A stretch of 64,000 nucleotides of DNA from Gracilibacillus salitolerans (lineage in GTDB: Bacteria > Bacillota > Bacilli > Bacillales > Amphibacillaceae): the NCBI RefSeq assembly GCF_009650095.1, contig NZ_CP045915.1, positions 620,001 to 684,000 of the forward strand, written 5' to 3'. The notes below the pieces were generated by a model. That model saw only the letters and a list, made by a program, of their open reading frames with translations, made no database searches and was not told the DNA's origin. Positions 1 to 64,000 of this stretch are shown piece after piece (positions within the stretch are counted from its first letter, which is position 1; the number at the start of each line of letters is the position of its first letter). The position numbers and the translations under genes are program-made.

Positions 1-669
1 ATTCAATCGCAGCATCACTTTTTTCAAAATGCAAGCCATGAACTCAAAACGCCACTCATGACCATTCAAGGTTATGCAGAAGGCATTCGTGATGGAATAT
101 TTGAAGGAGAAGAAGCAAGAAGAGGCCTGCAAGTGATGGTGGCAGAAATTAATAGGCTGAAAAAAATTATCAATGAAATTATTTTGCTGGCCAAACTAGA
201 TAGTGAAGCAGATATATATCGACCGGAAAAGGTGAACAGTAAAATATTTATGGAACAAGTAATGGAAAGAGCAATCCCGATCGCTAATGAAAAACATATT
301 CAAGTGAAACAAGATCAAGCGGAAGAAGTACAAGTATGGTTTGATGCAGAAAAAATGTTACAAGCAGTTATGAATATTATAACGAATGCGATTAGACATG
401 CGGATACACAAGTGGAAGTGACCACATTTACAAACAATAAGCAATTTCATATACAAATAACGGACGATGGTGAAGGAATTGACGATGAATTAATTAAAAA
501 ATTATTCCATCGTTTTGTAAAAGGTGAGAGCGGAGAGACAGGTCTTGGCTTAGCGATTGCACGGGCAATTGTAGAGCGCTCGGGCGGATCAATTAAAGCA
601 GAAAATGCACCGTATGGTGGAGCGAGATTTATGATTACATTTACGGATTTTGAAAAAAATAACGATTAA
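1..669 (+). CDS. Sensor histidine kinase, 3' part (5' end outside window)
   Basis: This is the C-terminal part of a two-component sensor kinase. The frame is open from base 1, and its first codons give the H-box (NASHELKTPL) with the phosphoacceptor His. A dimerization helix follows, then the HATPase domain with an N-box (NIITNAIRHA), a G1 box (DDGEGID) and a G2 box (GLGLAIA). The sensor domain, and probably a response-regulator gene, lie upstream of the window. The kinase would autophosphorylate on His and pass the phosphate to its regulator at the membrane. The signal cannot be read from this fragment. The first in-frame ATG, at 58, lies inside the H-box domain and is not a start. Confidence 0.9.
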   Translation: MQSQHHFFQNASHELKTPLMTIQGYAEGIRDGIFEGEEARRGLQVMVAEINRLKKIINEIILLAKLDSEADIYRPEKVNSKIFMEQVMERAIPIANEKHIQVKQDQAEEVQVWFDAEKMLQAVMNIITNAIRHADTQVEVTTFTNNKQFHIQITDDGEGIDDELIKKLFHRFVKGESGETGLGLAIARAIVERSGGSIKAENAPYGGARFMITFTDFEKNND

Positions 670-747
670 TGATAACAATTACTGACTAGTATGATATACT
701 AGGTAAGTTGTAATATGATGAACGCATCTTTAAGAGGAGAGAATAAA

Positions 748-2580
748 ATGACGCAATTGAGAGAAGAACTTCGCAATATTGCGATTATTGCCCATGTTGA
801 CCATGGCAAAACGACGTTAGTTGACCAGTTACTCCGTTATTCAGGAACTTTTCGTGAAAATGAGCAAGTGGAAGAACGTGCAATGGATTCCAACGATATC
901 GAAAAAGAACGTGGGATCACGATTTTAGCGAAAAATACAGCGATTAATTATAATGATACTCGAATTAATATATTGGATACACCAGGACACGCTGACTTTG
1001 GTGGAGAAGTAGAGCGTATTATGAAAATGGTGGATGGGGTATTACTTGTGGTTGATGCTTATGAAGGTTGTATGCCGCAGACCCGTTTTGTATTGAAAAA
1101 AGCACTGGAGCAAAAATTGCAGCCGGTTGTTGTACTGAACAAAATCGACAGACCCAATGCACGCCCCGATGAAGTAGTCGATGAAGTATTGGATTTATTC
1201 ATTGAACTTGGTGCTGACGATGATCAATTAGAGTTTCCAGTTGTCTATGCTTCGGCATTAAATGGGACATCCAGCTTTCCAGATGAAGAACAACAGGAAA
1301 CGATGGAGCCAGTTTTTGAAACGATTTTAGAGAAAATTCCGGCCCCTGTTAATAATGCAGACGAACCATTACAATTCCAGATAACTATGCTTGATTATAA
1401 TGACTACTTAGGACGTATCGGTGTCGGTCGTGTGTTCCGTGGATCGATTAAAGTAGGACAGCAAGTATCTCTAATGAAAACCGATGGTTCAGTGAAAAAT
1501 TTCCGTGTTACCAAATTATTTGGTTTTATCGGTTTGAAACGAATTGAAATCGAACAGGCAACAGCAGGGGATATCATTGCGGTTGCAGGTATGGAAGATA
1601 TTAACGTAGGTGAAACAGTTTGTCCGACTGAACATCAAGAGGCATTGCCAATTTTGCGTATTGATGAACCAACATTACAAATGACGTTTGTTGTCAATAA
1701 CAGTCCTTTTGCCGGAAGAGAAGGTAAATATATTACTTCTCGCCAAATTGATGAACGTTTAATGTCGCAATTAGAGACAGATGTAAGTTTACGTGTTGAC
1801 CCGACAGATTCACCAGATGCTTGGACAGTATCCGGTCGTGGGGAATTACATTTGTCTATTCTAGTAGAGAACATGCGTCGTGAAGGCTATGAACTACAGC
1901 TTTCTAAACCAGAAGTTATTATTAAAGAAATAGATGGTGTCAAATGTGAACCAATCGAACGTGTCCAAATTGATGTACCGGAAGATTACACAGGTCCGGT
2001 TATGGAGTCTCTTGGTGCCCGTAAAGGTGAAATGCTGGATATGGTGAATCACGGAACTGGTCAAGTTCGTATGGAATTTAAAGTGCCATCTCGTGGTTTA
2101 ATCGGTTATGCCACAGAATTCATGACTCAGACACGTGGTTATGGTATCATCAACCACACATTTGAAGAGTATGCACCACTTCTCAAAGGGCAAGTAGGTG
2201 GCCGTCGTGAAGGCGTACTTGTTGCGTTGGAACACGGAAAAGCATCTACGTACGGTATCATGAACCTAGAAGACCGTGGTGTCATTTTTGTAGACCCAGG
2301 TACAGAAGTGTATTCAGGAATGATTGTTGGTCAACATAACCGCGAGAATGACCTGACGGTTAATATTACTAAAGAAAAACACTTAACCAACGTACGATCC
2401 GCAAATAAAGATCAGACATCAACTATTCGCAAAACACGTAACATGTCATTAGAAGAAGCTATTCAATATTTGAACGACGATGAATATTGCGAAGTTACAC
2501 CAGAATCAGTTCGTTTACGTAAGAAGATACTAAATAAAAACGAACGTGAAAAAGCATCAAAGAAAAAAAGTAATGTCTAA
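748..2580 (+). CDS. typA: Ribosome-associated GTPase TypA/BipA
   Basis: Translational GTPase of the EF-G/LepA class that binds ribosomes and affects growth under stress and cold. The protein has about 610 residues, usual for TypA. The G1 motif AHVDHGKT is at residues 15-22, the G3 motif DTPGHADF near 72 and the G4 motif NKID near 128. EF-G-like domains and the TypA-specific C-terminal domain follow. An upstream in-frame ATG at 715 exists, but AGGAGAG at 735-741 sits correctly for the ATG at 748, which gives the conserved N-terminus [19 protein letters not shown]. It is monocistronic and ends at a strong terminator. Confidence 0.95.
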
Positions 2581-2589
2581 TAAATTTAT

Positions 2590-2632
2590 AAACCCGTTTT
2601 GATAGTGGAAGATTATCAAAACGGGTTTTTTT
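2590..2632 (+). terminator. Rho-independent terminator of typA
   Basis: Inverted repeat with arms AACCCGTTTTGATA and TATCAAAACGGGTT around a 9-nt loop, followed by a T run, 10 bases after the typA stop. Confidence 0.9.
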
Positions 2633-2789
2633 CTTATGAAGGACAAAACCTGGAGAATGACGTTTATATTATCGTTATCGATCAAGGCATTCTCTGAATT
2701 TTGTATGTCCGATGTCAATGGGGAAGGTTTTTTTACTTAGATTGCAGGGTATATTTTAGATAATGAAACAGAAGAAAAGAGGGGATGTT

Positions 2790-3068
2790 ATGCGCTTTTT
2801 TAGGCGATTCAAATTTCTATTTAAATTCCGTAAATCGTTTCCTTTCTTTAAGGAATTCTACTTATCCAATGAAGTAAAAGTTACTGCAAAATTAGCATCA
2901 CTTATTCTCATCATAGGATATATCGTTTTCCCATTTGATTTAATACCTGATTATTTGTTAGTGCTCGGTCTATTTGATGATGTAGTGGTTGCCACATTGA
3001 TTCTTCAGCAAATGGTCAAGATGGCGCCTAAAAGTTTACGTGAAAGATACGATATAGAGAGTAAATAA
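2790..3068 (+). CDS. DUF1232 (YkvA-type) small membrane protein
   Basis: Small protein of about 92 residues with a basic N-terminus (MRFFRRFKFLFKFRKSF). It carries the DUF1232 signature: a hydrophobic helix ending in FPFDLIPDY, then LGLFDDVVV. Members of this family are short membrane-associated proteins of unknown role. GAGGGG just upstream favours the ATG at 2790 over an in-frame ATG at 2763, which has no ribosome site. It ends four bases from the convergent ABC permease gene. The gene is real, but its function is unknown. Confidence 0.8.
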   Translation: MRFFRRFKFLFKFRKSFPFFKEFYLSNEVKVTAKLASLILIIGYIVFPFDLIPDYLLVLGLFDDVVVATLILQQMVKMAPKSLRERYDIESK

Positions 3069-3072
3069 CTCT

Positions 3073-4401
3073 CTATATCTCTCTTCTCATCGCTTTTAAA
3101 ACATCAATTTGTGTAGCTCGTTTGGCTGGCTTTAAACCAGAGATAATGGTTACAATTAAACAGATTACTGCTGCAATAAGAATCAACGAAGCAGGGATAC
3201 TGGAAAATTGGAATCCTTCAGGTAACTCCTGTTCAAAGGCAGATTCGATGATCCATGGTAACCCAATGTTGAGGAGAATACTAATGACATAAGCAACTAT
3301 GGTACCTATCGTTGCACCGAGTAGCCCGATATAACTGCTTTCTAGCAAAAAGATCTGCTTAATTTTTTTCGGGTGTGCACCGATTGCTTTCATAATACCA
3401 ATATCAGAAGTTCTTTCGGTAACGGCCATCGTCATCGTATTAAAAATACCGATAGATGCAATAATGATAGCGATTGTTCCAATAAAAATAAGTCCGGCTT
3501 TTGCGATAGTGAAAAAGGTATTTAAGTATTCTAATTCATTCGCTGCGGAATATACTAAGTAATTCTGTTCTGATAAATAATTCGAAATTTCTTGTACTTC
3601 TTCCAACGTATCAGCATATCCATATACGTTATCATAACCTGTGATTTCTTCCTCGACTTCTGGATGAATGGCTCCTCTTGTAGTTTCCGTGAATGTTTCC
3701 ACTTCAGCTAGGACTTCTTCCGATATATATACTTGTCTATCTTGCATCCAACCTCTTGAAGGTGGTTCAACGATACCTGTAATCGTTAACGTGATCGGAT
3801 GTTCTTCGGTTTCCCCATCTACATTTTGCTCGACTACCATTTCAATTTCCTGACCAATAAGTGATTCATCATATTTAAATTCCTCTTTCAACATACCTTC
3901 TTCATCATAAATCTCTGCATCTGCTGGGAGATCTTCCGGATAAAGATTCTCTAAAAAATGTGGGCCGACTACAGCTTCGTAAGGCTCTTCCGGTAAGTCA
4001 CCTTCCGTAAGTTCCATTCCTGCCTTTAATTCTGATGGGAAGTGAGATACGACTGTTTCCGTATTTCCGCTGTAATCGTCTATGTTAAATAGAGGTGTTT
4101 GTCTTAATGTTTGTTGTCTAGTGACAGCTTTCATGCCCTCGACCTTTTCAAGCTCCTCTATTTCTTCATCCGTAATCGGCGCATAGCCATCTTCTTTTTC
4201 GATTCCACCTATTTGCATTTGAGTGACCGAGCGATCTCGAATGATATCGTCGATAAAGGTTGTATGTAAACCAAACCCAACAGAAGCTAAAACAATTAAA
4301 AATGCTACGCCCATCGCAGTGGCCAATACCGTCATAAATATTCTTGACTTACTTCGTTTCATATTATTGCGAACGAATCGCCATTGATCTTTAAAAGTCA
4401 T
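3073..4401 (-). CDS. ABC transporter permease, MacB/FtsX type
   Basis: Permease of 442 residues with the MacB-type plan. There is one N-terminal membrane helix (near residues 22-45), a large extracytoplasmic domain rich in Glu and Asp (about 50-300), and three C-terminal helices in the FtsX domain. A GIMKAIGA motif lies between helices. Its start overlaps the stop of the ATPase gene by 4 bases (ATGA), so the two are translationally coupled. Such pairs move lipoproteins, peptides or antibiotics by mechanotransmission. The substrate here is unknown. The strongly acidic external domain fits a salt-adapted host (inference). Confidence 0.85.
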   Translation of the reverse strand: MTFKDQWRFVRNNMKRSKSRIFMTVLATAMGVAFLIVLASVGFGLHTTFIDDIIRDRSVTQMQIGGIEKEDGYAPITDEEIEELEKVEGMKAVTRQQTLRQTPLFNIDDYSGNTETVVSHFPSELKAGMELTEGDLPEEPYEAVVGPHFLENLYPEDLPADAEIYDEEGMLKEEFKYDESLIGQEIEMVVEQNVDGETEEHPITLTITGIVEPPSRGWMQDRQVYISEEVLAEVETFTETTRGAIHPEVEEEITGYDNVYGYADTLEEVQEISNYLSEQNYLVYSAANELEYLNTFFTIAKAGLIFIGTIAIIIASIGIFNTMTMAVTERTSDIGIMKAIGAHPKKIKQIFLLESSYIGLLGATIGTIVAYVISILLNIGLPWIIESAFEQELPEGFQFSSIPASLILIAAVICLIVTIISGLKPAKRATQIDVLKAMRREI

Positions 4402-5090
4402 GCACTAACTTCCTCCTTTACAATTTCCCCATCATGAATATGGATCTGTTTCGAAGCAATTCGAGCAACCTCTTCATCGTGAGTAATCATTAAAAATGTA
4501 ATGCCTAAGTCTTGATTTAATCCGGTAATCAAATCTAAGATTTCTTGTTCGGTTTCACTGTCTAAACTACCTGTTGGTTCATCAGCAAGAATTATAGGTG
4601 GTTCTATTACGAGTGTTCTTGCGATACTTACCCGTTGCTGTTGGCCGCCAGACAATTCGCTTGGATAATGATGATGGTAATTGGAGAGACCGACTTTTTC
4701 TAATGTTTGTTCCGTTAATTCTACTCTCTCTTTTTCCGATAGTCCTTTTAATACTAAGGGTAGTTCAACATTTTCATAAGCTGTCATACTTGGAATCAAT
4801 TGAAAATTTTGAAAGATAAAACCGATATTATCTAAACGAAAATCTGCATATTCTCCTTCGTTTAAATTGGTTACATTCCTCTCCTTAATAAATACCGATC
4901 CACTAGTAGGCTTCATAAATCCGCCGATAATGTTGAGTAAGGTCGATTTACCAGAACCGCTTTTTCCTGTTATTGCTAGAATATCCCCTTTATCTACAGA
5001 AAACGATATATTTTTTAATACTGTAAGAGCGGTTTCGTTCTGTTTCTTTCCTAATAAAAATGTATGGTTGATGTCTTTTACATCTATCAT
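4398..5090 (-). CDS. ABC transporter ATP-binding protein, MacB/LolD type
   Basis: ATPase of 230 residues with Walker A GKSGSGKS, signature LSGGQQQR, Walker [12 protein letters not shown] and switch His (MITHD). The TGSLD form of Walker B is typical of MacB/LolD-class ATPases. It powers the adjoining permease, with which it forms a two-gene operon. AGGAGG precedes the ATG. It is divergent from the capA-like gene, and promoters for both presumably lie in 5100-5215. Confidence 0.9.
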
Positions 5091-5219
5091 TTTTCATCCT
5101 CCTTTTTTTCTCTTCACTATTAACTGACGAATGAAAATCTTTAAGTACTTCATTTTTTTGTCAATAAATATAATTTTTTTATGTTAAAATAAAATGAGTC
5201 TTCTTAGAGGAGTTTTCCT

Positions 5220-6368
5220 ATGAAAAATGTATGTGTCGCTATTTTTATAATACTGTTTTTGATAGTAGCAGGGTGTGAGGGACAACAGGAATATCAAGGA
5301 CACTTCCACCATATGGATGAAATAGACAGGTCATCAAAAAATACAGAGGTAAATTTATTCAAATATGAAATTTCTATCGCCGCTATTGGGGATCTTTTGA
5401 TTCACGATCGTGTGTATGATGACGGATGGAACGGTGAAAGGTATGACTTTTTATCCATGATAGAACCTGTACAGGAATATTTAAAACAACCAGATATCAC
5501 CATGGCGAACCAGGAAACAATTATGGGTGGGGAAGAGATCGGATTATCTACCTATCCACAATTCAACAGTCCATTTGAATTAGGAGATGATCTACAGGAA
5601 GTCGGTGTTGATATAGTTACAATGGCAAATAATCATACGTTAGATAGAGGCGAAGAAGCGATTTATAATGCGATTGATTATTATGATAAGATTGGCATGC
5701 ACTATACCGGAAGTTTCAAAAGTAAGGAAGATCAGCGTACTGTAAGAGTTTTAGAAACGGACGTAGGTATTTCGGTAGCCTTTCTAAGCTATACATATGG
5801 TACAAATGGGATTCCAGTTCCGAGCGGGAAAGATTATTTAGTCAACTTAATTAATCGTGACCAAATTGAACGGGAAGTAACGGAAGCAAAGGAGTTAGCG
5901 GATGTTACGATCGTTAGTTATCATTTTGGTGAGGAATATCAACGATTACCAAATCAGCAACAAAAAGATTTAGCACAATTTGCTGCAGATCTCGGTGCGG
6001 AGGTAGTGATTGGTCATCACCCACATGTCCTGCAGCCAATCGATTGGTTGGAAGGGAAAGATGGCAATCAAACGTTGGTTGCCTATTCGTTAGGAAATTT
6101 TCTATCTGGACAATACGAGCTATATAGGAGAATCGGTGGGATTTTACAATTTTCGATTACAAAGGATGGATCAAATGTAAAGGTGCATTCTCCGTCTTTT
6201 TTACCGACTTTTGTTCAGTTTGATCTTATCGATGACACCATCACAGATTTGCAAGTATTACCGTTAAAGGATGTCTCAGATCAACAGTTGCCTGATGCAT
6301 CTAATCATTTAGCAGAAATAAAAGAACATCTATCACAAAATGTAGAAGAACTACAGTTTATAGAATAA
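5220..6368 (+). CDS. CapA-family lipoprotein (metallophosphatase-like)
   Basis: 382-residue protein of the CapA/PgsA family. The N-terminus is a lipoprotein signal ending in LIVAGC, so the mature protein is probably anchored outside the membrane. The family motifs are present: AIGDLLIHD, TMANQETIMGG, TMANNHTLDRG and the metal-ligand-like GHHPHVLQP. In capsule-making Bacillus, CapA/PgsA takes part in poly-gamma-glutamate export, but no capBC or pgsBC genes are nearby. The role here is therefore open. It is followed 13 bases later by the DUF368 gene, probably in the same transcript. Confidence 0.85.
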   Translation: MKNVCVAIFIILFLIVAGCEGQQEYQGHFHHMDEIDRSSKNTEVNLFKYEISIAAIGDLLIHDRVYDDGWNGERYDFLSMIEPVQEYLKQPDITMANQETIMGGEEIGLSTYPQFNSPFELGDDLQEVGVDIVTMANNHTLDRGEEAIYNAIDYYDKIGMHYTGSFKSKEDQRTVRVLETDVGISVAFLSYTYGTNGIPVPSGKDYLVNLINRDQIEREVTEAKELADVTIVSYHFGEEYQRLPNQQQKDLAQFAADLGAEVVIGHHPHVLQPIDWLEGKDGNQTLVAYSLGNFLSGQYELYRRIGGILQFSITKDGSNVKVHSPSFLPTFVQFDLIDDTITDLQVLPLKDVSDQQLPDASNHLAEIKEHLSQNVEELQFIE

Positions 6369-6381
6369 GGGAGAATCGAGA

Positions 6382-7194
6382 ATGGAATGGAGAAATATTT
6401 ATCGTGGGATGTTAATGGGAGCAAGTGATGTTGTGCCAGGTGTTAGTGGTGGTACGATTGCTGTTGTATTAGGTATTTACGACCGCTTAATAGCAGCGGT
6501 GAATGGCTTTTTCAGTAAAGATTTCAAGAAACATCTTATGTTTTTAATCCCACTCGGTGTAGGCATTTTAGCAGCTGTTTTTTTATTGGCTGGATTAATT
6601 GAGTGGTTGTTTGAACACTATCCAAAACAAACGCAATTTGCCTTTTTAGGGTTGATCATAGGTGTGTTACCTTTTCTGTTTCAAAAGTCGAATGCTAAAA
6701 AAAAGTTTAAAGGAAATCATATCCTGCTGGTATTGATTGGTGCTTGCATCGTCGGCTCCATGGCCTTCTTTCAAACAGGTGAGCCAGAGGTGATGACGCA
6801 GTTCGAACCATCTACATACCTATGGCTGTTTGGTTCGGGATTTGTAGCGAGTGCTGCCATGATATTACCAGGGATTAGTGGTTCCTTTCTTTTATATGTA
6901 ATCGGCTCCTATACGACGATTATTAGTGCAATAAAAAATCTAGATGTCGTTGTTATTGTAACAGTCGGACTCGGAATTCTATTAGGAATTATACTGATGA
7001 GTAAAGTGATTCATTATTTTCTAGCTTCTTTTCCAGTTGCTACGTATGCTTTTGTAATTGGCATGGTGATTGGATCAGTTTTCGTCATTTTTCCAGGGTG
7101 GCCTGCTAGTATGATGGGAACGGTGATGTGTGTTGTTACCTTTGCTGGAGGTCTTCTTTTTGCTTATTTATTAGGCAGGGTGGAGTATCGTTAA
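6382..7194 (+). CDS. DUF368 polytopic membrane protein
   Basis: 270-residue integral membrane protein with about eight helices. It contains the internally repeated family signature: GASDVVPGVSGGTIAVVLGIYD near residues 12-33 and a second copy, ASAAMILPGISGSFLLYVIG, in the middle. DUF368 proteins have been linked to recycling of the C55 lipid carrier in work I recall only in outline, so I give it as a possibility. The gene follows the CapA-like gene closely, and both could act in envelope polymer metabolism (inference). Confidence 0.85.
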   Translation: MEWRNIYRGMLMGASDVVPGVSGGTIAVVLGIYDRLIAAVNGFFSKDFKKHLMFLIPLGVGILAAVFLLAGLIEWLFEHYPKQTQFAFLGLIIGVLPFLFQKSNAKKKFKGNHILLVLIGACIVGSMAFFQTGEPEVMTQFEPSTYLWLFGSGFVASAAMILPGISGSFLLYVIGSYTTIISAIKNLDVVVIVTVGLGILLGIILMSKVIHYFLASFPVATYAFVIGMVIGSVFVIFPGWPASMMGTVMCVVTFAGGLLFAYLLGRVEYR

Positions 7195-7272
7195 ACAGAA
7201 TAGTTGCTTTCAAACCATGTTCATGCTAGTTTTTACTAAAGTAAAGAACCAATTGAAAAAGGAGAATGCATA

Positions 7273-7593
7273 ATGGAAGCAATTAAAACAGAAGAACAGT
7301 TTAATAAAATTATCGCTTCAGAAGACCCGGTCATTATTAAATTTTATGCGGACTGGTGTCCTGACTGTAAGCGTATGGATATGTTTATTGGAGATATTTT
7401 AGAGCAATATAATACATTTGATTGGTATGAATTAAATAGTGATGAAGTACAAGGGTTGGCAGAAAAATATGAAGTAATGGGCATACCAAGCCTCCTTATT
7501 TTCCAAAACGGAGAAAAACTTGCACACCGTCACAGTGCATATACCAAAACACCAGACGATGTATTAGAGTTCCTTCAAGAAGAGCTAGGATAA
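7273..7593 (+). CDS. Thioredoxin-family protein (CPDC active site)
   Basis: 106-residue single-domain thioredoxin fold. The active site is WCPDCK near residues 29-34, with the cis-Pro loop MGIPSLL downstream. The CPDC pair differs from the CGPC of housekeeping thioredoxin, and resembles the YtpP/YdbP-type small thioredoxins of Bacillus. It probably reduces disulfides in the cytoplasm, as there is no signal peptide. AAGGAG precedes the ATG, and a terminator follows directly. Confidence 0.9.
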   Translation: MEAIKTEEQFNKIIASEDPVIIKFYADWCPDCKRMDMFIGDILEQYNTFDWYELNSDEVQGLAEKYEVMGIPSLLIFQNGEKLAHRHSAYTKTPDDVLEFLQEELG

Positions 7594-7594
7594 G

Positions 7595-7622
7595 AGACAG
7601 TGTGAGCACTGTCTTTTTTTTA
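7595..7622 (+). terminator. Terminator after thioredoxin-like gene
   Basis: Stem GACAGTG/CACTGTC with a 4-nt loop, followed by eight T. Confidence 0.85.
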
Positions 7623-7660
7623 TATCTGAAAACAAGCATGAAATGGTTCATAAAATCCAT

Positions 7661-8111
7661 AAACTGCGAAATAACTCTTCTAAAGATTTGTGTTTATTCG
7701 TTCTGAATTTTGATAAGTGCTGTAATACGCTTCGGCAGAATACTCCGCTTTCCATGGGCACGGCCTCAGCCAGGGAACTACTTGAATGAACTTCTGTGCT
7801 CCCTTGCACCGAGGAAGCATACTACGAAGCGTTACTAGAAGACGCAGGTGCATCAAGGGGTCTTCGCCTCGTGCTGTTCCCATAGGAGTCTCCGTATTCT
7901 GCCTCCGCTGGTAATGAGGTCCTGATTATTTTAAGAACTCATGGAACTATATTCTTTGGATTTTCTGTTACTTTATCAGAAAACTACGACACTTGATCGT
8001 CCCGCTCTTCGAAACAGCGCGAGCTGAAGATCCCGCAGCGACGAACTTATACTTAAATTCAAAAGAATGGAAGAAAGTTTCATCCTAAAAATAAACACTA
8101 GTTCGCAGTTT
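7661..8111. repeat. MITE-like modular hairpin repeat, copy A
   Basis: Noncoding element of about 450 bp. It is bounded by short inverted ends, AAACTGCGAA at 7661-7670 and its complement at 8102-8111. Inside, 7732-7910 begins CGGCAGAATACTCCGCTTTCC and ends GGAGTCTCCGTATTCTGCC, an imperfect inverted repeat. This core of about 180 bp is almost identical, in inverse orientation, to 20069-20250 in copy B. The outer parts share TCTTCCATTCTTT (as its complement) and CCGCAGCGACGAACT with copy C. Small ORFs across it are by-products of the repeat. Confidence 0.85.
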
Positions 8112-8234
8112 TTTCTATTCACATCAAATATGTAGAGCGGTATTATTTTTGTATGGACTGATTTGTATTAAAAATCAAGTTTAGAAACCTTTTGACAACA
8201 TTTTTCGTATATAAGGAGGAAAGGGGGCGTTCAT

Positions 8235-8921
8235 GTGTTAGAAGTTAAGCAGCTAAAAGTCGAAATTGGGAAAGAATCCATCCTTGATAATGTAGCATTT
8301 TCTGTAGAAAAAGGGAGTGTCGTAGGATTAATAGGTCATAATGGTGCAGGGAAATCAACCGTTATGAAAACCATTATGGGCTGGCAAGATAAAAAAGAGG
8401 GCACTATTACCTTGAATCAAGTAGATCAAGACCAATCATTTATCGCCTTTAAAAAACAACTTGCTTATATACCGGAAGAACCATTTTTATTACCAGAATT
8501 AACAACAATGCAACATTTTCAGTTATATGGTCAAAGCTATCAACTCGATGAAAAAACATTTACGAAACGTGCACAGGAACTTTCGGAGCAATTTGAAATA
8601 GCGGATAAATTGAATGAATATCCAGAGTCATTGTCCAAAGGTATGCGCCAAAAAGTACAAACAATTTGTGCGTTATTACCAGAAGTCCCATTGTTATTAA
8701 TTGATGAGCCTTTTATGGGTCTAGATGTACATGCAGCTCATGACTTACAAGAAATGTTGATAGAAAAGGCGCAAAATGGTACAAGCATTTTACTTACATC
8801 CCACCAATTAGAGAGAATGGAAGAGTTAGCAGATACATATATTATGCTTCATCATGGGCGTGTTGCAGAACATGGGGTGATAGAAGATTTCGACTCATTA
8901 TCAAGGAGAGGAACAGAATGA
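8235..8921 (+). CDS. ABC transporter ATP-binding protein, EcsA-like
   Basis: 228-residue ATPase with a GTG start after a GGAGGAAAGGGGG ribosome site. It has Walker A GHNGAGKS, a signature-region motif SKGMRQK in place of LSGGQ, Walker B LLIDEPFMGLD and switch His (TSHQ). The SKGM(R/K)QK signature and DEPF(M/L)GLD are typical of EcsA. It overlaps the permease gene by 4 bases. EcsAB of B. subtilis affects secretion, competence and intramembrane proteolysis. A role here is inferred by similarity only. Confidence 0.8.
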   Translation: MLEVKQLKVEIGKESILDNVAFSVEKGSVVGLIGHNGAGKSTVMKTIMGWQDKKEGTITLNQVDQDQSFIAFKKQLAYIPEEPFLLPELTTMQHFQLYGQSYQLDEKTFTKRAQELSEQFEIADKLNEYPESLSKGMRQKVQTICALLPEVPLLLIDEPFMGLDVHAAHDLQEMLIEKAQNGTSILLTSHQLERMEELADTYIMLHHGRVAEHGVIEDFDSLSRRGTE

Positions 8922-10336
8922 AGGACACCATTCAAATGATGCGGTTTCTAAAAAAGAATCGATGGCGCAAAAAACAAAGATTATATAAATTAGCCTTTGG
9001 TGTGGCATTTGATTGGACAATAACCATCTATACCGGTTTTTTTGCTGTCATGTTTTTATTTATTACATATGACAGCTTAAAAAGTATGGAAGCTGTCTTT
9101 CTAGACTATCAAGCAAATATCGAATCATTTTTTCCGCTAATAGTAATCGGTTTGATATTCGGGATGATTATACTTTCCTTTAACTATCCATGGATAAAAA
9201 TTACAAGTGCAGAATGGAAATTAACATCGCTTCCTTTTTCGATTAAAAATATATGGTTTTATTCTTTATGGATCGTGATTAGAAACCGGTTTGTCGTTTT
9301 AACTTTGTTGTTCCTGTTACTAGTTGTAATTACTCCTTTTTCCACATTATTTTTAGTTAAATGGTATCCAGTAATCCTATCTGTAGTATTATTAACGGTC
9401 ATACCACAATGGTTCTTCTTTCAAATAGATGGCTTTAAGAAAATAGGTATTTATTTGTTGGGTGTGTTGATCATTGGTATAACCCGGCTCTCTTTTGTAT
9501 TATTAGAATTACATGCTGAATCTGTATGGATGTTAATCATCCTCTTATTTGGTTTAAATGTATGGATATGGCCTCGAAGATTGAAAAAAATCAATTGGAT
9601 GCAAGTGATTGAGAAAAGTGATGAAAAAGAGTGGAATATGTTTTTTATCAATCACATGAGTAGAATGGATCAAGTAAAACAACATCGGAGAAACTACTTC
9701 TTACAAACACTTTTCACATCAAAAAAAGCAAAGTTGCCTTTTCCTTATCAGCAACCTGCTAAACTAATGCGGAAATTATGGAGGCGAAGTATCAATCAGG
9801 AAGTCCGTATTATCTATATGATGATGTTTTCGATTTTAGCAATTATGATTGTGCTATCATTAAGAGGAGGTCCACTGCTACAGGGAATTGCTATGATGTT
9901 GTCTGTTTTTATCTTTGTTAAGCTTACGATAAGTTTTTTTAGTGTAATTTTCAAAGATAAATTAATTCACAGTATTCCTTGGAACGTAGAAGTAATAACC
10001 AATGCTTTTTGGCAGATATTATCGATATTGAGCATAGTAGTGATTATGATTATTTCAGTGGTGGTCTTGCTTACTAATACATGGAGTGGGTGGTTAATAG
10101 CTCAGCTTTTATTCACTTTTATAGCACTTTTCTTTTTACTAGATTGTGAGATTGAGAGGAAAGTAAAAGCATTAAATAGAAAATGGTATACAACCTCTTA
10201 TTTCGATCAGCTGATAGGTATATTAACTTATGCGGCTATGGCTTTAAGTTTATTATATCCTGTTGTTATTAGTTATTTAGGTATTATATTGTTTTACTGG
10301 ATAGTGAAGAAACATTATTTTCCAATAAAAAATTGA
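8918..10336 (+). CDS. EcsB-like ABC permease
   Basis: 472-residue polytopic membrane protein with about ten hydrophobic segments, translationally coupled to the ATPase gene by a 4-base ATGA overlap. Basic cytoplasmic loops (for example KKNRWRKKQRLYK at the start) fit an EcsB-type permease. It is longer than the roughly 410 residues of B. subtilis EcsB, and I recognise it more by context than by motif. The gene ends without an obvious terminator, 54 bases before the MarR-type gene. Confidence 0.65.
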   Translation: MKDTIQMMRFLKKNRWRKKQRLYKLAFGVAFDWTITIYTGFFAVMFLFITYDSLKSMEAVFLDYQANIESFFPLIVIGLIFGMIILSFNYPWIKITSAEWKLTSLPFSIKNIWFYSLWIVIRNRFVVLTLLFLLLVVITPFSTLFLVKWYPVILSVVLLTVIPQWFFFQIDGFKKIGIYLLGVLIIGITRLSFVLLELHAESVWMLIILLFGLNVWIWPRRLKKINWMQVIEKSDEKEWNMFFINHMSRMDQVKQHRRNYFLQTLFTSKKAKLPFPYQQPAKLMRKLWRRSINQEVRIIYMMMFSILAIMIVLSLRGGPLLQGIAMMLSVFIFVKLTISFFSVIFKDKLIHSIPWNVEVITNAFWQILSILSIVVIMIISVVVLLTNTWSGWLIAQLLFTFIALFFLLDCEIERKVKALNRKWYTTSYFDQLIGILTYAAMALSLLYPVVISYLGIILFYWIVKKHYFPIKN

Positions 10337-10389
10337 CTAGTTCTATTTGTTTGCATATAATACCATTCATATATAGATATGGAGAGAGG

Positions 10390-10872
10390 ATGAAAGGGAT
10401 GGATCAAAAGAGAAACGAATATTTAAAGAAAAAGCAAGACCCTTCCCTGAAATTGTTTGTTGTACTGTCGAAGGCTTATCGATCAGTTGCTGATCAGGTG
10501 GCGAAAGATATTAGAAGTCACGGCTTAAATACAACAGATTTTGGCGTGTTGGAATTACTATATCATCAGGGAGAACAACCTTTGCAAAAAATAGGGGATA
10601 AAATTTTATTAGCAAGTGGAAGTATTACATATGTAGTAGATAAATTAGAGAAGAAAGAGTTAGTGAAACGAACACCGTGTCCAAACGACCGGCGAATTAC
10701 CTATGCATCAATTACAGAAAGTGGGCAACAATTACTAAATGATATATTTCCAGAACACTGGAAACAAATAGAGGCGATAACAGCTGGATTAAATGAAGAA
10801 GAGAAGGTGGAAGCTATACTGTTATTAAAAAAACTGGGAATGTACGCTGATAGTTTTTCTGAAAAACAATAG
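10390..10872 (+). CDS. mhqR: MarR-family regulator, MhqR/YkvE-like
   Basis: 160-residue winged-helix repressor. The core SLKLFVVLSKAYRS, then GDKILLASGSITYVVDKLEKK as recognition helix, then the wing CPNDRRITYASIT resemble MhqR (YkvE) of B. subtilis, which senses quinones and electrophiles. A Cys in TPCPNDRR is a possible redox sensor (inference). The ATG at 10390 follows GGAGAG, and an alternative ATG lies at 10399. The glutaredoxin-like gene follows 77 bases later and could be a target or partner. Confidence 0.7.
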   Translation: MKGMDQKRNEYLKKKQDPSLKLFVVLSKAYRSVADQVAKDIRSHGLNTTDFGVLELLYHQGEQPLQKIGDKILLASGSITYVVDKLEKKELVKRTPCPNDRRITYASITESGQQLLNDIFPEHWKQIEAITAGLNEEEKVEAILLLKKLGMYADSFSEKQ

Positions 10873-10949
10873 AGAATTGCATGTTTATTTGTAGTTTGAA
10901 GTGGGTAAATATAACTATAAAAAAGAAAGTTGAAAGAGGGGTTACCCAC

Positions 10950-11186
10950 ATGAAAAACCAACAGATAGACGTATACATTAGTGATAATTGCAGAGAATGT
11001 GATCAATTGGTTAATTATTTAACCCAACTTAATATTCCGTTTAATACGAAAAATACGACCGTAAACAAAGAAAATTTACGTCAATTACAAGAAGCGAACA
11101 TTTATTTAACACCGACCATCATTATCGATAATTATTACCGTATCATAGGCTTTCAGGAAGGTAAGTTAAGGCAATTAATTAGGTAA
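10950..11186 (+). CDS. Glutaredoxin-like small protein (CREC motif)
   Basis: 78-residue protein with a glutaredoxin/NrdH-like fold: a beta strand IDVYISDNC, the redox pair CREC at residues 15-18, and the cis-Pro segment LTPTIII near residue 52. GAGGGG precedes the ATG at 10950. An upstream in-frame start at 10881 lacks a ribosome site. It probably works as a small thiol oxidoreductase in the cytoplasm. Its place next to the MhqR-like regulator suggests a part in thiol or electrophile stress (inference). Confidence 0.75.
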   Translation: MKNQQIDVYISDNCRECDQLVNYLTQLNIPFNTKNTTVNKENLRQLQEANIYLTPTIIIDNYYRIIGFQEGKLRQLIR

Positions 11187-11250
11187 TAGGTGAACCAATC
11201 CCTCTTTATCTGCATAGGCTAATACAAGAATAGCAGATGGAGGGGAGACA

Positions 11251-11589
11251 ATGGATTACAGATATAATGGCTTTTCTAATTATCAAAATCCTTATCAACA
11301 GGGGATGTATCCCTATCAACCGCCAACATATACATCACCGATGCCGATGACACCATTTCAATATTATCAAAAGCCGATGGTACCAAATCCATACGATGGG
11401 TTCGAGACACCTACGCCTTCCTTTTTCGGGAAACAAAATAACTCGATGTTGCACTATTTTCAGAATAAAAATGGTGAAATGGATTTGGATAAAGTGTTTC
11501 ACACGGTTAATCAATTAGCGAACACTTATCAACAGGTATCCCCCTTATTTAAGAACGTCGGTAGTATCTTAAAAACTTTTCAGAAATAA
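11251..11589 (+). CDS. YppG-like protein
   Basis: 112-residue protein with a Tyr/Pro/Gln-rich N-terminal half (NPYQQGMYPYQPPTYTSP) and a C-terminal segment FFGKQNNSMLHYFQNKNGEMDLDKV, ending in a short amphipathic helix. This matches the YppG-like family, whose function is unknown. The composition resembles spore-coat-associated proteins of Bacillus, which is suggestive only. GGAGGGGAG precedes the ATG. Confidence 0.7.
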   Translation: MDYRYNGFSNYQNPYQQGMYPYQPPTYTSPMPMTPFQYYQKPMVPNPYDGFETPTPSFFGKQNNSMLHYFQNKNGEMDLDKVFHTVNQLANTYQQVSPLFKNVGSILKTFQK

Positions 11590-11597
11590 TCTAAAAT

Positions 11598-11622
11598 GAT
11601 CCTTGTCAATGTGGCAAGGATC
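11598..11622 (+). terminator. Hairpin after yppG-like gene
   Basis: Perfect stem GATCCTTG/CAAGGATC with a 9-nt loop. There is no clear T run, so termination is uncertain. Confidence 0.45.
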
Positions 11623-11658
11623 TCTGTATGATATATATTTTAAGGAGGCAGACAACTG

Positions 11659-12366
11659 ATGACTGCATGTCTTGTTATACATGGTTTTACTGGTGGTCCA
11701 TATGAAGTGGAGCCGCTCGCATCATATATAGAAGAACATACAGATTGGCATGTAGTGACACCCAGTTTACCTGGACATGGATTAGGTGAGGGAAGGGATC
11801 TAGACCTTTTAGATAGATCTTATAAAGATTGGGTTAAGGAAGCAGAACAAGCCTATTTGGAATTGAAAGAAGATCACGATGAGATTTATTTGGTCGGCTT
11901 TTCTATGGGGGGGATGATTGCTGCTTACCTGGCAGCAAAGTACACTTGTAAGAAGTTAGTCCTGCTGTCAACATCGAGAAAGTATATTAGTATTCCGCGA
12001 ATAGGTGTAGATATATTGAACTTTACGCAAAAAGCAATGCGAAGAAAGTTAAAAGATGATGCTTTGTTTCATCATTATCGAAAAAAATATGGTTCTGTTC
12101 CTGTGAAAGCAATCCGTGAATTTCTAAAATGCATGAAATTCACCAAACCATACTTAAAGGAAATTCATTGTCCTGTTTTTATAGTACAAGGAATGCAGGA
12201 TGGGATGGTGCCGTATAAAGCGGTACATTATTTGGACAAAGAAATACCAGTAGATGTGGAGATTATTTATTTTCATGACTCAAAACATCTCATCTGTCTT
12301 GGTGAGGATAAAGATGTCGTTATTGATGCGGTGTTTCAATTTCTAATAAAAGAAGAAAAGACGTGA
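11659..12366 (+). CDS. Carboxylesterase / monoacylglycerol lipase-like alpha/beta hydrolase
   Basis: 235-residue alpha/beta hydrolase. The oxyanion-hole motif is VIHGFTGGPYE near residue 7, the nucleophile elbow is GFSMGG (Ser near 94), the acid is probably Asp in QGMQDGMVP, and the catalytic His is in HDSKHLI. The layout matches Est30/YvaK-type carboxylesterases, which cleave short to medium acyl esters in the cytoplasm. It has its own ribosome site (AAGGAGG) and ends at a strong hairpin shared with the convergent transporter gene. Confidence 0.85.
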   Translation: MTACLVIHGFTGGPYEVEPLASYIEEHTDWHVVTPSLPGHGLGEGRDLDLLDRSYKDWVKEAEQAYLELKEDHDEIYLVGFSMGGMIAAYLAAKYTCKKLVLLSTSRKYISIPRIGVDILNFTQKAMRRKLKDDALFHHYRKKYGSVPVKAIREFLKCMKFTKPYLKEIHCPVFIVQGMQDGMVPYKAVHYLDKEIPVDVEIIYFHDSKHLICLGEDKDVVIDAVFQFLIKEEKT

Positions 12367-12399
12367 TTTACTGTTGATCAGTAAATCGCGTCTTTTCTT
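12358..12399. terminator. Bidirectional terminator between esterase and EamA transporter genes
   Basis: Long stem AAGACGTGATTTACTG/CAGTAAATCGCGTCTT with a 5-nt loop and flanking T and A runs. It overlaps the esterase stop codon. Confidence 0.85.
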
Positions 12400-12445
12400 A
12401 AATTGGCTAGCTCTCATTCTTTCGGAGTGGACTCGCCTTTCCGGC

Positions 12446-13351
12446 TTAACTATGATCGATGGTTATTTTCATTTTGCGTTTTCTCCTGGTGCTAGCGATG
12501 AACAGGAGCAAGCCGAAGATGACAATGGTTCCTCCCAGCCATTGCGACCAGGTAATGAGTTCATTCAGGATGACATAGGCGAGTAATGATGCCCCGATTG
12601 GTTCAAAAAGGATCCCCATTGAAATGACGGAAGTACTCACCCACTTTAATGCCCAGTTCAGTAAATTAAGCCCCAAAATTGTTGGGACGATAGCAAGACC
12701 GAGGAAGATCAACCATTCATCAGACTCGTAACCTGTTAAGGGATTCGAAACAGAGATATTATAGATAATAATCGTTAGTGCACCGATACTGTAAGCAATG
12801 AATGTATAGCTCATGACCGAAAGCTTTGTTCGGACACCTTGCCCAAGTAAAAAGTAAATCGTAATAAACATAGCACCTAATAAAGCCAGAAAATCACCAT
12901 AAAGAGCCTCACCGGCAATCTGGAAATCTCCCCATGCAATAATAACACTGCCAAAAATGGCGATAAGCATGCTAATCACTGTGCCAGCAGTAAAACGTTC
13001 ATGAAAGAACAGGTAAGTGCCAATAAAGGCGAAAATAGGTTGTAATGTCACGATCACAGTAGAACTCGCTACAGATGTATATTGAAATGATTCAAACCAG
13101 ACGATATAATGTATCGCCAAACTGATACCGGCTACTATCGTTAATAGCCATTCTCTTTTGGCTAATTTTCTTAATTCATCTCTTCTTTTCAAAAGAATAT
13201 ATGGTAACAGTAAAATTGCTGCAAATAACAAACGGTAATTGGCTGTTACAGCCGAAGGAACTTCTGCAGCTAACTTTACGAGTACCGCAGCAGTAGAAAC
13301 AGAGATCACACCAATAAAAATCGCTAAATATGGAATGAAATGCTTGTTCAC
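12446..13351 (-). CDS. EamA/DMT-superfamily transporter
   Basis: 301-residue membrane protein with ten predicted helices arranged as two EamA repeats, the usual drug/metabolite transporter plan. The N-terminal repeat contains ANYRLLFAAILLLPYI, and the second ends with EPIGASLLAYVILNE, a family-typical motif. It is probably an exporter or permease for a small metabolite, with unknown substrate. The C-terminus is basic (TRRKRKMK). It is monocistronic. Confidence 0.85.
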   Translation of the reverse strand: MNKHFIPYLAIFIGVISVSTAAVLVKLAAEVPSAVTANYRLLFAAILLLPYILLKRRDELRKLAKREWLLTIVAGISLAIHYIVWFESFQYTSVASSTVIVTLQPIFAFIGTYLFFHERFTAGTVISMLIAIFGSVIIAWGDFQIAGEALYGDFLALLGAMFITIYFLLGQGVRTKLSVMSYTFIAYSIGALTIIIYNISVSNPLTGYESDEWLIFLGLAIVPTILGLNLLNWALKWVSTSVISMGILFEPIGASLLAYVILNELITWSQWLGGTIVIFGLLLFIASTRRKRKMKITIDHS

Positions 13352-13528
13352 AACATCACCTACAATATTTAATAAATCAATCTATTTCTTAAGTATAACA
13401 ATTATTTTAGGAAATCCTAATGATATCTATCCAGAAAAAGCTCAATTGTTTGAAACGAACCGAAATATTATATAGAATTAACGTGAAGAGTGTGTTATGA
13501 TGAAATAATCCATTGAGTGGTCATTTAT

Positions 13529-13562
13529 AAGCCTCTTCCAAATGTGGAGGAAGGCTTTTTTC
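13529..13562 (+). terminator. Terminator-like hairpin upstream of cshA
   Basis: Stem AAGCCTCTTCC/GGAGGAAGGCTT followed by six T, in the 400-base gap between the EamA gene and cshA. A second, weaker hairpin with a T run (AAGTAG/CTACTT) lies near 13626-13645. Both precede the cshA start by more than 100 bases and could be attenuators or the end of a small transcript. Confidence 0.6.
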
Positions 13563-13752
13563 ATTGTTATTCGTATGTATCTTAGTCAGCGTCAAGATTT
13601 CTTACGATAACGACATTTATAGAAAGTAGCTTATCCTACTTTTTGCATATTTTTTTAATGTAGATAGTACAACTTGGATACACTGATAATAACGACGAAA
13701 AAATGATAATAAAGATGAGATTTATATAGTGAAAAAGGAGTAGAAATTAATA

Positions 13753-15201
13753 GTGACAAATTTTAATGAATTAGGTATTTCAGCGTCAATTATGAAAGCA
13801 TTAGAGAAAATGGGATTTGAAGAAGCAACGCCAATTCAAGCTCAAACGATTCCGTTAGGCATGGGAGGCAAAGATGTCATCGGCCAGGCACAAACAGGTA
13901 CTGGTAAAACGGCAGCTTTTGGTATTCCGATGATCGAAAAAATTGACCCTAACGAACGTAAAATTCAAGGGTTGATTGTTGCACCTACAAGAGAATTAGC
14001 AATACAGGTGTCAGAAGAAATGCATAAATTAGCGAAATTCAAAGGTGTTCGTACATTGCCTGTCTATGGTGGGCAGCATATGGAACGCCAAATTAAAGCG
14101 TTAAAGGATCGCCCGCATATTGTAGTAGCAACCCCAGGACGGTTGTTAGATCATTTACGTCGTCGTACCATTCGTGTCGATCAAGTACACACTGCTGTAT
14201 TGGATGAAGCAGATGAAATGTTGAATATGGGCTTTATCGATGATATCCGTGATATCTTAAAAGCAATTCCAGAAGAGAGACAAACCTTACTGTTCTCTGC
14301 AACCATGCCAAAAGAGATTCGTGATATTGCGGCAACATTGATGAAACAACCAGAAGAGGTAAAAGTAAAATCAAAAGAAATGACGGTTTCGAATATTGAT
14401 CAATACTTCGTGGAAGTACATGAGAAACAAAAATTCGATACACTGACAAACTTACTAGACATCCATGTGCCTGAATTAGCGATAATTTTTGGACGTACGA
14501 AAAAACGTGTTGATGAGCTGACAGAAGGCTTGCAAGCTCGCGGTTTTCGTGCGGAAGGAATCCATGGTGACTTAACACAAGGTAAGCGTACTTCTGTGTT
14601 GAAAAAATTCAAGTTTGGTCGTATTGAAATTTTGGTAGCAACAGACGTAGCTGCACGTGGATTAGATATTTCAGGTGTAACTCATGTATACAATTTTGAT
14701 ATTCCACAGGACCCGGAAAGCTATGTACACCGTATTGGACGTACAGGTCGTGCCGGAAAGATGGGCGAGGCTATTTCTTTTATTACACCAAGAGAAGTTC
14801 CTCACTTGCATTTAATTGAAAAAGTTACGAAAAGCAAAATGAAGCGTATGACAGCACCTAGTTATGATGAAGCAAAACGTGGACAACAACAATTAACTGT
14901 ACAGAAATTAATCAGAACGATTGAGAAAAAGGAACTTCAGGATTACCGAGAGACAGCTAGCGAAATTCTAGACGAATACGATTCCGCAACAGTTGTCGCA
15001 GCAGCATTAAAAATGCTAACTAGAGAAAGAAGACAAACACCAGTTACCTTAACATCTGTTCAACCAGTAAGTGTTAAAAAAGGATCGAACAATAAAGGTA
15101 ACAACAAAAAATTCAGAAACGATAAACGTGGGTTTGGTCGCAAAGGAAAACAAGGTGGCCGCAACCGCAAATTCCAAAACAAACGTACTAATAAAAGGTA
15201 A
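13753..15201 (+). CDS. cshA: DEAD-box RNA helicase CshA
   Basis: 482-residue ATP-dependent RNA helicase, associated in Bacillus with the RNA degradosome and cold adaptation. All helicase motifs are visible: Q motif (PIQAQTIP), motif I (AQTGTGKT), Ia (PTRELA), II (DEAD), III (SAT), V (ARGLD) and VI (HRIGRTGR). The C-terminus is long and basic, rich in Gly, Asn, Lys and Arg ([18 protein letters not shown]), as in CshA. The GTG start follows AAAAAGGAG at a rather long spacing of 12. A strong terminator follows. Confidence 0.93.
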
Positions 15202-15204
15202 AAA

Positions 15205-15239
15205 AAGGTCCGTTGCAAACACTGCAACGGACTTTTTTT
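15205..15239 (+). terminator. Terminator of cshA
   Basis: Stem GTCCGTTGCA/TGCAACGGAC with a 5-nt loop and a run of seven T. Confidence 0.9.
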
Positions 15240-15286
15240 AGATTTTACTTGATCTTATAGACAGAATAATTGGATAGTTAACGTTT

Positions 15287-15321
15287 GTGTCCATAAGAGT
15301 GATTCTTATGGACACTTTTTT
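15287..15321. terminator. Second hairpin terminator between cshA and the convergent gene
   Basis: Perfect stem GTGTCCATAAGA/TCTTATGGACAC with a 5-nt loop and six T. It lies 55 bases before the stop of the minus-strand gene and may serve either direction. Confidence 0.75.
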
Positions 15322-15374
15322 AGTATAACCTCTATTTCTGTCTGTAACGTAAGCGTGATAGAATGAATCCACCG

Positions 15375-15818
15375 TTACACTAAAAATATCGCTACAATCG
15401 CCAAAATCGGAATACCTAGTACTGTCATATAGCCGATAAAGGATAGGGACTTAACATAACTAAGTTCTTCTGGATTTAAGTTGGATGCTACTTCCATCAC
15501 TTCTGCTTTAGCTTTTTGAATCTGTAGGAAACTGAACACAATAACAGCTAAAATAATAAGCAATGGTACAATTAAACTAGCAACAGATAAGTTTTCTTCG
15601 CCCATAAACATAAACCCTAAAATAATCATGAATATCGGAATCGCTTCGATTAATCCAACCTGGATAAAAAAGCGAATTTGATCTTTTTGAAGACCTTTAA
15701 AGTGAAATTCATTTCGTTTAATTCGATAAGTTAATCCTCTCATTAATCGCTTAAAGGCAAATAAAATACCTAATCCAGCGATTAAGGATGATACGGTAAA
15801 CAACCAAACTGCCATCAA
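15375..15818 (-). CDS. Four-helix membrane protein with ATP-synthase-c-like segment
   Basis: 147-residue protein with four predicted membrane helices. Residues from about 44 read KDQIRFFIQVGLIEAIPIFM, which resembles the loop and second helix of ATP synthase subunit c, including the Glu in a (G)(L)(I/V)EA(I/L)PI context. The rest does not match subunit c, which has only two helices. I do not know an experimentally defined homologue. It lies directly downstream of the rhomboid gene on the same strand, 18 bases away, so they may be co-transcribed. Confidence 0.65.
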   Translation of the reverse strand: MMAVWLFTVSSLIAGLGILFAFKRLMRGLTYRIKRNEFHFKGLQKDQIRFFIQVGLIEAIPIFMIILGFMFMGEENLSVASLIVPLLIILAVIVFSFLQIQKAKAEVMEVASNLNPEELSYVKSLSFIGYMTVLGIPILAIVAIFLV

Positions 15819-15836
15819 GATACATTCTCCTTTCGA

Positions 15837-16595
15837 TTAAAACATCCCGGATATTAACCCAAGTAAAACTAATACGATCAGTATACCGAATATAATTGGC
15901 TTTAAATAGGGCTTGTAACGATAACGTTTTTTGTTCCAACGATTAGGGTCAAATCCGATATCGTCATCTCTTACTTTTCGTCTATTTTTCCATGGTGAGA
16001 ATGGTTGTGCATTTTTTAATATAACAGGTCCAAGTGCAAATCCAGCAACAAACCCGAATAAATGTCCGGAGATATTAATATTCGCTCGAAAAAAGGTCAT
16101 AACTAACCCGATAACAGAAATAATCAGAATCAGTCGTGCATTTTGAGGATCGATTAACTTTTTTTCAAAAAAGACCATGAATAAATATAACCCGAATAAA
16201 CCGAAAATTGCACCTGACGCTCCGACGTGTGTGTAAAACGGATTCGGTTCAACAATATAAGTAAGAATATTTGCAGCAATACCGGCAGTAAAATAAACGA
16301 CTAAAAATTTCACTTTACCGAGCATTTGCTCTAATGCTGGCGCGAATAAAATCAGTGAAAAGGAATTAAAAAGGATATGACCGAAACCAGCATGTAGAAA
16401 AATCGGTGTTATTAATCGCCAATATTCACCTTGGCTAATCATACCGTTCCAACCAACTCCCATTGTATAAATCCAGTCACCTACACCAGGAACTAAGCCA
16501 ACAATTAGCCAAATGATGACTTGAAGTGCAACAATCGCTGAAACAACCGGATAAAATTGTAGAAAATCTCGAAAGCTTTCCGTTCGTAAAAACAT
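15837..16595 (-). CDS. Rhomboid-family intramembrane serine protease
   Basis: 252-residue membrane protein with six to seven helices. The rhomboid motifs are clear: the L1 loop region GEYWRLITPIFLHAGFGHILFNSFSL, the catalytic Ser in GASGAIFG, and the catalytic His in NISGHLFGFVAGF. It would cleave membrane helices inside the bilayer. Its position divergent to acpS matches ydcA next to ydcB (acpS) in B. subtilis. The C-terminal cytoplasmic stretch is basic (NRRKVRDDD...RWNKKRYRYK). Confidence 0.9.
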   Translation of the reverse strand: MFLRTESFRDFLQFYPVVSAIVALQVIIWLIVGLVPGVGDWIYTMGVGWNGMISQGEYWRLITPIFLHAGFGHILFNSFSLILFAPALEQMLGKVKFLVVYFTAGIAANILTYIVEPNPFYTHVGASGAIFGLFGLYLFMVFFEKKLIDPQNARLILIISVIGLVMTFFRANINISGHLFGFVAGFALGPVILKNAQPFSPWKNRRKVRDDDIGFDPNRWNKKRYRYKPYLKPIIFGILIVLVLLGLISGMF

Positions 16596-16724
16596 AGCAT
16601 TCTCCCTTTTATGGTTAATTGTTTATATTTTAGCATAACTTTAAATGATATTAACAGTAGAATTAACCGTTTTAAATATCTTAGTAATTAGGCTATACTT
16701 AGCCTATAAATGGAGTTGATCTGA

Positions 16725-17093
16725 ATGATAAAAGGAATCGGAATTGATATTATAGAATTGCGACGAATAAAAAATATTTTAGAACGACAACCGAAAATGT
16801 TAGATCGGATATTAACAAAAACAGAAAAAGAAATATGGGAGAATCTCCAATCAGATAAAAGAAAAATAGAATTTGTTGCAGGGAGATTTGCAGCGAAAGA
16901 AGCTTTTTCGAAAGCAAGAGGAACTGGAATTGGGCAATTAAGTTTTTTAGATATTGAAATTATTAATCATAAAAATGGAGCACCTATTTTAAATTCAAAA
17001 GTTTTAACTGCTGAGACATGCTTTGTATCAATCTCTCACAGTGAAGATTATGCAGTAGCACAAGTAATAATTGAAAGTGAATCTGCATATTAA
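16725..17093 (+). CDS. acpS: Holo-[acyl-carrier-protein] synthase
   Basis: 122-residue AcpS. It moves phosphopantetheine from CoA to Ser of apo-ACP and so is needed for fatty acid synthesis. The family motifs are GIGIDIIEL near residue 4 and FVAGRFAAKEAFSKARGTGIG near 50, including the Mg-binding Glu, plus the C-terminal SISHSEDYAVA. The length is normal. It starts a gene cluster (acpS, nnr, lipoprotein) on the plus strand that parallels ydcB-ydcC of Bacillus. Confidence 0.95.
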   Translation: MIKGIGIDIIELRRIKNILERQPKMLDRILTKTEKEIWENLQSDKRKIEFVAGRFAAKEAFSKARGTGIGQLSFLDIEIINHKNGAPILNSKVLTAETCFVSISHSEDYAVAQVIIESESAY

Positions 17094-17138
17094 GAGAGGT
17101 TGTCTCATACTATTTTAGTGCGGGTAGGAGGGAACAAG

Positions 17139-18650
17139 ATGTACATCGTAACCGCGGAAGAAATGTACGAAATAGATCGTTATGCGATAAAAAAAGGGGG
17201 AATCGAAGGCAAAATTCTAATGGATAATGCCGGATCACAAGTAGCCCAGAGGATAGTTCAAACCTATGATACCAATCGAAAGATGGCGATAGTTGCTGGC
17301 GGTGGAAATAATGGCGGTGATGGTTTTGTTATTGCACGTTATTTAGCAGAATACGGATATGAGGTTACTGTTTTTCAATTAGTGGCAGATCATAAAATTA
17401 AAGGGGATGCAGCTTTTCATAAGCAATGTTGGTTAAACACGTCAGACAAGCTGACCCATGTCACAGATTCGCATCAGTTGAAGCAAAGATTAGTAGATTT
17501 TGATGTCGTCATTGATGCGATTTTGGGGATAGGAGTTTCCGGAGCAATTCGTGAGCCGATTCGAAGTATGATTGATGTAATCAATCATTTACCCATAGAA
17601 AAAATCTCAGTTGATATTCCAAGTGGTTTACCTGCAAATGATGGTATCCATGTTGATCAAGTCATCCAAGCAAATAAAACATATATCATTGAAGCGCCGA
17701 AAGAAACTGCTTTTTGTGAAGATACCAGCATCTATTATGGCGAATGGGAAACAGTGAAAATCGGTATACCACAAACGGCTTATGTCAAGCATTCATCGAA
17801 AAAGAGATGGTGCAAAAAGTATGTCCGAGCAACTTTTCCGAAACGTGACAAGTATGCCCACAAAGGGTCCAATGGTAGAGGGTTGGTCATTGGTGGTCAA
17901 CTAACGATGCCGGGAGCAATTGTGTTAGCAGCAAGAGCAGCACTCCGTTCAGGTGCGGGGCTGATAACCGTTGCAACAGTCAAGGAGAATATCCCGATTG
18001 TATCGAGTAGTTGTATAGAAGCAACATATCACCTTTTGCCAAACTTAACGAATCGATTAACAGATCGTGACCTTGAAGCCTTTGAAAAAATAGATGCTAT
18101 TGCGGTTGGCATGGGTATCGGACGTGAAGACTCTCAGCTACTATCTGATTTGATTGAAAAACTAGACAAGCCACTACTAATTGATGCAGATGGTCTGTAT
18201 CATGCAAAACCATTATTGGAACCATTGTTGCAGCATAAGGCGCCGGTTGTGATTACACCTCATTATGGAGAAATGGCCATGCTGACAGATAAAACTGTTC
18301 CAGAAGTAAAGCGATCGCCTTTTTCTATCTCTAGGCAGTTTGCCGAAAAGCATCAATTGTATGTGGTGTTAAAAGGTAAATATACCGTTATTACGGCACC
18401 AGATGGAGAGCAAATTGTCAGTGATCAGGGGAATGCTGGCTTAGCAAAAGGTGGGACTGGTGACGTGTTGTCAGGCATTTTGCTGACGATGGTCATGCAG
18501 CATAAAGAATTGCTGTCAGCCCTTGCAAATGGTTGTTATCTTCATGGTAAATCTGCGGATTATTTGGTGGAAGAGGACCATACTGAAAGGGATTTATTAG
18601 CTACCGATGTGATCGAAGGACTATCGCAAGTATTTCGTACATTGTCTTAA
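17139..18650 (+). CDS. nnr: Bifunctional NAD(P)H-hydrate epimerase / ADP-dependent dehydratase
   Basis: 503-residue two-domain repair enzyme for damaged NAD(P)H. The N-terminal YjeF epimerase domain (about 1-215) has GGGNNGGDG and the Asp of DAILGIGVSG. The C-terminal YjeF/NnrD carbohydrate-kinase-fold domain (about 225-503) has GRGLVIGG, DADGLY, TPHYGE and GGTGDVLSG. An upstream in-frame start at 17100 exists, but TAGGAGGG precedes the ATG at 17139, giving the usual N-terminus MYIVTAEEM. It lies between acpS and the lipoprotein gene in an apparent operon. Confidence 0.93.
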   Translation: MYIVTAEEMYEIDRYAIKKGGIEGKILMDNAGSQVAQRIVQTYDTNRKMAIVAGGGNNGGDGFVIARYLAEYGYEVTVFQLVADHKIKGDAAFHKQCWLNTSDKLTHVTDSHQLKQRLVDFDVVIDAILGIGVSGAIREPIRSMIDVINHLPIEKISVDIPSGLPANDGIHVDQVIQANKTYIIEAPKETAFCEDTSIYYGEWETVKIGIPQTAYVKHSSKKRWCKKYVRATFPKRDKYAHKGSNGRGLVIGGQLTMPGAIVLAARAALRSGAGLITVATVKENIPIVSSSCIEATYHLLPNLTNRLTDRDLEAFEKIDAIAVGMGIGREDSQLLSDLIEKLDKPLLIDADGLYHAKPLLEPLLQHKAPVVITPHYGEMAMLTDKTVPEVKRSPFSISRQFAEKHQLYVVLKGKYTVITAPDGEQIVSDQGNAGLAKGGTGDVLSGILLTMVMQHKELLSALANGCYLHGKSADYLVEEDHTERDLLATDVIEGLSQVFRTLS

Positions 18651-18704
18651 CGTGTGATCGTGTTCCCTTTGTCCAGTCAGATGAGACAAAGGAGAGATGT
18701 CGCG

Positions 18705-19724
18705 ATGAAAAAATATAAAAGTATTGTAATCGGTATTTTATTGCTTATTGTTTTAACTGCTTGTGGGGAAAAATCTAAGGACGATGTTGTGGAGAAACTA
18801 GAAGATATAGCAGAGAATATGAGTGCTTATCAATCACAGGCAATGATGACATTGAATACAGGAAAAGAAAAACAGGCATATCGGGTTGAAGTAGCCCATA
18901 AGAAAAAAGATTACTACCGTGTATTATTAAAGAACGAGAATGATGAGGAAAGTAGCCAAATTATTTTACGTAACGATGAAGGGGTTTTTGTATTAACACC
19001 AGCTTTAAACAAGAGTTTCAAATTTCAAAGTGAATGGCCGGATAACAATAGTCAACCATATCTCTTCCAATCATTGATACAAGATTTAGTAGATGACAGT
19101 GATGCTACATTTACCGTGACAGACAGTTATTTTGTCTTTGAAACGAAAACAAGCTATGAAAGCAATAGTAATCTTCCATACCAGACCATTTATTTTGATA
19201 AAAAGACTTACGCACCTGTGTTAGTCAAGGTATTAGATCATGATAAAAATGCGTTAGTTGAGGTGGAGTTTACGAACTTTGAGATAGATCCGGAGTTACC
19301 GGAAAATACGTTTGATATGGAAACAAACATGACGAGCAGTATTTTTGGGGTACCTGTGATGGCACAAGAAGATCTACCTACACAATTAACTGTACTTTAT
19401 CCTTCTGAAAATTTAGGTTCAGAGCTGGTAGAAGAAAATCAAATGGATATCGAAAATGGTAACCGTGTGATGTTATCGTATCAAGGAGATAAAAATTTCA
19501 CGATTATTCAAGAGACAGTAGACGTGCTTCCAACAAGTACAGCAGCACCGCAAATGGTCAGTGGTGAACCAATTGATTTAGGATTTACCGTTGGAGCACT
19601 CACCGATAATTCATTAGAATGGCATTACCAAGGTGTTAATTATTATGTAGCAAGTGAGCAATTAACGAAAGAAGAAATGAAAGAAGTAGCAAGATCCATG
19701 TCAACAGAAGAAGCAATGAAATAA
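18705..19724 (+). CDS. LolA/YdcC-like outer-surface lipoprotein
   Basis: Lipoprotein of about 339 residues: a short signal, lipobox LTAC near residue 19, and a LolA-like beta-rich domain (MSAYQSQAMMTLNTG..., then YYRVLLKNENDE). It corresponds in position to ydcC of B. subtilis, made during sporulation and annotated as a sporulation protein. Related germination proteins such as GerS share this fold. AAAGGAG at 18688-18694 picks the ATG at 18705. The precise role is unknown. A terminator follows directly. Confidence 0.8.
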   Translation: MKKYKSIVIGILLLIVLTACGEKSKDDVVEKLEDIAENMSAYQSQAMMTLNTGKEKQAYRVEVAHKKKDYYRVLLKNENDEESSQIILRNDEGVFVLTPALNKSFKFQSEWPDNNSQPYLFQSLIQDLVDDSDATFTVTDSYFVFETKTSYESNSNLPYQTIYFDKKTYAPVLVKVLDHDKNALVEVEFTNFEIDPELPENTFDMETNMTSSIFGVPVMAQEDLPTQLTVLYPSENLGSELVEENQMDIENGNRVMLSYQGDKNFTIIQETVDVLPTSTAAPQMVSGEPIDLGFTVGALTDNSLEWHYQGVNYYVASEQLTKEEMKEVARSMSTEEAMK

Positions 19725-19729
19725 GCGAG

Positions 19730-19760
19730 AAGCAGACTTTTCAAGAAGTCTGCTTTTTTC
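19730..19760 (+). terminator. Terminator after LolA-like gene
   Basis: Stem AAGCAGACTT/AAGTCTGCTT with a 6-nt loop, followed by T residues. Confidence 0.85.
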
Positions 19761-19792
19761 TGTACCAGTATAGGATTCTTCAGAGAATCCAT

Positions 19793-20325
19793 GAACTGCG
19801 CAGTATCGTAGACATAAGCTTGTCTTCTTCCATTCTTTTGTTGATGAGGGCATGACCGTCGCTGCGGAAAATACTCCCTTTCCGGGGGCACGGCCTCAGC
19901 TAACTTTGCAAAGAAAATCACTTTGCAAAGTGGATCTTCGTCGCGTAAGTTCCCCCAGGATTGTCGCATTTTTCCGCAGCTTTGACTAGTTTTTTGGAAT
20001 AGTGAGAAGAAGTCCCTTGATTATATATCCGAAGATTTTCTTCTTTCAACAATCAGAACATTAGAACCAGCGGAGGCAGAATACGGAGACTCCTATGGGA
20101 ACAGCACGCGTCCGAATACCCCTTGATGCACCTGCGTCTTCTAGTAACGCTTCGTAGTATGCTTCCTCGGTGCAAGGGAGCACAGAAGTTCATTCAAGTA
20201 GTTCCCTGGCTGAGGCCGTGCCCATGGAAAGCGCAGTATTCTGCTGTAGCGAATGCTAGCACTTACCTTAAATCAGAATAGGAGGAAGCTACACCAAGTC
20301 AAATTTTCACAACTTCGCAGTTTTT
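19793..20325. repeat. MITE-like modular hairpin repeat, copy B (composite)
   Basis: Intergenic element of about 530 bp in front of alr. AACTGCG near its left edge and CTTCGCAGTT at its right edge repeat the end motif of copy A. It has two modules. Module 1 (19861-19980) has CTTTGCAAAG direct repeats shared with copy C. Module 2 (20069-20250) is the near-identical inverse of the 180-bp core of copy A. The TCTTCCATTCTTT stretch is also present. No coding function is seen. Confidence 0.85.
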
Positions 20326-20459
20326 ATCAAATGTGCATTTTTGTGTTGTATAAGAATATGTCGCGTTCAATCTGGGCTGTTTTAATCATACCTTTTTTTC
20401 GTTAAATGGTTTATAATGGATTTCGTTACATTCTATCGAATTGAAGGAGTATCATCAAC

Positions 20460-21578
20460 ATGGGTAAAAATTTTTATCGTGATTCTTGGGTAGAAGTGAA
20501 TCTGGATCATATTATATATAATATAGAGCAATTAAAGAATAAATTATCAGATAAAACGCAAATCTATGCAGTAGTGAAAGCAAATGGATATGGGCATGGT
20601 GATATTGAAGTGGCCAATGCAGCGCTTAAAGGAAGTGCAACAAGACTTGCTGTCGCTATATTAGACGAAGCATTGCGACTTCGCCGTGGTGGCATTAAAG
20701 TTCCTATTTTAGTTATGGGATGGATTCGTCCAGAAGATGCTGAAATCGCTGCTCAACACGATATCACGGTTACTTGTTATCAAAAAGAATGGCTAGAGGA
20801 AGTGCAAAAGCTTTCACTTCCTAAACCGCTAACTGTCCACCTTAAATGGGACACAGGGATGGGACGAATTGGTATCCGAACAGAGCAGGAATTATTAGAA
20901 ATACTCCCTCTATTACAACATAAAAATCTTTATTTAGAAGCAATATTCACGCATTTTGCTACCGCTGATGAAGGAAATATGGAGCATTTTGAAGCACAAA
21001 TAACTCATTTCGACAAACTATGGGCTATTTTTCAAGAGAACTGGTCACGGCACAAGGTAATGATCCATACTGGGAATAGTGCAGCGAGCATGCGTTTCCC
21101 TGAAAAAATGTTTGACTTCGTGCGTTTTGGTATCAGTATGTACGGACTGTATCCATCTGCTGTGGTCAAAACAGAAAAGCCGATTGAACTAAAACCAGCA
21201 CTTTCATTACACAGTCGTTTAATTCATGTGAAGAAAGTGGAAAAAGGAACACCAATTAGTTATGGGGCGACATATTTAGCGAACGAGGAGGAATGGATTG
21301 GTACAGTTCCGCTTGGTTATGCGGATGGTATTCGTCGTGCCTTACAAGGTGCCGAAGTCTTAGTTAATGGTGAGAGGTGTACAATTGTCGGTCGTATTTG
21401 TATGGACCAACTGATGGTTCGACTAACAAAACCTGCTAAAGTAGGAGATAAAGTCACTTTGATTGGTACACAAGGCGCGGCGAAGATCGAAATGGATGAA
21501 TGGGCCACACATTTGGACACGATTAATTATGAAATTGCTTGTATGATTAGTAATCGAGTCCCCAGAGTATATTCATGA
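20460..21578 (+). CDS. alr: Alanine racemase
   Basis: 372-residue fold-type III PLP enzyme that interconverts L- and D-Ala for the cell wall. The PLP Lys is in VVKANGYGHG near residue 40. The catalytic Tyr lies in the ISYGATYLA region near 265, and GRICMDQLMV is the second signature. Length and order (alr-mazE-mazF-rsbR) are as in Bacillus. AAGGAG precedes the ATG, with a TATAAT at 20412-20417 upstream. Confidence 0.95.
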   Translation: MGKNFYRDSWVEVNLDHIIYNIEQLKNKLSDKTQIYAVVKANGYGHGDIEVANAALKGSATRLAVAILDEALRLRRGGIKVPILVMGWIRPEDAEIAAQHDITVTCYQKEWLEEVQKLSLPKPLTVHLKWDTGMGRIGIRTEQELLEILPLLQHKNLYLEAIFTHFATADEGNMEHFEAQITHFDKLWAIFQENWSRHKVMIHTGNSAASMRFPEKMFDFVRFGISMYGLYPSAVVKTEKPIELKPALSLHSRLIHVKKVEKGTPISYGATYLANEEEWIGTVPLGYADGIRRALQGAEVLVNGERCTIVGRICMDQLMVRLTKPAKVGDKVTLIGTQGAAKIEMDEWATHLDTINYEIACMISNRVPRVYS

Positions 21579-21675
21579 AATAAAAAAATAGTCGGTAAGA
21601 CAAGATAATTCTTCAATCTTCTGGTAATACTGAAGGTATATTGTAGAAAAAAACGAAAAATTATCAAAAACCCCT

Positions 21676-21704
21676 TTGCAATGCCTGTTTCGGAATGGTA
21701 TGAT
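21676..21704 (+). promoter_or_regulatory. Sigma-A promoter for mazEF
   Basis: TTGCAA, a 17-base spacer, then TATGAT, 45-50 bases before the antitoxin start. Confidence 0.65.
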
Positions 21705-21755
21705 TGTATTGGATTATCATTTTAGGCTTGTCAATGTTGGTGGAGGTGTATGGTT

Positions 21756-22031
21756 TTGTCTGAAGACTTACAAGAAGTTGCTGTGAGATTACCGAAAAAC
21801 CTACTGAATGAGGTGGATGGCTTGATGAAAAGTGAAGATAGCAATTTAAGTGATTTTATTTGCCAAGCAACAAAGACGTATTTACGCGAAACGAAAAAAC
21901 GCCATATCCAGGAATCGATGCAAAGAGGTTATATGGAAATGGCAAAAATCAATTTGAATATTGCTTCAGAAGCTTTTCAAGCGGAAGAGGAGGCAGAAAA
22001 CACCCTAGAGCGCTTAGTGAGCGGGGTGTAG
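21756..22031 (+). CDS. mazE: MazE/NdoAI antitoxin
   Basis: 91-residue ribbon-helix-helix antitoxin. The N-terminal RHH part is LQEVAVRLPKNLLNEVDGLM. The C-terminal part, RGYMEMAKINLNIASEAFQAEEEAENTLERLVSGV, binds and blocks MazF and is very like B. subtilis NdoAI. I chose the TTG at 21756 because GGAGG at 21742-21746 is 9 bases away and the product then starts MSED like NdoAI. An ATG at 21750 is too close to that site. It is translationally linked to mazF, with 3 bases between them. Confidence 0.9.
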   Translation: MSEDLQEVAVRLPKNLLNEVDGLMKSEDSNLSDFICQATKTYLRETKKRHIQESMQRGYMEMAKINLNIASEAFQAEEEAENTLERLVSGV

Positions 22032-22034
22032 GTC

Positions 22035-22385
22035 TTGATAGTGAAAAGAGGCGACGTATATTTCGCCGATCTATCCCCTGTTGTGGGATCTGAACAGGGC
22101 GGTGTGCGTCCTGTATTAGTTTTGCAAAATGATATTGGAAACCGTTTCAGTCCCACTGTTATTGTCGCGGCTATCACCGCACAAATTCAAAAGGCGAAAT
22201 TGCCAACACATGTCGAAATTGATGCGGAAAAGTATGGCTTTGAGCGGAACTCCGTTATTTTACTGGAACAGATTCGTACAATTGATAAGCAACGTTTAAC
22301 AGATAAAATAACACAATTAGACAATAACATGATGGAACGTATAGATAGAGGATTAGAAATTAGTTTAGGGTTAACTGATTTCTAA
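22035..22385 (+). CDS. mazF: MazF/NdoA endoribonuclease toxin
   Basis: 116-residue mRNA interferase, which cleaves at U^ACAU in B. subtilis. The sequence [20 protein letters not shown] is nearly unchanged from B. subtilis NdoA, including the catalytic Arg and Thr region ([12 protein letters not shown]). Start is TTG at 22035, giving MIVKRG as in the homologue. A TTG start keeps toxin translation low. It sits before the sigma-B genes as in Bacillus, but here a terminator separates them. Confidence 0.95.
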
Positions 22386-22397
22386 TCCTCTATCTTC

Positions 22398-22436
22398 AAA
22401 ACCCTTGCTTTTAAGAATGAAAGCAAGGGTTTTTTA
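22398..22436 (+). terminator. Terminator between mazF and rsbRA
   Basis: Stem AAACCCTTGCTTT/AAAGCAAGGGTTT with an 8-nt loop and T run. It suggests that rsbRA has its own promoter in 22440-22530. Confidence 0.88.
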
Positions 22437-22552
22437 GCAAATGATTGAAAAAAATGTCCGATTTTGTAACTATTAAGATGAATATTAATCGTAAATTCTA
22501 CTGTTTTATTGTAAACTATTAGATAGCATTGAAAATAGCGGAGGTTGAAAAA

Positions 22553-23419
22553 ATGCCAGAAACATTACGAAGAATTGTAGTAGAAAACAGTGATGTTATT
22601 TCCAAAAATTGGTTAGATGAAATAACAGAAAAGCGCAAGTCCGACTATACTTCAAGTATATCGGATAGTTTATATCACACTACGAATCAAGAATTCATCA
22701 ATGTCATTTTTTCCAGTATTAATCGTCGAGGGGATACCGGAGAAATGGATGACTTTGCAGAACGATTGATAAATCTTGGCTGGCCGTTGAGTTATATTAC
22801 AGACGGATTGCAAACGTTTAGAAGGGTAACAATTGACTTTATTTTAAGTCAGTCTGATCAAGTAGACACAGAAGAATTCTCACGCATCTTTAATATTGTC
22901 GAAGATTGGGTGGAACCAATCATCAATCAGCTTGTCAATCAATATTCAGGAAGCTGGGAACATACGGTTACCCTGCAAAGGATGGCACTGCAGGAATTGT
23001 CTGCTCCGCTTATTCCTGTTATGGACAATATCACCGTGATGCCTTTAATTGGAACGATCGACACAGAACGTGCCAAATTAATTATGGAAAACCTTTTAGA
23101 AGGAGTAATGAAACATAATTCGGAAGTGGTATTGATCGATATTACTGGTGTGCCTGTTGTTGATACAATGGTAGCACACCATATTATTCAAGCTGCAGAA
23201 GCCGTACGTTTAATCGGAGCAACTTGTATTTTAGTTGGTATTCGTCCTGAAATAGCTCAGACAATCGTTAATCTAGGTATTGATTTAAGCAAATTTCCGA
23301 CAAAAAGTTCCTTGAGAAAAGGATTTAATACGGCATTAAAATTGACTAATCGTGAGATAGTTGATTTAGATAATTTCAAAGAAGAAGATATAACCAAAAT
23401 CATTGACTCACTTAAATAA
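22553..23419 (+). CDS. rsbRA: Stressosome protein RsbRA
   Basis: 288-residue stressosome subunit: an N-terminal non-haem globin-like sensor domain (about 1-140), a linker helix, and a C-terminal STAS domain (about 150-270). The STAS domain holds the Thr residues phosphorylated by RsbT in this family (DITGVPVVDT and LIGATC). GCGGAGG at 22537-22544 picks the ATG at 22553 over an upstream TTG. With RsbS it builds the large signalling complex that releases RsbT on environmental stress. A paralogue lies at 61402-62292. Confidence 0.95.
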   Translation: MPETLRRIVVENSDVISKNWLDEITEKRKSDYTSSISDSLYHTTNQEFINVIFSSINRRGDTGEMDDFAERLINLGWPLSYITDGLQTFRRVTIDFILSQSDQVDTEEFSRIFNIVEDWVEPIINQLVNQYSGSWEHTVTLQRMALQELSAPLIPVMDNITVMPLIGTIDTERAKLIMENLLEGVMKHNSEVVLIDITGVPVVDTMVAHHIIQAAEAVRLIGATCILVGIRPEIAQTIVNLGIDLSKFPTKSSLRKGFNTALKLTNREIVDLDNFKEEDITKIIDSLK

Positions 23420-23431
23420 GGAGGTGCTTCT

Positions 23432-23788
23432 ATGAGAATACCAATTTTAAAACTACACAACTATTTATTGGTATCCATTCAAATCGATCTCGATGATCAA
23501 ACTGCAATTGATTTTCAAGAAGACTTACTTAGTAAAATACATAAGAGTGGTGCAACAGGAGTGGTCATCGATTTAACCTCTGTTGATATCATCGATTCCT
23601 TTATTGCAAAAGTATTAGGTGACGTTGTATCAATGTCAGATTTAATGGGCGCAAAAGTAGTGTTAACCGGTATTCAGCCTGCGGTTGCGATGACGTTAAT
23701 TGATTTAGGAATTCATTTACAAAATGTTCCGACAGCACTTGATTTAGAACAGGGGCTGATTAAACTTCGCCAGGAACTGGAGGAGTAA
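23432..23788 (+). CDS. rsbS: Stressosome core protein RsbS
   Basis: 118-residue single STAS domain protein. It is the scaffold of the stressosome and the inhibitor of RsbT. The phosphoacceptor Ser is in [18 protein letters not shown] precedes the ATG, 12 bases after rsbRA. RsbT follows 2 bases downstream, as expected for proteins needed in fixed ratio. Confidence 0.95.
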
Positions 23789-23790
23789 TC

Positions 23791-24192
23791 ATGAAAACAA
23801 AATCAAGTGTAAAAATAAATAAAGAATGGGATATTGTTGGAGCAAGACAAATAGGGAGAGAATTGGCAAAAGACTTGGGATTCGGTACAGTAGATCAAGC
23901 TAGAATTGCTACTGCAATTTCCGAATTAGCCCGTAACATATACTTATATGCTGATAAAGGTAAAGTGGCATATGAAAAAATAGAAGATATGAATAAAAAA
24001 GGGTTAAAAATTATCGCTTGTGATCAAGGGCCTGGTATTAATGATTTAAGTAAGGTAATGGAAGATGGTTTTTCTACTTCCGGAGGGCTGGGTGCTGGGC
24101 TGCCAGGTGTAAAAAGATTAATGGATTATTTTGATATTGTGTCTGAACCGGGTAAGGGTACGACCATAACTACGATCAAATGGGTTCGATAA
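23791..24192 (+). CDS. rsbT: Serine/threonine kinase RsbT
   Basis: 133-residue GHKL-fold kinase. The N-box is ISELARNIYLYA, the G1-like box is CDQGPGI, and GGLGAGLPGVKRLMD closes the ATP pocket. It phosphorylates RsbR and RsbS, leaves the stressosome and then activates RsbU by binding. The length is as in B. subtilis. AGGAG overlaps the end of rsbS. Confidence 0.95.
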   Translation: MKTKSSVKINKEWDIVGARQIGRELAKDLGFGTVDQARIATAISELARNIYLYADKGKVAYEKIEDMNKKGLKIIACDQGPGINDLSKVMEDGFSTSGGLGAGLPGVKRLMDYFDIVSEPGKGTTITTIKWVR

Positions 24193-24300
24193 GATAGATA
24201 TACTAGTGTAACTGATTAATAGAATGTTCATTTTACCCCTATACCAAAATGACAATGTAGATTTTCAAATTTGTAGTAATCGTAGTTAGGAGGTAATGAG

Positions 24301-25305
24301 ATGGAGCCTTATAAGTTCGATGTCAACAGTTATCGGAATTTATTAAAAAAGTATATAGCGTCACAAGACGAAAAATCATTATATCAAGCAGAACAATTTA
24401 GTAAGTTATCGATGCAACATAATATATCTCCTGAGGAAATTATTAATGTGCATATACAAGCATTAAAAGAGTTATATCCTGATTTACCAGCAGAGATAGG
24501 ATCTTCTATGAATTTCCTTTTGGAAACAATGATTTCATATGGGTTGGCTTATCAAGAATTTCAGACATTAAGAGAAAAACAAGGAGAACTAGAGTCGGAA
24601 ATCTCTATTGCTGCTAACATGCAACAGACGCTCCTTTCAACTACAAAACCGGACATAGAGGGTATGGATATCGGTGCGGTTAGTGTACCTTCTCATCAAA
24701 TGAATGGTGATTACTATCATTTTGTTACCGATGAATCAAATAATTTAGGTATCGCTATTGCTGATGTCATCGGAAAAGGTATACCTGCAGCATTAGCGAT
24801 GTCAATGATTAAATATTCCTTGGATAGTTTTCCGGAAACAATGAGAAACCCTAGTGTAATATTAGAAAATTTAAATCGTGTGGTTGAGAGGAATGTGGAC
24901 ACTAGTATGTTCATCACGATGTTTTATGGATTATTTAATCATGAAACAGGTTCCTTGCAGTTTTCTTCGGCTGGACACGAGCCTGGTTTTTATTACTGTG
25001 GAACTACAGATCGATTTTTTGAAATCACGACAAAAGGTTTAGTGTTAGGTGTTTCCGATCAGGCAACATATGAACAGACTGCCATTACTATGAAACCTGG
25101 TGACATGGTTGTATTATTAACGGATGGTGTGACAGAATGCCGGATCGGAGAACGATTTATTGAAACGGAAGAAGTATTGGAAGTGATTCGTAAGTATATG
25201 CATTTACCTGCGCAGGAAGCGGTAGAGTTAGTATATCGTCATTTTGAGCGTTTACAGGATTTTCAGTTAAGAGATGATTTTACGCTGATCTTTTTAAAAA
25301 AATAG
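24301..25305 (+). CDS. rsbU: PP2C phosphatase RsbU
   Basis: 334-residue sigma-B regulator: an N-terminal helical RsbT-binding domain (about 1-85), a coiled-coil linker with QEFQTLREKQGELESEI, and a C-terminal PP2C/SpoIIE domain. Metal-binding Asp motifs are NGDYYHF, IADVIGKG, LTDGVTE and RDDFTLI. It dephosphorylates RsbV after environmental stress. AGGAGG precedes the ATG. A 108-base gap separates it from rsbT with no clear terminator. Confidence 0.95.
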   Translation: MEPYKFDVNSYRNLLKKYIASQDEKSLYQAEQFSKLSMQHNISPEEIINVHIQALKELYPDLPAEIGSSMNFLLETMISYGLAYQEFQTLREKQGELESEISIAANMQQTLLSTTKPDIEGMDIGAVSVPSHQMNGDYYHFVTDESNNLGIAIADVIGKGIPAALAMSMIKYSLDSFPETMRNPSVILENLNRVVERNVDTSMFITMFYGLFNHETGSLQFSSAGHEPGFYYCGTTDRFFEITTKGLVLGVSDQATYEQTAITMKPGDMVVLLTDGVTECRIGERFIETEEVLEVIRKYMHLPAQEAVELVYRHFERLQDFQLRDDFTLIFLKK

Positions 25306-25329
25306 TTTAAGAAGAAAAAAATAGGGAAT
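25305..25329 (+). promoter_or_regulatory. Sigma-B promoter upstream of rsbV
   Basis: GTTTAA at 25305-25310 overlaps the rsbU stop. It is followed by a 13-base spacer and GGGAAT at 25324-25329, which fits the sigma-B consensus GTTTAA-N12-15-GGGTAT with one mismatch. It occupies the same place as the autoregulatory promoter of the B. subtilis sigB operon. Confidence 0.85.
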
Positions 25330-25440
25330 GGTGAATCGTAAGCCTAGTACCAATAATTTGACAGGTCTTAACTGTAATCAAAAATAGATGAAAATATATG
25401 TAAAAAGCAAGCTTAATAGGATGACGAGGAGGTAACCGTT

Positions 25441-25770
25441 TTGAACTTAAATATCGAACGAAATGATAATGGTAAAACACAAGGGTTAAATTTAGCAGGA
25501 GAGATTGATGCCTATACCGCTCCTAAGTTGAAAGAAGCTCTATTGCCGTTAACAAAACATGAAGGAACCACAATTGTTGTAGATTTAGAACATGTTAACT
25601 ATATGGATAGTACAGGCCTTGGCGTATTTATAAGTGCACTGAAGTCGACCAAAGAATATAATAGTGATTTGCGATTGGTTGCATTACAAGATCGTGTTAG
25701 ACGATTATTTGACATTACTGGATTAGATAGCATTATTAATATTGATTCAACGGTACGAGGTGGGAAATAA
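25441..25770 (+). CDS. rsbV: Anti-anti-sigma factor RsbV
   Basis: 109-residue STAS protein. Its phosphoacceptor Ser is in NYMDSTGLGVF near residue 56. Unphosphorylated RsbV binds RsbW and frees sigma-B. The TTG start at 25441 follows GAGGAGGTAAC. It is the first gene after the internal sigma-B promoter, so rsbV, rsbW, sigB and rsbX are amplified together once sigma-B is active. Confidence 0.95.
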   Translation: MNLNIERNDNGKTQGLNLAGEIDAYTAPKLKEALLPLTKHEGTTIVVDLEHVNYMDSTGLGVFISALKSTKEYNSDLRLVALQDRVRRLFDITGLDSIINIDSTVRGGK

Positions 25771-25771
25771 T

Positions 25772-26248
25772 ATGGAATCTTTTGACTTCATCGAAATGAA
25801 AGTACCAGCAAGGGCGGAATATGTAGGGGTAGTCAGGTTAAGTACATCAGGAATTGCTAACCGAATGGGATTTAGTTACGAAGAAATTGAAGATCTAAAA
25901 GTAGCTATTTCTGAAGCGTTGTCCAATGCCACTGAGCATGCTTATGGAAATGAGGAAGGTGGAGAGGTAACCATTGGTTTTGGTGTTTATCAAGATCGTT
26001 TAGAAGTAATGGTTGCTGATCGTGGAGGAAGCTTTGATCTGCAAAAAATCAAAAAAGATATAGGACCTTATGAAAACAATCAATCGATTGAAGATTTGCG
26101 CGAAGGAGGCTTTGGCCTTTTCTTAATTGAAGCTCTGATGGACAAGGTAGAGATCAAAAATGATTATGGTGTGATTGTGTTAATGACCAAATACCTCCAT
26201 GAAAATGAGGTGGATATCAATGACGACCAAATCTCGACCACACAATAA
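25772..26248 (+). CDS. rsbW: Anti-sigma factor and kinase RsbW
   Basis: 158-residue GHKL-type kinase with N-box SEALSNATEHAYG, G1-like ADRGGSFD and G2-like EGGFGLFLIEALMD. It binds sigma-B and phosphorylates RsbV. The ATG at 25772 is two bases after the rsbV stop and follows GAGGTGGG. Its 3' end overlaps sigB by 29 bases, ensuring coupled synthesis of the factor and its inhibitor. Confidence 0.95.
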   Translation: MESFDFIEMKVPARAEYVGVVRLSTSGIANRMGFSYEEIEDLKVAISEALSNATEHAYGNEEGGEVTIGFGVYQDRLEVMVADRGGSFDLQKIKKDIGPYENNQSIEDLREGGFGLFLIEALMDKVEIKNDYGVIVLMTKYLHENEVDINDDQISTTQ

Positions 26249-27011
26249 TCGTGAGGATGAGGTGTATCAGTGGATCCGTGCCTTTCAAGAAAACCCTGAG
26301 GATCAAGCTATACAAGAGAAAATTGTCTTAACATATCAAAAACTTGTGAAGTCTCTGGCACGAAAATATGCAAAAAATGAAATGATTTATGAGGATCTTG
26401 AACAAGTAGGAATGTTAGGACTTTTAGCAGCAATTAGAAGATATGATCCAGAGCTTGGCAGGTCTTTTGAATCCTTCGCTATTCCTACAATTATTGGAGA
26501 AATCAAACGGTTTATACGCGATAAAACTTGGAGTGTTCATGTTCCTAGACGTATTAAAGAATTAGGTCCAAAGATCAAAAAAGCGACAGAAGCTTTAACA
26601 ACAGATAATCAAAAATCACCTTCCATTAAAGAGATCGCTGACTATATTGATGTATCAGAAGAAGAAGTGCTTGAAACGATGGAAATGAGTCAAAGCTATA
26701 ATGCATTATCGGTTGATCGTAAAATTGAAGCAGATTCAGATGGTAGTGAAGTATCGATATTGGATTTAATCGGCAACCAAGAGTCAGGATATGAAGATGT
26801 GGATCGTCAATTATTGCTTGAAAAAATAATGCCCATCTTAAATGAACGAGAACAAGAAATTCTCCGATATACTTATTTTGAGAATAAAAGTCAGAAAGAA
26901 ACAGGTGAATTACTGGGAATATCACAAATGCATGTCTCCAGAATCCAACGACATGCACTGAAAAAACTTCGTGAAGCACTACAAGCTGAGAATATGGAGG
27001 CCATTCGTTAA
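26220..27011 (+). CDS. sigB: RNA polymerase sigma factor SigB
   Basis: 263-residue sigma-70-family factor of the SigB/F/G group. Region 2 has YEDLEQVGMLGLLAAIRRYD and FESFAIPTIIGEIKRFIRDKTW. Region 3 follows, and region 4 ends with SQKETGELLGISQMHVSRIQRHAL as the -35-binding helix. The ATG at 26220 lies inside rsbW. It directs the general stress regulon. The KGG-protein genes at the right of the window have matching promoters. Confidence 0.95.
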   Translation: MTTKSRPHNNREDEVYQWIRAFQENPEDQAIQEKIVLTYQKLVKSLARKYAKNEMIYEDLEQVGMLGLLAAIRRYDPELGRSFESFAIPTIIGEIKRFIRDKTWSVHVPRRIKELGPKIKKATEALTTDNQKSPSIKEIADYIDVSEEEVLETMEMSQSYNALSVDRKIEADSDGSEVSILDLIGNQESGYEDVDRQLLLEKIMPILNEREQEILRYTYFENKSQKETGELLGISQMHVSRIQRHALKKLREALQAENMEAIR

Positions 27012-27616
27012 TGCGAAATAGTGATCAAGTAGAAGTGTCTGTTTATCAAAAAGCTAAAAAAGGTAATTACTATTGTGGAGACAGTTATTTCTACCATGAG
27101 TCTGACGGAAAGTTTATTTGTGCATTAGCTGATGGTCTTGGCAGTGGTGAATTCGCAAAAGAATCATCGCAAACGGTGATGGAAGTGATTCGTGATAATA
27201 TAGATGTTCCTGTTACATCCATGATGAAGAAAAGTAACGAAAAGTTGGTAGGTAAACGTGGTGTGGTCTTAGGAATCTTACAACTTGACTTAAAGTCAAA
27301 GCGTTATGCCTATTCTTCGATCGGAAATATTGGGTTAATGACTATAACCACTAACTCTATTAAAAAGAGAAATATCCCACAGGCAGGCTATTTGAGTGGC
27401 TATGATAGACCTTTTAAAGTGATGTCAGATCATCTCGAAGAAGGTATGATTTTTGTGATGTTCTCTGATGGTGTAACATCAAAAGAAATTTCTAACTCTT
27501 ATTTTCTTCATAAGGAAGTAGATCAGATAACAGATACCTTTGCTTATCTATATCAACAAAAACTAGCTGACGACACTACGCTAATTGCCATGAAATACAA
27601 TGAGGAATCCCGTTAG
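27011..27616 (+). CDS. rsbX: PP2C phosphatase RsbX
   Basis: 201-residue single PP2C domain: the motif LADGLGSGEFAKESSQ near residue 40, FSDGVTS and DDTTLIAM at the C-terminus. It dephosphorylates RsbR and RsbS and resets the stressosome. Its ATG overlaps the sigB stop (TAATG). A terminator overlapping the stop ends the operon. Confidence 0.93.
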   Translation: MRNSDQVEVSVYQKAKKGNYYCGDSYFYHESDGKFICALADGLGSGEFAKESSQTVMEVIRDNIDVPVTSMMKKSNEKLVGKRGVVLGILQLDLKSKRYAYSSIGNIGLMTITTNSIKKRNIPQAGYLSGYDRPFKVMSDHLEEGMIFVMFSDGVTSKEISNSYFLHKEVDQITDTFAYLYQQKLADDTTLIAMKYNEESR

Positions 27617-27637
27617 ATAACGACGGGATTCCTTTTT
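27604..27637 (+). terminator. Terminator of the sigB operon
   Basis: Stem GGAATCCCGT/ACGGGATTCC, starting inside the last rsbX codons, followed by TTTTTA. Confidence 0.85.
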
Positions 27638-27671
27638 ATCTTATGAGAAATGTAAAAGGCGCAATATACAT

Positions 27672-28015
27672 AAACAGCGAAGTTATACGTTTTAGATTTA
27701 CTTTCTTCCATTCTTTCTGTAGAGAGTGTTATGTCACCGCTTCGGCAGAATACTGCGCTTTCCGTGGGCTCGGCTTCAGCTAACTTTGCAAAGAAAACCA
27801 CTTTGCAAAGTGGATCTTCAGCTCTCGCTGTCCCACAGGAGTCTCCGTATTCTGCCTGCGCTATTTTTAGTGTTCTGATTATTGATAGAGTAGAACTTAA
27901 GGAACTATATTCATTGGCTTTTCTGTCGATTTTTCCGCAGCGACGAACTAGCAATCATCTACAGAAGGATGGGAGAACATCCAACCCAAAGTGAATTTTC
28001 ATTAGTTAGCAGTTT
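27672..28015. repeat. MITE-like modular hairpin repeat, copy C
   Basis: Shortest copy, about 340 bp, between rsbX and tex. AAACAGCGAA at the left and TTAGCAGTTT at the right are degenerate end motifs. The core (27738-27862) begins CGGCAGAATACTGCGCTTTCC and ends CAGGAGTCTCCGTATTCTGCC. It carries the CTTTGCAAAG pair also seen in copy B. TCTTCCATTCTTT and CCGCAGCGACGAACT flank the core as in copy A. Confidence 0.85.
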
Positions 28016-28212
28016 GTATCTATTTTGAACCAAATAATAAAAATAGGACTTGATGAGGATTGGCTAGGGGTGAGGTGGATAGGTAAAGTATCTGTGGATA
28101 TCGTGGTTTCTTAAAAGATTCTATTCAGTAAGTGGTAATATTCAGGTTTTATGTGAACTAACCTGTTCTTTTTGTTAAAATAAAGAAGGATTAGTATGAA
28201 GGAGGAAACGCA

Positions 28213-30381
28213 TTGGCAAATAATGAAGAATATATACAATTAATTAATGCTGTTACCGACAGGGCAAAAATTAATCAAAAAGCAGTTAAAAGTGTCATTC
28301 AATTATTAGAGGAAGGTAATACAGTCCCTTTTATTGCACGTTATCGAAAAGAGATGACAGGCTCACTTGATGAAGTGCAAATTAAAGATATTCAAGATGC
28401 ATGGAATTATGTAAATGCGTTAGCTGATCGTAAACAAGAAGTGATCAGGCTTATTGATGAACAAGGGAAGCTAACAGATGAATTACAACAGGAAATTGTG
28501 CAAGCAACACAATTACAGAAAGTAGAAGATTTGTATCGACCATATAAACAAAAGCGTCGGACAAGGGCAACAATTGCTAAAGAGAAAGGGCTAGAACCAT
28601 TAGCTGAAACAGTATACCGAAAACAAAATATCGAACTGGCAGATAATGCTGCAGATTTTTTAACAGAAGAACATGAATTACATACAGTGGAAGAGGTACT
28701 TGAAGGTGTACAAGACATCATTGCAGAGTGGATAGCGGATGAACCAAAGTATCGTGAACATATCCGTAAACAAACCCATCAAAAAGGGCTCACCACATCC
28801 AAAGCGAAGAAGCCTGAATTGGATGAAAAGAAAATCTATGAAATGTATTACGAATACAGTGAAGCCGTAAGCAAAATTGTTTCACACCGAATTTTAGCAC
28901 TTAATCGTGGAGAAAAAGAAGATGTGCTAAAAGTTTCAATTGAACCACCAGTAGACAGTGTGCTTGATTATCTTCAAAAACAAGTAATTGAAAAAGACGC
29001 TACACCACAAATAAAAGAGTTTTTAATTCAAGTAATTGAAGATAGTTATAAACGACTAACACAGCCATCTGTCGAAAGAGAAATTCGATCTGCATTATCA
29101 GAGAAAGCTGAAGAGCAAGCGATCGATATATTCTCGAAAAATCTAAAAAGTTTATTGCTGCAACCGCCATTAAAAGGTAAATATGTTTTAGGTGTTGATC
29201 CGGCATTTCGAACAGGTTGTAAACTTTCAGTTGTCGATGATACAGGAAAAGTAAAAGCAATTGATGTCATCTACCCAACAGCACCAAGAAATGACACAGC
29301 AGGTGCTGAGAAGAAGGTCATCCAATTTTTGAAAGAACATCCAGTTGAGTTAATAGCGATTGGTAATGGAACGGCTTCAAGAGAAACAGAGCAATTTATA
29401 GCAGATGTGATTGATAAACATCAGTTAGACATTGCTTATATTATTGTCAATGAAGCAGGAGCAAGTGTGTACTCCGCATCCAAATTAGCACGAGAAGAAT
29501 TTCCAGAATTACAGGTGGAAGAACGAAGTGCAGTATCGATTGCTAGACGTATCCAAGACCCGTTGGCAGAGTTAGTTAAAATTGAACCCAAGGCAATCGG
29601 TGTTGGACAATATCAACATGATGTCAGTCAAAAAAGGCTAACTGAATCTTTAACATTTGTGGTGGAAACAGCGGTAAACCAGGTTGGGGTGAACGTGAAT
29701 TCAGCTTCTTCGTCTTTATTGCAATATGTTTCTGGTTTAAATAAGACGGTAGCAAATAATATTGTGAAATATCGTGATGAACATGGGAAATTCACTAACC
29801 GTAAACAATTAAAAGATATACCAAGGCTTGGTAACAAAACGTATGAACAAAGTATTGGGTTCCTAAGAGTGATGGACGGTGAAGAGCCATTAGACCGTAC
29901 TCCGATTCACCCAGAAACTTATAAGGCAACAAAGCAGATTTTAACGGAAATGAATTGCTCGGTTGCAGATTTAGGAACCGAACAATTGAAAGAATTAGTT
30001 AATCAGTTAGACAAAAAAGCGTTAGCTGATACATTAGAAATTGGCTTGCCAACTTTAGAGGATATTCTGAAGGCATTAGCTAGCCCAAATCGTGATCCGC
30101 GTGACGATTTACCAAAACCGTTGTTAAAGAAAAATGTATTATCTATGGAAGATTTACAAAGTGGTATGGAACTTCAAGGGACCGTTCGAAATGTAGTTGA
30201 TTTTGGTGTGTTCGTCGATATTGGAGTAAAGCAGGATGGATTAGTTCATATTTCCAAAATGTCTAATGAATTTGTGAAGCACCCGATGGACATCGCTTCT
30301 GTTGGTGATGTGATAACAGTATGGGTAGATCAAGTAGATATTCAGAAACAGCGAATAGCTTTAACCATGATTCCATCATAA
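28213..30381 (+). CDS. tex: Tex-family S1 RNA-binding protein
   Basis: 722-residue Tex protein. It has an N-terminal helical Tex domain, a YqgF-type RNase-H-like domain (GVDPAFRTGCKLSVVD near 326), a helix-hairpin-helix module (VNSASSSLLQYVSGLNK...GKFTNRKQLKDIPRLG), and a C-terminal S1 domain (GTVRNVVDFGVFVDIGVKQDGLVHIS). It binds nucleic acid and influences transcription and toxin expression in other bacteria. The TTG start follows AAGGAGGAAACG. Position matches ydcI, directly after the sigB operon. Confidence 0.95.
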   Translation: MANNEEYIQLINAVTDRAKINQKAVKSVIQLLEEGNTVPFIARYRKEMTGSLDEVQIKDIQDAWNYVNALADRKQEVIRLIDEQGKLTDELQQEIVQATQLQKVEDLYRPYKQKRRTRATIAKEKGLEPLAETVYRKQNIELADNAADFLTEEHELHTVEEVLEGVQDIIAEWIADEPKYREHIRKQTHQKGLTTSKAKKPELDEKKIYEMYYEYSEAVSKIVSHRILALNRGEKEDVLKVSIEPPVDSVLDYLQKQVIEKDATPQIKEFLIQVIEDSYKRLTQPSVEREIRSALSEKAEEQAIDIFSKNLKSLLLQPPLKGKYVLGVDPAFRTGCKLSVVDDTGKVKAIDVIYPTAPRNDTAGAEKKVIQFLKEHPVELIAIGNGTASRETEQFIADVIDKHQLDIAYIIVNEAGASVYSASKLAREEFPELQVEERSAVSIARRIQDPLAELVKIEPKAIGVGQYQHDVSQKRLTESLTFVVETAVNQVGVNVNSASSSLLQYVSGLNKTVANNIVKYRDEHGKFTNRKQLKDIPRLGNKTYEQSIGFLRVMDGEEPLDRTPIHPETYKATKQILTEMNCSVADLGTEQLKELVNQLDKKALADTLEIGLPTLEDILKALASPNRDPRDDLPKPLLKKNVLSMEDLQSGMELQGTVRNVVDFGVFVDIGVKQDGLVHISKMSNEFVKHPMDIASVGDVITVWVDQVDIQKQRIALTMIPS

Positions 30382-30385
30382 AGAA

Positions 30386-30409
30386 AACTCGGAGATCGCC
30401 GAGCTTTTA
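30386..30409 (+). terminator. Terminator of tex
   Basis: Stem CTCGG/CCGAG with a 6-nt loop and CTTTT, 5 bases after the tex stop. It is weaker than most in this window. Confidence 0.6.
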
Positions 30410-30531
30410 GCCGTAGTTGTCTTTATCTATATACTTAAAATGATCGACTACGACGATCTTCGTCTATGCTAACCATTTATATTTTCTATACGATAAACAA
30501 AAGAGAGTAAAGGGTACTTTGTAGGTGCCTT

Positions 30532-30654
30532 TTACTCCGCTTTATCTTGTTCTTTATCACAGTAGAAAAACCAGCATTGATTTAATAAACGAATTTGATA
30601 CTTGTTTTTATGAAGGAATGCGCCTGCTAATTGTCTTTTTAGCCAATTAGGCAT
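30532..30654 (-). CDS. cmpA: Cortex morphogenetic protein CmpA
   Basis: 40-residue protein read directly from the minus strand. It starts MPNWLKRQLAGAFL, continues with KYQIRLLNQCWFFYC and ends in an acidic Lys-rich tail. CmpA of B. subtilis has the same core (MPNWLKKQ..., IKLLNQCWYFY) and works during sporulation as an adaptor that leads SpoIVA for degradation when the coat is defective. AAAGGATG precedes the ATG at a good distance. The neighbours tex and sprT are those of cmpA in Bacillus. The gene is easily missed by ORF length cut-offs. Confidence 0.9.
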   Translation of the reverse strand: MPNWLKRQLAGAFLHKNKYQIRLLNQCWFFYCDKEQDKAE

Positions 30655-30688
30655 GTTTATCATCCTTTAATTAGTGATTTTGTTTTAT

Positions 30689-30703
30689 ATTATGTAACAT
30701 AAT
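30689..30703. promoter_or_regulatory. Palindrome between cmpA and sprT
   Basis: ATTATGT-A-ACATAAT, a perfect palindrome with a single centre base, midway in the 65-base divergent gap. It could be an operator or simply overlapping -10 elements. Confidence 0.35.
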
Positions 30704-30719
30704 AGATAGGTGTGAAAGT

Positions 30720-31172
30720 ATGGAAGTGATAACGCAAGTTGAATTAGAGAAGCTTACAAAAGATATTTCCGATAAAGTCTTTAACAAACCATTTACCGAT
30801 GAAGTACGCTTTAATAATAGGTTAAGAACAACTGGTGGTCGTTATATACCTGCTAAACGAGTAATTGAATTAAATCCTAAATATTATAAAGAGCTGGGAT
30901 ATGAAGAGTTTGTTGGCATTATTAAACATGAATTATGTCATTATCACCTTCATATAGAAGGGAAAGGATATCAACATCGGGATCCAGAGTTCAAACAACT
31001 TTTAAAAGCAACAAACTCTCCGAGGCACTGTAATCCCTTACCATCGATGAACAATAATTTCAAATATGAATATCAATGTTCCTCTTGTTACCATGTATAT
31101 AAAAGAAGAAAAAGAATCAATGTAAAAAGGTATCGTTGTGGGAAGTGTAGAGGTGAATTAATACTACTTTAA
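30720..31172 (+). CDS. sprT: SprT-like zinc metalloprotein
   Basis: 150-residue SprT-family protein. The zincin motif HELCHYHLH (HExxH) is near residue 68. A C-terminal zinc ribbon has CSSC and CGKC pairs. Eukaryotic Spartan is a protease for DNA-protein crosslinks, while the bacterial family role is not settled. Position matches ydcK. GGTGTGA precedes the ATG. It is divergent from cmpA. Confidence 0.9.
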   Translation: MEVITQVELEKLTKDISDKVFNKPFTDEVRFNNRLRTTGGRYIPAKRVIELNPKYYKELGYEEFVGIIKHELCHYHLHIEGKGYQHRDPEFKQLLKATNSPRHCNPLPSMNNNFKYEYQCSSCYHVYKRRKRINVKRYRCGKCRGELILL

Positions 31173-31190
31173 AAAAAATCAATATTTCTA

Positions 31191-31218
31191 TTGACTAAGA
31201 TACAAACAATATGATAAA
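31191..31218 (+). promoter_or_regulatory. Possible upstream promoter of the tRNA-rRNA cluster
   Basis: TTGACT, a 16-base spacer, then GATAAA, after the sprT stop. It is the weaker of two promoter-like sites before tRNA-Asn. Confidence 0.5.
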
Positions 31219-31290
31219 TTATATTGGCGTCACTTTGAAAAGCGCTTGTCTTAGATTAGTGACGGTAACTGAAAAAATAATAAAAAACAG

Positions 31291-31319
31291 TTGACATTTC
31301 AACGTGAGTATTATATTAT
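31291..31319 (+). promoter_or_regulatory. Main sigma-A promoter of the tRNA-rRNA cluster
   Basis: TTGACA at 31291-31296, a 17-base spacer, then TATTAT (overlapping TATATT), 35 bases before tRNA-Asn. The perfect -35 and AT-rich surroundings fit a strong stable-RNA promoter. Confidence 0.8.
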
Positions 31320-31353
31320 ATTTAACGTCGTCAACATGAGTTAGACACATTAT

Positions 31354-31428
31354 TCCACAGTAGCTCAGTGGTAGAGCAATCGGCTGTTAACCGATCGGTC
31401 GTAGGTTCGAATCCTACCTGTGGAGCCA
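31354..31428 (+). tRNA. tRNA-Asn (GTT)
   Basis: Cloverleaf with acceptor TCCACAG/CTGTGGA, anticodon loop CTGTTAA, GGTTCGAAT T-loop and encoded CCA. First gene of the cluster. Confidence 0.95.
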
Positions 31429-31429
31429 T

Positions 31430-31520
31430 GGAGAAGTACTCAAGTGGCTGAAGAGGCGCCCCTGCTAAGGGTGTAGGTCGCGTAAGCGGCGCGAGGGTTC
31501 AAATCCCTCCTTCTCCGCCA
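31430..31520 (+). tRNA. tRNA-Ser (GCT)
   Basis: 91-base type II tRNA with a long variable arm, anticodon loop CTGCTAA, acceptor GGAGAAG/CTTCTCC and encoded CCA. It begins 2 bases after tRNA-Asn. Confidence 0.95.
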
Positions 31521-31540
31521 TTATTAACACTTCAAATAAT

Positions 31541-31612
31541 GGCCCGTTGGTCAAGTGGTTAAGACACCGCCCTTTCACGGCGGTAACACGGGTTCGAATC
31601 CCGTACGGGTCA
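31541..31612 (+). tRNA. tRNA-Glu (TTC)
   Basis: Acceptor GGCCCGT/ACGGGTC with discriminator A. The anticodon loop CTTTCAC gives TTC. CCA is not encoded (TCCC follows). Confidence 0.95.
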
Positions 31613-31637
31613 TCCCATTTATTATAGAAAATTAATA

Positions 31638-31714
31638 GGTCCGGTAGTTCAGTTGGTTAGAATGCCTGCCTGTCACGCAGGAGGTCGCGGGTTCGAGTCC
31701 CGTCCGGACCGCCA
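31638..31714 (+). tRNA. tRNA-Asp (GTC), copy 1
   Basis: Acceptor GGTCCGG/CCGGACC, anticodon loop CTGTCAC, CCA encoded. Identical to the copy after 5S rRNA at 37743-37819. Confidence 0.95.
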
Positions 31715-31718
31715 TTGT

Positions 31719-31793
31719 TGGGCTATAGCCAAGCGGTAAGGCAACGGTTTTTGGTACCGTCATGCGCTGGTTCGAATCCAGCTAGCCCAGCCA
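31719..31793 (+). tRNA. tRNA-Gln (TTG)
   Basis: Acceptor TGGGCTA/TAGCCCA, anticodon loop TTTTGGT, CCA encoded. Confidence 0.95.
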
Positions 31794-32002
31794 TTTTTTT
31801 GACTAAAAATAACTTAGATCATTCGTCATAAAGACGAATATACTATTCCTTCTCTTTGATCGATTCTTCACAAAGCGGATCTGAATAGGATTAAAAATGA
31901 AGCAGATGTAGTTGAGGATGCTTCTACTGTTTCTCTGATTCTACTATTAATGTAGTTTCTAAAACAGAAAGTGAGCTACCGTCGTGATTAACATTGCAGC
32001 AA

Positions 32003-32078
32003 GAGCCATTAGCTCAGTTGGTAGAGCATCTGACTTTTAATCAGAGGGTCGGAGGTTCGAATCCTCCATGGCTCACCA
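32003..32078 (+). tRNA. tRNA-Lys (TTT)
   Basis: Acceptor GAGCCAT/ATGGCTC, anticodon loop CTTTTAA, CCA encoded. The 209 bases before it hold only a small hairpin (ATTCGTC/GACGAAT at 31821-31839) and no gene. Confidence 0.95.
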
Positions 32079-32105
32079 TCTATATTCTATTTATATGGAT
32101 AGCGA

Positions 32106-32189
<84 letters not shown>

Positions 32190-32211
32190 TTAAAAAATAA
32201 CTAAAAAACTA

Positions 32212-32241
32212 TTGACTTAGTCATACGCGCTGTGTTATATT
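32212..32241 (+). promoter_or_regulatory. Internal sigma-A promoter before tRNA-Arg
   Basis: TTGACT, an 18-base spacer, then TATATT, 21 bases before tRNA-Arg. It would transcribe the last tRNAs and the rRNA genes. Confidence 0.7.
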
Positions 32242-32261
32242 AGTAGATGTCGCTTTGATAA

Positions 32262-32338
32262 GCGCCCGTAGCTCAATTGGATAGAGCGTTTGACTACGGA
32301 TCAAGAGGTTAGGGGTTCGACTCCTCTCGGGCGCGCCA
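32262..32338 (+). tRNA. tRNA-Arg (ACG)
   Basis: Acceptor GCGCCCG/CGGGCGC, anticodon loop CTACGGA, CCA encoded. Confidence 0.95.
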
Positions 32339-32342
32339 TGAC

Positions 32343-32419
32343 CGGGAAGTAGCTCAGCTTGGTAGAGCACTTGGTTTGGGACCAAGGGGTCGCAGGTTCA
32401 AATCCTGTCTTCCCGACCA
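32343..32419 (+). tRNA. tRNA-Pro (TGG)
   Basis: Acceptor CGGGAAG/CTTCCCG, anticodon loop TTTGGGA, discriminator A, CCA encoded. Confidence 0.95.
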
Positions 32420-32468
32420 GTCGATCATATTGAAATATAAACAAATTAATTGTTAATCTTTATCTTTC

Positions 32469-32542
32469 GCGGGTGTAGTTTAGTGGTAAAACCTCAGCCT
32501 TCCAAGCTGATGTCGAGGGTTCAATTCCCTTCACCCGCTCCA
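32469..32542 (+). tRNA. tRNA-Gly (TCC)
   Basis: Acceptor GCGGGTG/CACCCGC, anticodon loop CTTCCAA, CCA encoded. Confidence 0.95.
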
Positions 32543-32550
32543 TAGTAAAT

Positions 32551-32627
<77 letters not shown>

Positions 32628-32719
32628 TTTATACCATTGATCTTTGAAAACTGAACAAAACAACCAGTATGATTTTAAACATGAAACAAGCTAGCTTATA
32701 GAAGCGAGCGCAAGTCAAC

Positions 32720-34288
<1,569 letters not shown>

Positions 34289-34454
34289 ATTAAAGGAACA
34301 CCTTTTTTACAAGGTGCAAAAAACATACTGCGTTGTTTGGTTCAGTTTTGAGAGATCAATTCTCTTTATATTATGTACCTTGAAAACTAGATAAGAGTAT
34401 GACAAGACATCAAACAAAACCAACGACTTTTTCATGCGTTAAGCATAGTAAGTA

Positions 34455-37367
<2,913 letters not shown>

Positions 37368-37438
37368 ACATTTTGTTTGATCTTGTTCCATCACTCTTAT
37401 CTAGTTTTTAGGGTATATCCCTTAAATATTATATGAAG

Positions 37439-37555
37439 TCTGGTAGCGATAGCGGAGAGGTCACACCTGTTCCCATGCCGAACACAGTAGTTAAGCTCTC
37501 CAGCGCCCATGGTAGTTGGGGCTCGCGCCCCTGCAAGAGTAGGACGTTGCCAGGC
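37439..37555 (+). rRNA. 5S ribosomal RNA
   Basis: About 117 bases, terminal stem TCTGGTAGC/GTTGCCAGG, with the conserved segments GAACACAGTAGTTAAGCTC and AGAGTAGGACG. It lies 71 bases after 23S. Confidence 0.95.
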
Positions 37556-37591
37556 TTGTTTTAAAAAAATGTATGATCTATTTATTATTAT

Positions 37592-37668
<77 letters not shown>

Positions 37669-37742
37669 AAATTTTTTTGCTACGCTGAAATAATATCACT
37701 GTTAGAAAATAATTGTAGTGCCCAATGGGTGCAATCAAATTT

Positions 37743-37819
37743 GGTCCGGTAGTTCAGTTGGTTAGAATGCCTGCCTGTCACGCAGGAGGTCGCGGGTTCG
37801 AGTCCCGTCCGGACCGCCA
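37743..37819 (+). tRNA. tRNA-Asp (GTC), copy 2
   Basis: Identical in all 77 bases to the copy at 31638-31714. Last gene of the stable RNA cluster. Confidence 0.95.
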
Positions 37820-37839
37820 TTTTATGACTAACAAATAAC

Positions 37840-37873
37840 AAAACCTTAAGTTTTGATACTTAAGGTTTTTTTG
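37840..37873 (+). terminator. Terminator of the rrn-tRNA cluster
   Basis: Stem AAACCTTAAG/CTTAAGGTTT with T-rich ends, 20 bases after tRNA-Asp. Confidence 0.88.
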
Positions 37874-37993
37874 TTTGTCTAAAATGATTATAATAGATAA
37901 GGATCAAACTACGGAAAAGAGATGTTTCCTCTGTCCCCTTGTCCCATGTTTTGGTATGATGTGTGTATGTTGATGTGTTTGGAGGTGTGATTG

Positions 37994-38971
37994 TTGGAAG
38001 AATTTGATTTTATTCGCTCAATTAAGCCGGATTTTTATCGACAGTCTTCAGTGGTGAAGGGGATTGGTGATGATGCGGCGATTGTAAGACATACTAATAA
38101 AGATATTATTACGACGGTTGATACGATGGTGGAGAATGTTCATTTTTCTTCCAAGACAACCGAACCATTTCATATTGGTTATCGAGCATTGGCTGCTAAT
38201 ATAAGTGATATTGCAGCTATGGGTGGAATGCCTACATCGTATGTGGTATCTATTGCCATACCAGACAGCTGGTCTGCTGACGAGTTACAAGAGATTTATC
38301 ACGGAATGGATGATCTGGCTAAAGTATTTAACATGGATCTTATTGGTGGTGACACTGTATCAGGTGAGCAGTTAGTCCTTTCAATTACGGTACTAGGGAC
38401 TGTTTTAAAAGGAAAGGCTAGGTATCGCAGTGATGCACAGGAACATGATATAATCTTTGTAACTGGCACACTTGGTGATGCTGCTTGTGGTTTACATATA
38501 TTATTGAATGCTTCTCAAACTGATCGGGAAAAGTATCGATATTTTATTGATCGCCATCGAATGCCAATGCCAAGGGTTTCTTTTATTAATCAGTGTGAAG
38601 CTATTAAGAGATTGTCTTTAAATGATATAAGCGATGGCATTGCAAATGAAGCAAATGAAATAGCGGTAGCTTCAGATAAAACACTACTCATTGAATATAA
38701 TAAAGTACCAAGTCATCCACAACTATCTAATTTTTCCTCCGAACAACAATTCAATTGGATGTTATCTGGTGGAGAAGATTTTGAATTGATTGGAACTGTT
38801 TCAGAAAAAGACTGGGAGCAACTTGAGACGATAGCAATGAAAACAAATACCAAAATTTCAGCGATTGGAACTGTACGAAATGATTTGAAAAAGAATGGTA
38901 CAGTATGGTTACAACATAATCATGAATCAAATAGATTAAAAAAATCGGGTTATACACATCTAAGAAGGTGA
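37994..38971 (+). CDS. thiL: Thiamine-monophosphate kinase
   Basis: 325-residue ThiL, which makes thiamine diphosphate from the monophosphate and ATP. Motifs: GIGDDAAIV near residue 25, TTVDTMVENVHF, a region with ALAANISDIAAMGGMP, GGDTVSG and GGEDFELI near the end. TTG at 37994 lies 8 bases after GGAGG. Another TTG one codon earlier is possible. No TPP riboswitch is visible upstream. It starts the thiL-tsaE-tsaB-rimI-tsaD operon, the order known from Bacillus (ydiA-ydiE). Confidence 0.93.
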   Translation: MEEFDFIRSIKPDFYRQSSVVKGIGDDAAIVRHTNKDIITTVDTMVENVHFSSKTTEPFHIGYRALAANISDIAAMGGMPTSYVVSIAIPDSWSADELQEIYHGMDDLAKVFNMDLIGGDTVSGEQLVLSITVLGTVLKGKARYRSDAQEHDIIFVTGTLGDAACGLHILLNASQTDREKYRYFIDRHRMPMPRVSFINQCEAIKRLSLNDISDGIANEANEIAVASDKTLLIEYNKVPSHPQLSNFSSEQQFNWMLSGGEDFELIGTVSEKDWEQLETIAMKTNTKISAIGTVRNDLKKNGTVWLQHNHESNRLKKSGYTHLRR

Positions 38972-38975
38972 AATA

Positions 38976-39431
38976 ATGAATCAATATATCTTCGAAACAA
39001 AAACAGAAGAAGAAACAAGACGTTTAGCAAATAAATTAGCTTTACTTCTACACCCTGGAGATGTACTCACACTAGAAGGCGATTTAGGTGCAGGAAAAAC
39101 AACTTTCACAAAAGGTTTAGGTGTAGGCCTTGGTGTAAGGAGAACAATTAATAGTCCGACCTTCACGATTGTAAAAGAATATATGGGGGAAATCCCGTTA
39201 TACCATATGGATGTTTATCGGCTGGAGAATAGTGAAGAAGACATTGGTTTTGATGAATATTTCAACGATGAGGCTATTACCGTTGTAGAATGGGCGCACT
39301 TTATAGAAGAATTTCTACCAGAAGACCGATTAGAGATTCAAATAAAAAGAATCGATGAACATACAAGGAAAATAATTTTCCATCCAATTGGTGGTCACTT
39401 TGATTCAGTATGTAAGGAGCTATATTCATGA
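38976..39431 (+). CDS. tsaE: tRNA t6A synthesis ATPase TsaE
   Basis: 151-residue P-loop ATPase with Walker A GDLGAGKTTFTKG near residue 37 and the TsaE motif SPTFTIVKEY. It works with TsaB and TsaD to place threonylcarbamoyl on A37 of ANN-decoding tRNAs. It starts 4 bases after thiL, and its end overlaps tsaB by 4 bases. Confidence 0.95.
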   Translation: MNQYIFETKTEEETRRLANKLALLLHPGDVLTLEGDLGAGKTTFTKGLGVGLGVRRTINSPTFTIVKEYMGEIPLYHMDVYRLENSEEDIGFDEYFNDEAITVVEWAHFIEEFLPEDRLEIQIKRIDEHTRKIIFHPIGGHFDSVCKELYS

Positions 39432-40126
39432 ATGTGTTAGCAATTGATACTTCTAATCAAGTATTAGGAGTCGCAATAAGTAAAGATGGGGAAGTGAAAA
39501 CGGAATACACTGCGAACATTAAGCGTAATTACTCGGTTGGTTTAATGCCAGCAATAGATCATGTGATGCAAGAATCTCAGACAACTCCAGATCAATTAGA
39601 CCGGATTGTCGTTGCGAAAGGTCCAGGTTCATATACTGGTGTTCGTATTGGGCTAGCTACAGCAAAAACAATGGCTTGGACACTAAACATTCCGATTGTG
39701 GCTATATCCAGTTTAGAATTATTGGCGCATAATGTACGCCAGCAAAATGTGCTCATCTCACCTTTTTTTGATGCACGTAGAGGATTAGTATATACAGGGT
39801 TATATGAAAGCAATTATGATCGGATTCATGTAAAGAAGGAAGATCAGAATATTTTAATGGAGCAATGGCTAGATGAATTACAAAGCTATCAAAAAACTGT
39901 TATCTTCTTAAGCCAGGATATCAAGCAACACCAAGGCTTGATTAGAAAAAAATTAGCAAAGTCCGCCATTTTCCCTCCTGCTATTGATCATCTTCCTCGC
40001 CCTGGTCAATTAGCTTTATTAGGTACACAGCGTAACGAAGACAATCTCCATGAGTTAACACCTAACTACATTCGTTTAGTTGAAGCAGAAGCAAATTGGT
40101 TAAAGGAACAAGAAAAAAATGGCTAA
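39428..40126 (+). CDS. tsaB: tRNA t6A synthesis protein TsaB
   Basis: 232-residue ASKHA-fold protein. The N-terminal phosphate motif is LAIDTSNQVLGVAI, then VAKGPGSYTGVRIGLATAKT and an ALLGT region. It is the partner of TsaD and lacks that enzyme's metal-binding His pair. Both ends overlap neighbouring genes by a few bases, showing tight coupling in the operon. Confidence 0.95.
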   Translation: MNVLAIDTSNQVLGVAISKDGEVKTEYTANIKRNYSVGLMPAIDHVMQESQTTPDQLDRIVVAKGPGSYTGVRIGLATAKTMAWTLNIPIVAISSLELLAHNVRQQNVLISPFFDARRGLVYTGLYESNYDRIHVKKEDQNILMEQWLDELQSYQKTVIFLSQDIKQHQGLIRKKLAKSAIFPPAIDHLPRPGQLALLGTQRNEDNLHELTPNYIRLVEAEANWLKEQEKNG

Positions 40127-40565
40127 GATTCAATTTCGTAAAATGAAAGAATCAGATATAGAAGCGGTCAAAGGGATAGACGAACGCTCCTTTCCGATCC
40201 CATGGCCCGATGACATTTATGAAGAAGAACTAAATAAGAATCAATATGCACAATATTTTGTAGCCACCTTAAATGAAAAAGTGGTAGGCTTTTGTGGTTC
40301 ATGGATGGTGTTAGATGAAGCACAAATAACAAATATTGCAATTGATCCAGCTCATAGAGGAAGGGGATATGGACAAGGATTATTTCAGTACTTAATTAAT
40401 TATGCAGTTGCCCATGGCATTCGCCATTTATCTTTGGAAGTGCGTGTTTCCAATATAACTGCACAAAGAATGTATAAAAAGTTCGGGATGAAGCCAGGTG
40501 GAATCAGAAAAAATTATTACAGCGATAATCAAGAAGATGCTTTAGTATTGTGGGTGAATTTATGA
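40119..40565 (+). CDS. rimI: Ribosomal protein S18-alanine N-acetyltransferase
   Basis: 148-residue GNAT acetyltransferase. The acetyl-CoA loop is [18 protein letters not shown] near residue 77, and [18 protein letters not shown] is the C-terminal GNAT signature. It acetylates the N-terminus of S18 in the known family. It overlaps tsaB at the start by 8 bases and tsaD at the end by 4 bases. Confidence 0.93.
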
Positions 40566-41590
40566 GTGAATATATTTTAGGTATTGAGACGAGTTGTGAC
40601 GAAACAGCTGCAGCAATTATAAAAGATGGTCGAGAAATTGTGTCGAATGTTGTAGCATCTCAAATTGAGAGCCATAAACGTTTTGGTGGAGTGGTTCCAG
40701 AAATAGCGTCTAGGCATCATGTCGAACAGATCACAATCGTGTTAGAAGAAACATTTGCAAAAGCAGGTTTAACCATGAAGGATATCTCTGCTGTTACTGT
40801 AACGGAGGGACCAGGTTTAGTCGGTGCACTATTGGTAGGTGTCAATGCAGCGAAAGGCTTAGCATATGCCCATCAAAAACCATTAGTCGGTGTTCATCAT
40901 ATAGCAGGACACATTTATGCTAACCGGTTGGAAAAGGAATTCGAATTTCCACTATTATCCCTAGTCGTTTCTGGCGGACATACCGAATTGATTTTGATGA
41001 AAGAACATGGTGACTTTGAAATTATTGGGGAAACAAGAGATGATGCTGCTGGTGAAGCGTATGATAAAGTGGCGAGAACATTGGAATTACCTTATCCTGG
41101 TGGTCCCAAAATAGATCAGTTAGCACATAAAGGTGAAACTAATATTGACTTCCCACGTGCATGGTTAGAAGAGAATTCATATGATTTCAGTTTTAGTGGT
41201 TTGAAGTCAGCAGTAATAAATACATTACACAACGCGAAACAAAAAGGTGAAACATTAAAACAAGAAGATGTAGCGGCAAGTTTTCAGGCAAGTGTTGTGG
41301 AAGTGTTAACGGAAAAAACCTTTCATGCTGCAAAACAATATGGTGTCAAACAAGTTGTTGTAGCAGGCGGTGTGGCAGCTAATAAAGGGTTACGAACAGC
41401 TATGCAGGCTAAGTTTCAGCAAGAAGACACAGTCGAATTACAATTTCCCACATTATCACTTTGCACAGATAATGCAGCGATGATTGCAGCAGCAGGATCT
41501 ATTGCTTTCAAGCAAGGTCACCGTGCGCAATGGGATTTAAATGCAAACCCAAGCTTAAGCCTAGAAAGATACGCAAGAAGATCACGCTAG
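40562..41590 (+). CDS. tsaD: tRNA N6-adenosine threonylcarbamoyltransferase TsaD
   Basis: 342-residue catalytic subunit of t6A synthesis. Motifs: [10 protein letters not shown] near residue 6, the metal-binding [10 protein letters not shown] near 111, SGGHTEL and [10 protein letters not shown]. The ATG at 40562 overlaps the rimI stop. It is the last gene of the operon, followed by a terminator and then the DnaA-box region that in B. subtilis also lies between gcp (tsaD) and ydiF. Confidence 0.95.
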
Positions 41591-41616
41591 AACGCTAACA
41601 CGTTCTAGCGTTTTTT
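41587..41616 (+). terminator. Terminator of the thiL-tsaD operon
   Basis: Stem CTAGAACG/CGTTCTAG followed by CGTTTTTTC, overlapping the tsaD stop. Confidence 0.85.
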
Positions 41617-41646
41617 CATGGTCTAGGATATTATAAAATTTGATCC

Positions 41647-42056
41647 TGTGGATAAAGGTGAGCGTGATGAGCCACGTCCAGCTTCAGCGCCCAGAAACTA
41701 GGCGACTTCACGAATCGCCCTACGATAAGTCATCATCGGCTCGCAAGCCTCACCGTGATTCCTTTATCTCAGTAGATTCTGAAGTCGCTACGTTTCTAAT
41801 CGGGCGCTTGCGCTTTTGTTCTTCATGTAATTCCAGAAGGAGCGAAAGTAATCACTAATAATCCATAGTATTTTTTATCCACAATAAAATCTCTCTAAAT
41901 GTGGACTGTTATATAAACCTTATGATATCAAGCTTTAATAATGATGGAAAACTGTGGATAAAATGGTGTGTGATTGTGGATAATGTGGACAAACATCTTA
42001 ATAACTGATTTGCTAGTACTGAATAAGTGGATAAAGGTGTGTATAAATGAGGATAA
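41647..42056. promoter_or_regulatory. DnaA-box cluster between tsaD and ydiF
   Basis: Perfect 9-mers TTATCCACA or complement at 41647-41655, 41875-41883, 41953-41961 and 41975-41983. Boxes with one mismatch are at 41984-41992 (TGTGGACAA), 42026-42034, 42038-42046 (TGTGTATAA) and 42048-42056. Seven lie within 182 bases, six of those in the same orientation. In B. subtilis a DnaA-binding cluster outside oriC lies in the same gcp-ydiF gap. The repeat at 41674-41820 splits the first box from the rest. Confidence 0.85.
41674..41820. repeat. Bacillaceae-type intergenic inverted repeat
   Basis: It begins GTCCAGCTTCAGCGCCC and ends GGGCGCTTGCGCTTTTG, with internal inverted parts GAAACTAGGCGACTTC and GAAGTCGCTACGTTTC. 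The paired ends resemble a repeat common in intergenic regions of Bacillus relatives (recognised from memory). The short ORF over it is not a gene. Confidence 0.7.
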
Positions 42057-42065
42057 GTAAAATAA

Positions 42066-42102
42066 AAAAGGGCATTATGCCTACTGTGCAAAATACCCTT
42101 TA
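42066..42102 (-). terminator. Terminator of ydiF
   Basis: On the minus strand AAAGGGTATT pairs with AATGCCCTTT (one G-T pair), followed by TTTTTT. Confidence 0.75.
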
Positions 42103-42105
42103 TGA

Positions 42106-44034
42106 CTATTCGTGTAAACTTTCCCACTCTTCCATTAATATTTCCATTTGTGCCTTTAAGGAATCGTTTTTATTGGTCAGCTCCAATGCTTTTTCATGAT
42201 CTTGGAAAACATCAGGATCACACAACATTCGATCCATTTCTTCCATTTCTAACTCAAGCTGTTCAATCTCATCTTCAATTTCCTTAATTCGACGCTCTTT
42301 TTTACGCTTTTCTTTTTTTTGCTGCTTTTCTTTTTCATAATTGGATTTTGTGTTATCCGTCGTCTCCTCTACGGTTTTCTTTTCTGCCTTTTTAAGTTCA
42401 GCCAGTTCCCGTTCCTCTTGTTTTTTATCTACATAGTAATCATAATCACCTAAGTAGAGGGTGGTTTTGTCAGACTGCATTTCCAGGACATGTGTGGCTA
42501 ACTTATTAATAAAATAACGGTCGTGAGAGACGAACAAAATTGATCCCGGATAATCGATTAGTGCTGCTTCCAACACTTCTTTACTATCTAAATCCAAATG
42601 GTTGGTCGGCTCATCAAGTAGTAAGAAGTTTGCTTTTTCCATCATTAATTTGGCTAAGGCTAGTCTTGCTTTTTCTCCACCACTTAATGCCGATACGTTA
42701 CGTAACACATCATCTCCGGTGAAAAGGAAGTTACCTAGAATGGTACGAATGTCTTTTTCATTCATACCCGGGTAATCATCCCAAAGTTCATTTAGAACCG
42801 TTTTCTTTGTATTTAATTGTGTTTGCTCCTGATCATAATAGCCAATCTGTACATTCGTTCCAAGTTGAATCTCCCCTGAAGCAGGATCTAACTGTCCGAT
42901 GATCGTCTTTAATAAAGTCGACTTACCGACACCATTCGGTCCGACCAATGCAATACTATCCCCTCGTTCAATATGCAAATTAAGATTAGAAAAAATGAAT
43001 GGGTCTGCCGATTGATAGTGGAATGCCAAGTCGTTAATTTTTAAAACATCATTCCCACTTCTCCGTTCAATGGAAAACGAGAACTTAGCAGAGCTCTCTT
43101 CGCCTGCTGGTCTGTCCATCACTTCCATTTTTTCTAGTTGTTTTCGTCTGCTTTGGGCCCGTTTTGTAGTAGATGCACGTACGATGTTCTTCTGGATGAA
43201 TTCTTCCATCCTTTTAATTTCACTTTGTTGTTTCTCATAAAGCTTGAGATCACGGTCATAATTAGCAGCTTTTTGTTGTAAGTATTTACTATAGTTTCCG
43301 TGATATTTACTAGAGTGATGACGAGAGATTTCATAGACGATATTCACTGTTTTATCTAAGAAATAGCGGTCGTGAGATACGATAACGACAGCACCTTGAT
43401 AACTGTTTAAATATCCTTCCAACCACGTTAACGTCTGTATATCCAAATGGTTGGTTGGTTCATCTAAAATGAGAATGTCTGGTTTTGTTAATAATAGTTT
43501 CCCTAAAGCTAATCTTGTTTTTTGTCCACCACTTAGCGTAGCGATCGAAGTTGTCCACATGCTTTCTGGAAAATCCAGACCATTTAACACGGCTTTAATG
43601 TCTGCTTCATATTGATAACCACCAGCAAGCTTGAAATCTTCCTGTTTTTGGTCATAACTGGCAAGAAGTTGCTCGTAGCGTTCCCTATCTGCAAGTAAGT
43701 CAGGCTCCCCCATTTGCTGTTCCATCCGTCGTAATGCTTTTTCTTCCTTTTGAAAATGTTCAAATATCTTGAGCATCTCATCCCAAATGGTTTCATTGGA
43801 ATCTAAGCCAGAATGTTGAGCAAGATAACCTAAAGAAACCTCTTTCGGTTTATGAATTTCCCCTTCATCATAACCGAGTTGATTGGAAATAATATTTAAA
43901 AGTGTGGATTTACCAGCACCATTACGTCCAACAATAGCGATACGATCGTTCTTTTTTATCTCTAGTTTTATATTAGATAAGATCAGTTCTGCACCGAATC
44001 TTTTGGTTAAATTGTTTACTTGTAAATAAATCAT
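42106..44034 (-). CDS. ydiF: ABC-F family ATPase (YdiF type)
   Basis: 642-residue soluble protein with two ABC domains. Walker A motifs are GRNGAGKS (near 38) and GPNGVGKS (near 357). Signatures are LSGGQKTR and LSGGEKAR, each followed by DEPTNHLD. The interdomain linker with KRAQSRRKQLEKME fits the P-site tRNA-interaction motif of ABC-F factors, which act on the ribosome. The C-terminus is a long charged coiled coil (about 550-640). There are no membrane helices. It is divergent from rex. Confidence 0.9.
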   Translation of the reverse strand: MIYLQVNNLTKRFGAELILSNIKLEIKKNDRIAIVGRNGAGKSTLLNIISNQLGYDEGEIHKPKEVSLGYLAQHSGLDSNETIWDEMLKIFEHFQKEEKALRRMEQQMGEPDLLADRERYEQLLASYDQKQEDFKLAGGYQYEADIKAVLNGLDFPESMWTTSIATLSGGQKTRLALGKLLLTKPDILILDEPTNHLDIQTLTWLEGYLNSYQGAVVIVSHDRYFLDKTVNIVYEISRHHSSKYHGNYSKYLQQKAANYDRDLKLYEKQQSEIKRMEEFIQKNIVRASTTKRAQSRRKQLEKMEVMDRPAGEESSAKFSFSIERRSGNDVLKINDLAFHYQSADPFIFSNLNLHIERGDSIALVGPNGVGKSTLLKTIIGQLDPASGEIQLGTNVQIGYYDQEQTQLNTKKTVLNELWDDYPGMNEKDIRTILGNFLFTGDDVLRNVSALSGGEKARLALAKLMMEKANFLLLDEPTNHLDLDSKEVLEAALIDYPGSILFVSHDRYFINKLATHVLEMQSDKTTLYLGDYDYYVDKKQEERELAELKKAEKKTVEETTDNTKSNYEKEKQQKKEKRKKERRIKEIEDEIEQLELEMEEMDRMLCDPDVFQDHEKALELTNKNDSLKAQMEILMEEWESLHE

Positions 44035-44107
44035 CTGTTTTCACCTCTAATATATTAAGTGTATCGGAAAGCAGATACCACTGCAAGCACAGTTGGTTTT
44101 GGGTTAA

Positions 44108-44121
44108 GTGAATTATTTCAC
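44108..44121. promoter_or_regulatory. Rex operator (putative)
   Basis: Palindrome GTGAA-TTAT-TTCAC matches the core of the Rex box TTGTGAAN4TTCACAA. It lies 85-98 bases before the rex start and near a possible rex promoter (TAGAAT close to 44144). It suggests autoregulation, with possible effect on the divergent ydiF. Confidence 0.6.
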
Positions 44122-44205
44122 GACATTTACTAGCTTTTCTGTTAGAATAAAAAGTAAGTAAAAACATTCACAAATCCAACCGATCAATAGTAAGGGGAAT
44201 GAATG

Positions 44206-44853
44206 ATGATGAATCAAAATAAAATACCACAAGCGACAGCAAAACGTTTACCATTATATTATCGATTTTTAAATAATCTTCACATTCAAGGAAAATCCCG
44301 TGTATCTTCAAAAGAATTAAGTGATGCGATTAAAGTCGATTCTGCTACAATCAGACGTGATTTTTCCTATTTTGGTGCCTTAGGAAAAAAGGGATATGGC
44401 TATAATGTCGAATACTTGCTAGGCTTTTTCCGTAAGACATTGGATCAAGATGAAAATACGCCAGTTGCTCTAATAGGTGTTGGTAATTTAGGAACCGCTT
44501 TTTTAAATTATAATTTCACCAAAAATAATAATACAAAAATTGAAGTAGCTTTTGATGCAGACAAAGGTAAGGTAGGAAAAACGATTGGGAATATACAAAT
44601 TCACCACATTGAGGATTTAGAAAATAATCTTGAAAATATTTCCGTTGCGATTTTGACTGTACCTGTATCCGAAGCGCAAAACATTACCGATCGTCTAGTA
44701 AAAGCGGGAATAAGCGGTATTTTGAACTTCACCCCGGCAAGAATTACCGTTCCGGAAAATGTACGCGTTCATCATATCGACTTAGCAGTAGAATTACAAT
44801 CACTTGCCTATTTTATGAAGCATTATCCGTTAGAGAATGAAGGAGAAGAGTAA
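44206..44853 (+). CDS. rex: Redox-sensing transcriptional repressor Rex
   Basis: 215-residue repressor that senses the NADH/NAD+ ratio. The N-terminal winged helix has [14 protein letters not shown] and [33 protein letters not shown]. The C-terminal Rossmann domain has [11 protein letters not shown] and a domain-swap helix at the end. Three consecutive ATGs occur, and 44206 is best spaced from AAGGGG. Position after ydiF matches ydiH of B. subtilis, but the tatAY-tatCY genes found there are absent here. Confidence 0.95.
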
Positions 44854-44940
44854 AAAGGAGAGAATAATCTTTCCTAATCGCGTATAAAAACTTATTCCAT
44901 TACGAAATCATTCAAAACGGAGCTTGCCGCTTTAACCAGA

Positions 44941-44980
44941 AAAAAAGACTCGAGCTAAAAGCTCGAGTCTATTCTTTCTT
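44941..44980. terminator. Bidirectional terminator between rex and ydiK
   Basis: Perfect stem AGACTCGAGCT/AGCTCGAGTCT with loop AAA, an A run on the left and a T-rich right side. It overlaps the 3' end of ydiK. Confidence 0.88.
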
Positions 44981-45178
44981 ATTCTCATTTGCTTTTTTAA
45001 TGCGGAAGTGTAAATTTATTAATCTTACTGCAACTACAAAATCAATTGTTGCAAAGGTAGCTAATGCAATGGTAATAAAATTTAATACAGTCTCATCTGC
45101 CGATTGGATTGCGATATAGGTAAATAATGCGCCTAATGCAATGTAAAAAATGGCAGAACGTAAGGGTGAAATACGCAT
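44969..45178 (-). CDS. ydiK: YdiK-like (DUF4305) two-helix membrane protein
   Basis: 69-residue protein with two membrane helices and a basic C-terminus (NLHFRIKKANENKK). It matches the small DUF4305 family by size and position between rex and ydiL. The ATG at 45178 follows GGAGG. A longer reading from TTG at 45196 would use the ribosome site itself as codons and is less likely. Function unknown. Probably co-transcribed with the protease gene upstream. Confidence 0.75.
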   Translation of the reverse strand: MRISPLRSAIFYIALGALFTYIAIQSADETVLNFITIALATFATIDFVVAVRLINLHFRIKKANENKKE

Positions 45179-45185
45179 AATACTA

Positions 45186-45893
45186 TTATCCTCCAATAAG
45201 AATCATCATTAATTGTTCCATTTGCTCCAATTGTCGTTCAAGTTCTTCTGGATCCACCGATAACTGTGCAATCACAGCGAAAGTATTAATTGACATGTGC
45301 GCAATAATGGGAACAATAATACGTTTTGTCTCTACATATAAGAAAGAAAATACCATTCCTACTGCTGTGTAAGTTAAAATGTGTTCGAAATCCATATGAA
45401 CAGCTGCAAAAATCACACCAGATAACAGTGCGGCCAAAAAGAAATTCATTCTTTTATAAAGTGACCCAAAAATAGCTTTTCGAAACACGAGTTCTTCTAA
45501 AATAGGTCCGAACACGGAAATAATTACGATAAAAATTGGTGCTTGTCGTGCAACATTCATTAAGTCCATCGTATTTTCAGAACCAGGCTGTATGCCAAAT
45601 ACAAATGTTTCAATAGCAATCGCGACATATTGTGAAATCATGACTAAAATAAAACCAAGAAATGACCACAATATAATTGTCCAGACTTTTTTCTCCCTTG
45701 CTTGAAAGAAATCCTGCATTTCATCACGTAATACAATCAGAGAAATAACGAGTGCCACTGCGAAACTCATGACTGACCATGCGACGGAGAAAGTATCTCG
45801 ATCTTCAATATATGGCAGAAACGGCAATGCTAATATACTGGAAAGCTGCATTGCAACATACGTTATGATCAAATAAATATATTTTCTTGGCAA
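45186..45893 (-). CDS. ydiL: CPBP-family intramembrane metalloprotease (YdiL-like)
   Basis: 235-residue membrane protein with about seven helices. The CPBP (Abi) motifs are EELVFRKAIFG (EExxxR) near residue 140, FAAVHMDFEH (FxxxH) and a third helix with HMSINTFA (HxxxN). These supply the Glu and His of the active site. Family members include CAAX processing enzymes and bacteriocin self-immunity proteins. The substrate here is unknown. Gene order rex-ydiK-ydiL-groES is conserved in Bacillus. Confidence 0.88.
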   Translation of the reverse strand: MPRKYIYLIITYVAMQLSSILALPFLPYIEDRDTFSVAWSVMSFAVALVISLIVLRDEMQDFFQAREKKVWTIILWSFLGFILVMISQYVAIAIETFVFGIQPGSENTMDLMNVARQAPIFIVIISVFGPILEELVFRKAIFGSLYKRMNFFLAALLSGVIFAAVHMDFEHILTYTAVGMVFSFLYVETKRIIVPIIAHMSINTFAVIAQLSVDPEELERQLEQMEQLMMILIGG

Positions 45894-46002
45894 AGTATAA
45901 CGACTCCCTTAAACTCTTTTTAATGTCATGATACGTATTTTAACATAAATTTAGAATAAAATTGAAATACTTCGTCTACACATAGAATTATGTGAGTATT
46001 TT

Positions 46003-46090
46003 TCCGTGAAGTGAGACTCCCATAAGTGGAGGGGCTTACTCCAATTTATGGTTAGCGAAACTTATCAGGAAGTTAGCGTCCGTAATAAAA
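46003..46090 (-). repeat. Hairpin repeat family 2, copy 1
   Basis: Read on the minus strand it starts TACGGACGCTAACTTCCTGA, includes TAAGTTTCG, has a paired CCCTCCACTTATGGGAG part, and ends TCTCACTTCAC. The same elements occur in order at 49731-49815 and 62405-62485. It lies just before the groESL promoter. Confidence 0.7.
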
Positions 46091-46118
46091 TTTTTTTAGG
46101 AAAACGCTAGTAAAATAC

Positions 46119-46147
46119 TTGCAAAAAAATATAGATTTCATTATTAT
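46119..46147 (+). promoter_or_regulatory. Sigma-A promoter of groESL
   Basis: TTGCAA at 46119-46124, a 17-base spacer, then TATTAT at 46142-46147 (a TATAAT overlaps at 46145-46150). The CIRCE operator follows at once. Confidence 0.75.
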
Positions 46148-46157
46148 AATAATTGTG

Positions 46158-46184
46158 TTAGCACTCCTCTTGATTGAGTGCTAA
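46158..46184. promoter_or_regulatory. CIRCE operator (HrcA binding site)
   Basis: TTAGCACTC-N9-GAGTGCTAA, both arms perfect, right behind the groESL -10 element. It places groESL under heat-shock repressor HrcA. Confidence 0.97.
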
Positions 46185-46229
46185 TAATCAATAAAATAAT
46201 GAATGAGAAAACCAAGGAGGTAAAAAAAG

Positions 46230-46514
46230 ATGCTTAAACCATTAGGTGATCGTGTCGTTATTGAGCTTGTAGCACAAGAAGAAAAAACAGCGAGTGGAAT
46301 TGTTCTTCCAGATTCTGCGAAGGAAAAACCACAAGAAGGAAAGGTTGTAGCTGTTGGTTCTGGTCGTGTAACAGACAATGGTGAGAAAGTGGCACTTGAA
46401 GTTGAAGAAGGAAACACTATTATTTTCTCTAAATTTGCTGGTACAGAAGTGAAATATGAAGGTAAAGAATACTTAATTCTTCGTGAGAGTGACATTTTAG
46501 CAGTAGTAAGCTAA
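46230..46514 (+). CDS. groES: Co-chaperonin GroES
   Basis: 94-residue GroES. It starts [12 protein letters not shown], has the mobile loop [20 protein letters not shown] and the roof segment, and ends [11 protein letters not shown]. It caps the GroEL ring during ATP-driven folding. AAGGAGG precedes the ATG. Transcription is from the CIRCE-controlled promoter. Confidence 0.97.
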
Positions 46515-46569
46515 GTAAAATAACGAAGAGCTTTAACGATAAATAGCATAACATTTTTCCAAATTTTAA

Positions 46570-48222
<1,653 letters not shown>

Positions 48223-48309
48223 TAGCTGCTTAGCCCCTTGATATATAAGTTTTTTTAAGTGTTTTGATAACAAAATGCTAACATTTTGCAAAATATAGTG
48301 CTTAATTTT

Positions 48310-48356
48310 AGATGCTTCTCATAAGTTGACAAAACTTTTGGGAAGCTTCTTTTTTC
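48310..48356 (+). terminator. Terminator of groESL
   Basis: Imperfect stem GATGCTTCTC/GGGAAGCTTC with inner AAGTT/AACTT, then six T. It lies 88 bases after groEL. The following 360 bases hold a second hairpin (AGCCTAGA/TCTAGGCT at 48544-48567) with a T-rich tail and otherwise no gene that I can support. Confidence 0.7.
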
Positions 48357-48732
48357 ATTTCATGTGTTACATATAGATATACATTCTTCGTAATTTGATT
48401 ATCGGTATGACCGTACCGTTCCGTAAATGTATTAGAAGTCGAGAAAAATAGCTCAAATCAAACATTTAACTATTAGATTTGTTTGATGGATGCTGATGGG
48501 AATATATCTTCCCGAAACTTTAAAGGATTAATGAATAAGAATAAGCCTAGAAGTATTCATCTAGGCTCTATTTTATTACGTACAAAAGGGATTGCTCAAT
48601 TTCTTAATGAAGTAACAAAGTAGGAATGGTAAACAAAAAAGAAAAAAATACATTTGGAATTAACAATGAACACTATTTAGTTGAATCTTTGACAGTCTAG
48701 GTGAATAGCATATAGGCAGGAGGGGGGGATAC

Positions 48733-49618
48733 ATGTTATATGTTGTAAAGTCGGGTGACACACTAGCGGGTATTGCCGCGAGGTTGGGTACAACCGTTGG
48801 AGGTATATTGGAGGCAAATGTGATATGTAATCCAAACCTTATTTTTCCTGGTCAACCGCTTATTATGCCGGATCTAGGAATCGATTTGCCTAAATCAGGA
48901 GTATATCCCTACTATGTTATTCTCTATGGAGATACATTAGGTTGCCTTGCGAATCAGTTTTCACAAAGTATTGTGTCACTTGCTGCAGCCAACCAAATTA
49001 GAGATCCAAACCAAATATTTGCAGGCAGTGAACTATTAGTCCGATTCGAGCAACCTGATCCAGCTGTTTAACGAATGGAATCGGATTGGTGGTGTGCCAT
49101 GTGAGGAGATATCTTCTCTCCAACCACATGGAATCTATTATCTTGGAACATTTCTATGGGAGGCACTAGGTGAGAGGGCGGTTCCTAATCTGTTACCTTT
49201 AGTAAGGCATTCATGTGATGCGGAACGTTTCTACACTGTATTGAGCTTAGGAAGAATCGGAACAGGAGTCGGGACCCGATTGGCTCTGCAAGAAGAAGCC
49301 CTAAATGATCAAGCTCTATTCATTGTCGAACTCGCTCGATTTGCATTGCAGCGTTTTTAGTTAATTCCCTTTTGGTCAAAGTCTATCCATATTATTACTG
49401 CAGATACAGTTTTATTCAATCAACCAAACTTTGCTTCATCTAGCATAACAATACCTAAAGGAATTCCGGTCATAGTATTAAGAGGGAATGTTCCGAGTCC
49501 TACTGGGGAAGAAGGTCCACGGGGAGATGTACAAATTTATGACCTCATTCAAATTTCCGGAACTGGCCAAACGGGATATATGCCTCGGGTCGGGTTTAAT
49601 GAAATAGTAATGGTGTAA
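48733..49618 (+). pseudogene. LysM-HEAT cell-wall protein, broken by frameshift and stop
   Basis: Three open segments make one protein plan. 48733-49068 encodes two LysM domains (SGDTLAGIAARLG..., YGDTLGCLANQFS...). It stops at QPDPAV, while the next frame continues without a break as LFNEWNRIGGVPCEEISS, so a frameshift lies near 49063-49068. A HEAT-like stretch follows (LGERAVPNLLPLVRHS). An in-frame TAG at 49358 interrupts it, and the frame then continues to 49618 with an SH3-like ending (SPTGEEGPRGDVQIYD...GYMPRVGFNEIV). AGGAGGGGGGG precedes the first ATG. The intact form probably bound peptidoglycan, perhaps in the spore. Confidence 0.75.
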
Positions 49619-49663
49619 CGGTTTCCTTATATATGTAAATAAAGTGGAAAGACTGTAGTTATC

Positions 49664-49815
49664 CCGGTGCAACCGTCTTTAAGACTCCCACCTCAAAACA
49701 TGAAGTAAAACAAAGATGTTTAGGTGGGAGATAACGAACGCTAACAGCCCGATTGGTTCAACTAACAATCAGTGGAGGATGAATAACCCCCCACTAATTG
49801 AAGTTTCACTTTATT
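49664..49815 (+). repeat. Hairpin repeat family 2, copy 2
   Basis: First hairpin ACTCCCACCT/AGGTGGGAG (49684-49730), then AACGAACGCTAACAGCCCGA, a second paired part AGTGGAGG/CCCCCCACT and the end GAAGTTTCACTTTAT. It lies between the LysM pseudogene and the LysM-propeller gene. See copies at 46003-46090 and 62405-62485. Confidence 0.7.
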
Positions 49816-49914
49816 TCTGGTTATTTCAGTTGATAGGTTTCATCGAAAAAGCAGTCTCATTTTATATCGAATTTATTATTGAGTAGATAAATTAATTTAA
49901 TGGAGGGTTAAGTG

Positions 49915-51732
49915 ATGCAACTTTTTTACAAAGTCCTTCCCGGTGATTCGCTGTATCTGATTGCGAAGCGATGGGAGCTTCCGGTTGAGTCTCTTATTGC
50001 CGCAAACAATCTTGGTCCCCCTTATATGATTTATGTAGGGCAACAGCTTGCTGTTCCCCCTGGTGTTGATGTTATACGTGTAAGACCTGGAGATACGGTT
50101 TTTAAAATTGCTCAATATTACGGTGTTCCTCTGGCTGTTATTTTCGAAGCAAATAGGCTTCTTCCTCCTTATGTGATCCATGTCGGGCAGCTGTTAAAAG
50201 TTCCTCCTGGTGTTCCTTACTATGTTGTTCAACCTGGTGACACGCTTTTTCAAATCGCAAGACGCTATAACGTAATGACAGGGGGACACAGCAATTTTGA
50301 GCTAATTAGGCAGGTGAATAGGCTTCCTTCCTATGATCTGTTTCCGGGGATGAGGCTTATCATTCCTTATGCTCCTCCTGGGGACCAAGGATTGATTGCC
50401 TATACATCCAATCGTGGGGGAGATTATGATATATGGTTATATAACCCTAGTAATGGTGTGAATGTACAACTTACAACAGGCTTAGGGGAATCATTTTCGG
50501 TTCCTTATTGGTCACCAGACAGTAGCAGAATCGCTTTTGTCGGGAAAGATGGCATTCTCTATGTCGTTCAAGTAGCTGAAGGTGCAGTTGCCCGTATTGA
50601 TCAGTTCGAAGATGGGTTAGGGGGTTATATACATTGGTCACCTGATAGTAAAAAAATCGTGTATCCGAAGCAAGATGACATTATTTTGTACAATGTTATT
50701 ACACATAAAGCTGAAAGAATAAACCAGCCAAGTGCAACCGATGTCCATTGGTTTCCGAGCGGTGTTGAACTGCTGTTTCAAGCCCCAGATGCATCAGGAA
50801 TCAGTCAGCTTTTCCGGATTCGGACGGATGGAACAGGTAAGCGACAAATTACCGAAAATACAGCGGGAGCACTTAATCATGTTCGACTTTCTCCGAATGG
50901 ATCGTATGCATTTTATACAACTCCTGGTGTAAGTATCTCGATTATTTTTACTATAGAAATTTCAACTGGTAACGTATTTGAAGTGAGCGGAGGACCGCTT
51001 GGGAAGAATTACTTTCCGGTATGGTCTCCTGATTCATCGACAATTGCTTATAGTGCGACGGCATATGAAGACATCGGATATTTTTCACTGATCAGAACAA
51101 CGGGAAGACAAGGAGAAAACGATCGAACAAGGGCAATCTCGGATTGCTTTGCCACTCCTGTTACATGGTCACCAGATGGCAGAAAAATTGCCTATCTTTC
51201 GGGATGTAACTACGAGGGAGCAGCGAGTGAAATGTGGGTAATGGATGTAAACCATCCTGTTCCGATTCGATTAATTGAAGGAGTATTGATTACGGCTTTG
51301 CAATGGTCGTCTATGGCAGTTTCTCCGTTGAAAAAGACCTACACCAATATGACCTATAACGTCAGGTTTCAATATCCTTCACATTGGCAAAGAGTAACTG
51401 ACGAAAGATACGAAGGCCCGGATGGTTTCTTCCAGATTGCAGCGATTTTTTCAGATGAAACAATTAATACTGTGTGCCAGAATGAAGCATTCCACCAACT
51501 CTTACCATACGGTACAGAACCACGCATTTTTAACACACAAATTGAAAAACAAGAAGCATGCTTGATTTTCCCTTCTGAAGACCAACCTTTTGAAATGCGC
51601 GGTCAAGCTGCTTTAATCGTTCAGTACCCTACACCGATTCAAATTGATGGAAAAACTTACAATTACTTTATATTATGGGCAGACCAGAACCATATATCTG
51701 AAATAAGCACGACTCTTACTTTTTTGTTGTAG
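49915..51732 (+). CDS. Triple-LysM protein with TolB-like beta-propeller
   Basis: 605-residue protein starting directly with LysM and no signal peptide. LysM domains lie at about 2-46, 51-95 and 99-150 (PGDSLYLIAKRW, PGDTVFKIAQYY, PGDTLFQIARRY). A six-bladed PD40/TolB-like propeller follows (about 160-460), with blades marked WSPDSSRIAF, WSPDSKKIVY, LSPNGSYAFY, WSPDSSTIAY and WSPDGRKIAY. The C-terminal domain of about 140 residues (VRFQYPSHWQRVT...) may be PsbP-like. ATG at 49915 has GGAGGG 8 bases before it. Lack of a secretion signal with LysM is usual for spore-layer proteins (inference). Confidence 0.8.
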   Translation: MQLFYKVLPGDSLYLIAKRWELPVESLIAANNLGPPYMIYVGQQLAVPPGVDVIRVRPGDTVFKIAQYYGVPLAVIFEANRLLPPYVIHVGQLLKVPPGVPYYVVQPGDTLFQIARRYNVMTGGHSNFELIRQVNRLPSYDLFPGMRLIIPYAPPGDQGLIAYTSNRGGDYDIWLYNPSNGVNVQLTTGLGESFSVPYWSPDSSRIAFVGKDGILYVVQVAEGAVARIDQFEDGLGGYIHWSPDSKKIVYPKQDDIILYNVITHKAERINQPSATDVHWFPSGVELLFQAPDASGISQLFRIRTDGTGKRQITENTAGALNHVRLSPNGSYAFYTTPGVSISIIFTIEISTGNVFEVSGGPLGKNYFPVWSPDSSTIAYSATAYEDIGYFSLIRTTGRQGENDRTRAISDCFATPVTWSPDGRKIAYLSGCNYEGAASEMWVMDVNHPVPIRLIEGVLITALQWSSMAVSPLKKTYTNMTYNVRFQYPSHWQRVTDERYEGPDGFFQIAAIFSDETINTVCQNEAFHQLLPYGTEPRIFNTQIEKQEACLIFPSEDQPFEMRGQAALIVQYPTPIQIDGKTYNYFILWADQNHISEISTTLTFLL

Positions 51733-52065
51733 GGATAAAGGGACAGGTACTTTCTCCCTGATGCTTTCTTTGTGATAGTTTTGAAGAAATTAAGGAAATA
51801 GTTTTTTGCATTTAGCAGGGATCTAGTTCTTTGTATGTCTTCATATCTTAAAATTCCTTCCCTCTACAAATGTAACTCATAGTTGTGGTCAGCTTTAGAT
51901 AACCTCCCCTACATCATTTTATCTGCAATGCTAACATTTTGCTAACGCAATCGAGTGAAAAACGGTAAAACTCCGTTAAAGATGTTACAGTAAGAATTTA
52001 GACAATCTTTGATATATCGCACTTTTAGCACACAGAATGAAAGATATTACACACTCTCACCTTAG

Positions 52066-52079
52066 GGGCGGCATGATGT
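52066..52079 (+). other. Putative attachment-site half, right
   Basis: Exact copy of the last GGGCGGCATGATGT of groEL, in noncoding DNA, 139 bases after the inner 16-mer AATGCTAACATTTTGC (51927-51942). The gap 51733-52680 has no supportable gene otherwise. It holds GCTCATGTTTT twice in tandem near 52138-52161, a strong terminator, and a short frame ending near 52629 that may be a remnant. Confidence 0.55.
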
Positions 52080-52180
52080 AATATAGGTTATAAAACCTTG
52101 TTACATCAATGTTAACAAGCAAATATATCATTGCTTGTGCTCATGTTTTAGCTCATGTTTTGAAAGAATTTTAACTGAGA

Positions 52181-52223
52181 GGACTTCCATTAAGTGTAAA
52201 ACTTAATGGAAGTCCTTTTTTTT
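52181..52223 (+). terminator. Strong orphan terminator downstream of the att-like repeat
   Basis: Stem GGACTTCCATTAAGT/ACTTAATGGAAGTCC with a 5-nt loop and eight T. No gene ends directly before it. It may belong to a lost gene or a small RNA. Confidence 0.8.
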
Positions 52224-52582
52224 GTGTTTTTAGTAACGAGTAATTATTAAAAGCTGTAATTGTGTGTATTTGTCATTTAATCTTTGTGTGTTTTGGCGGT
52301 ATATTATAATAGATGAGGAATAATTCCGATTCCGTCATTGTTAAAGTTTTTATTCAACAAACGGTACAGATTGTGGAGTAACTCTTATATTGCGTAGTAG
52401 ACGTATACTGTGCAGTAAAGTTCTTCATTTTTAATGGACTTTTTGTAAGAATGTACTTAAGCTAACTGAACAGGTAAGTTCAATAAAAAATGATTTCCTG
52501 TAAGTCGAAATAGGAGGAATTATAGATCTATTGACGTTTTTTACTGTGTTTTTAATCCCTTTTTCTTGTGTCCAAATCAGCA

Positions 52583-52612
52583 TGAGTATTCATCGAACAC
52601 AAATACATAAAA
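52583..52612 (+). promoter_or_regulatory. Possible sigma-G promoter of the germination operon
   Basis: TGAGTA, a 17-base spacer, then CATAAAA, similar to the forespore sigma-G pattern TGAATA-N17-CATACTA, 69 bases before the start. Known ger operons are sigma-G dependent. The match is partial. Confidence 0.4.
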
Positions 52613-52680
52613 CACCAGAAATTGCCTAAACTAACCAAGAATAATACTTGATTGTTTTCATATGGGGAGGTGAGTGTTCC

Positions 52681-54177
52681 TTGCGGAATTTCATAAAACA
52701 AAAAAACAATTCAATACATAATTTGTTTAAAGAGGTTTCTAAATCTGATGATTTTTACCAATTTTCCACTAAAAACCTCAATGAGTCACCCATATATTTT
52801 TCCTATTATAAGAGCCTTATTGATGAAAAAAAAATTCATCATCATCTCCTTCCATATATTCAATCTACAGAGGAGGTATTTACAGAACTTACGGATGTAA
52901 TGAATACCATACCTATAGAAGATCGAGAAATCACTTCCGATGCTAAAGTATTCATAAACAAACTGACAAAAGGCTACATTTTTATTCATTTAACGAAAAC
53001 TCCTGAGAATGGTATTTTGGTTAATCTTTCGAATGGAACGAAGGGTTATAGAGATTTTAATGATGCTGAAAATGAATATAGTGTAATCGGACCAAATGTG
53101 GGCTTTGTCGAAGATCTTGATACAAACCTCAGCCTATTAAGAAGGCAAATTACATCCGACGATCTTGTTTTTAAAGAATTTACTAAAGGATCTCTTTCAA
53201 ATACTCGGGTTATGATTGGATATATTGATGGAATTGCAAATCCACAGCACATTCAAACAATGAAACAACGTATTGAGGATTTAGATATGGATGTTATATT
53301 CGATAGTTCAGTTCTAGATCAGATTATTTCTGATAACTCAAATACACCTTTTCCGCTATTTATGTCTACAGAACGTTTAGATCGTACAAAGTTTATGCTT
53401 TTAAGTGGACAAGTAATCGTTATTAGTGACGGTTCACCTTATGTTATCGCAGGACCTACCAGTATATTTAACTTTTTTATATCACCAGAGGATTATTACT
53501 CACCGTGGCCAGTAGGGTCTTTCTTTCGATTAATACGATTTATAGGTGTCCTTTTTTCAATTTTTGCAACATCATTATATGTCGCAGTATTAACACACCA
53601 TTATGCAATCATTCCGGAAGATCTGTTAACTCCGTTAATCATGTCAAGGGCAAATGTCCCGTTTCCTCCTTTACTGGAAGCTTTATTTTTAGAAATTACA
53701 ATAGAACTCTTGAGAGAAGCAGGAGCCAGACTTCCGACAAAAGTAGGCCAAACTCTGGGAATTGTTGGAGGTATTGTAATTGGGCAAGCTGCTGTTCAAG
53801 CTGCACTTACAAGTAACATTTTATTAATCATCGTAGCTCTTTCAGCACTTGCTTCTTTTACTACTCCTACTTTCAAGATGTCTAATACGATTCGGATATT
53901 AAGATTCCCACTTATTCTCTTAGCTGCAATATGGGGAGGTTTTGGGGTAACCCTGGGTCTTACTTTTATCCTGTGCCATCTAATAAGGTTAAAATCTCTT
54001 GGCACACCCTATTTGGCACCTCTATACCCATTCAGGTACAGAGATCTAAACGATAGTTTTATTCGGTCTTCTTTAAGTGTCACGACTAAACGGTATACCT
54101 TCTTTAGACCTCTAAAGTTGCATAGGTACAATGTCAAAAAGCATAAAGATATCGAGGATGACTATAATAACGAATAA
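52681..54177 (+). CDS. gerKA: Spore germination receptor A subunit (GerA/GerKA family)
   Basis: 498-residue GerAA-type receptor subunit. It has an N-terminal hydrophilic domain (1-240) with the family features IGYIDGIANPQHI and PFPLFMSTERLDR, then five or six membrane helices. These include SPWPVGSFFRLIRFIGVL and the conserved PFPPLLEALFLEITIELLREAGARLP. TTG at 52681 is 10 bases after GGGGAGG. An upstream TTG at 52648 has no ribosome site. With the next two genes it forms a nutrient germinant receptor in the inner spore membrane. The symbol is given for the A-C-B order of gerK. Confidence 0.9.
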   Translation: MRNFIKQKNNSIHNLFKEVSKSDDFYQFSTKNLNESPIYFSYYKSLIDEKKIHHHLLPYIQSTEEVFTELTDVMNTIPIEDREITSDAKVFINKLTKGYIFIHLTKTPENGILVNLSNGTKGYRDFNDAENEYSVIGPNVGFVEDLDTNLSLLRRQITSDDLVFKEFTKGSLSNTRVMIGYIDGIANPQHIQTMKQRIEDLDMDVIFDSSVLDQIISDNSNTPFPLFMSTERLDRTKFMLLSGQVIVISDGSPYVIAGPTSIFNFFISPEDYYSPWPVGSFFRLIRFIGVLFSIFATSLYVAVLTHHYAIIPEDLLTPLIMSRANVPFPPLLEALFLEITIELLREAGARLPTKVGQTLGIVGGIVIGQAAVQAALTSNILLIIVALSALASFTTPTFKMSNTIRILRFPLILLAAIWGGFGVTLGLTFILCHLIRLKSLGTPYLAPLYPFRYRDLNDSFIRSSLSVTTKRYTFFRPLKLHRYNVKKHKDIEDDYNNE

Positions 54178-54206
54178 CTTATTTCTTTTTCAAGAGGTTG
54201 TGGGCC

Positions 54207-55274
54207 ATGATGAAATTTTTAAAAATCCTATGTGTCCTGTTGTTAATAGTAGGATGCTCTAGGAATAAAATAGTCGAGGATATAAAAATAATTGAATCAT
54301 TAGGCTATGATCTTGAAGATGATAAAATAAAAGGGAGCGCCTCTTTCCATGTTCATTATGAAAAACCAGCAGAGGCACCAGTAAAGCTTCTTACAGCAAA
54401 ATCCGAAACTGTAAATGGAATATTTACGACGTTTACGCAACAAGTACCACACCCTGTTGCAATTGGAAAAACAAGAACAATATTAATGGGAGAACCTTTT
54501 GCAAAAGAAGGCATTAAAGATTTAATGGGTACTCTTGTCAGAGACCCAATGATGGAAAACATTGCAACAGTGGTAATATCAAAGCAGGATGCTGCTGAAG
54601 TTCTTAATCTTGCTATGAGATATCCACCCTATTATCTCTCTGATGTAATTGAACAAAATATAAAATACGGGAATACGCCGCGAACGAACATTCATACAGC
54701 ATTAAATCAATATTTTGGTACTGGACAAGATGTTTACTTGCCGGTCTTAACCATTTATGAATCTGAAAAGATAATGGTTGATGGTTTAGGAATTTTTAAA
54801 GGTGACAAATTGGTGATGCACCTTCAAGATAGAGAAGCGTTCCTCTTTAAGATCATTAAAGACAAAAATATGAGTGGTACTTATGAATTCATCAGCGAAC
54901 AGAAAGAGAAAATCTTTCTAAAAATTATGTATGGAAAACGAAAAGTCTCCATTAAAAATACTCATCAAAAGCCACAGGTGAAAATTAAACTTGATTTGTT
55001 TGCTCATATTGAAGATTACCCAAGCTCTCTTGATCTTTCTAAAAAGAAAGATGTAGATAAATTATCTACAAAGATCGAAAAAGAATTAAGCACAAAAATT
55101 GAAAAGTTATTGGAAGAGTTTAAAGAGGAACAGGTAGATCCTGTGGGATTTGGAGATTTAGTTAGAAGTGAAAAACGAGATTGGACGCAAGATAGCTTTA
55201 ATGATCAATACCCAAATTTAGAATTTGAAATTGAAACGAAGATGAACTTTTTACCGACGGGAGTGGATGGATAG
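54207..55274 (+). CDS. gerKC: Spore germination receptor C subunit, lipoprotein (Ger(x)C)
   Basis: 355-residue GerAC-type lipoprotein. The signal ends LLLIVGC, with Cys near residue 16 to be lipidated. The Ger(x)C core has RTILMGEPFAKEGIKDLMGTLVRDPMM, and the C-terminal domain ends with DLVRSEKRDWTQDSFNDQYPNLEFEI. ATG at 54207 (or 54210) is behind AGAGG. Its stop overlaps the GTG start of the B subunit (TAGTG). Confidence 0.88.
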   Translation: MMKFLKILCVLLLIVGCSRNKIVEDIKIIESLGYDLEDDKIKGSASFHVHYEKPAEAPVKLLTAKSETVNGIFTTFTQQVPHPVAIGKTRTILMGEPFAKEGIKDLMGTLVRDPMMENIATVVISKQDAAEVLNLAMRYPPYYLSDVIEQNIKYGNTPRTNIHTALNQYFGTGQDVYLPVLTIYESEKIMVDGLGIFKGDKLVMHLQDREAFLFKIIKDKNMSGTYEFISEQKEKIFLKIMYGKRKVSIKNTHQKPQVKIKLDLFAHIEDYPSSLDLSKKKDVDKLSTKIEKELSTKIEKLLEEFKEEQVDPVGFGDLVRSEKRDWTQDSFNDQYPNLEFEIETKMNFLPTGVDG

Positions 55275-56371
55275 TGGAGCAAAAAATTAACCAAAACTAT
55301 TTAGTATCTACTTTTTTTGTTTTCTTTTTGATTCACTCCTCTCAAACAGGAATTGGTCTTCTGAGCTTTCAGAATACGATTATTGAAAATGCTGGACATG
55401 ATTCATGGATCTCAGTTATTATCACTGGTCTAAGCCTTCATATTATATTATGGATGATACTAAAAATGGTTAGTAACCCTACCAAAGACTTGTTAAAAAT
55501 CCATCAAATTTCGTTTGGTGAAAAAATCGGGAATTTTTTATCGGTTATTGTAATTGGATACTTTTTACTTTTGGCTCTTACCGTTTTTCGTACTTATATA
55601 GAAGCTATACAGGTATGGGTATTCCCAATGATCAAAACTTGGGAGCTTAGCCTAGGGTTAGCATGTCTAATCATTTATATCATTACCGGAGGATTCCGAA
55701 CATTGACGGGAATAAGCTTCCTAGGAGTGGTTCTACCTTCTATTCTTCTGTTAACGTTATATTTTCCTTTACAATATGCTAATTTTAGAAACCTAATGCC
55801 GGTTTTTAACCATTCAATTCTGGAAATAGCTCAATCCTCTAAAGCATCTTCCCTTATATTTATTGGGTTTGAGTCCTTGTTGATTTACTTCCCATTTATT
55901 AAGCACCCTTCTAAATCTGCAAAATGGGCACATGGAGCATTAGCATTTACAACTTTCATATATCTATTAGTTACATTAATAACCTTCGTTTATTTTAGCC
56001 AAGGTCAACTTAAGCATACATTATGGCCGACATTAGCCATGATTAAGATTGTTGAATTTACTTTTATCATGCGAATTGAATTTATTTTTATCTTTACTTG
56101 GCTTTTGGTTATACTTCCAACCGTCTGTATTCCAATCTGGTGTTGTACGAGGATCTTAAAGAAAATAACGAAAATTAAACCAAGGAAATCATTATATACG
56201 ATTATGCTATTCATATTACTTTGTAGCATCTTTATTGATGACCATCTGAAAGTAGATGCACTAAGGAAATTCACCTCAGAGGTAGGTTTCTATTTTATAT
56301 ATAGCTACATTCCACTCTTATTTGCCATTTATTCCCTACGTAAAAGCAAATTTAAAAGCTCTGAGTATTAA
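55274..56371 (+). CDS. gerKB: Spore germination receptor B subunit (endospore permease, GerAB family)
   Basis: 365-residue integral membrane protein with about ten helices of the APC-transporter fold, the usual GerAB form. It has an N-terminal FFLIHSSQTGIGLLSF helix and a TFRTYIEA-like loop (TVFRTYIEAIQVWVFP). This subunit is thought to bind the germinant. GTG start, coupled to the C subunit. No clear terminator follows, and the 217 bases to the tautomerase remnant contain only fragments. Confidence 0.88.
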   Translation: MEQKINQNYLVSTFFVFFLIHSSQTGIGLLSFQNTIIENAGHDSWISVIITGLSLHIILWMILKMVSNPTKDLLKIHQISFGEKIGNFLSVIVIGYFLLLALTVFRTYIEAIQVWVFPMIKTWELSLGLACLIIYIITGGFRTLTGISFLGVVLPSILLLTLYFPLQYANFRNLMPVFNHSILEIAQSSKASSLIFIGFESLLIYFPFIKHPSKSAKWAHGALAFTTFIYLLVTLITFVYFSQGQLKHTLWPTLAMIKIVEFTFIMRIEFIFIFTWLLVILPTVCIPIWCCTRILKKITKIKPRKSLYTIMLFILLCSIFIDDHLKVDALRKFTSEVGFYFIYSYIPLLFAIYSLRKSKFKSSEY

Positions 56372-56587
56372 GTTCAATGAAAACCTAGAAAATAGCTACT
56401 TTGAAGAATCTGGTGTTTAAGTAATTCAAAAGTTTTTCTATGTTCATTTTTCGACTTTAGTTATCTTACTGCTATTTATGCAGTTAGTACTAATTGGAGC
56501 AATGTTTCTAGTAAGCGGAATTCAATATGACCCAGTACCAAACATGGTAAGTTCTCCATTAAAATAATATTGAAAGAAAGAATATTC

Positions 56588-56763
56588 ATGCCATACGTAA
56601 ATATTAAAATGACAATAGAAGATGCTACTCCCCAAAAAAACGTGAGCTTATAAAATGCACAACACAATTACTTGTCTATGTCTTATGGAAAAATCCAAAC
56701 ACAACTGTAGAAATGATTGATAAAGTTGATACTGGTAATTTTTCCCTGCTTTTCTTCAACTAA
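56588..56763 (+). pseudogene. 4-oxalocrotonate tautomerase-like gene, frameshifted
   Basis: The start reads MPYVNIKMTIEDATP with the N-terminal Pro used by this family as catalytic base. At the run CCCCAAAAAAACG the frame is lost, and the next frame continues KKRELIKCTTQLLVYVLWKNPNTTVEMIDKVDTGNF. Together this is a near full-length 4-OT family protein of about 58 residues. The remaining DNA from 56764 to 57089 has no gene I can support. Confidence 0.75.
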
Positions 56764-57103
56764 ACTGATTCTATACTCAATAAAAAAGTCCTACTCCTTC
56801 TTGAAGGAAAGCCCCCGTTTGTTGAACAAATATCTTGATTGTTTCAGACAGTTCTTTATATTGATTTGATTGTATTTCTTTTCGACTTTTTGAAGGAAGT
56901 TCGTTTTAGATATTAACTTCAATATTTTTGAATCATTATATTACCAACATCAGTTTGGTCAGATATATAAAATGTTGTTCCTTTTCGAAAGGTTCAATCC
57001 TAACACGGAAACTCTATGTGTGTTTAGGAAGAATTACTGATTCATGAATAATCAAGAATTTTATTGACAAACTAAAAAGAATTAGGTCTTGAGGGGGTAT
57101 AAA

Positions 57104-58063
57104 ATGAACGTAAATGAATTAGGATTCCTTTGGTACTTACAATCAAGTTCAAACATGATCAATTTATTATTAAAATATCTTAGTGAAACTTCTGAGGATA
57201 CTGATTTAAGAAATATTTTAAATGAAATGTATGAAATCTCTATATATCAAGAACAAGAGGCTACTCAATTATTGTCTGAGGAAGGTTATAAAGATACACC
57301 GTTCTTCAGGGAAGATGATATATATAGATCAACAACAAAGCTATTTTCAGACCAATTAATTATAGAAATCTTAAAGCATATAACGAGTAATGGATTGCGA
57401 CCGCTTGCTGTTCAATATGTTGAATTAACAGATTATAAAGTAAAAAATTTTTATAAAAAACTACTCAATGATGTAATTCAATTAGATTTTTCTTTATTAA
57501 AATTACTTAATGATAAAGATTTATTACAAAATAATTCCTTCTCTTACAAAAAAGCAGATGAAAGGGATGGGAAACTATTCAAAGTTGCATCAACTCAGCA
57601 ACGGCCACTTAATGCGATAGAATTGGCAAATATGTTCAGTTCCCTTCAATGTAACAATGTTGGAGTTGCTCTTTGTATCGGTTTTTCTGAAGTCGTAGAG
57701 GATATGGACACAAAGAAATTTATACTAGATGGGAAAAAGTTAGCATTTTATCAATCAGCCACTTTATCTGATATCTATAGAGAAAATGGAATTCCAACTA
57801 CAACTGGACTAGAGGCTCACGTTAATAAAGTAAAGGAATCACCTTTTTCAGATAAATTAATGGCGAACTTAATAATGTTCCTAAATCCAGTAAGTATAAG
57901 CAATCTACAAAATGCAGTGGTATCCAGTTATAAAAAGGATCATATAGATTCTTTAAAGGAACTAATCAAAATGGTTGAAGACTACTCAGAGAAAGGGCTG
58001 AAGTTATTAATAAGGAAAAATTGGTTTAATGAACCACCTGTGTCTAATTGGTCACATAAATAG
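57104..58063 (+). CDS. DUF3231 protein
   Basis: 319-residue helical protein made of two similar halves. Each has a helical bundle with the pattern of DUF3231: an early segment like NELGFLWYLQSSSNMINLLLKYL, and the C-terminal ending EKGLKLLIRKNWFNEPP. Such proteins are abundant in Bacillus, often near spore or stress genes. Function is unknown. GAGGGGG precedes the ATG at 57104. It stands alone between remnants, and codon use is more AT-rich than in the core genes. Confidence 0.75.
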   Translation: MNVNELGFLWYLQSSSNMINLLLKYLSETSEDTDLRNILNEMYEISIYQEQEATQLLSEEGYKDTPFFREDDIYRSTTKLFSDQLIIEILKHITSNGLRPLAVQYVELTDYKVKNFYKKLLNDVIQLDFSLLKLLNDKDLLQNNSFSYKKADERDGKLFKVASTQQRPLNAIELANMFSSLQCNNVGVALCIGFSEVVEDMDTKKFILDGKKLAFYQSATLSDIYRENGIPTTTGLEAHVNKVKESPFSDKLMANLIMFLNPVSISNLQNAVVSSYKKDHIDSLKELIKMVEDYSEKGLKLLIRKNWFNEPPVSNWSHK

Positions 58064-58213
58064 AAACGGTGGCAGGTGCTAATCAAGAAATGGTAATAAG
58101 ATAGTCTTTTTTCGGGTGCTTATGTTTAAGAAGAACAACTAACAAAAAATTTATCTGCTGCACAGTACAACGATACTATGCAATAGCGCATTTTAATGTA
58201 GAAGGAGACTTTT

Positions 58214-58336
58214 ATGCCGAAACATTCAGGTTGAAAAGTAGGAAAAGCAGGAAAAACCTTATCTACATCTAAAGCTAAAAAGCAAAAAAGTCAGGCAGCA
58301 AAGACGTTAAATAAGCATAAGAACAAAATGCATTAA
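58214..58336 (+). pseudogene. Small Lys-rich conserved ORF with internal TGA
   Basis: A 41-codon frame with a strong ribosome site (GAAGGAGA) and ATG at 58214. It reads MPKHSG, TGA, then KVGKAGKTLSTSKAKKQKSQ and ends NKHKNKMH. The single TGA at 58232-58234 is the only break, in a position where Gly, Lys or Arg would fit. It looks like a 40-residue basic protein seen in other Bacillaceae (from memory, uncertain). A hairpin with T run at about 58366-58396 follows. Confidence 0.5.
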
Positions 58337-58543
58337 AGACTATCAAAAAATTCATATTTAGTATTTGGGCGCAATTCCAAATGGAGTTGTGTTTTTCTTT
58401 TGTATTTAAGTTATTTAATGTAAGAATACTTTAAACACATACTCACTCACAATACTAATGTCACAATCCTTCGATTACTTACAAGAAAACGAAAGTTCAT
58501 ATAGAATATAGTTAGTATCAAATAAATAGGAGGAGCTGAGTAA

Positions 58544-58732
58544 ATGAGAGTAGCTCAAGATTTAATAAAGCAGTTGGAAGAACTCTATGAAACTTATGAG
58601 CAAGAGGTTAAAGATAAATCAAAAGAAGGTTTATTAACAGATAGTACAGCAAGAACATATCTTCTTCATTCAAGAAACTTTATAAAATGGTGTAAGAATG
58701 ATTTTATCCCAGGAGGAAGGAATTCAAATTAG
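58544..58732 (+). CDS. Small conserved hypothetical protein
   Basis: 62-residue helical protein with N-terminal acidic coiled-coil-like stretch (LIKQLEELYETYEQEVKDKSKEGLL) and the ending TARTYLLHSRNFIKWCKNDFIPGGRN. TAGGAGGAG precedes the ATG at a good distance. The second half resembles short proteins found in many Bacillus genomes, and loosely the core-binding domain of recombinases. I do not know a function. It lies upstream of the candidate small RNA. Confidence 0.65.
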   Translation: MRVAQDLIKQLEELYETYEQEVKDKSKEGLLTDSTARTYLLHSRNFIKWCKNDFIPGGRNSN

Positions 58733-58894
58733 AAGGATTTAGTTTTTGAAATTGTTTATGTTATAGCCAATTCTACGATAAACAAATAAAATCATTATCT
58801 AAAGAACTAACCTCTTTAATTATTCCATTTTTCCGCAATCAGGCGCGTTGTGCAAATTTGTATAAAAATAAATATTTTATGCTATAATAAAATT

Positions 58895-58998
58895 GTGGTG
58901 AAGTAAGGATTTAACCCTTACCTTCAAGAGTTGTTTTGTGAATCCTTTTCCGTTCGGTGCGGAGAAGGCAAAAAGTCATGAATATTCATGACTTTTTT
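58895..58998 (+). ncRNA. Candidate small structured RNA with own promoter and terminator
   Basis: Extended -10 TGCTATAAT at 58880-58888, then about 104 bases with three hairpins: GAAGTAAGG/CCTTACCTTC (58900-58925), CCTTTTCCG/CGGAGAAGG (58944-58968), and AAAAGTCATGA/TCATGACTTTT with a T run (58971-58997). No ORF fits. The third hairpin can also terminate the converging integrase gene. Confidence 0.45.
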
Positions 58999-59006
58999 GT
59001 TTGTAA

Positions 59007-59866
59007 TCACAGATATTTATTATTTGAAATATTTTCCGAGAGGTCCTTCATTAAATTACTGAACTTAGTGGAAGCCTCTTTTTTAATGTTCTTTGTCATG
59101 TGGGCATAAATGTCCATAGTTGTACTAATGTCACTGTGGCCCAAACGTTCTTGTATTTCTTTAATGTGTACATTAGCCTCAATTAATAATGAAGTATGTG
59201 TATGTCTGAATGAGTGAGGTGTTACATGCTTTTTAATGATAGTTTTCTTTAACAGCCTATTCATTCTAATAGCAATATGTTTAATTGTTTTAGGATATCC
59301 TTCATTAGTTGCGAAGATAAACTTATTATCATTATAAAATGGTTTGTTTTCTTTTTTGATTTTATCCTGTTCGTTTCTATGTATTTTAAGAAGATCAATT
59401 AATATCGGGTCAATTGTTATTGTGCGGATAGATCCTTCTGTTTTTGGTGTAAGTAATTGATACTTTAATTTATTATTAGTTGGATTGTAATACGTTTTAT
59501 ATATCCTTAATGTTTGATTGTTAAAATCGATATCAGGCCATTTTAAAGCTATCATTTCACCGATACGCAGACCTGTATATGCTAACATAGTGAAAGCCAG
59601 TAAATCGCCTTCAAGACCATCTTTGTTTGCTATTGTAAGTAATTCTTCTAGTTCCTCCTTTTCGAGAAACTTTTCATGTATTGAATCGCCTTTTTCAAGT
59701 TCTGATACAGTTGTTTTTTTTTGGTAGTTTAATACTTTTAGTGGGTGCATTTTTAATTAATTTTAGTGAGAGAGCATACTCAAAAACCATGGTTGCAGAA
59801 GTATGAATACTTGAAACATAGTTTGTACTGAATTTATTAGAAAGTTGGTCTATTGTATCGGTGGTT
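59007..59866 (-). pseudogene. Tyrosine recombinase (integrase), disrupted
   Basis: The open part (59007-59720) holds the catalytic domain: TGLRIGEM (Arg), HSFRHTHTSLL (His-x-x-Arg) and the Tyr in TTMDIYAHMT. Upstream, the core-binding domain continues in another frame (NYVSSIHTSATMVFEYALSL, IKNAPTKSIKLPKK), with the shift at a run of A near 59713-59720. At 59866 it is cut by the IS3-family element. A further short piece (SLANEIKDHFGT) lies beyond the IS at 61329-61370. The encoded enzyme would have been a phage or ICE-type integrase. It is not functional as it stands. Confidence 0.85.
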
Positions 59867-59888
59867 ACCCCCAAAAGTTAGAGTTTTA

Positions 59889-60755
59889 TTATGCAGCTGA
59901 TTGGCTGGATTGAGTTCGGTATTCGACTGGACTCAATCCGGCCAATTTTGTTTTTGATCGTTCATTGTTATACCAGTCGATATATTCTTCTATCCGTCTT
60001 TTTAATTCTTCATAGCTAACTAATTCTTCCCCATAATACATTTCTTGTTTTAAAATGCCAAAGAAATTCTCTATCGGAGCGTTGTCTGCGCAGGTTGCTT
60101 TACGTGACATGCTTTGGAATACATTATTTTCTTTTAATGTCCTCACCCATTGGTTGTGCTGGTAATGCCAGCCTTGATCGGAATGGATGGTAGTGCGATA
60201 GGTTGCATGATTCTTTATTATCTCTATGGTTTCTCTTAAAGGTTCCATGACAAGATCTAACGTTGGACGTTTCCTGATTTCAAACGCAATAACTTCTCCG
60301 TTATAAAGGTCAAAAATCGGATTTAAATATAGCTTCTCTTCGCCTAGACATTTGAATTCTGTAATGTCGGTTACTAACTTTTGAAGAGGGATAGGTGTGC
60401 TAAAGCGGCGGGATAATCGGTTTTTCGCTACTTTTCCTACGTTTCCTTTATATGAATTGTATTTACGGGATTTTCGCATAAATTTCACACATTTTAATCC
60501 CAGTTCCCGCATAATGCGATACACTTTTTTATGGTTGATAGAATGTCCTAATTTCTTTAATTCTTTCGTGATACGTTTATAACCATAGCGTTCATGAAAT
60601 TTCTTAAATAGGTGTGTAATGAGTTCTTTTAATTCTGTATCCAAGTCTTCTTTCCCAATTTTTTTTACATGATAGTGATAGGTAGCTTCAGGAATACCTA
60701 CAACAACGAATATATCTTTTAATCGGAACCCTTCTTCTTTGAGTTCGAATGCCAC
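59889..60755 (-). CDS. IS3-family transposase OrfB (DDE domain)
   Basis: 288 residues with an HTH_21-like start and the rve integrase core. Catalytic residues are Asp in TDITEF (near 128), Asp in HSDQGWHYQ (near 190) and Glu in APIENFFG (near 228), with the expected K/R later. It is normally made as an OrfAB fusion by -1 frameshifting at the A-rich slip site near 60806-60813. Confidence 0.93.
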   Translation of the reverse strand: MAFELKEEGFRLKDIFVVVGIPEATYHYHVKKIGKEDLDTELKELITHLFKKFHERYGYKRITKELKKLGHSINHKKVYRIMRELGLKCVKFMRKSRKYNSYKGNVGKVAKNRLSRRFSTPIPLQKLVTDITEFKCLGEEKLYLNPIFDLYNGEVIAFEIRKRPTLDLVMEPLRETIEIIKNHATYRTTIHSDQGWHYQHNQWVRTLKENNVFQSMSRKATCADNAPIENFFGILKQEMYYGEELVSYEELKRRIEEYIDWYNNERSKTKLAGLSPVEYRTQSSQSAA

Positions 60756-61282
60756 CTTTGCTTGTGCTTTTCGTGGAACGCATTCGGATTCTCCCGAAAA
60801 GCTCTCAACTTTTTTAGGTAGGCATTTTCTAACCTTAGTAGTTCATTCTCACGTTCTAATTCTTCTTCACGTGATAACTTTTTCTCTTCCTTTTTCTTCG
60901 ATTTATTAGGTTTCTTAGACATAGAAGGTCTCCCCTTTGATCTTGATTTCAGGCCTTCTATCCCTTGTTCACGAAATGCCTTCAACCATCGTGCAATTAA
61001 GGAAGGATTGTTCAAATCAAATTGCAAAGCAGTTTCTAAATAAGAAGCATCTGTCTTTAACATAAATTGTACCGTATCTAATTTAAATTGAACAGAATAC
61101 TTCTCATTCTTTTTTCTCCGTTTTAACCCCTTCATACCCTGCGCTTTATAGGCGTTTACCCAATTTTTTAATGGGGTGGAACTGGGCATATTATATTTTT
61201 TCGACAACGAGTTATATCCAAGATTCCCATACAAATACTCGTTGACAAGCTTTATTTTAAATTCTTCACTATATTTGGCCAT
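60719..61282 (-). CDS. IS3-family transposase OrfA (helix-turn-helix)
   Basis: 187 residues with two HTH segments (YSEEFKIKLVNEYLYGNLGYNSLSKKYN..., and a second around SYLETALQFDLNNPSLIARWLKAF) and a C-terminal leucine zipper (EEELERENELLRLENAYLKKL). This two-HTH form is typical of the IS150 group. The codons CTA AAA AAG inside AYLKKL form the slip site. It overlaps orfB by 37 bases. Confidence 0.92.
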   Translation of the reverse strand: MAKYSEEFKIKLVNEYLYGNLGYNSLSKKYNMPSSTPLKNWVNAYKAQGMKGLKRRKKNEKYSVQFKLDTVQFMLKTDASYLETALQFDLNNPSLIARWLKAFREQGIEGLKSRSKGRPSMSKKPNKSKKKEEKKLSREEELERENELLRLENAYLKKLRAFRENPNAFHEKHKQRWHSNSKKKGSD

Positions 61283-61401
61283 AAAAACACCCCCGAAAGT
61301 TAGATTTTCTACTCTAACTTTCGGGGGTCGGTACCAAAGTGGTCTTTTATTTCGTTAGCTAAGCTTCATGTTAGATTATCTAATATATGATTCTTACATC
61401 C

Positions 61402-62292
61402 CTATTTTTCAGTAGGTAAAGATGGAAGTTTGAGCGAATGAATGATATCTTTTACCGTGTTGGCTGCTTGCTGATTTTTAGTATTAAGCTCGCGATTTGT
61501 AATCTTCAGAGCTTTTTCAAATCCCTGTTTTAGTGAGCTTTTCGTTATAAATTTACTTAAATCTATCCCTAGATTAGAAATAGTTTGGGAGATTTCAGGG
61601 CGAATACCAACTAGAATACAGGTTGTCCCGATTAAACGGACTGCTTCCGCTGCCTTAACGATATAATGAGCTACCATGGTATCTACAGTAGGGACCCCTG
61701 TAATATCCAGCAGAACTACCTCTGACCGATGCTCCACAACACCTGTTAACAGCTTCTGATTGATAAGTTGCCCTCTTTCTTCCTCAATGGTTCCTATCAA
61801 GGGCATAATAGTTATTCCTTCTACAACTGGTATTAATGGAGAGGACAACTCTTCAAGCACAATTTTTTGCTTGGAAACCATGTCCATCCAATGAGTGGAG
61901 TAGGTGTGAATTAATTTATTCTTTATCGGATCCACCCAGCCATTTACTTCTTCCATCATATCTATAAATTCATACTTGTTTACATCATCATTTTTTTCTA
62001 TTAGTCGACAAAGACAGATTGTTCTTAGAATTTGAATGCCTTCCGTCAGATAAGCTAGTGGCCAGCCTAGATTAACAATTTTTGCGCTAAATTGATTTAA
62101 TTCTTCCTCTATTTCTAGTTCTTCAGGGTGATTAAAAATGATTTTGGCAAATTTTTGACTGATTTCTTCTATTACCTGCTCTGATATTTCTGCATTCCAT
62201 ACTGAAATGTCTCTTTGTCTGAATTTTGTGTACCATTGTTCCACTATTTCACTTCGATCATTTAGTAGCTCAATTTTGTATTCATTTTTCAT
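61402..62292 (-). CDS. RsbR paralogue (stressosome sensor, RsbRB/C/D type)
   Basis: 296 residues. The C-terminal STAS domain (about 150-275) is very close to RsbRA in this window: VVLLDITGVPTVDTMVAHYI against VVLIDITGVPVVDTMVAHHI, and RLIGTTCILVGIRPEISQTI. The N-terminal sensor half differs strongly, so it would feed a different signal into the same RsbS-RsbT complex. AGGAGAT precedes the ATG. It stands alone, away from the sigB operon, between the IS element and repeat-family copy 3. Confidence 0.92.
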   Translation of the reverse strand: MKNEYKIELLNDRSEIVEQWYTKFRQRDISVWNAEISEQVIEEISQKFAKIIFNHPEELEIEEELNQFSAKIVNLGWPLAYLTEGIQILRTICLCRLIEKNDDVNKYEFIDMMEEVNGWVDPIKNKLIHTYSTHWMDMVSKQKIVLEELSSPLIPVVEGITIMPLIGTIEEERGQLINQKLLTGVVEHRSEVVLLDITGVPTVDTMVAHYIVKAAEAVRLIGTTCILVGIRPEISQTISNLGIDLSKFITKSSLKQGFEKALKITNRELNTKNQQAANTVKDIIHSLKLPSLPTEK

Positions 62293-62404
62293 TTAATTCA
62301 TCTCCTACAAATATTATTAAATAAAAAAATTTTATCTTTTATATTTTACTATTTTATCACTGTGCTAATGTCCGTAAAACCTCCATTTCAAGGTTCGAGT
62401 AGAT

Positions 62405-62485
62405 GATACGGACGCTAACACCCTGATAAGTTTCGTCGGGCCTAGTAGGTGGCAAAAGCTCCTACTGATGAAAGTCTCGCTTTAT
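62405..62485 (+). repeat. Hairpin repeat family 2, copy 3
   Basis: Starts ATACGGACGCTAACACCCTGA, then TAAGTTTCG, the paired part AGTAGGTGGC...GCTCCTACT, and ends GATGAAAGTCTCGCTTTAT. It matches copy 1 (reverse) and copy 2 in order and spacing. Confidence 0.7.
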
Positions 62486-62745
62486 TGTAAAATGTTCCAT
62501 TTCCTTATTCTTTTTTTGCTGTTGAGCTGGGGGACTTGCGGAAGTCGATCTAGTTAAAGTATGTAGACCATAGATGAGAGATCTTTGCAGCGTCCTGGCA
62601 GTATATTGGCCAAGATGCTGAATCGCAACAGATATTTCGCCAAACTGTCCTCCTAAAATTTCCTGAAGCTTTTTAGCGAAGAGAGGAAGAGGATCGAGGC
62701 ATTCCGGTTTTGCATGGAATTGCAATTATTTTTGTGAAAAAACAT
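62462..62745 (-). pseudogene. Manganese-catalase N-terminal fragment
   Basis: The minus strand reads LQFHAKPECLDPLPLFAKKLQEILGGQFGEIS, like the start of Mn-containing catalases (iron/manganese-binding four-helix proteins). A frameshift separates it from an ATG at 62745 (MFFHK). After SVAIQHL the catalase likeness fades, with only a weak trace (KDLSSM) in another frame, and the tail runs into repeat copy 3. The gene is a remnant. Confidence 0.5.
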
Positions 62746-62955
62746 AAAAAAACCCACCTTTCTTTTTTTGGTTATTTAAATTGATACAGAAAACCTCCCT
62801 TTCTTTAAAAGAGAGGCTTCTGTTGATTGTATTTTTTTCGGGAGAACTCTAAGTAATTTCTCCCATTTTAAAGTTCTAGGGTTGCTATTTTTATTTTTTT
62901 GTTATACTTTGTTGATATAGGAACATTTATATATTAACATATTTTTGGTCGTAAT

Positions 62956-63120
62956 TTAGGAGTTATTATTGTTGTTATAGTTTCCTCCAGAATTACGACC
63001 ACCTTTTTCTCCAATTTCTTCAAAGTGCTCTTGCCCGTATTTTTGACTAACTTTTTCGCCACCCTTACGTCCAGCCTCTTCTCTGCTCATGTTTCCATTG
63101 TTGTTATTGTTTTGTGCCAT
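62956..63120 (-). CDS. KGG-repeat stress protein, copy 1
   Basis: 54-residue hydrophilic protein read from the minus strand. It starts MAQNNNNNGNMS, has two KGG motifs (EEAGRKGGEKVSQKYGQEHF and EEIGEKGGRNSGG) and a poly-Asn tail. This is the repeat of GsiB and YciG-type general stress proteins. AGGAGGT precedes the ATG. A sigma-B-like promoter and a 26-base perfect palindrome precede it. Confidence 0.88.
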   Translation of the reverse strand: MAQNNNNNGNMSREEAGRKGGEKVSQKYGQEHFEEIGEKGGRNSGGNYNNNNNS

Positions 63121-63152
63121 TCTTCTAAATACCTCCTATAAAAATTTTAGAT

Positions 63153-63178
63153 TTATGTGAGTAGTACTACTCACATAA
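63153..63178. promoter_or_regulatory. 26-base perfect palindrome in the leader of KGG copy 1
   Basis: Arms TTATGTGAGTAGT and ACTACTCACATAA meet without a loop. It lies between the sigma-B-like promoter and the ribosome site. It could be an operator or a leader hairpin. Confidence 0.6.
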
Positions 63179-63183
63179 CTTTC

Positions 63184-63209
63184 ATTCCTCGATAAATTGT
63201 TAGATAAAC
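63184..63209 (-). promoter_or_regulatory. Sigma-B-like promoter of KGG copy 1
   Basis: Minus strand: GTTTAT (63209-63204), a 14-base spacer, then AGGAAT (63189-63184), against the consensus GTTTAA-N12-15-GGGTAT. Confidence 0.6.
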
Positions 63210-63276
63210 TCTTATTTTTAATTTTTTTGAAACTGTAACAAAATTGAAAAGTTTATCCTTTAAAGTCATAGAGTAA

Positions 63277-63432
63277 TTAGGAATTGTTGTTATTATTGTT
63301 CCCGCCGGAATTACGTCCGCCTTTTTGTCCGATTTCTTCAAAGTGATCTTGTCCATATTTACGCTTAACTTTTTCACCACCTTTACGTCCAGCTTTTTCT
63401 CTGCTCATGTTTCCATTGTTGTTTTGTGTCAT
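63277..63432 (-). CDS. KGG-repeat stress protein, copy 2
   Basis: 51-residue paralogue of copy 1: MTQNNNGNMS, then EKAGRKGGEKVKRKYGQDHF and EEIGQKGGRNSGG and an Asn-rich tail. AGGAGGT precedes the ATG. Upstream lie a sigma-B-like promoter and a 16-base palindrome in the same order as for copy 1, so the gene and its control region were duplicated together. Confidence 0.88.
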   Translation of the reverse strand: MTQNNNGNMSREKAGRKGGEKVKRKYGQDHFEEIGQKGGRNSGGNNNNNNS

Positions 63433-63466
63433 TTTAAATACCTCCTATAAAAATTTTAGATTTTTG

Positions 63467-63482
63467 TGAGTTATATAACTCA
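63467..63482. promoter_or_regulatory. 16-base palindrome in the leader of KGG copy 2
   Basis: TGAGTTAT/ATAACTCA, in the same place as the 26-base palindrome of copy 1 but with different arms. Confidence 0.5.
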
Positions 63483-63492
63483 TATTTCTGTC

Positions 63493-63517
63493 ATACCTCG
63501 GTAATTTATAGTTAAAC
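63493..63517 (-). promoter_or_regulatory. Sigma-B promoter of KGG copy 2
   Basis: Minus strand: GTTTAA (63517-63512), a 13-base spacer, then AGGTAT (63498-63493). One mismatch to the sigma-B consensus. Confidence 0.7.
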
Positions 63518-63914
63518 TTGAGTTTTTGACTTTTTAAGATTTGTAACGTTATTGAAATATTGGATGTTGGCTGTAATAGGTTTAGAAGAAGGAAGAAGTA
63601 AAGGTTCGAAACCGGCTAATAAATCCCATTCACGTGGTAAGGCATCTCAGAAGTTTACTGAACTTTTGGGAAGCTTCTTTTGGTTCGTTATTCGACTAAC
63701 GTACTCAAAAGAGTTTAATAAGAAAAAAGAGGAGCAGATTGGTACACCTGTTTAATGGAGATACATATATCTTTCTTATTATTAAATTTAATAATTTTTA
63801 CATATTCACAAATACTACCTTCTAGAGAGTTATTAGGGTTTTTGAGAAGGGGTTTCATTTATTGCTTTGTATTTTAAGCAAGGGGCACTAGTGGCAGATA
63901 GACAAATAAAGCAA

Positions 63915-64000
63915 TTAGGGAATTTTTTTATTAGTGATGATTTGCCTTCCATCTTCAATGGATGCCCATATTACGGATTCCATAACGCCACCTTTTTCAG
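63915..64000 (-). CDS. Possible 3' end of a gene running out of the window
   Basis: The minus strand from base 64000 is open for 27 codons and reads EKGGVMESVIWASIEDGRQI, then ends at TAA (63917-63915). The composition looks like real protein, but the start and the rest are outside. I do not recognise the family. The 480 bases before it (63433-63914) hold the KGG copy 2 control region and a doubtful plus-strand ORF. Confidence 0.35.
   Translation of the reverse strand, partial: EKGGVMESVIWASIEDGRQIITNKKIP

Follow-up and report, generated by a model that had tools for sequence, protein, structure and literature searches.

A DnaA-box array of conserved spacing between tsaD and ydiF in Gracilibacillus salitolerans and related bacteria

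The gap between the convergent genes tsaD (gcp) and ydiF of Gracilibacillus salitolerans contains an array of DnaA boxes that shows base-exact spacing at most of the loci examined in the order, and a second array is found 3' of a gene for a GNAT acetyltransferase. The gap lies in a window of 64,000 nucleotides (contig NZ_CP045915.1, positions 620,001 to 684,000), the whole stretch of DNA that was analysed. The array is the counterpart of the gcp–ydiF cluster of Bacillus subtilis. A first-pass annotation of the window had pointed to a conserved DnaA-box cluster in this gap, a finding that is right and conservative. The gap cluster itself is of a known type, whereas the fixed geometry and the second array are new here as far as they were not found described: a search of the literature by title and abstract opening, thin in its coverage of subscription journals, turned up no conserved spacing at tsaD–ydiF, and an earlier notice is possible. 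The kept spacing suggests a built protein–DNA structure rather than a simple sponge. It is quite likely that the array is an orthologous stand-alone cis element that binds DnaA soon after replication and restrains re-initiation, its register aiding the assembly of ATP-DnaA.

The gap is 515 bp long and lies 3' of both genes (Table 1). Its placement is orthologous to that of the convergent gcp(tsaD)–ydiF gap of B. subtilis, as judged from the flanking genes and from the relatives. With dnaA occupying the first base of the genome, the array, at 0.66 of 5.09 Mb, lies outside oriC. The DnaA-box consensus is TTATNCACA, and it is the motif to expect in this host because the host DnaA has an ATPase domain and a C-terminal DNA-binding domain (Bac_DnaA_C). 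Nine boxes with at most one mismatch are present in the gap, five of them perfect matches to TTATNCACA, as compared with 0.80 and 0.00, respectively, expected from 100 dinucleotide shuffles of the 515-bp gap, none of which reaches nine. Thus, TTATNCACA boxes are packed outside oriC beyond chance, as in a Bacillus-type off-origin DnaA-box cluster (DBC). Eight of the 9-mers are those of the first-pass annotation (Table 1), whose tally of four perfect and four single-mismatch boxes holds under strict TTATCCACA and becomes five perfect and three single-mismatch by TTATNCACA; the ninth is a single-mismatch box at 42085(-). As had also been described, seven boxes are gathered in 182 bases (41875–42056), six of the seven on the minus strand, and boxes of the window take the offsets 0, 22, 31, 73, 85 and 95. 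The pattern TTATCCACA occurs 68 times in the 5.09-Mb genome, four of them within 337 bp at this gap. There is no enrichment of boxes over the whole window (74 versus 85.7 expected) or over the genome (283 TTATNCACA versus 295 for the reversed pattern). No Rfam family is found in the gap, the 16 Rfam matches of the window being rRNA and tRNA, and the gap DNA of the window has no match among phage records.

Table 1. Features in and around the tsaD–ydiF gap of the window (positions are those of the window; offsets are counted from the box at 41953)
Feature	Position	Strand	Evidence or remark
tsaD (gcp), upstream neighbour, convergent	40550..41590	+	ORF; TIGR03723 452 bits, cut-off 296
Intrinsic terminator-like hairpin of tsaD, at the tsaD/array boundary	41584..41611	+	11 pairs, then T-run
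Copy of dispersed palindromic repeat with leader (MITE-like)	41621..41823	+	43 genome matches, partial ones counted
Outer box TTATCCACA, in the leader of the repeat	41647..41655	-	Perfect match; missing in L011
Box TTATCCACA, opposite strand, offset -78	41875..41883	+	Opposite-strand peak of relatives at -80 to -77
Box TTATCCACA, offset 0	41953..41961	-	Perfect in 45/64 triple loci
Box TTATCCACA, offset +22	41975..41983	-	Perfect in 44/64 triple loci
Box TTGTCCACA, offset +31, abutting the +22 box	41984..41992	-	Single-mismatch in 41/64 triple loci
Box TTATCCACT, offset +73	42026..42034	-	+73/+74 peak, outside the anchoring boxes
Box TTATACACA, offset +85	42038..42046	-	+85 peak, outside the anchoring boxes
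Box TTATCCTCA, offset +95	42048..42056	-	Corresponding site of the sister is no box
ydiF (ABC-F ATPase), downstream neighbour, convergent	42106..44034	-	ORF; NF000355 497 bits, cut-off 380

A mobile-looking repeat had been noted at 41674–41820 and thought to have inserted between the outer box and the main group. The repeat is real and somewhat longer than noted: the repeat proper extends over about 41664–41823, with conservation to about 41823, and its leader in the window starts at about 41621. It includes an imperfect palindrome, and its hairpin folding beats 199 of 200 shuffles (z -4.2). The most plausible reading assigns the outer box at 41647 to this leader, and therefore the repeat probably inserted beside the cluster and not into it. 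In the sister genome G094 (locus L011), the TsaD of which is 91% identical, the gap is 272 bp long and has neither the repeat nor the outer box, whereas the main box group aligns with that of the window, box strength differing at two window boxes (42038 and 42048) and two sister boxes. Because both are missing from the sister, the outer box and the repeat probably lie outside the ancestral array, and the outer box, sitting in the repeat leader, was ruled out as an ancestral member of the cluster. A leader like that in the window is present in a minority of repeat copies, and a box with at most one mismatch lies at about the corresponding place in four of 29 other copies examined. Several copies, as judged by eye, are located directly 3' of terminator-like hairpins.

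TsaD was found in 198 of 199 genomes of the order, and the 3' side of tsaD was taken from 100 genomes, hand-picked to cover families, which together with the window give 101 loci. A shuffle test was applied to the 75 loci, the window counted, that have a convergent ydiF orthologue at most 1 kb from tsaD. A cluster is present in 74 of these 75 gaps, and in each positive gap the count is matched by none of 100 shuffles; the single gap without a cluster is only 32 bp long (L105). In sum, the 75 gaps hold 311 perfect boxes in 28.4 kb versus 3.07 in shuffles; as controls, the mostly coding flank has 39 perfect boxes in 286 kb, and the reversed motif occurs seven times in the gaps. The test omits 26 of the 101 loci (19 with gaps above 1 kb and seven without YdiF in the stretch); in 24 of these, four or more boxes still fall within 400 bp. 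In a second set of 80 loci of named relatives, found by a B. subtilis TsaD query and overlapping the 101 loci, so that the two sets are not independent, at least four boxes are present in 79 loci and the exact triple described below in 65, with 308 perfect boxes in 29.7 kb versus 19 in 207 kb. These shuffle nulls, like the placement nulls below, treat related species as independent.

The spacing of boxes was examined in 97 loci, after L013, L083, L104 and L105, which are without two perfect boxes in the densest stretch, had been dropped. Same-strand distances cluster at 9, 12, 22, 31, 42, 54, 63, 73 and 85 bases with a period of about 10.5–11 bp, and the distance of 9 occurs in 86 of the 97 loci versus 24.5 by random placement. 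A same-strand triple at 0/+22/+31 is present in 64 of the 97 loci and in 25 of 36 families (0.80 on average and at most 5 in 500 trials of random placement), and a register of five boxes, with a tolerance of 1–2 bases on the outer two, in 29 loci from 15 families. When the 64 triple loci are anchored at the triple, further boxes on the same strand appear at +73 (37 loci), +74 (10), +85 (34), -57 to -55 (7, 16 and 8), -13 (12), +43 (11), -9 (10) and +94 (6), and boxes on the opposite strand at -80 to -77 (7, 10, 7 and 6); over the range from -60 to +129, all remaining same-strand offsets are occupied in fewer than six of these loci. The +31 box is off-consensus in 41 of the 64, with TTTTCCACA as its commonest word (25 loci). 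Forty-four loci chosen by the register align without gaps over 108 columns, with a pairwise identity of 85% in box columns, which is partly by choice, and of 35% in linkers versus 29% from composition. Because the array model (R1) and the alignment (A1) were built from register-chosen loci, model scores and box-column identity are partly circular, and fairer tests are the triple count, the triple-anchored offsets, the class loci chosen by tsaD and the loci chosen by the GNAT gene. Shared ancestry alone would hardly keep linker lengths while linker letters turn over. Thirty-three of the 97 loci have no exact triple, including all five of family f44. In this family (L063–L067), boxes are present at tsaD–ydiF in another layout, which makes it a natural variant for the geometry.

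The second-best match of the array model in the genome of the window is at 999273–999361 on the minus strand (32.8 bits). It belongs to an array (L115/L364, genome 999273–999447) directly 3' of a GNAT acetyltransferase gene, near a TIGR01777 oxidoreductase gene that we take to be yfhF-like, and this array has eight boxes without an exact triple (L364). In the family of the window, a model match at E ≤0.001 is found in 59 of 60 genomes and at least two matches in 51 of 60, not all of which are the GNAT array; the stretch of 4 kb around 20 further matches has a GNAT and/or yfhF-like gene in 17 cases, tsaD in two and neither in one. A set of second loci found by the model gave 12 triples in 24, a figure that is partly circular. 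Since these first loci came from the register model, the second locus was retested via the GNAT gene, using the best 30 of 50 genomes with a GNAT match (60 in the family). At least four boxes are located within 800 bp 3' of the gene in 21 of the 30 loci, and no cluster in nine; perfect boxes number 88 in 24.0 kb on the 3' side versus two in 44.9 kb 5' of the gene. Each of the 21 clusters has at least three same-strand boxes; the triple is present in nine (0.12 on average and at most 2 in 1000 null trials) and the five-box register in five (null 0). When the tsaD and GNAT arrays of one genome are compared, three genomes share 36, 37 and 39 of 45 box letters and 21, 15 and 18 of 49 linker letters, while a fourth has no triple for such a comparison. 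No GNAT-side site is among the B. subtilis regions in rows 1 to 18 of Table 1 of PMC4447404.

Outside the order, 40 loci from 26 of 35 further families of the class were picked by the position of tsaD regardless of boxes; the families left out are eight together with f81, whose model matches adjoin tsaD. At least four boxes lie within 600 bp of tsaD in 23 of the 40 loci and 17 of the 26 families, and fewer than four in 17 of the 40. Perfect boxes number 77 in 24 kb versus 20 in 104 kb farther on, a control of coding and non-coding DNA together. For nine of the 23 clusters, no ydiF was found in the fetched stretch. The strict 0/22/31 triple was rejected as a class-wide rule, being present in three of the 23 clusters, and spacings of 9, 12, 43 and 54 are still in excess. 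A match of the array model at E ≤0.01 is present in 191 of 200 class genomes (17 belong to the window's own order); these matches are not all at tsaD, and the weaker ones may be any DnaA-box cluster. With 74 of 75 gaps and 79 of 80 loci inside the order and 17 of 26 further families, the earlier view that the cluster at this gap is conserved is borne out by its enrichment in related genera. The exact core pattern also occurs in two uncultured viral contigs (L122:2136-2175 and L123:10805-10844), upstream of a Xer-like recombinase (family-tested in L122, by eye in L123), where it might possibly mark a DnaA-dependent replication region.

Okumura in 2012 reportedly described six clusters outside oriC in B. 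subtilis, and the gcp–ydiF cluster is taken here as one of them. We infer this because the eight tight regions of PMC4447404 include two of oriC; the two reviews cited below leave the six unnamed. The description of gcp–ydiF as a DnaA-box cluster in the first-pass annotation agrees with region 4 of that paper ('downstream of gcp; downstream of ydiF'). This region has 10 sites and is one of the eight tightest DnaA regions of B. subtilis, with an apparent Kd of 0.15 uM for the ATP form and 0.33 uM for the ADP form; at 55 nM, the two forms differ 16-fold (PMC4447404). The likeness of the window array to this cluster consists in the same gap, the same convergent genes and the same box consensus. 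The 0/22/31 layout is seen in most of the close relatives of B. subtilis in the named set, and one such relative, B. spizizenii, used as a stand-in for B. subtilis 168, has boxes at 111, 133, 142 and 185, i.e., 0/22/31/74. The gap in the window differs by the extra box that came with the dispersed repeat; the conserved register and the class-wide spread do not figure in the excerpted accounts of the B. subtilis cluster papers.

Deletion of six clusters outside oriC causes early initiation in B. subtilis, and one cluster put back elsewhere partly reverses it (PMC5295017; PMC13220808). By homology, it is well supported that the window cluster would bind and restrain DnaA. In the earlier statement that such clusters titrate DnaA and restrain initiation, the restraint is upheld by the combined deletion; the word titrate understates what is kept, because distances between boxes are the same to the base in most of the order's loci. 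A purely passive sink, in which the number of boxes titrates DnaA and the spacing is inherited or a by-product, is rather unlikely. This explanation would accord with PMC5295017, where the deletion data are read as sensitivity to free DnaA; the different layouts in family f44 and outside the order also fit it. It is at odds with linkers that are near random in letters and base-exact in length in most loci, and with recurrence of the geometry at a second locus chosen by its gene, the linkers of the two arrays agreeing at only 15, 18 and 21 of 49 letters in the three genomes compared. About 10-fold overproduction of DnaA does not cause over-initiation in B. subtilis (PMC13220808), which speaks against simple titration. 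Points against the main reading of the array as a restraint on initiation are that the effect in B. subtilis is strong only with all six clusters gone and that no clusters with significant initiation-control roles have been identified there, both according to PMC5295017.

At the other extreme, the array might be a nucleoprotein machine of fixed geometry, in which an ATP-DnaA oligomer alters the nucleotide state of DnaA or locks DnaA away, a counterpart of datA/DARS in Bacillus and its relatives with a second copy 3' of the GNAT gene in much of the family; this reading is tentative and somewhat doubtful. At what we take to be the K-12 positions of datA (L361) and of DARS1 and DARS2 (L362 and L363), scans gave no 0/22/31 triple, the datA area having six boxes with at most one mismatch; datA reportedly works via DnaA-ATP hydrolysis with IHF. 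E. coli datA is, like the window array, a non-coding DnaA-box locus outside oriC and restrains initiation (PMC5295017); DARS1 and DARS2, which are also short and located outside oriC with their DnaA boxes, stimulate the regeneration of DnaA-ATP (PMC13220808). B. subtilis is said to be without IHF and datA, and whether it has any regulators that balance DnaA-ATP and DnaA-ADP is still called an open question in the 2026 review (PMC13220808).

At several of the other clusters of B. subtilis, genes are under repression or activation by DnaA (PMC4447404), and a role as transcription regulator of tsaD or ydiF might be supposed for the gap as well. This was judged very unlikely, because promoter signal is wanting (promoter-like matches in the gap are near chance, 4 versus 2.5) and the genes converge on a gap that is 3' of both. 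Between tsaD and the array stands a terminator-like hairpin, and a comparable one is seen by eye in the sister locus L011. Moreover, the array persists when inverted or away from one neighbour gene. It is INDEPENDENCE from its neighbours in L087 and L088 (one genus), where it is inverted with its geometry intact, and in G004, G073 and G038, where it is about 4 kb from tsaD yet beside ydiF, scoring 54.8 bits in G004. In G059, the distance to tsaD is likewise about 4 kb and the closest ydiF match follows after 1.2 kb, and in further class genomes it is beside tsaD without a detected ydiF. In the genomes of the four loci dropped from the spacing test, the model search places an array beside tsaD in G122 and beside ydiF in G004 and G099; the fourth, G053, has a boxless tsaD–ydiF gap reduced to 32 bp, and its array (55.6 bits) is outside this gap, at most 1.3 kb from a GNAT match.

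Tandem DnaA boxes in an AT-rich gap, together with the presence of DnaD and DnaB reported at DnaA-bound regions outside oriC, might indicate a helicase-loading site or a replication origin, either a backup or a former one, a possibility made highly improbable by the poor fit of the genome's own oriC beside dnaA to the array model (at most 18.5 bits versus 55.3 for the tsaD–ydiF array). Judged by their neighbouring genes, three further clusters of this genome correspond to other B. subtilis clusters; they score 27.1 (ywlC, L113), 17.3 (htrC/yyxA side, L114) and 13.9 bits (sda–yqeG, L116), versus the same 55.3. The ywlC cluster (genome 4442302-4442577) looks internally duplicated, four of its boxes recurring after 104 bases. 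L116 (genome 2890392-2890483) is a group of six boxes flanked by yqeG and sda, with Sda confirmed by Pfam, an arrangement shared with B. subtilis. Chance build-up of AT-rich 9-mers, for which only the lack of overall enrichment in window and genome could be adduced, has practically no probability left, being refuted by the shuffle test in each of the 74 positive gaps, by the spacing test and by the loci of the class families.

If the array is a stand-alone cis element rather than a gene-control site, several DnaA molecules would be bound to it soon after the region replicates; DnaA presumably binds there in G. salitolerans as in B. subtilis. On the simplest account, the array, situated 0.66 of 5.09 Mb away from the origin, would double early and restrain re-initiation at oriC together with other clusters, and the tsaD–ydiF locus alone would presumably have some effect on timing. 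The helix-phased, mostly same-strand layout is as would be expected for cooperative head-to-tail assembly of ATP-DnaA: with the register at 0, +22, +31, +73 and +85 phased at about 10.5–11 bp, ATP-DnaA would most likely be arranged head-to-tail on one face of the helix, the strong boxes at 0 and +22 acting as seeds and the abutting, often off-consensus +31 box being filled cooperatively. An ATP-specific DnaA oligomer would in that case be built by the geometry of the array. Dozens of natural variants of one array are at hand, with offsets that are fixed, with phasing and, time and again, with an off-consensus box directly beside a strong one, and the register may serve as a marker for off-origin DnaA loci in unstudied genomes. 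As a base-exact element kept across most families of the order, the array is a candidate regulator of the balance between DnaA-ATP and DnaA-ADP.
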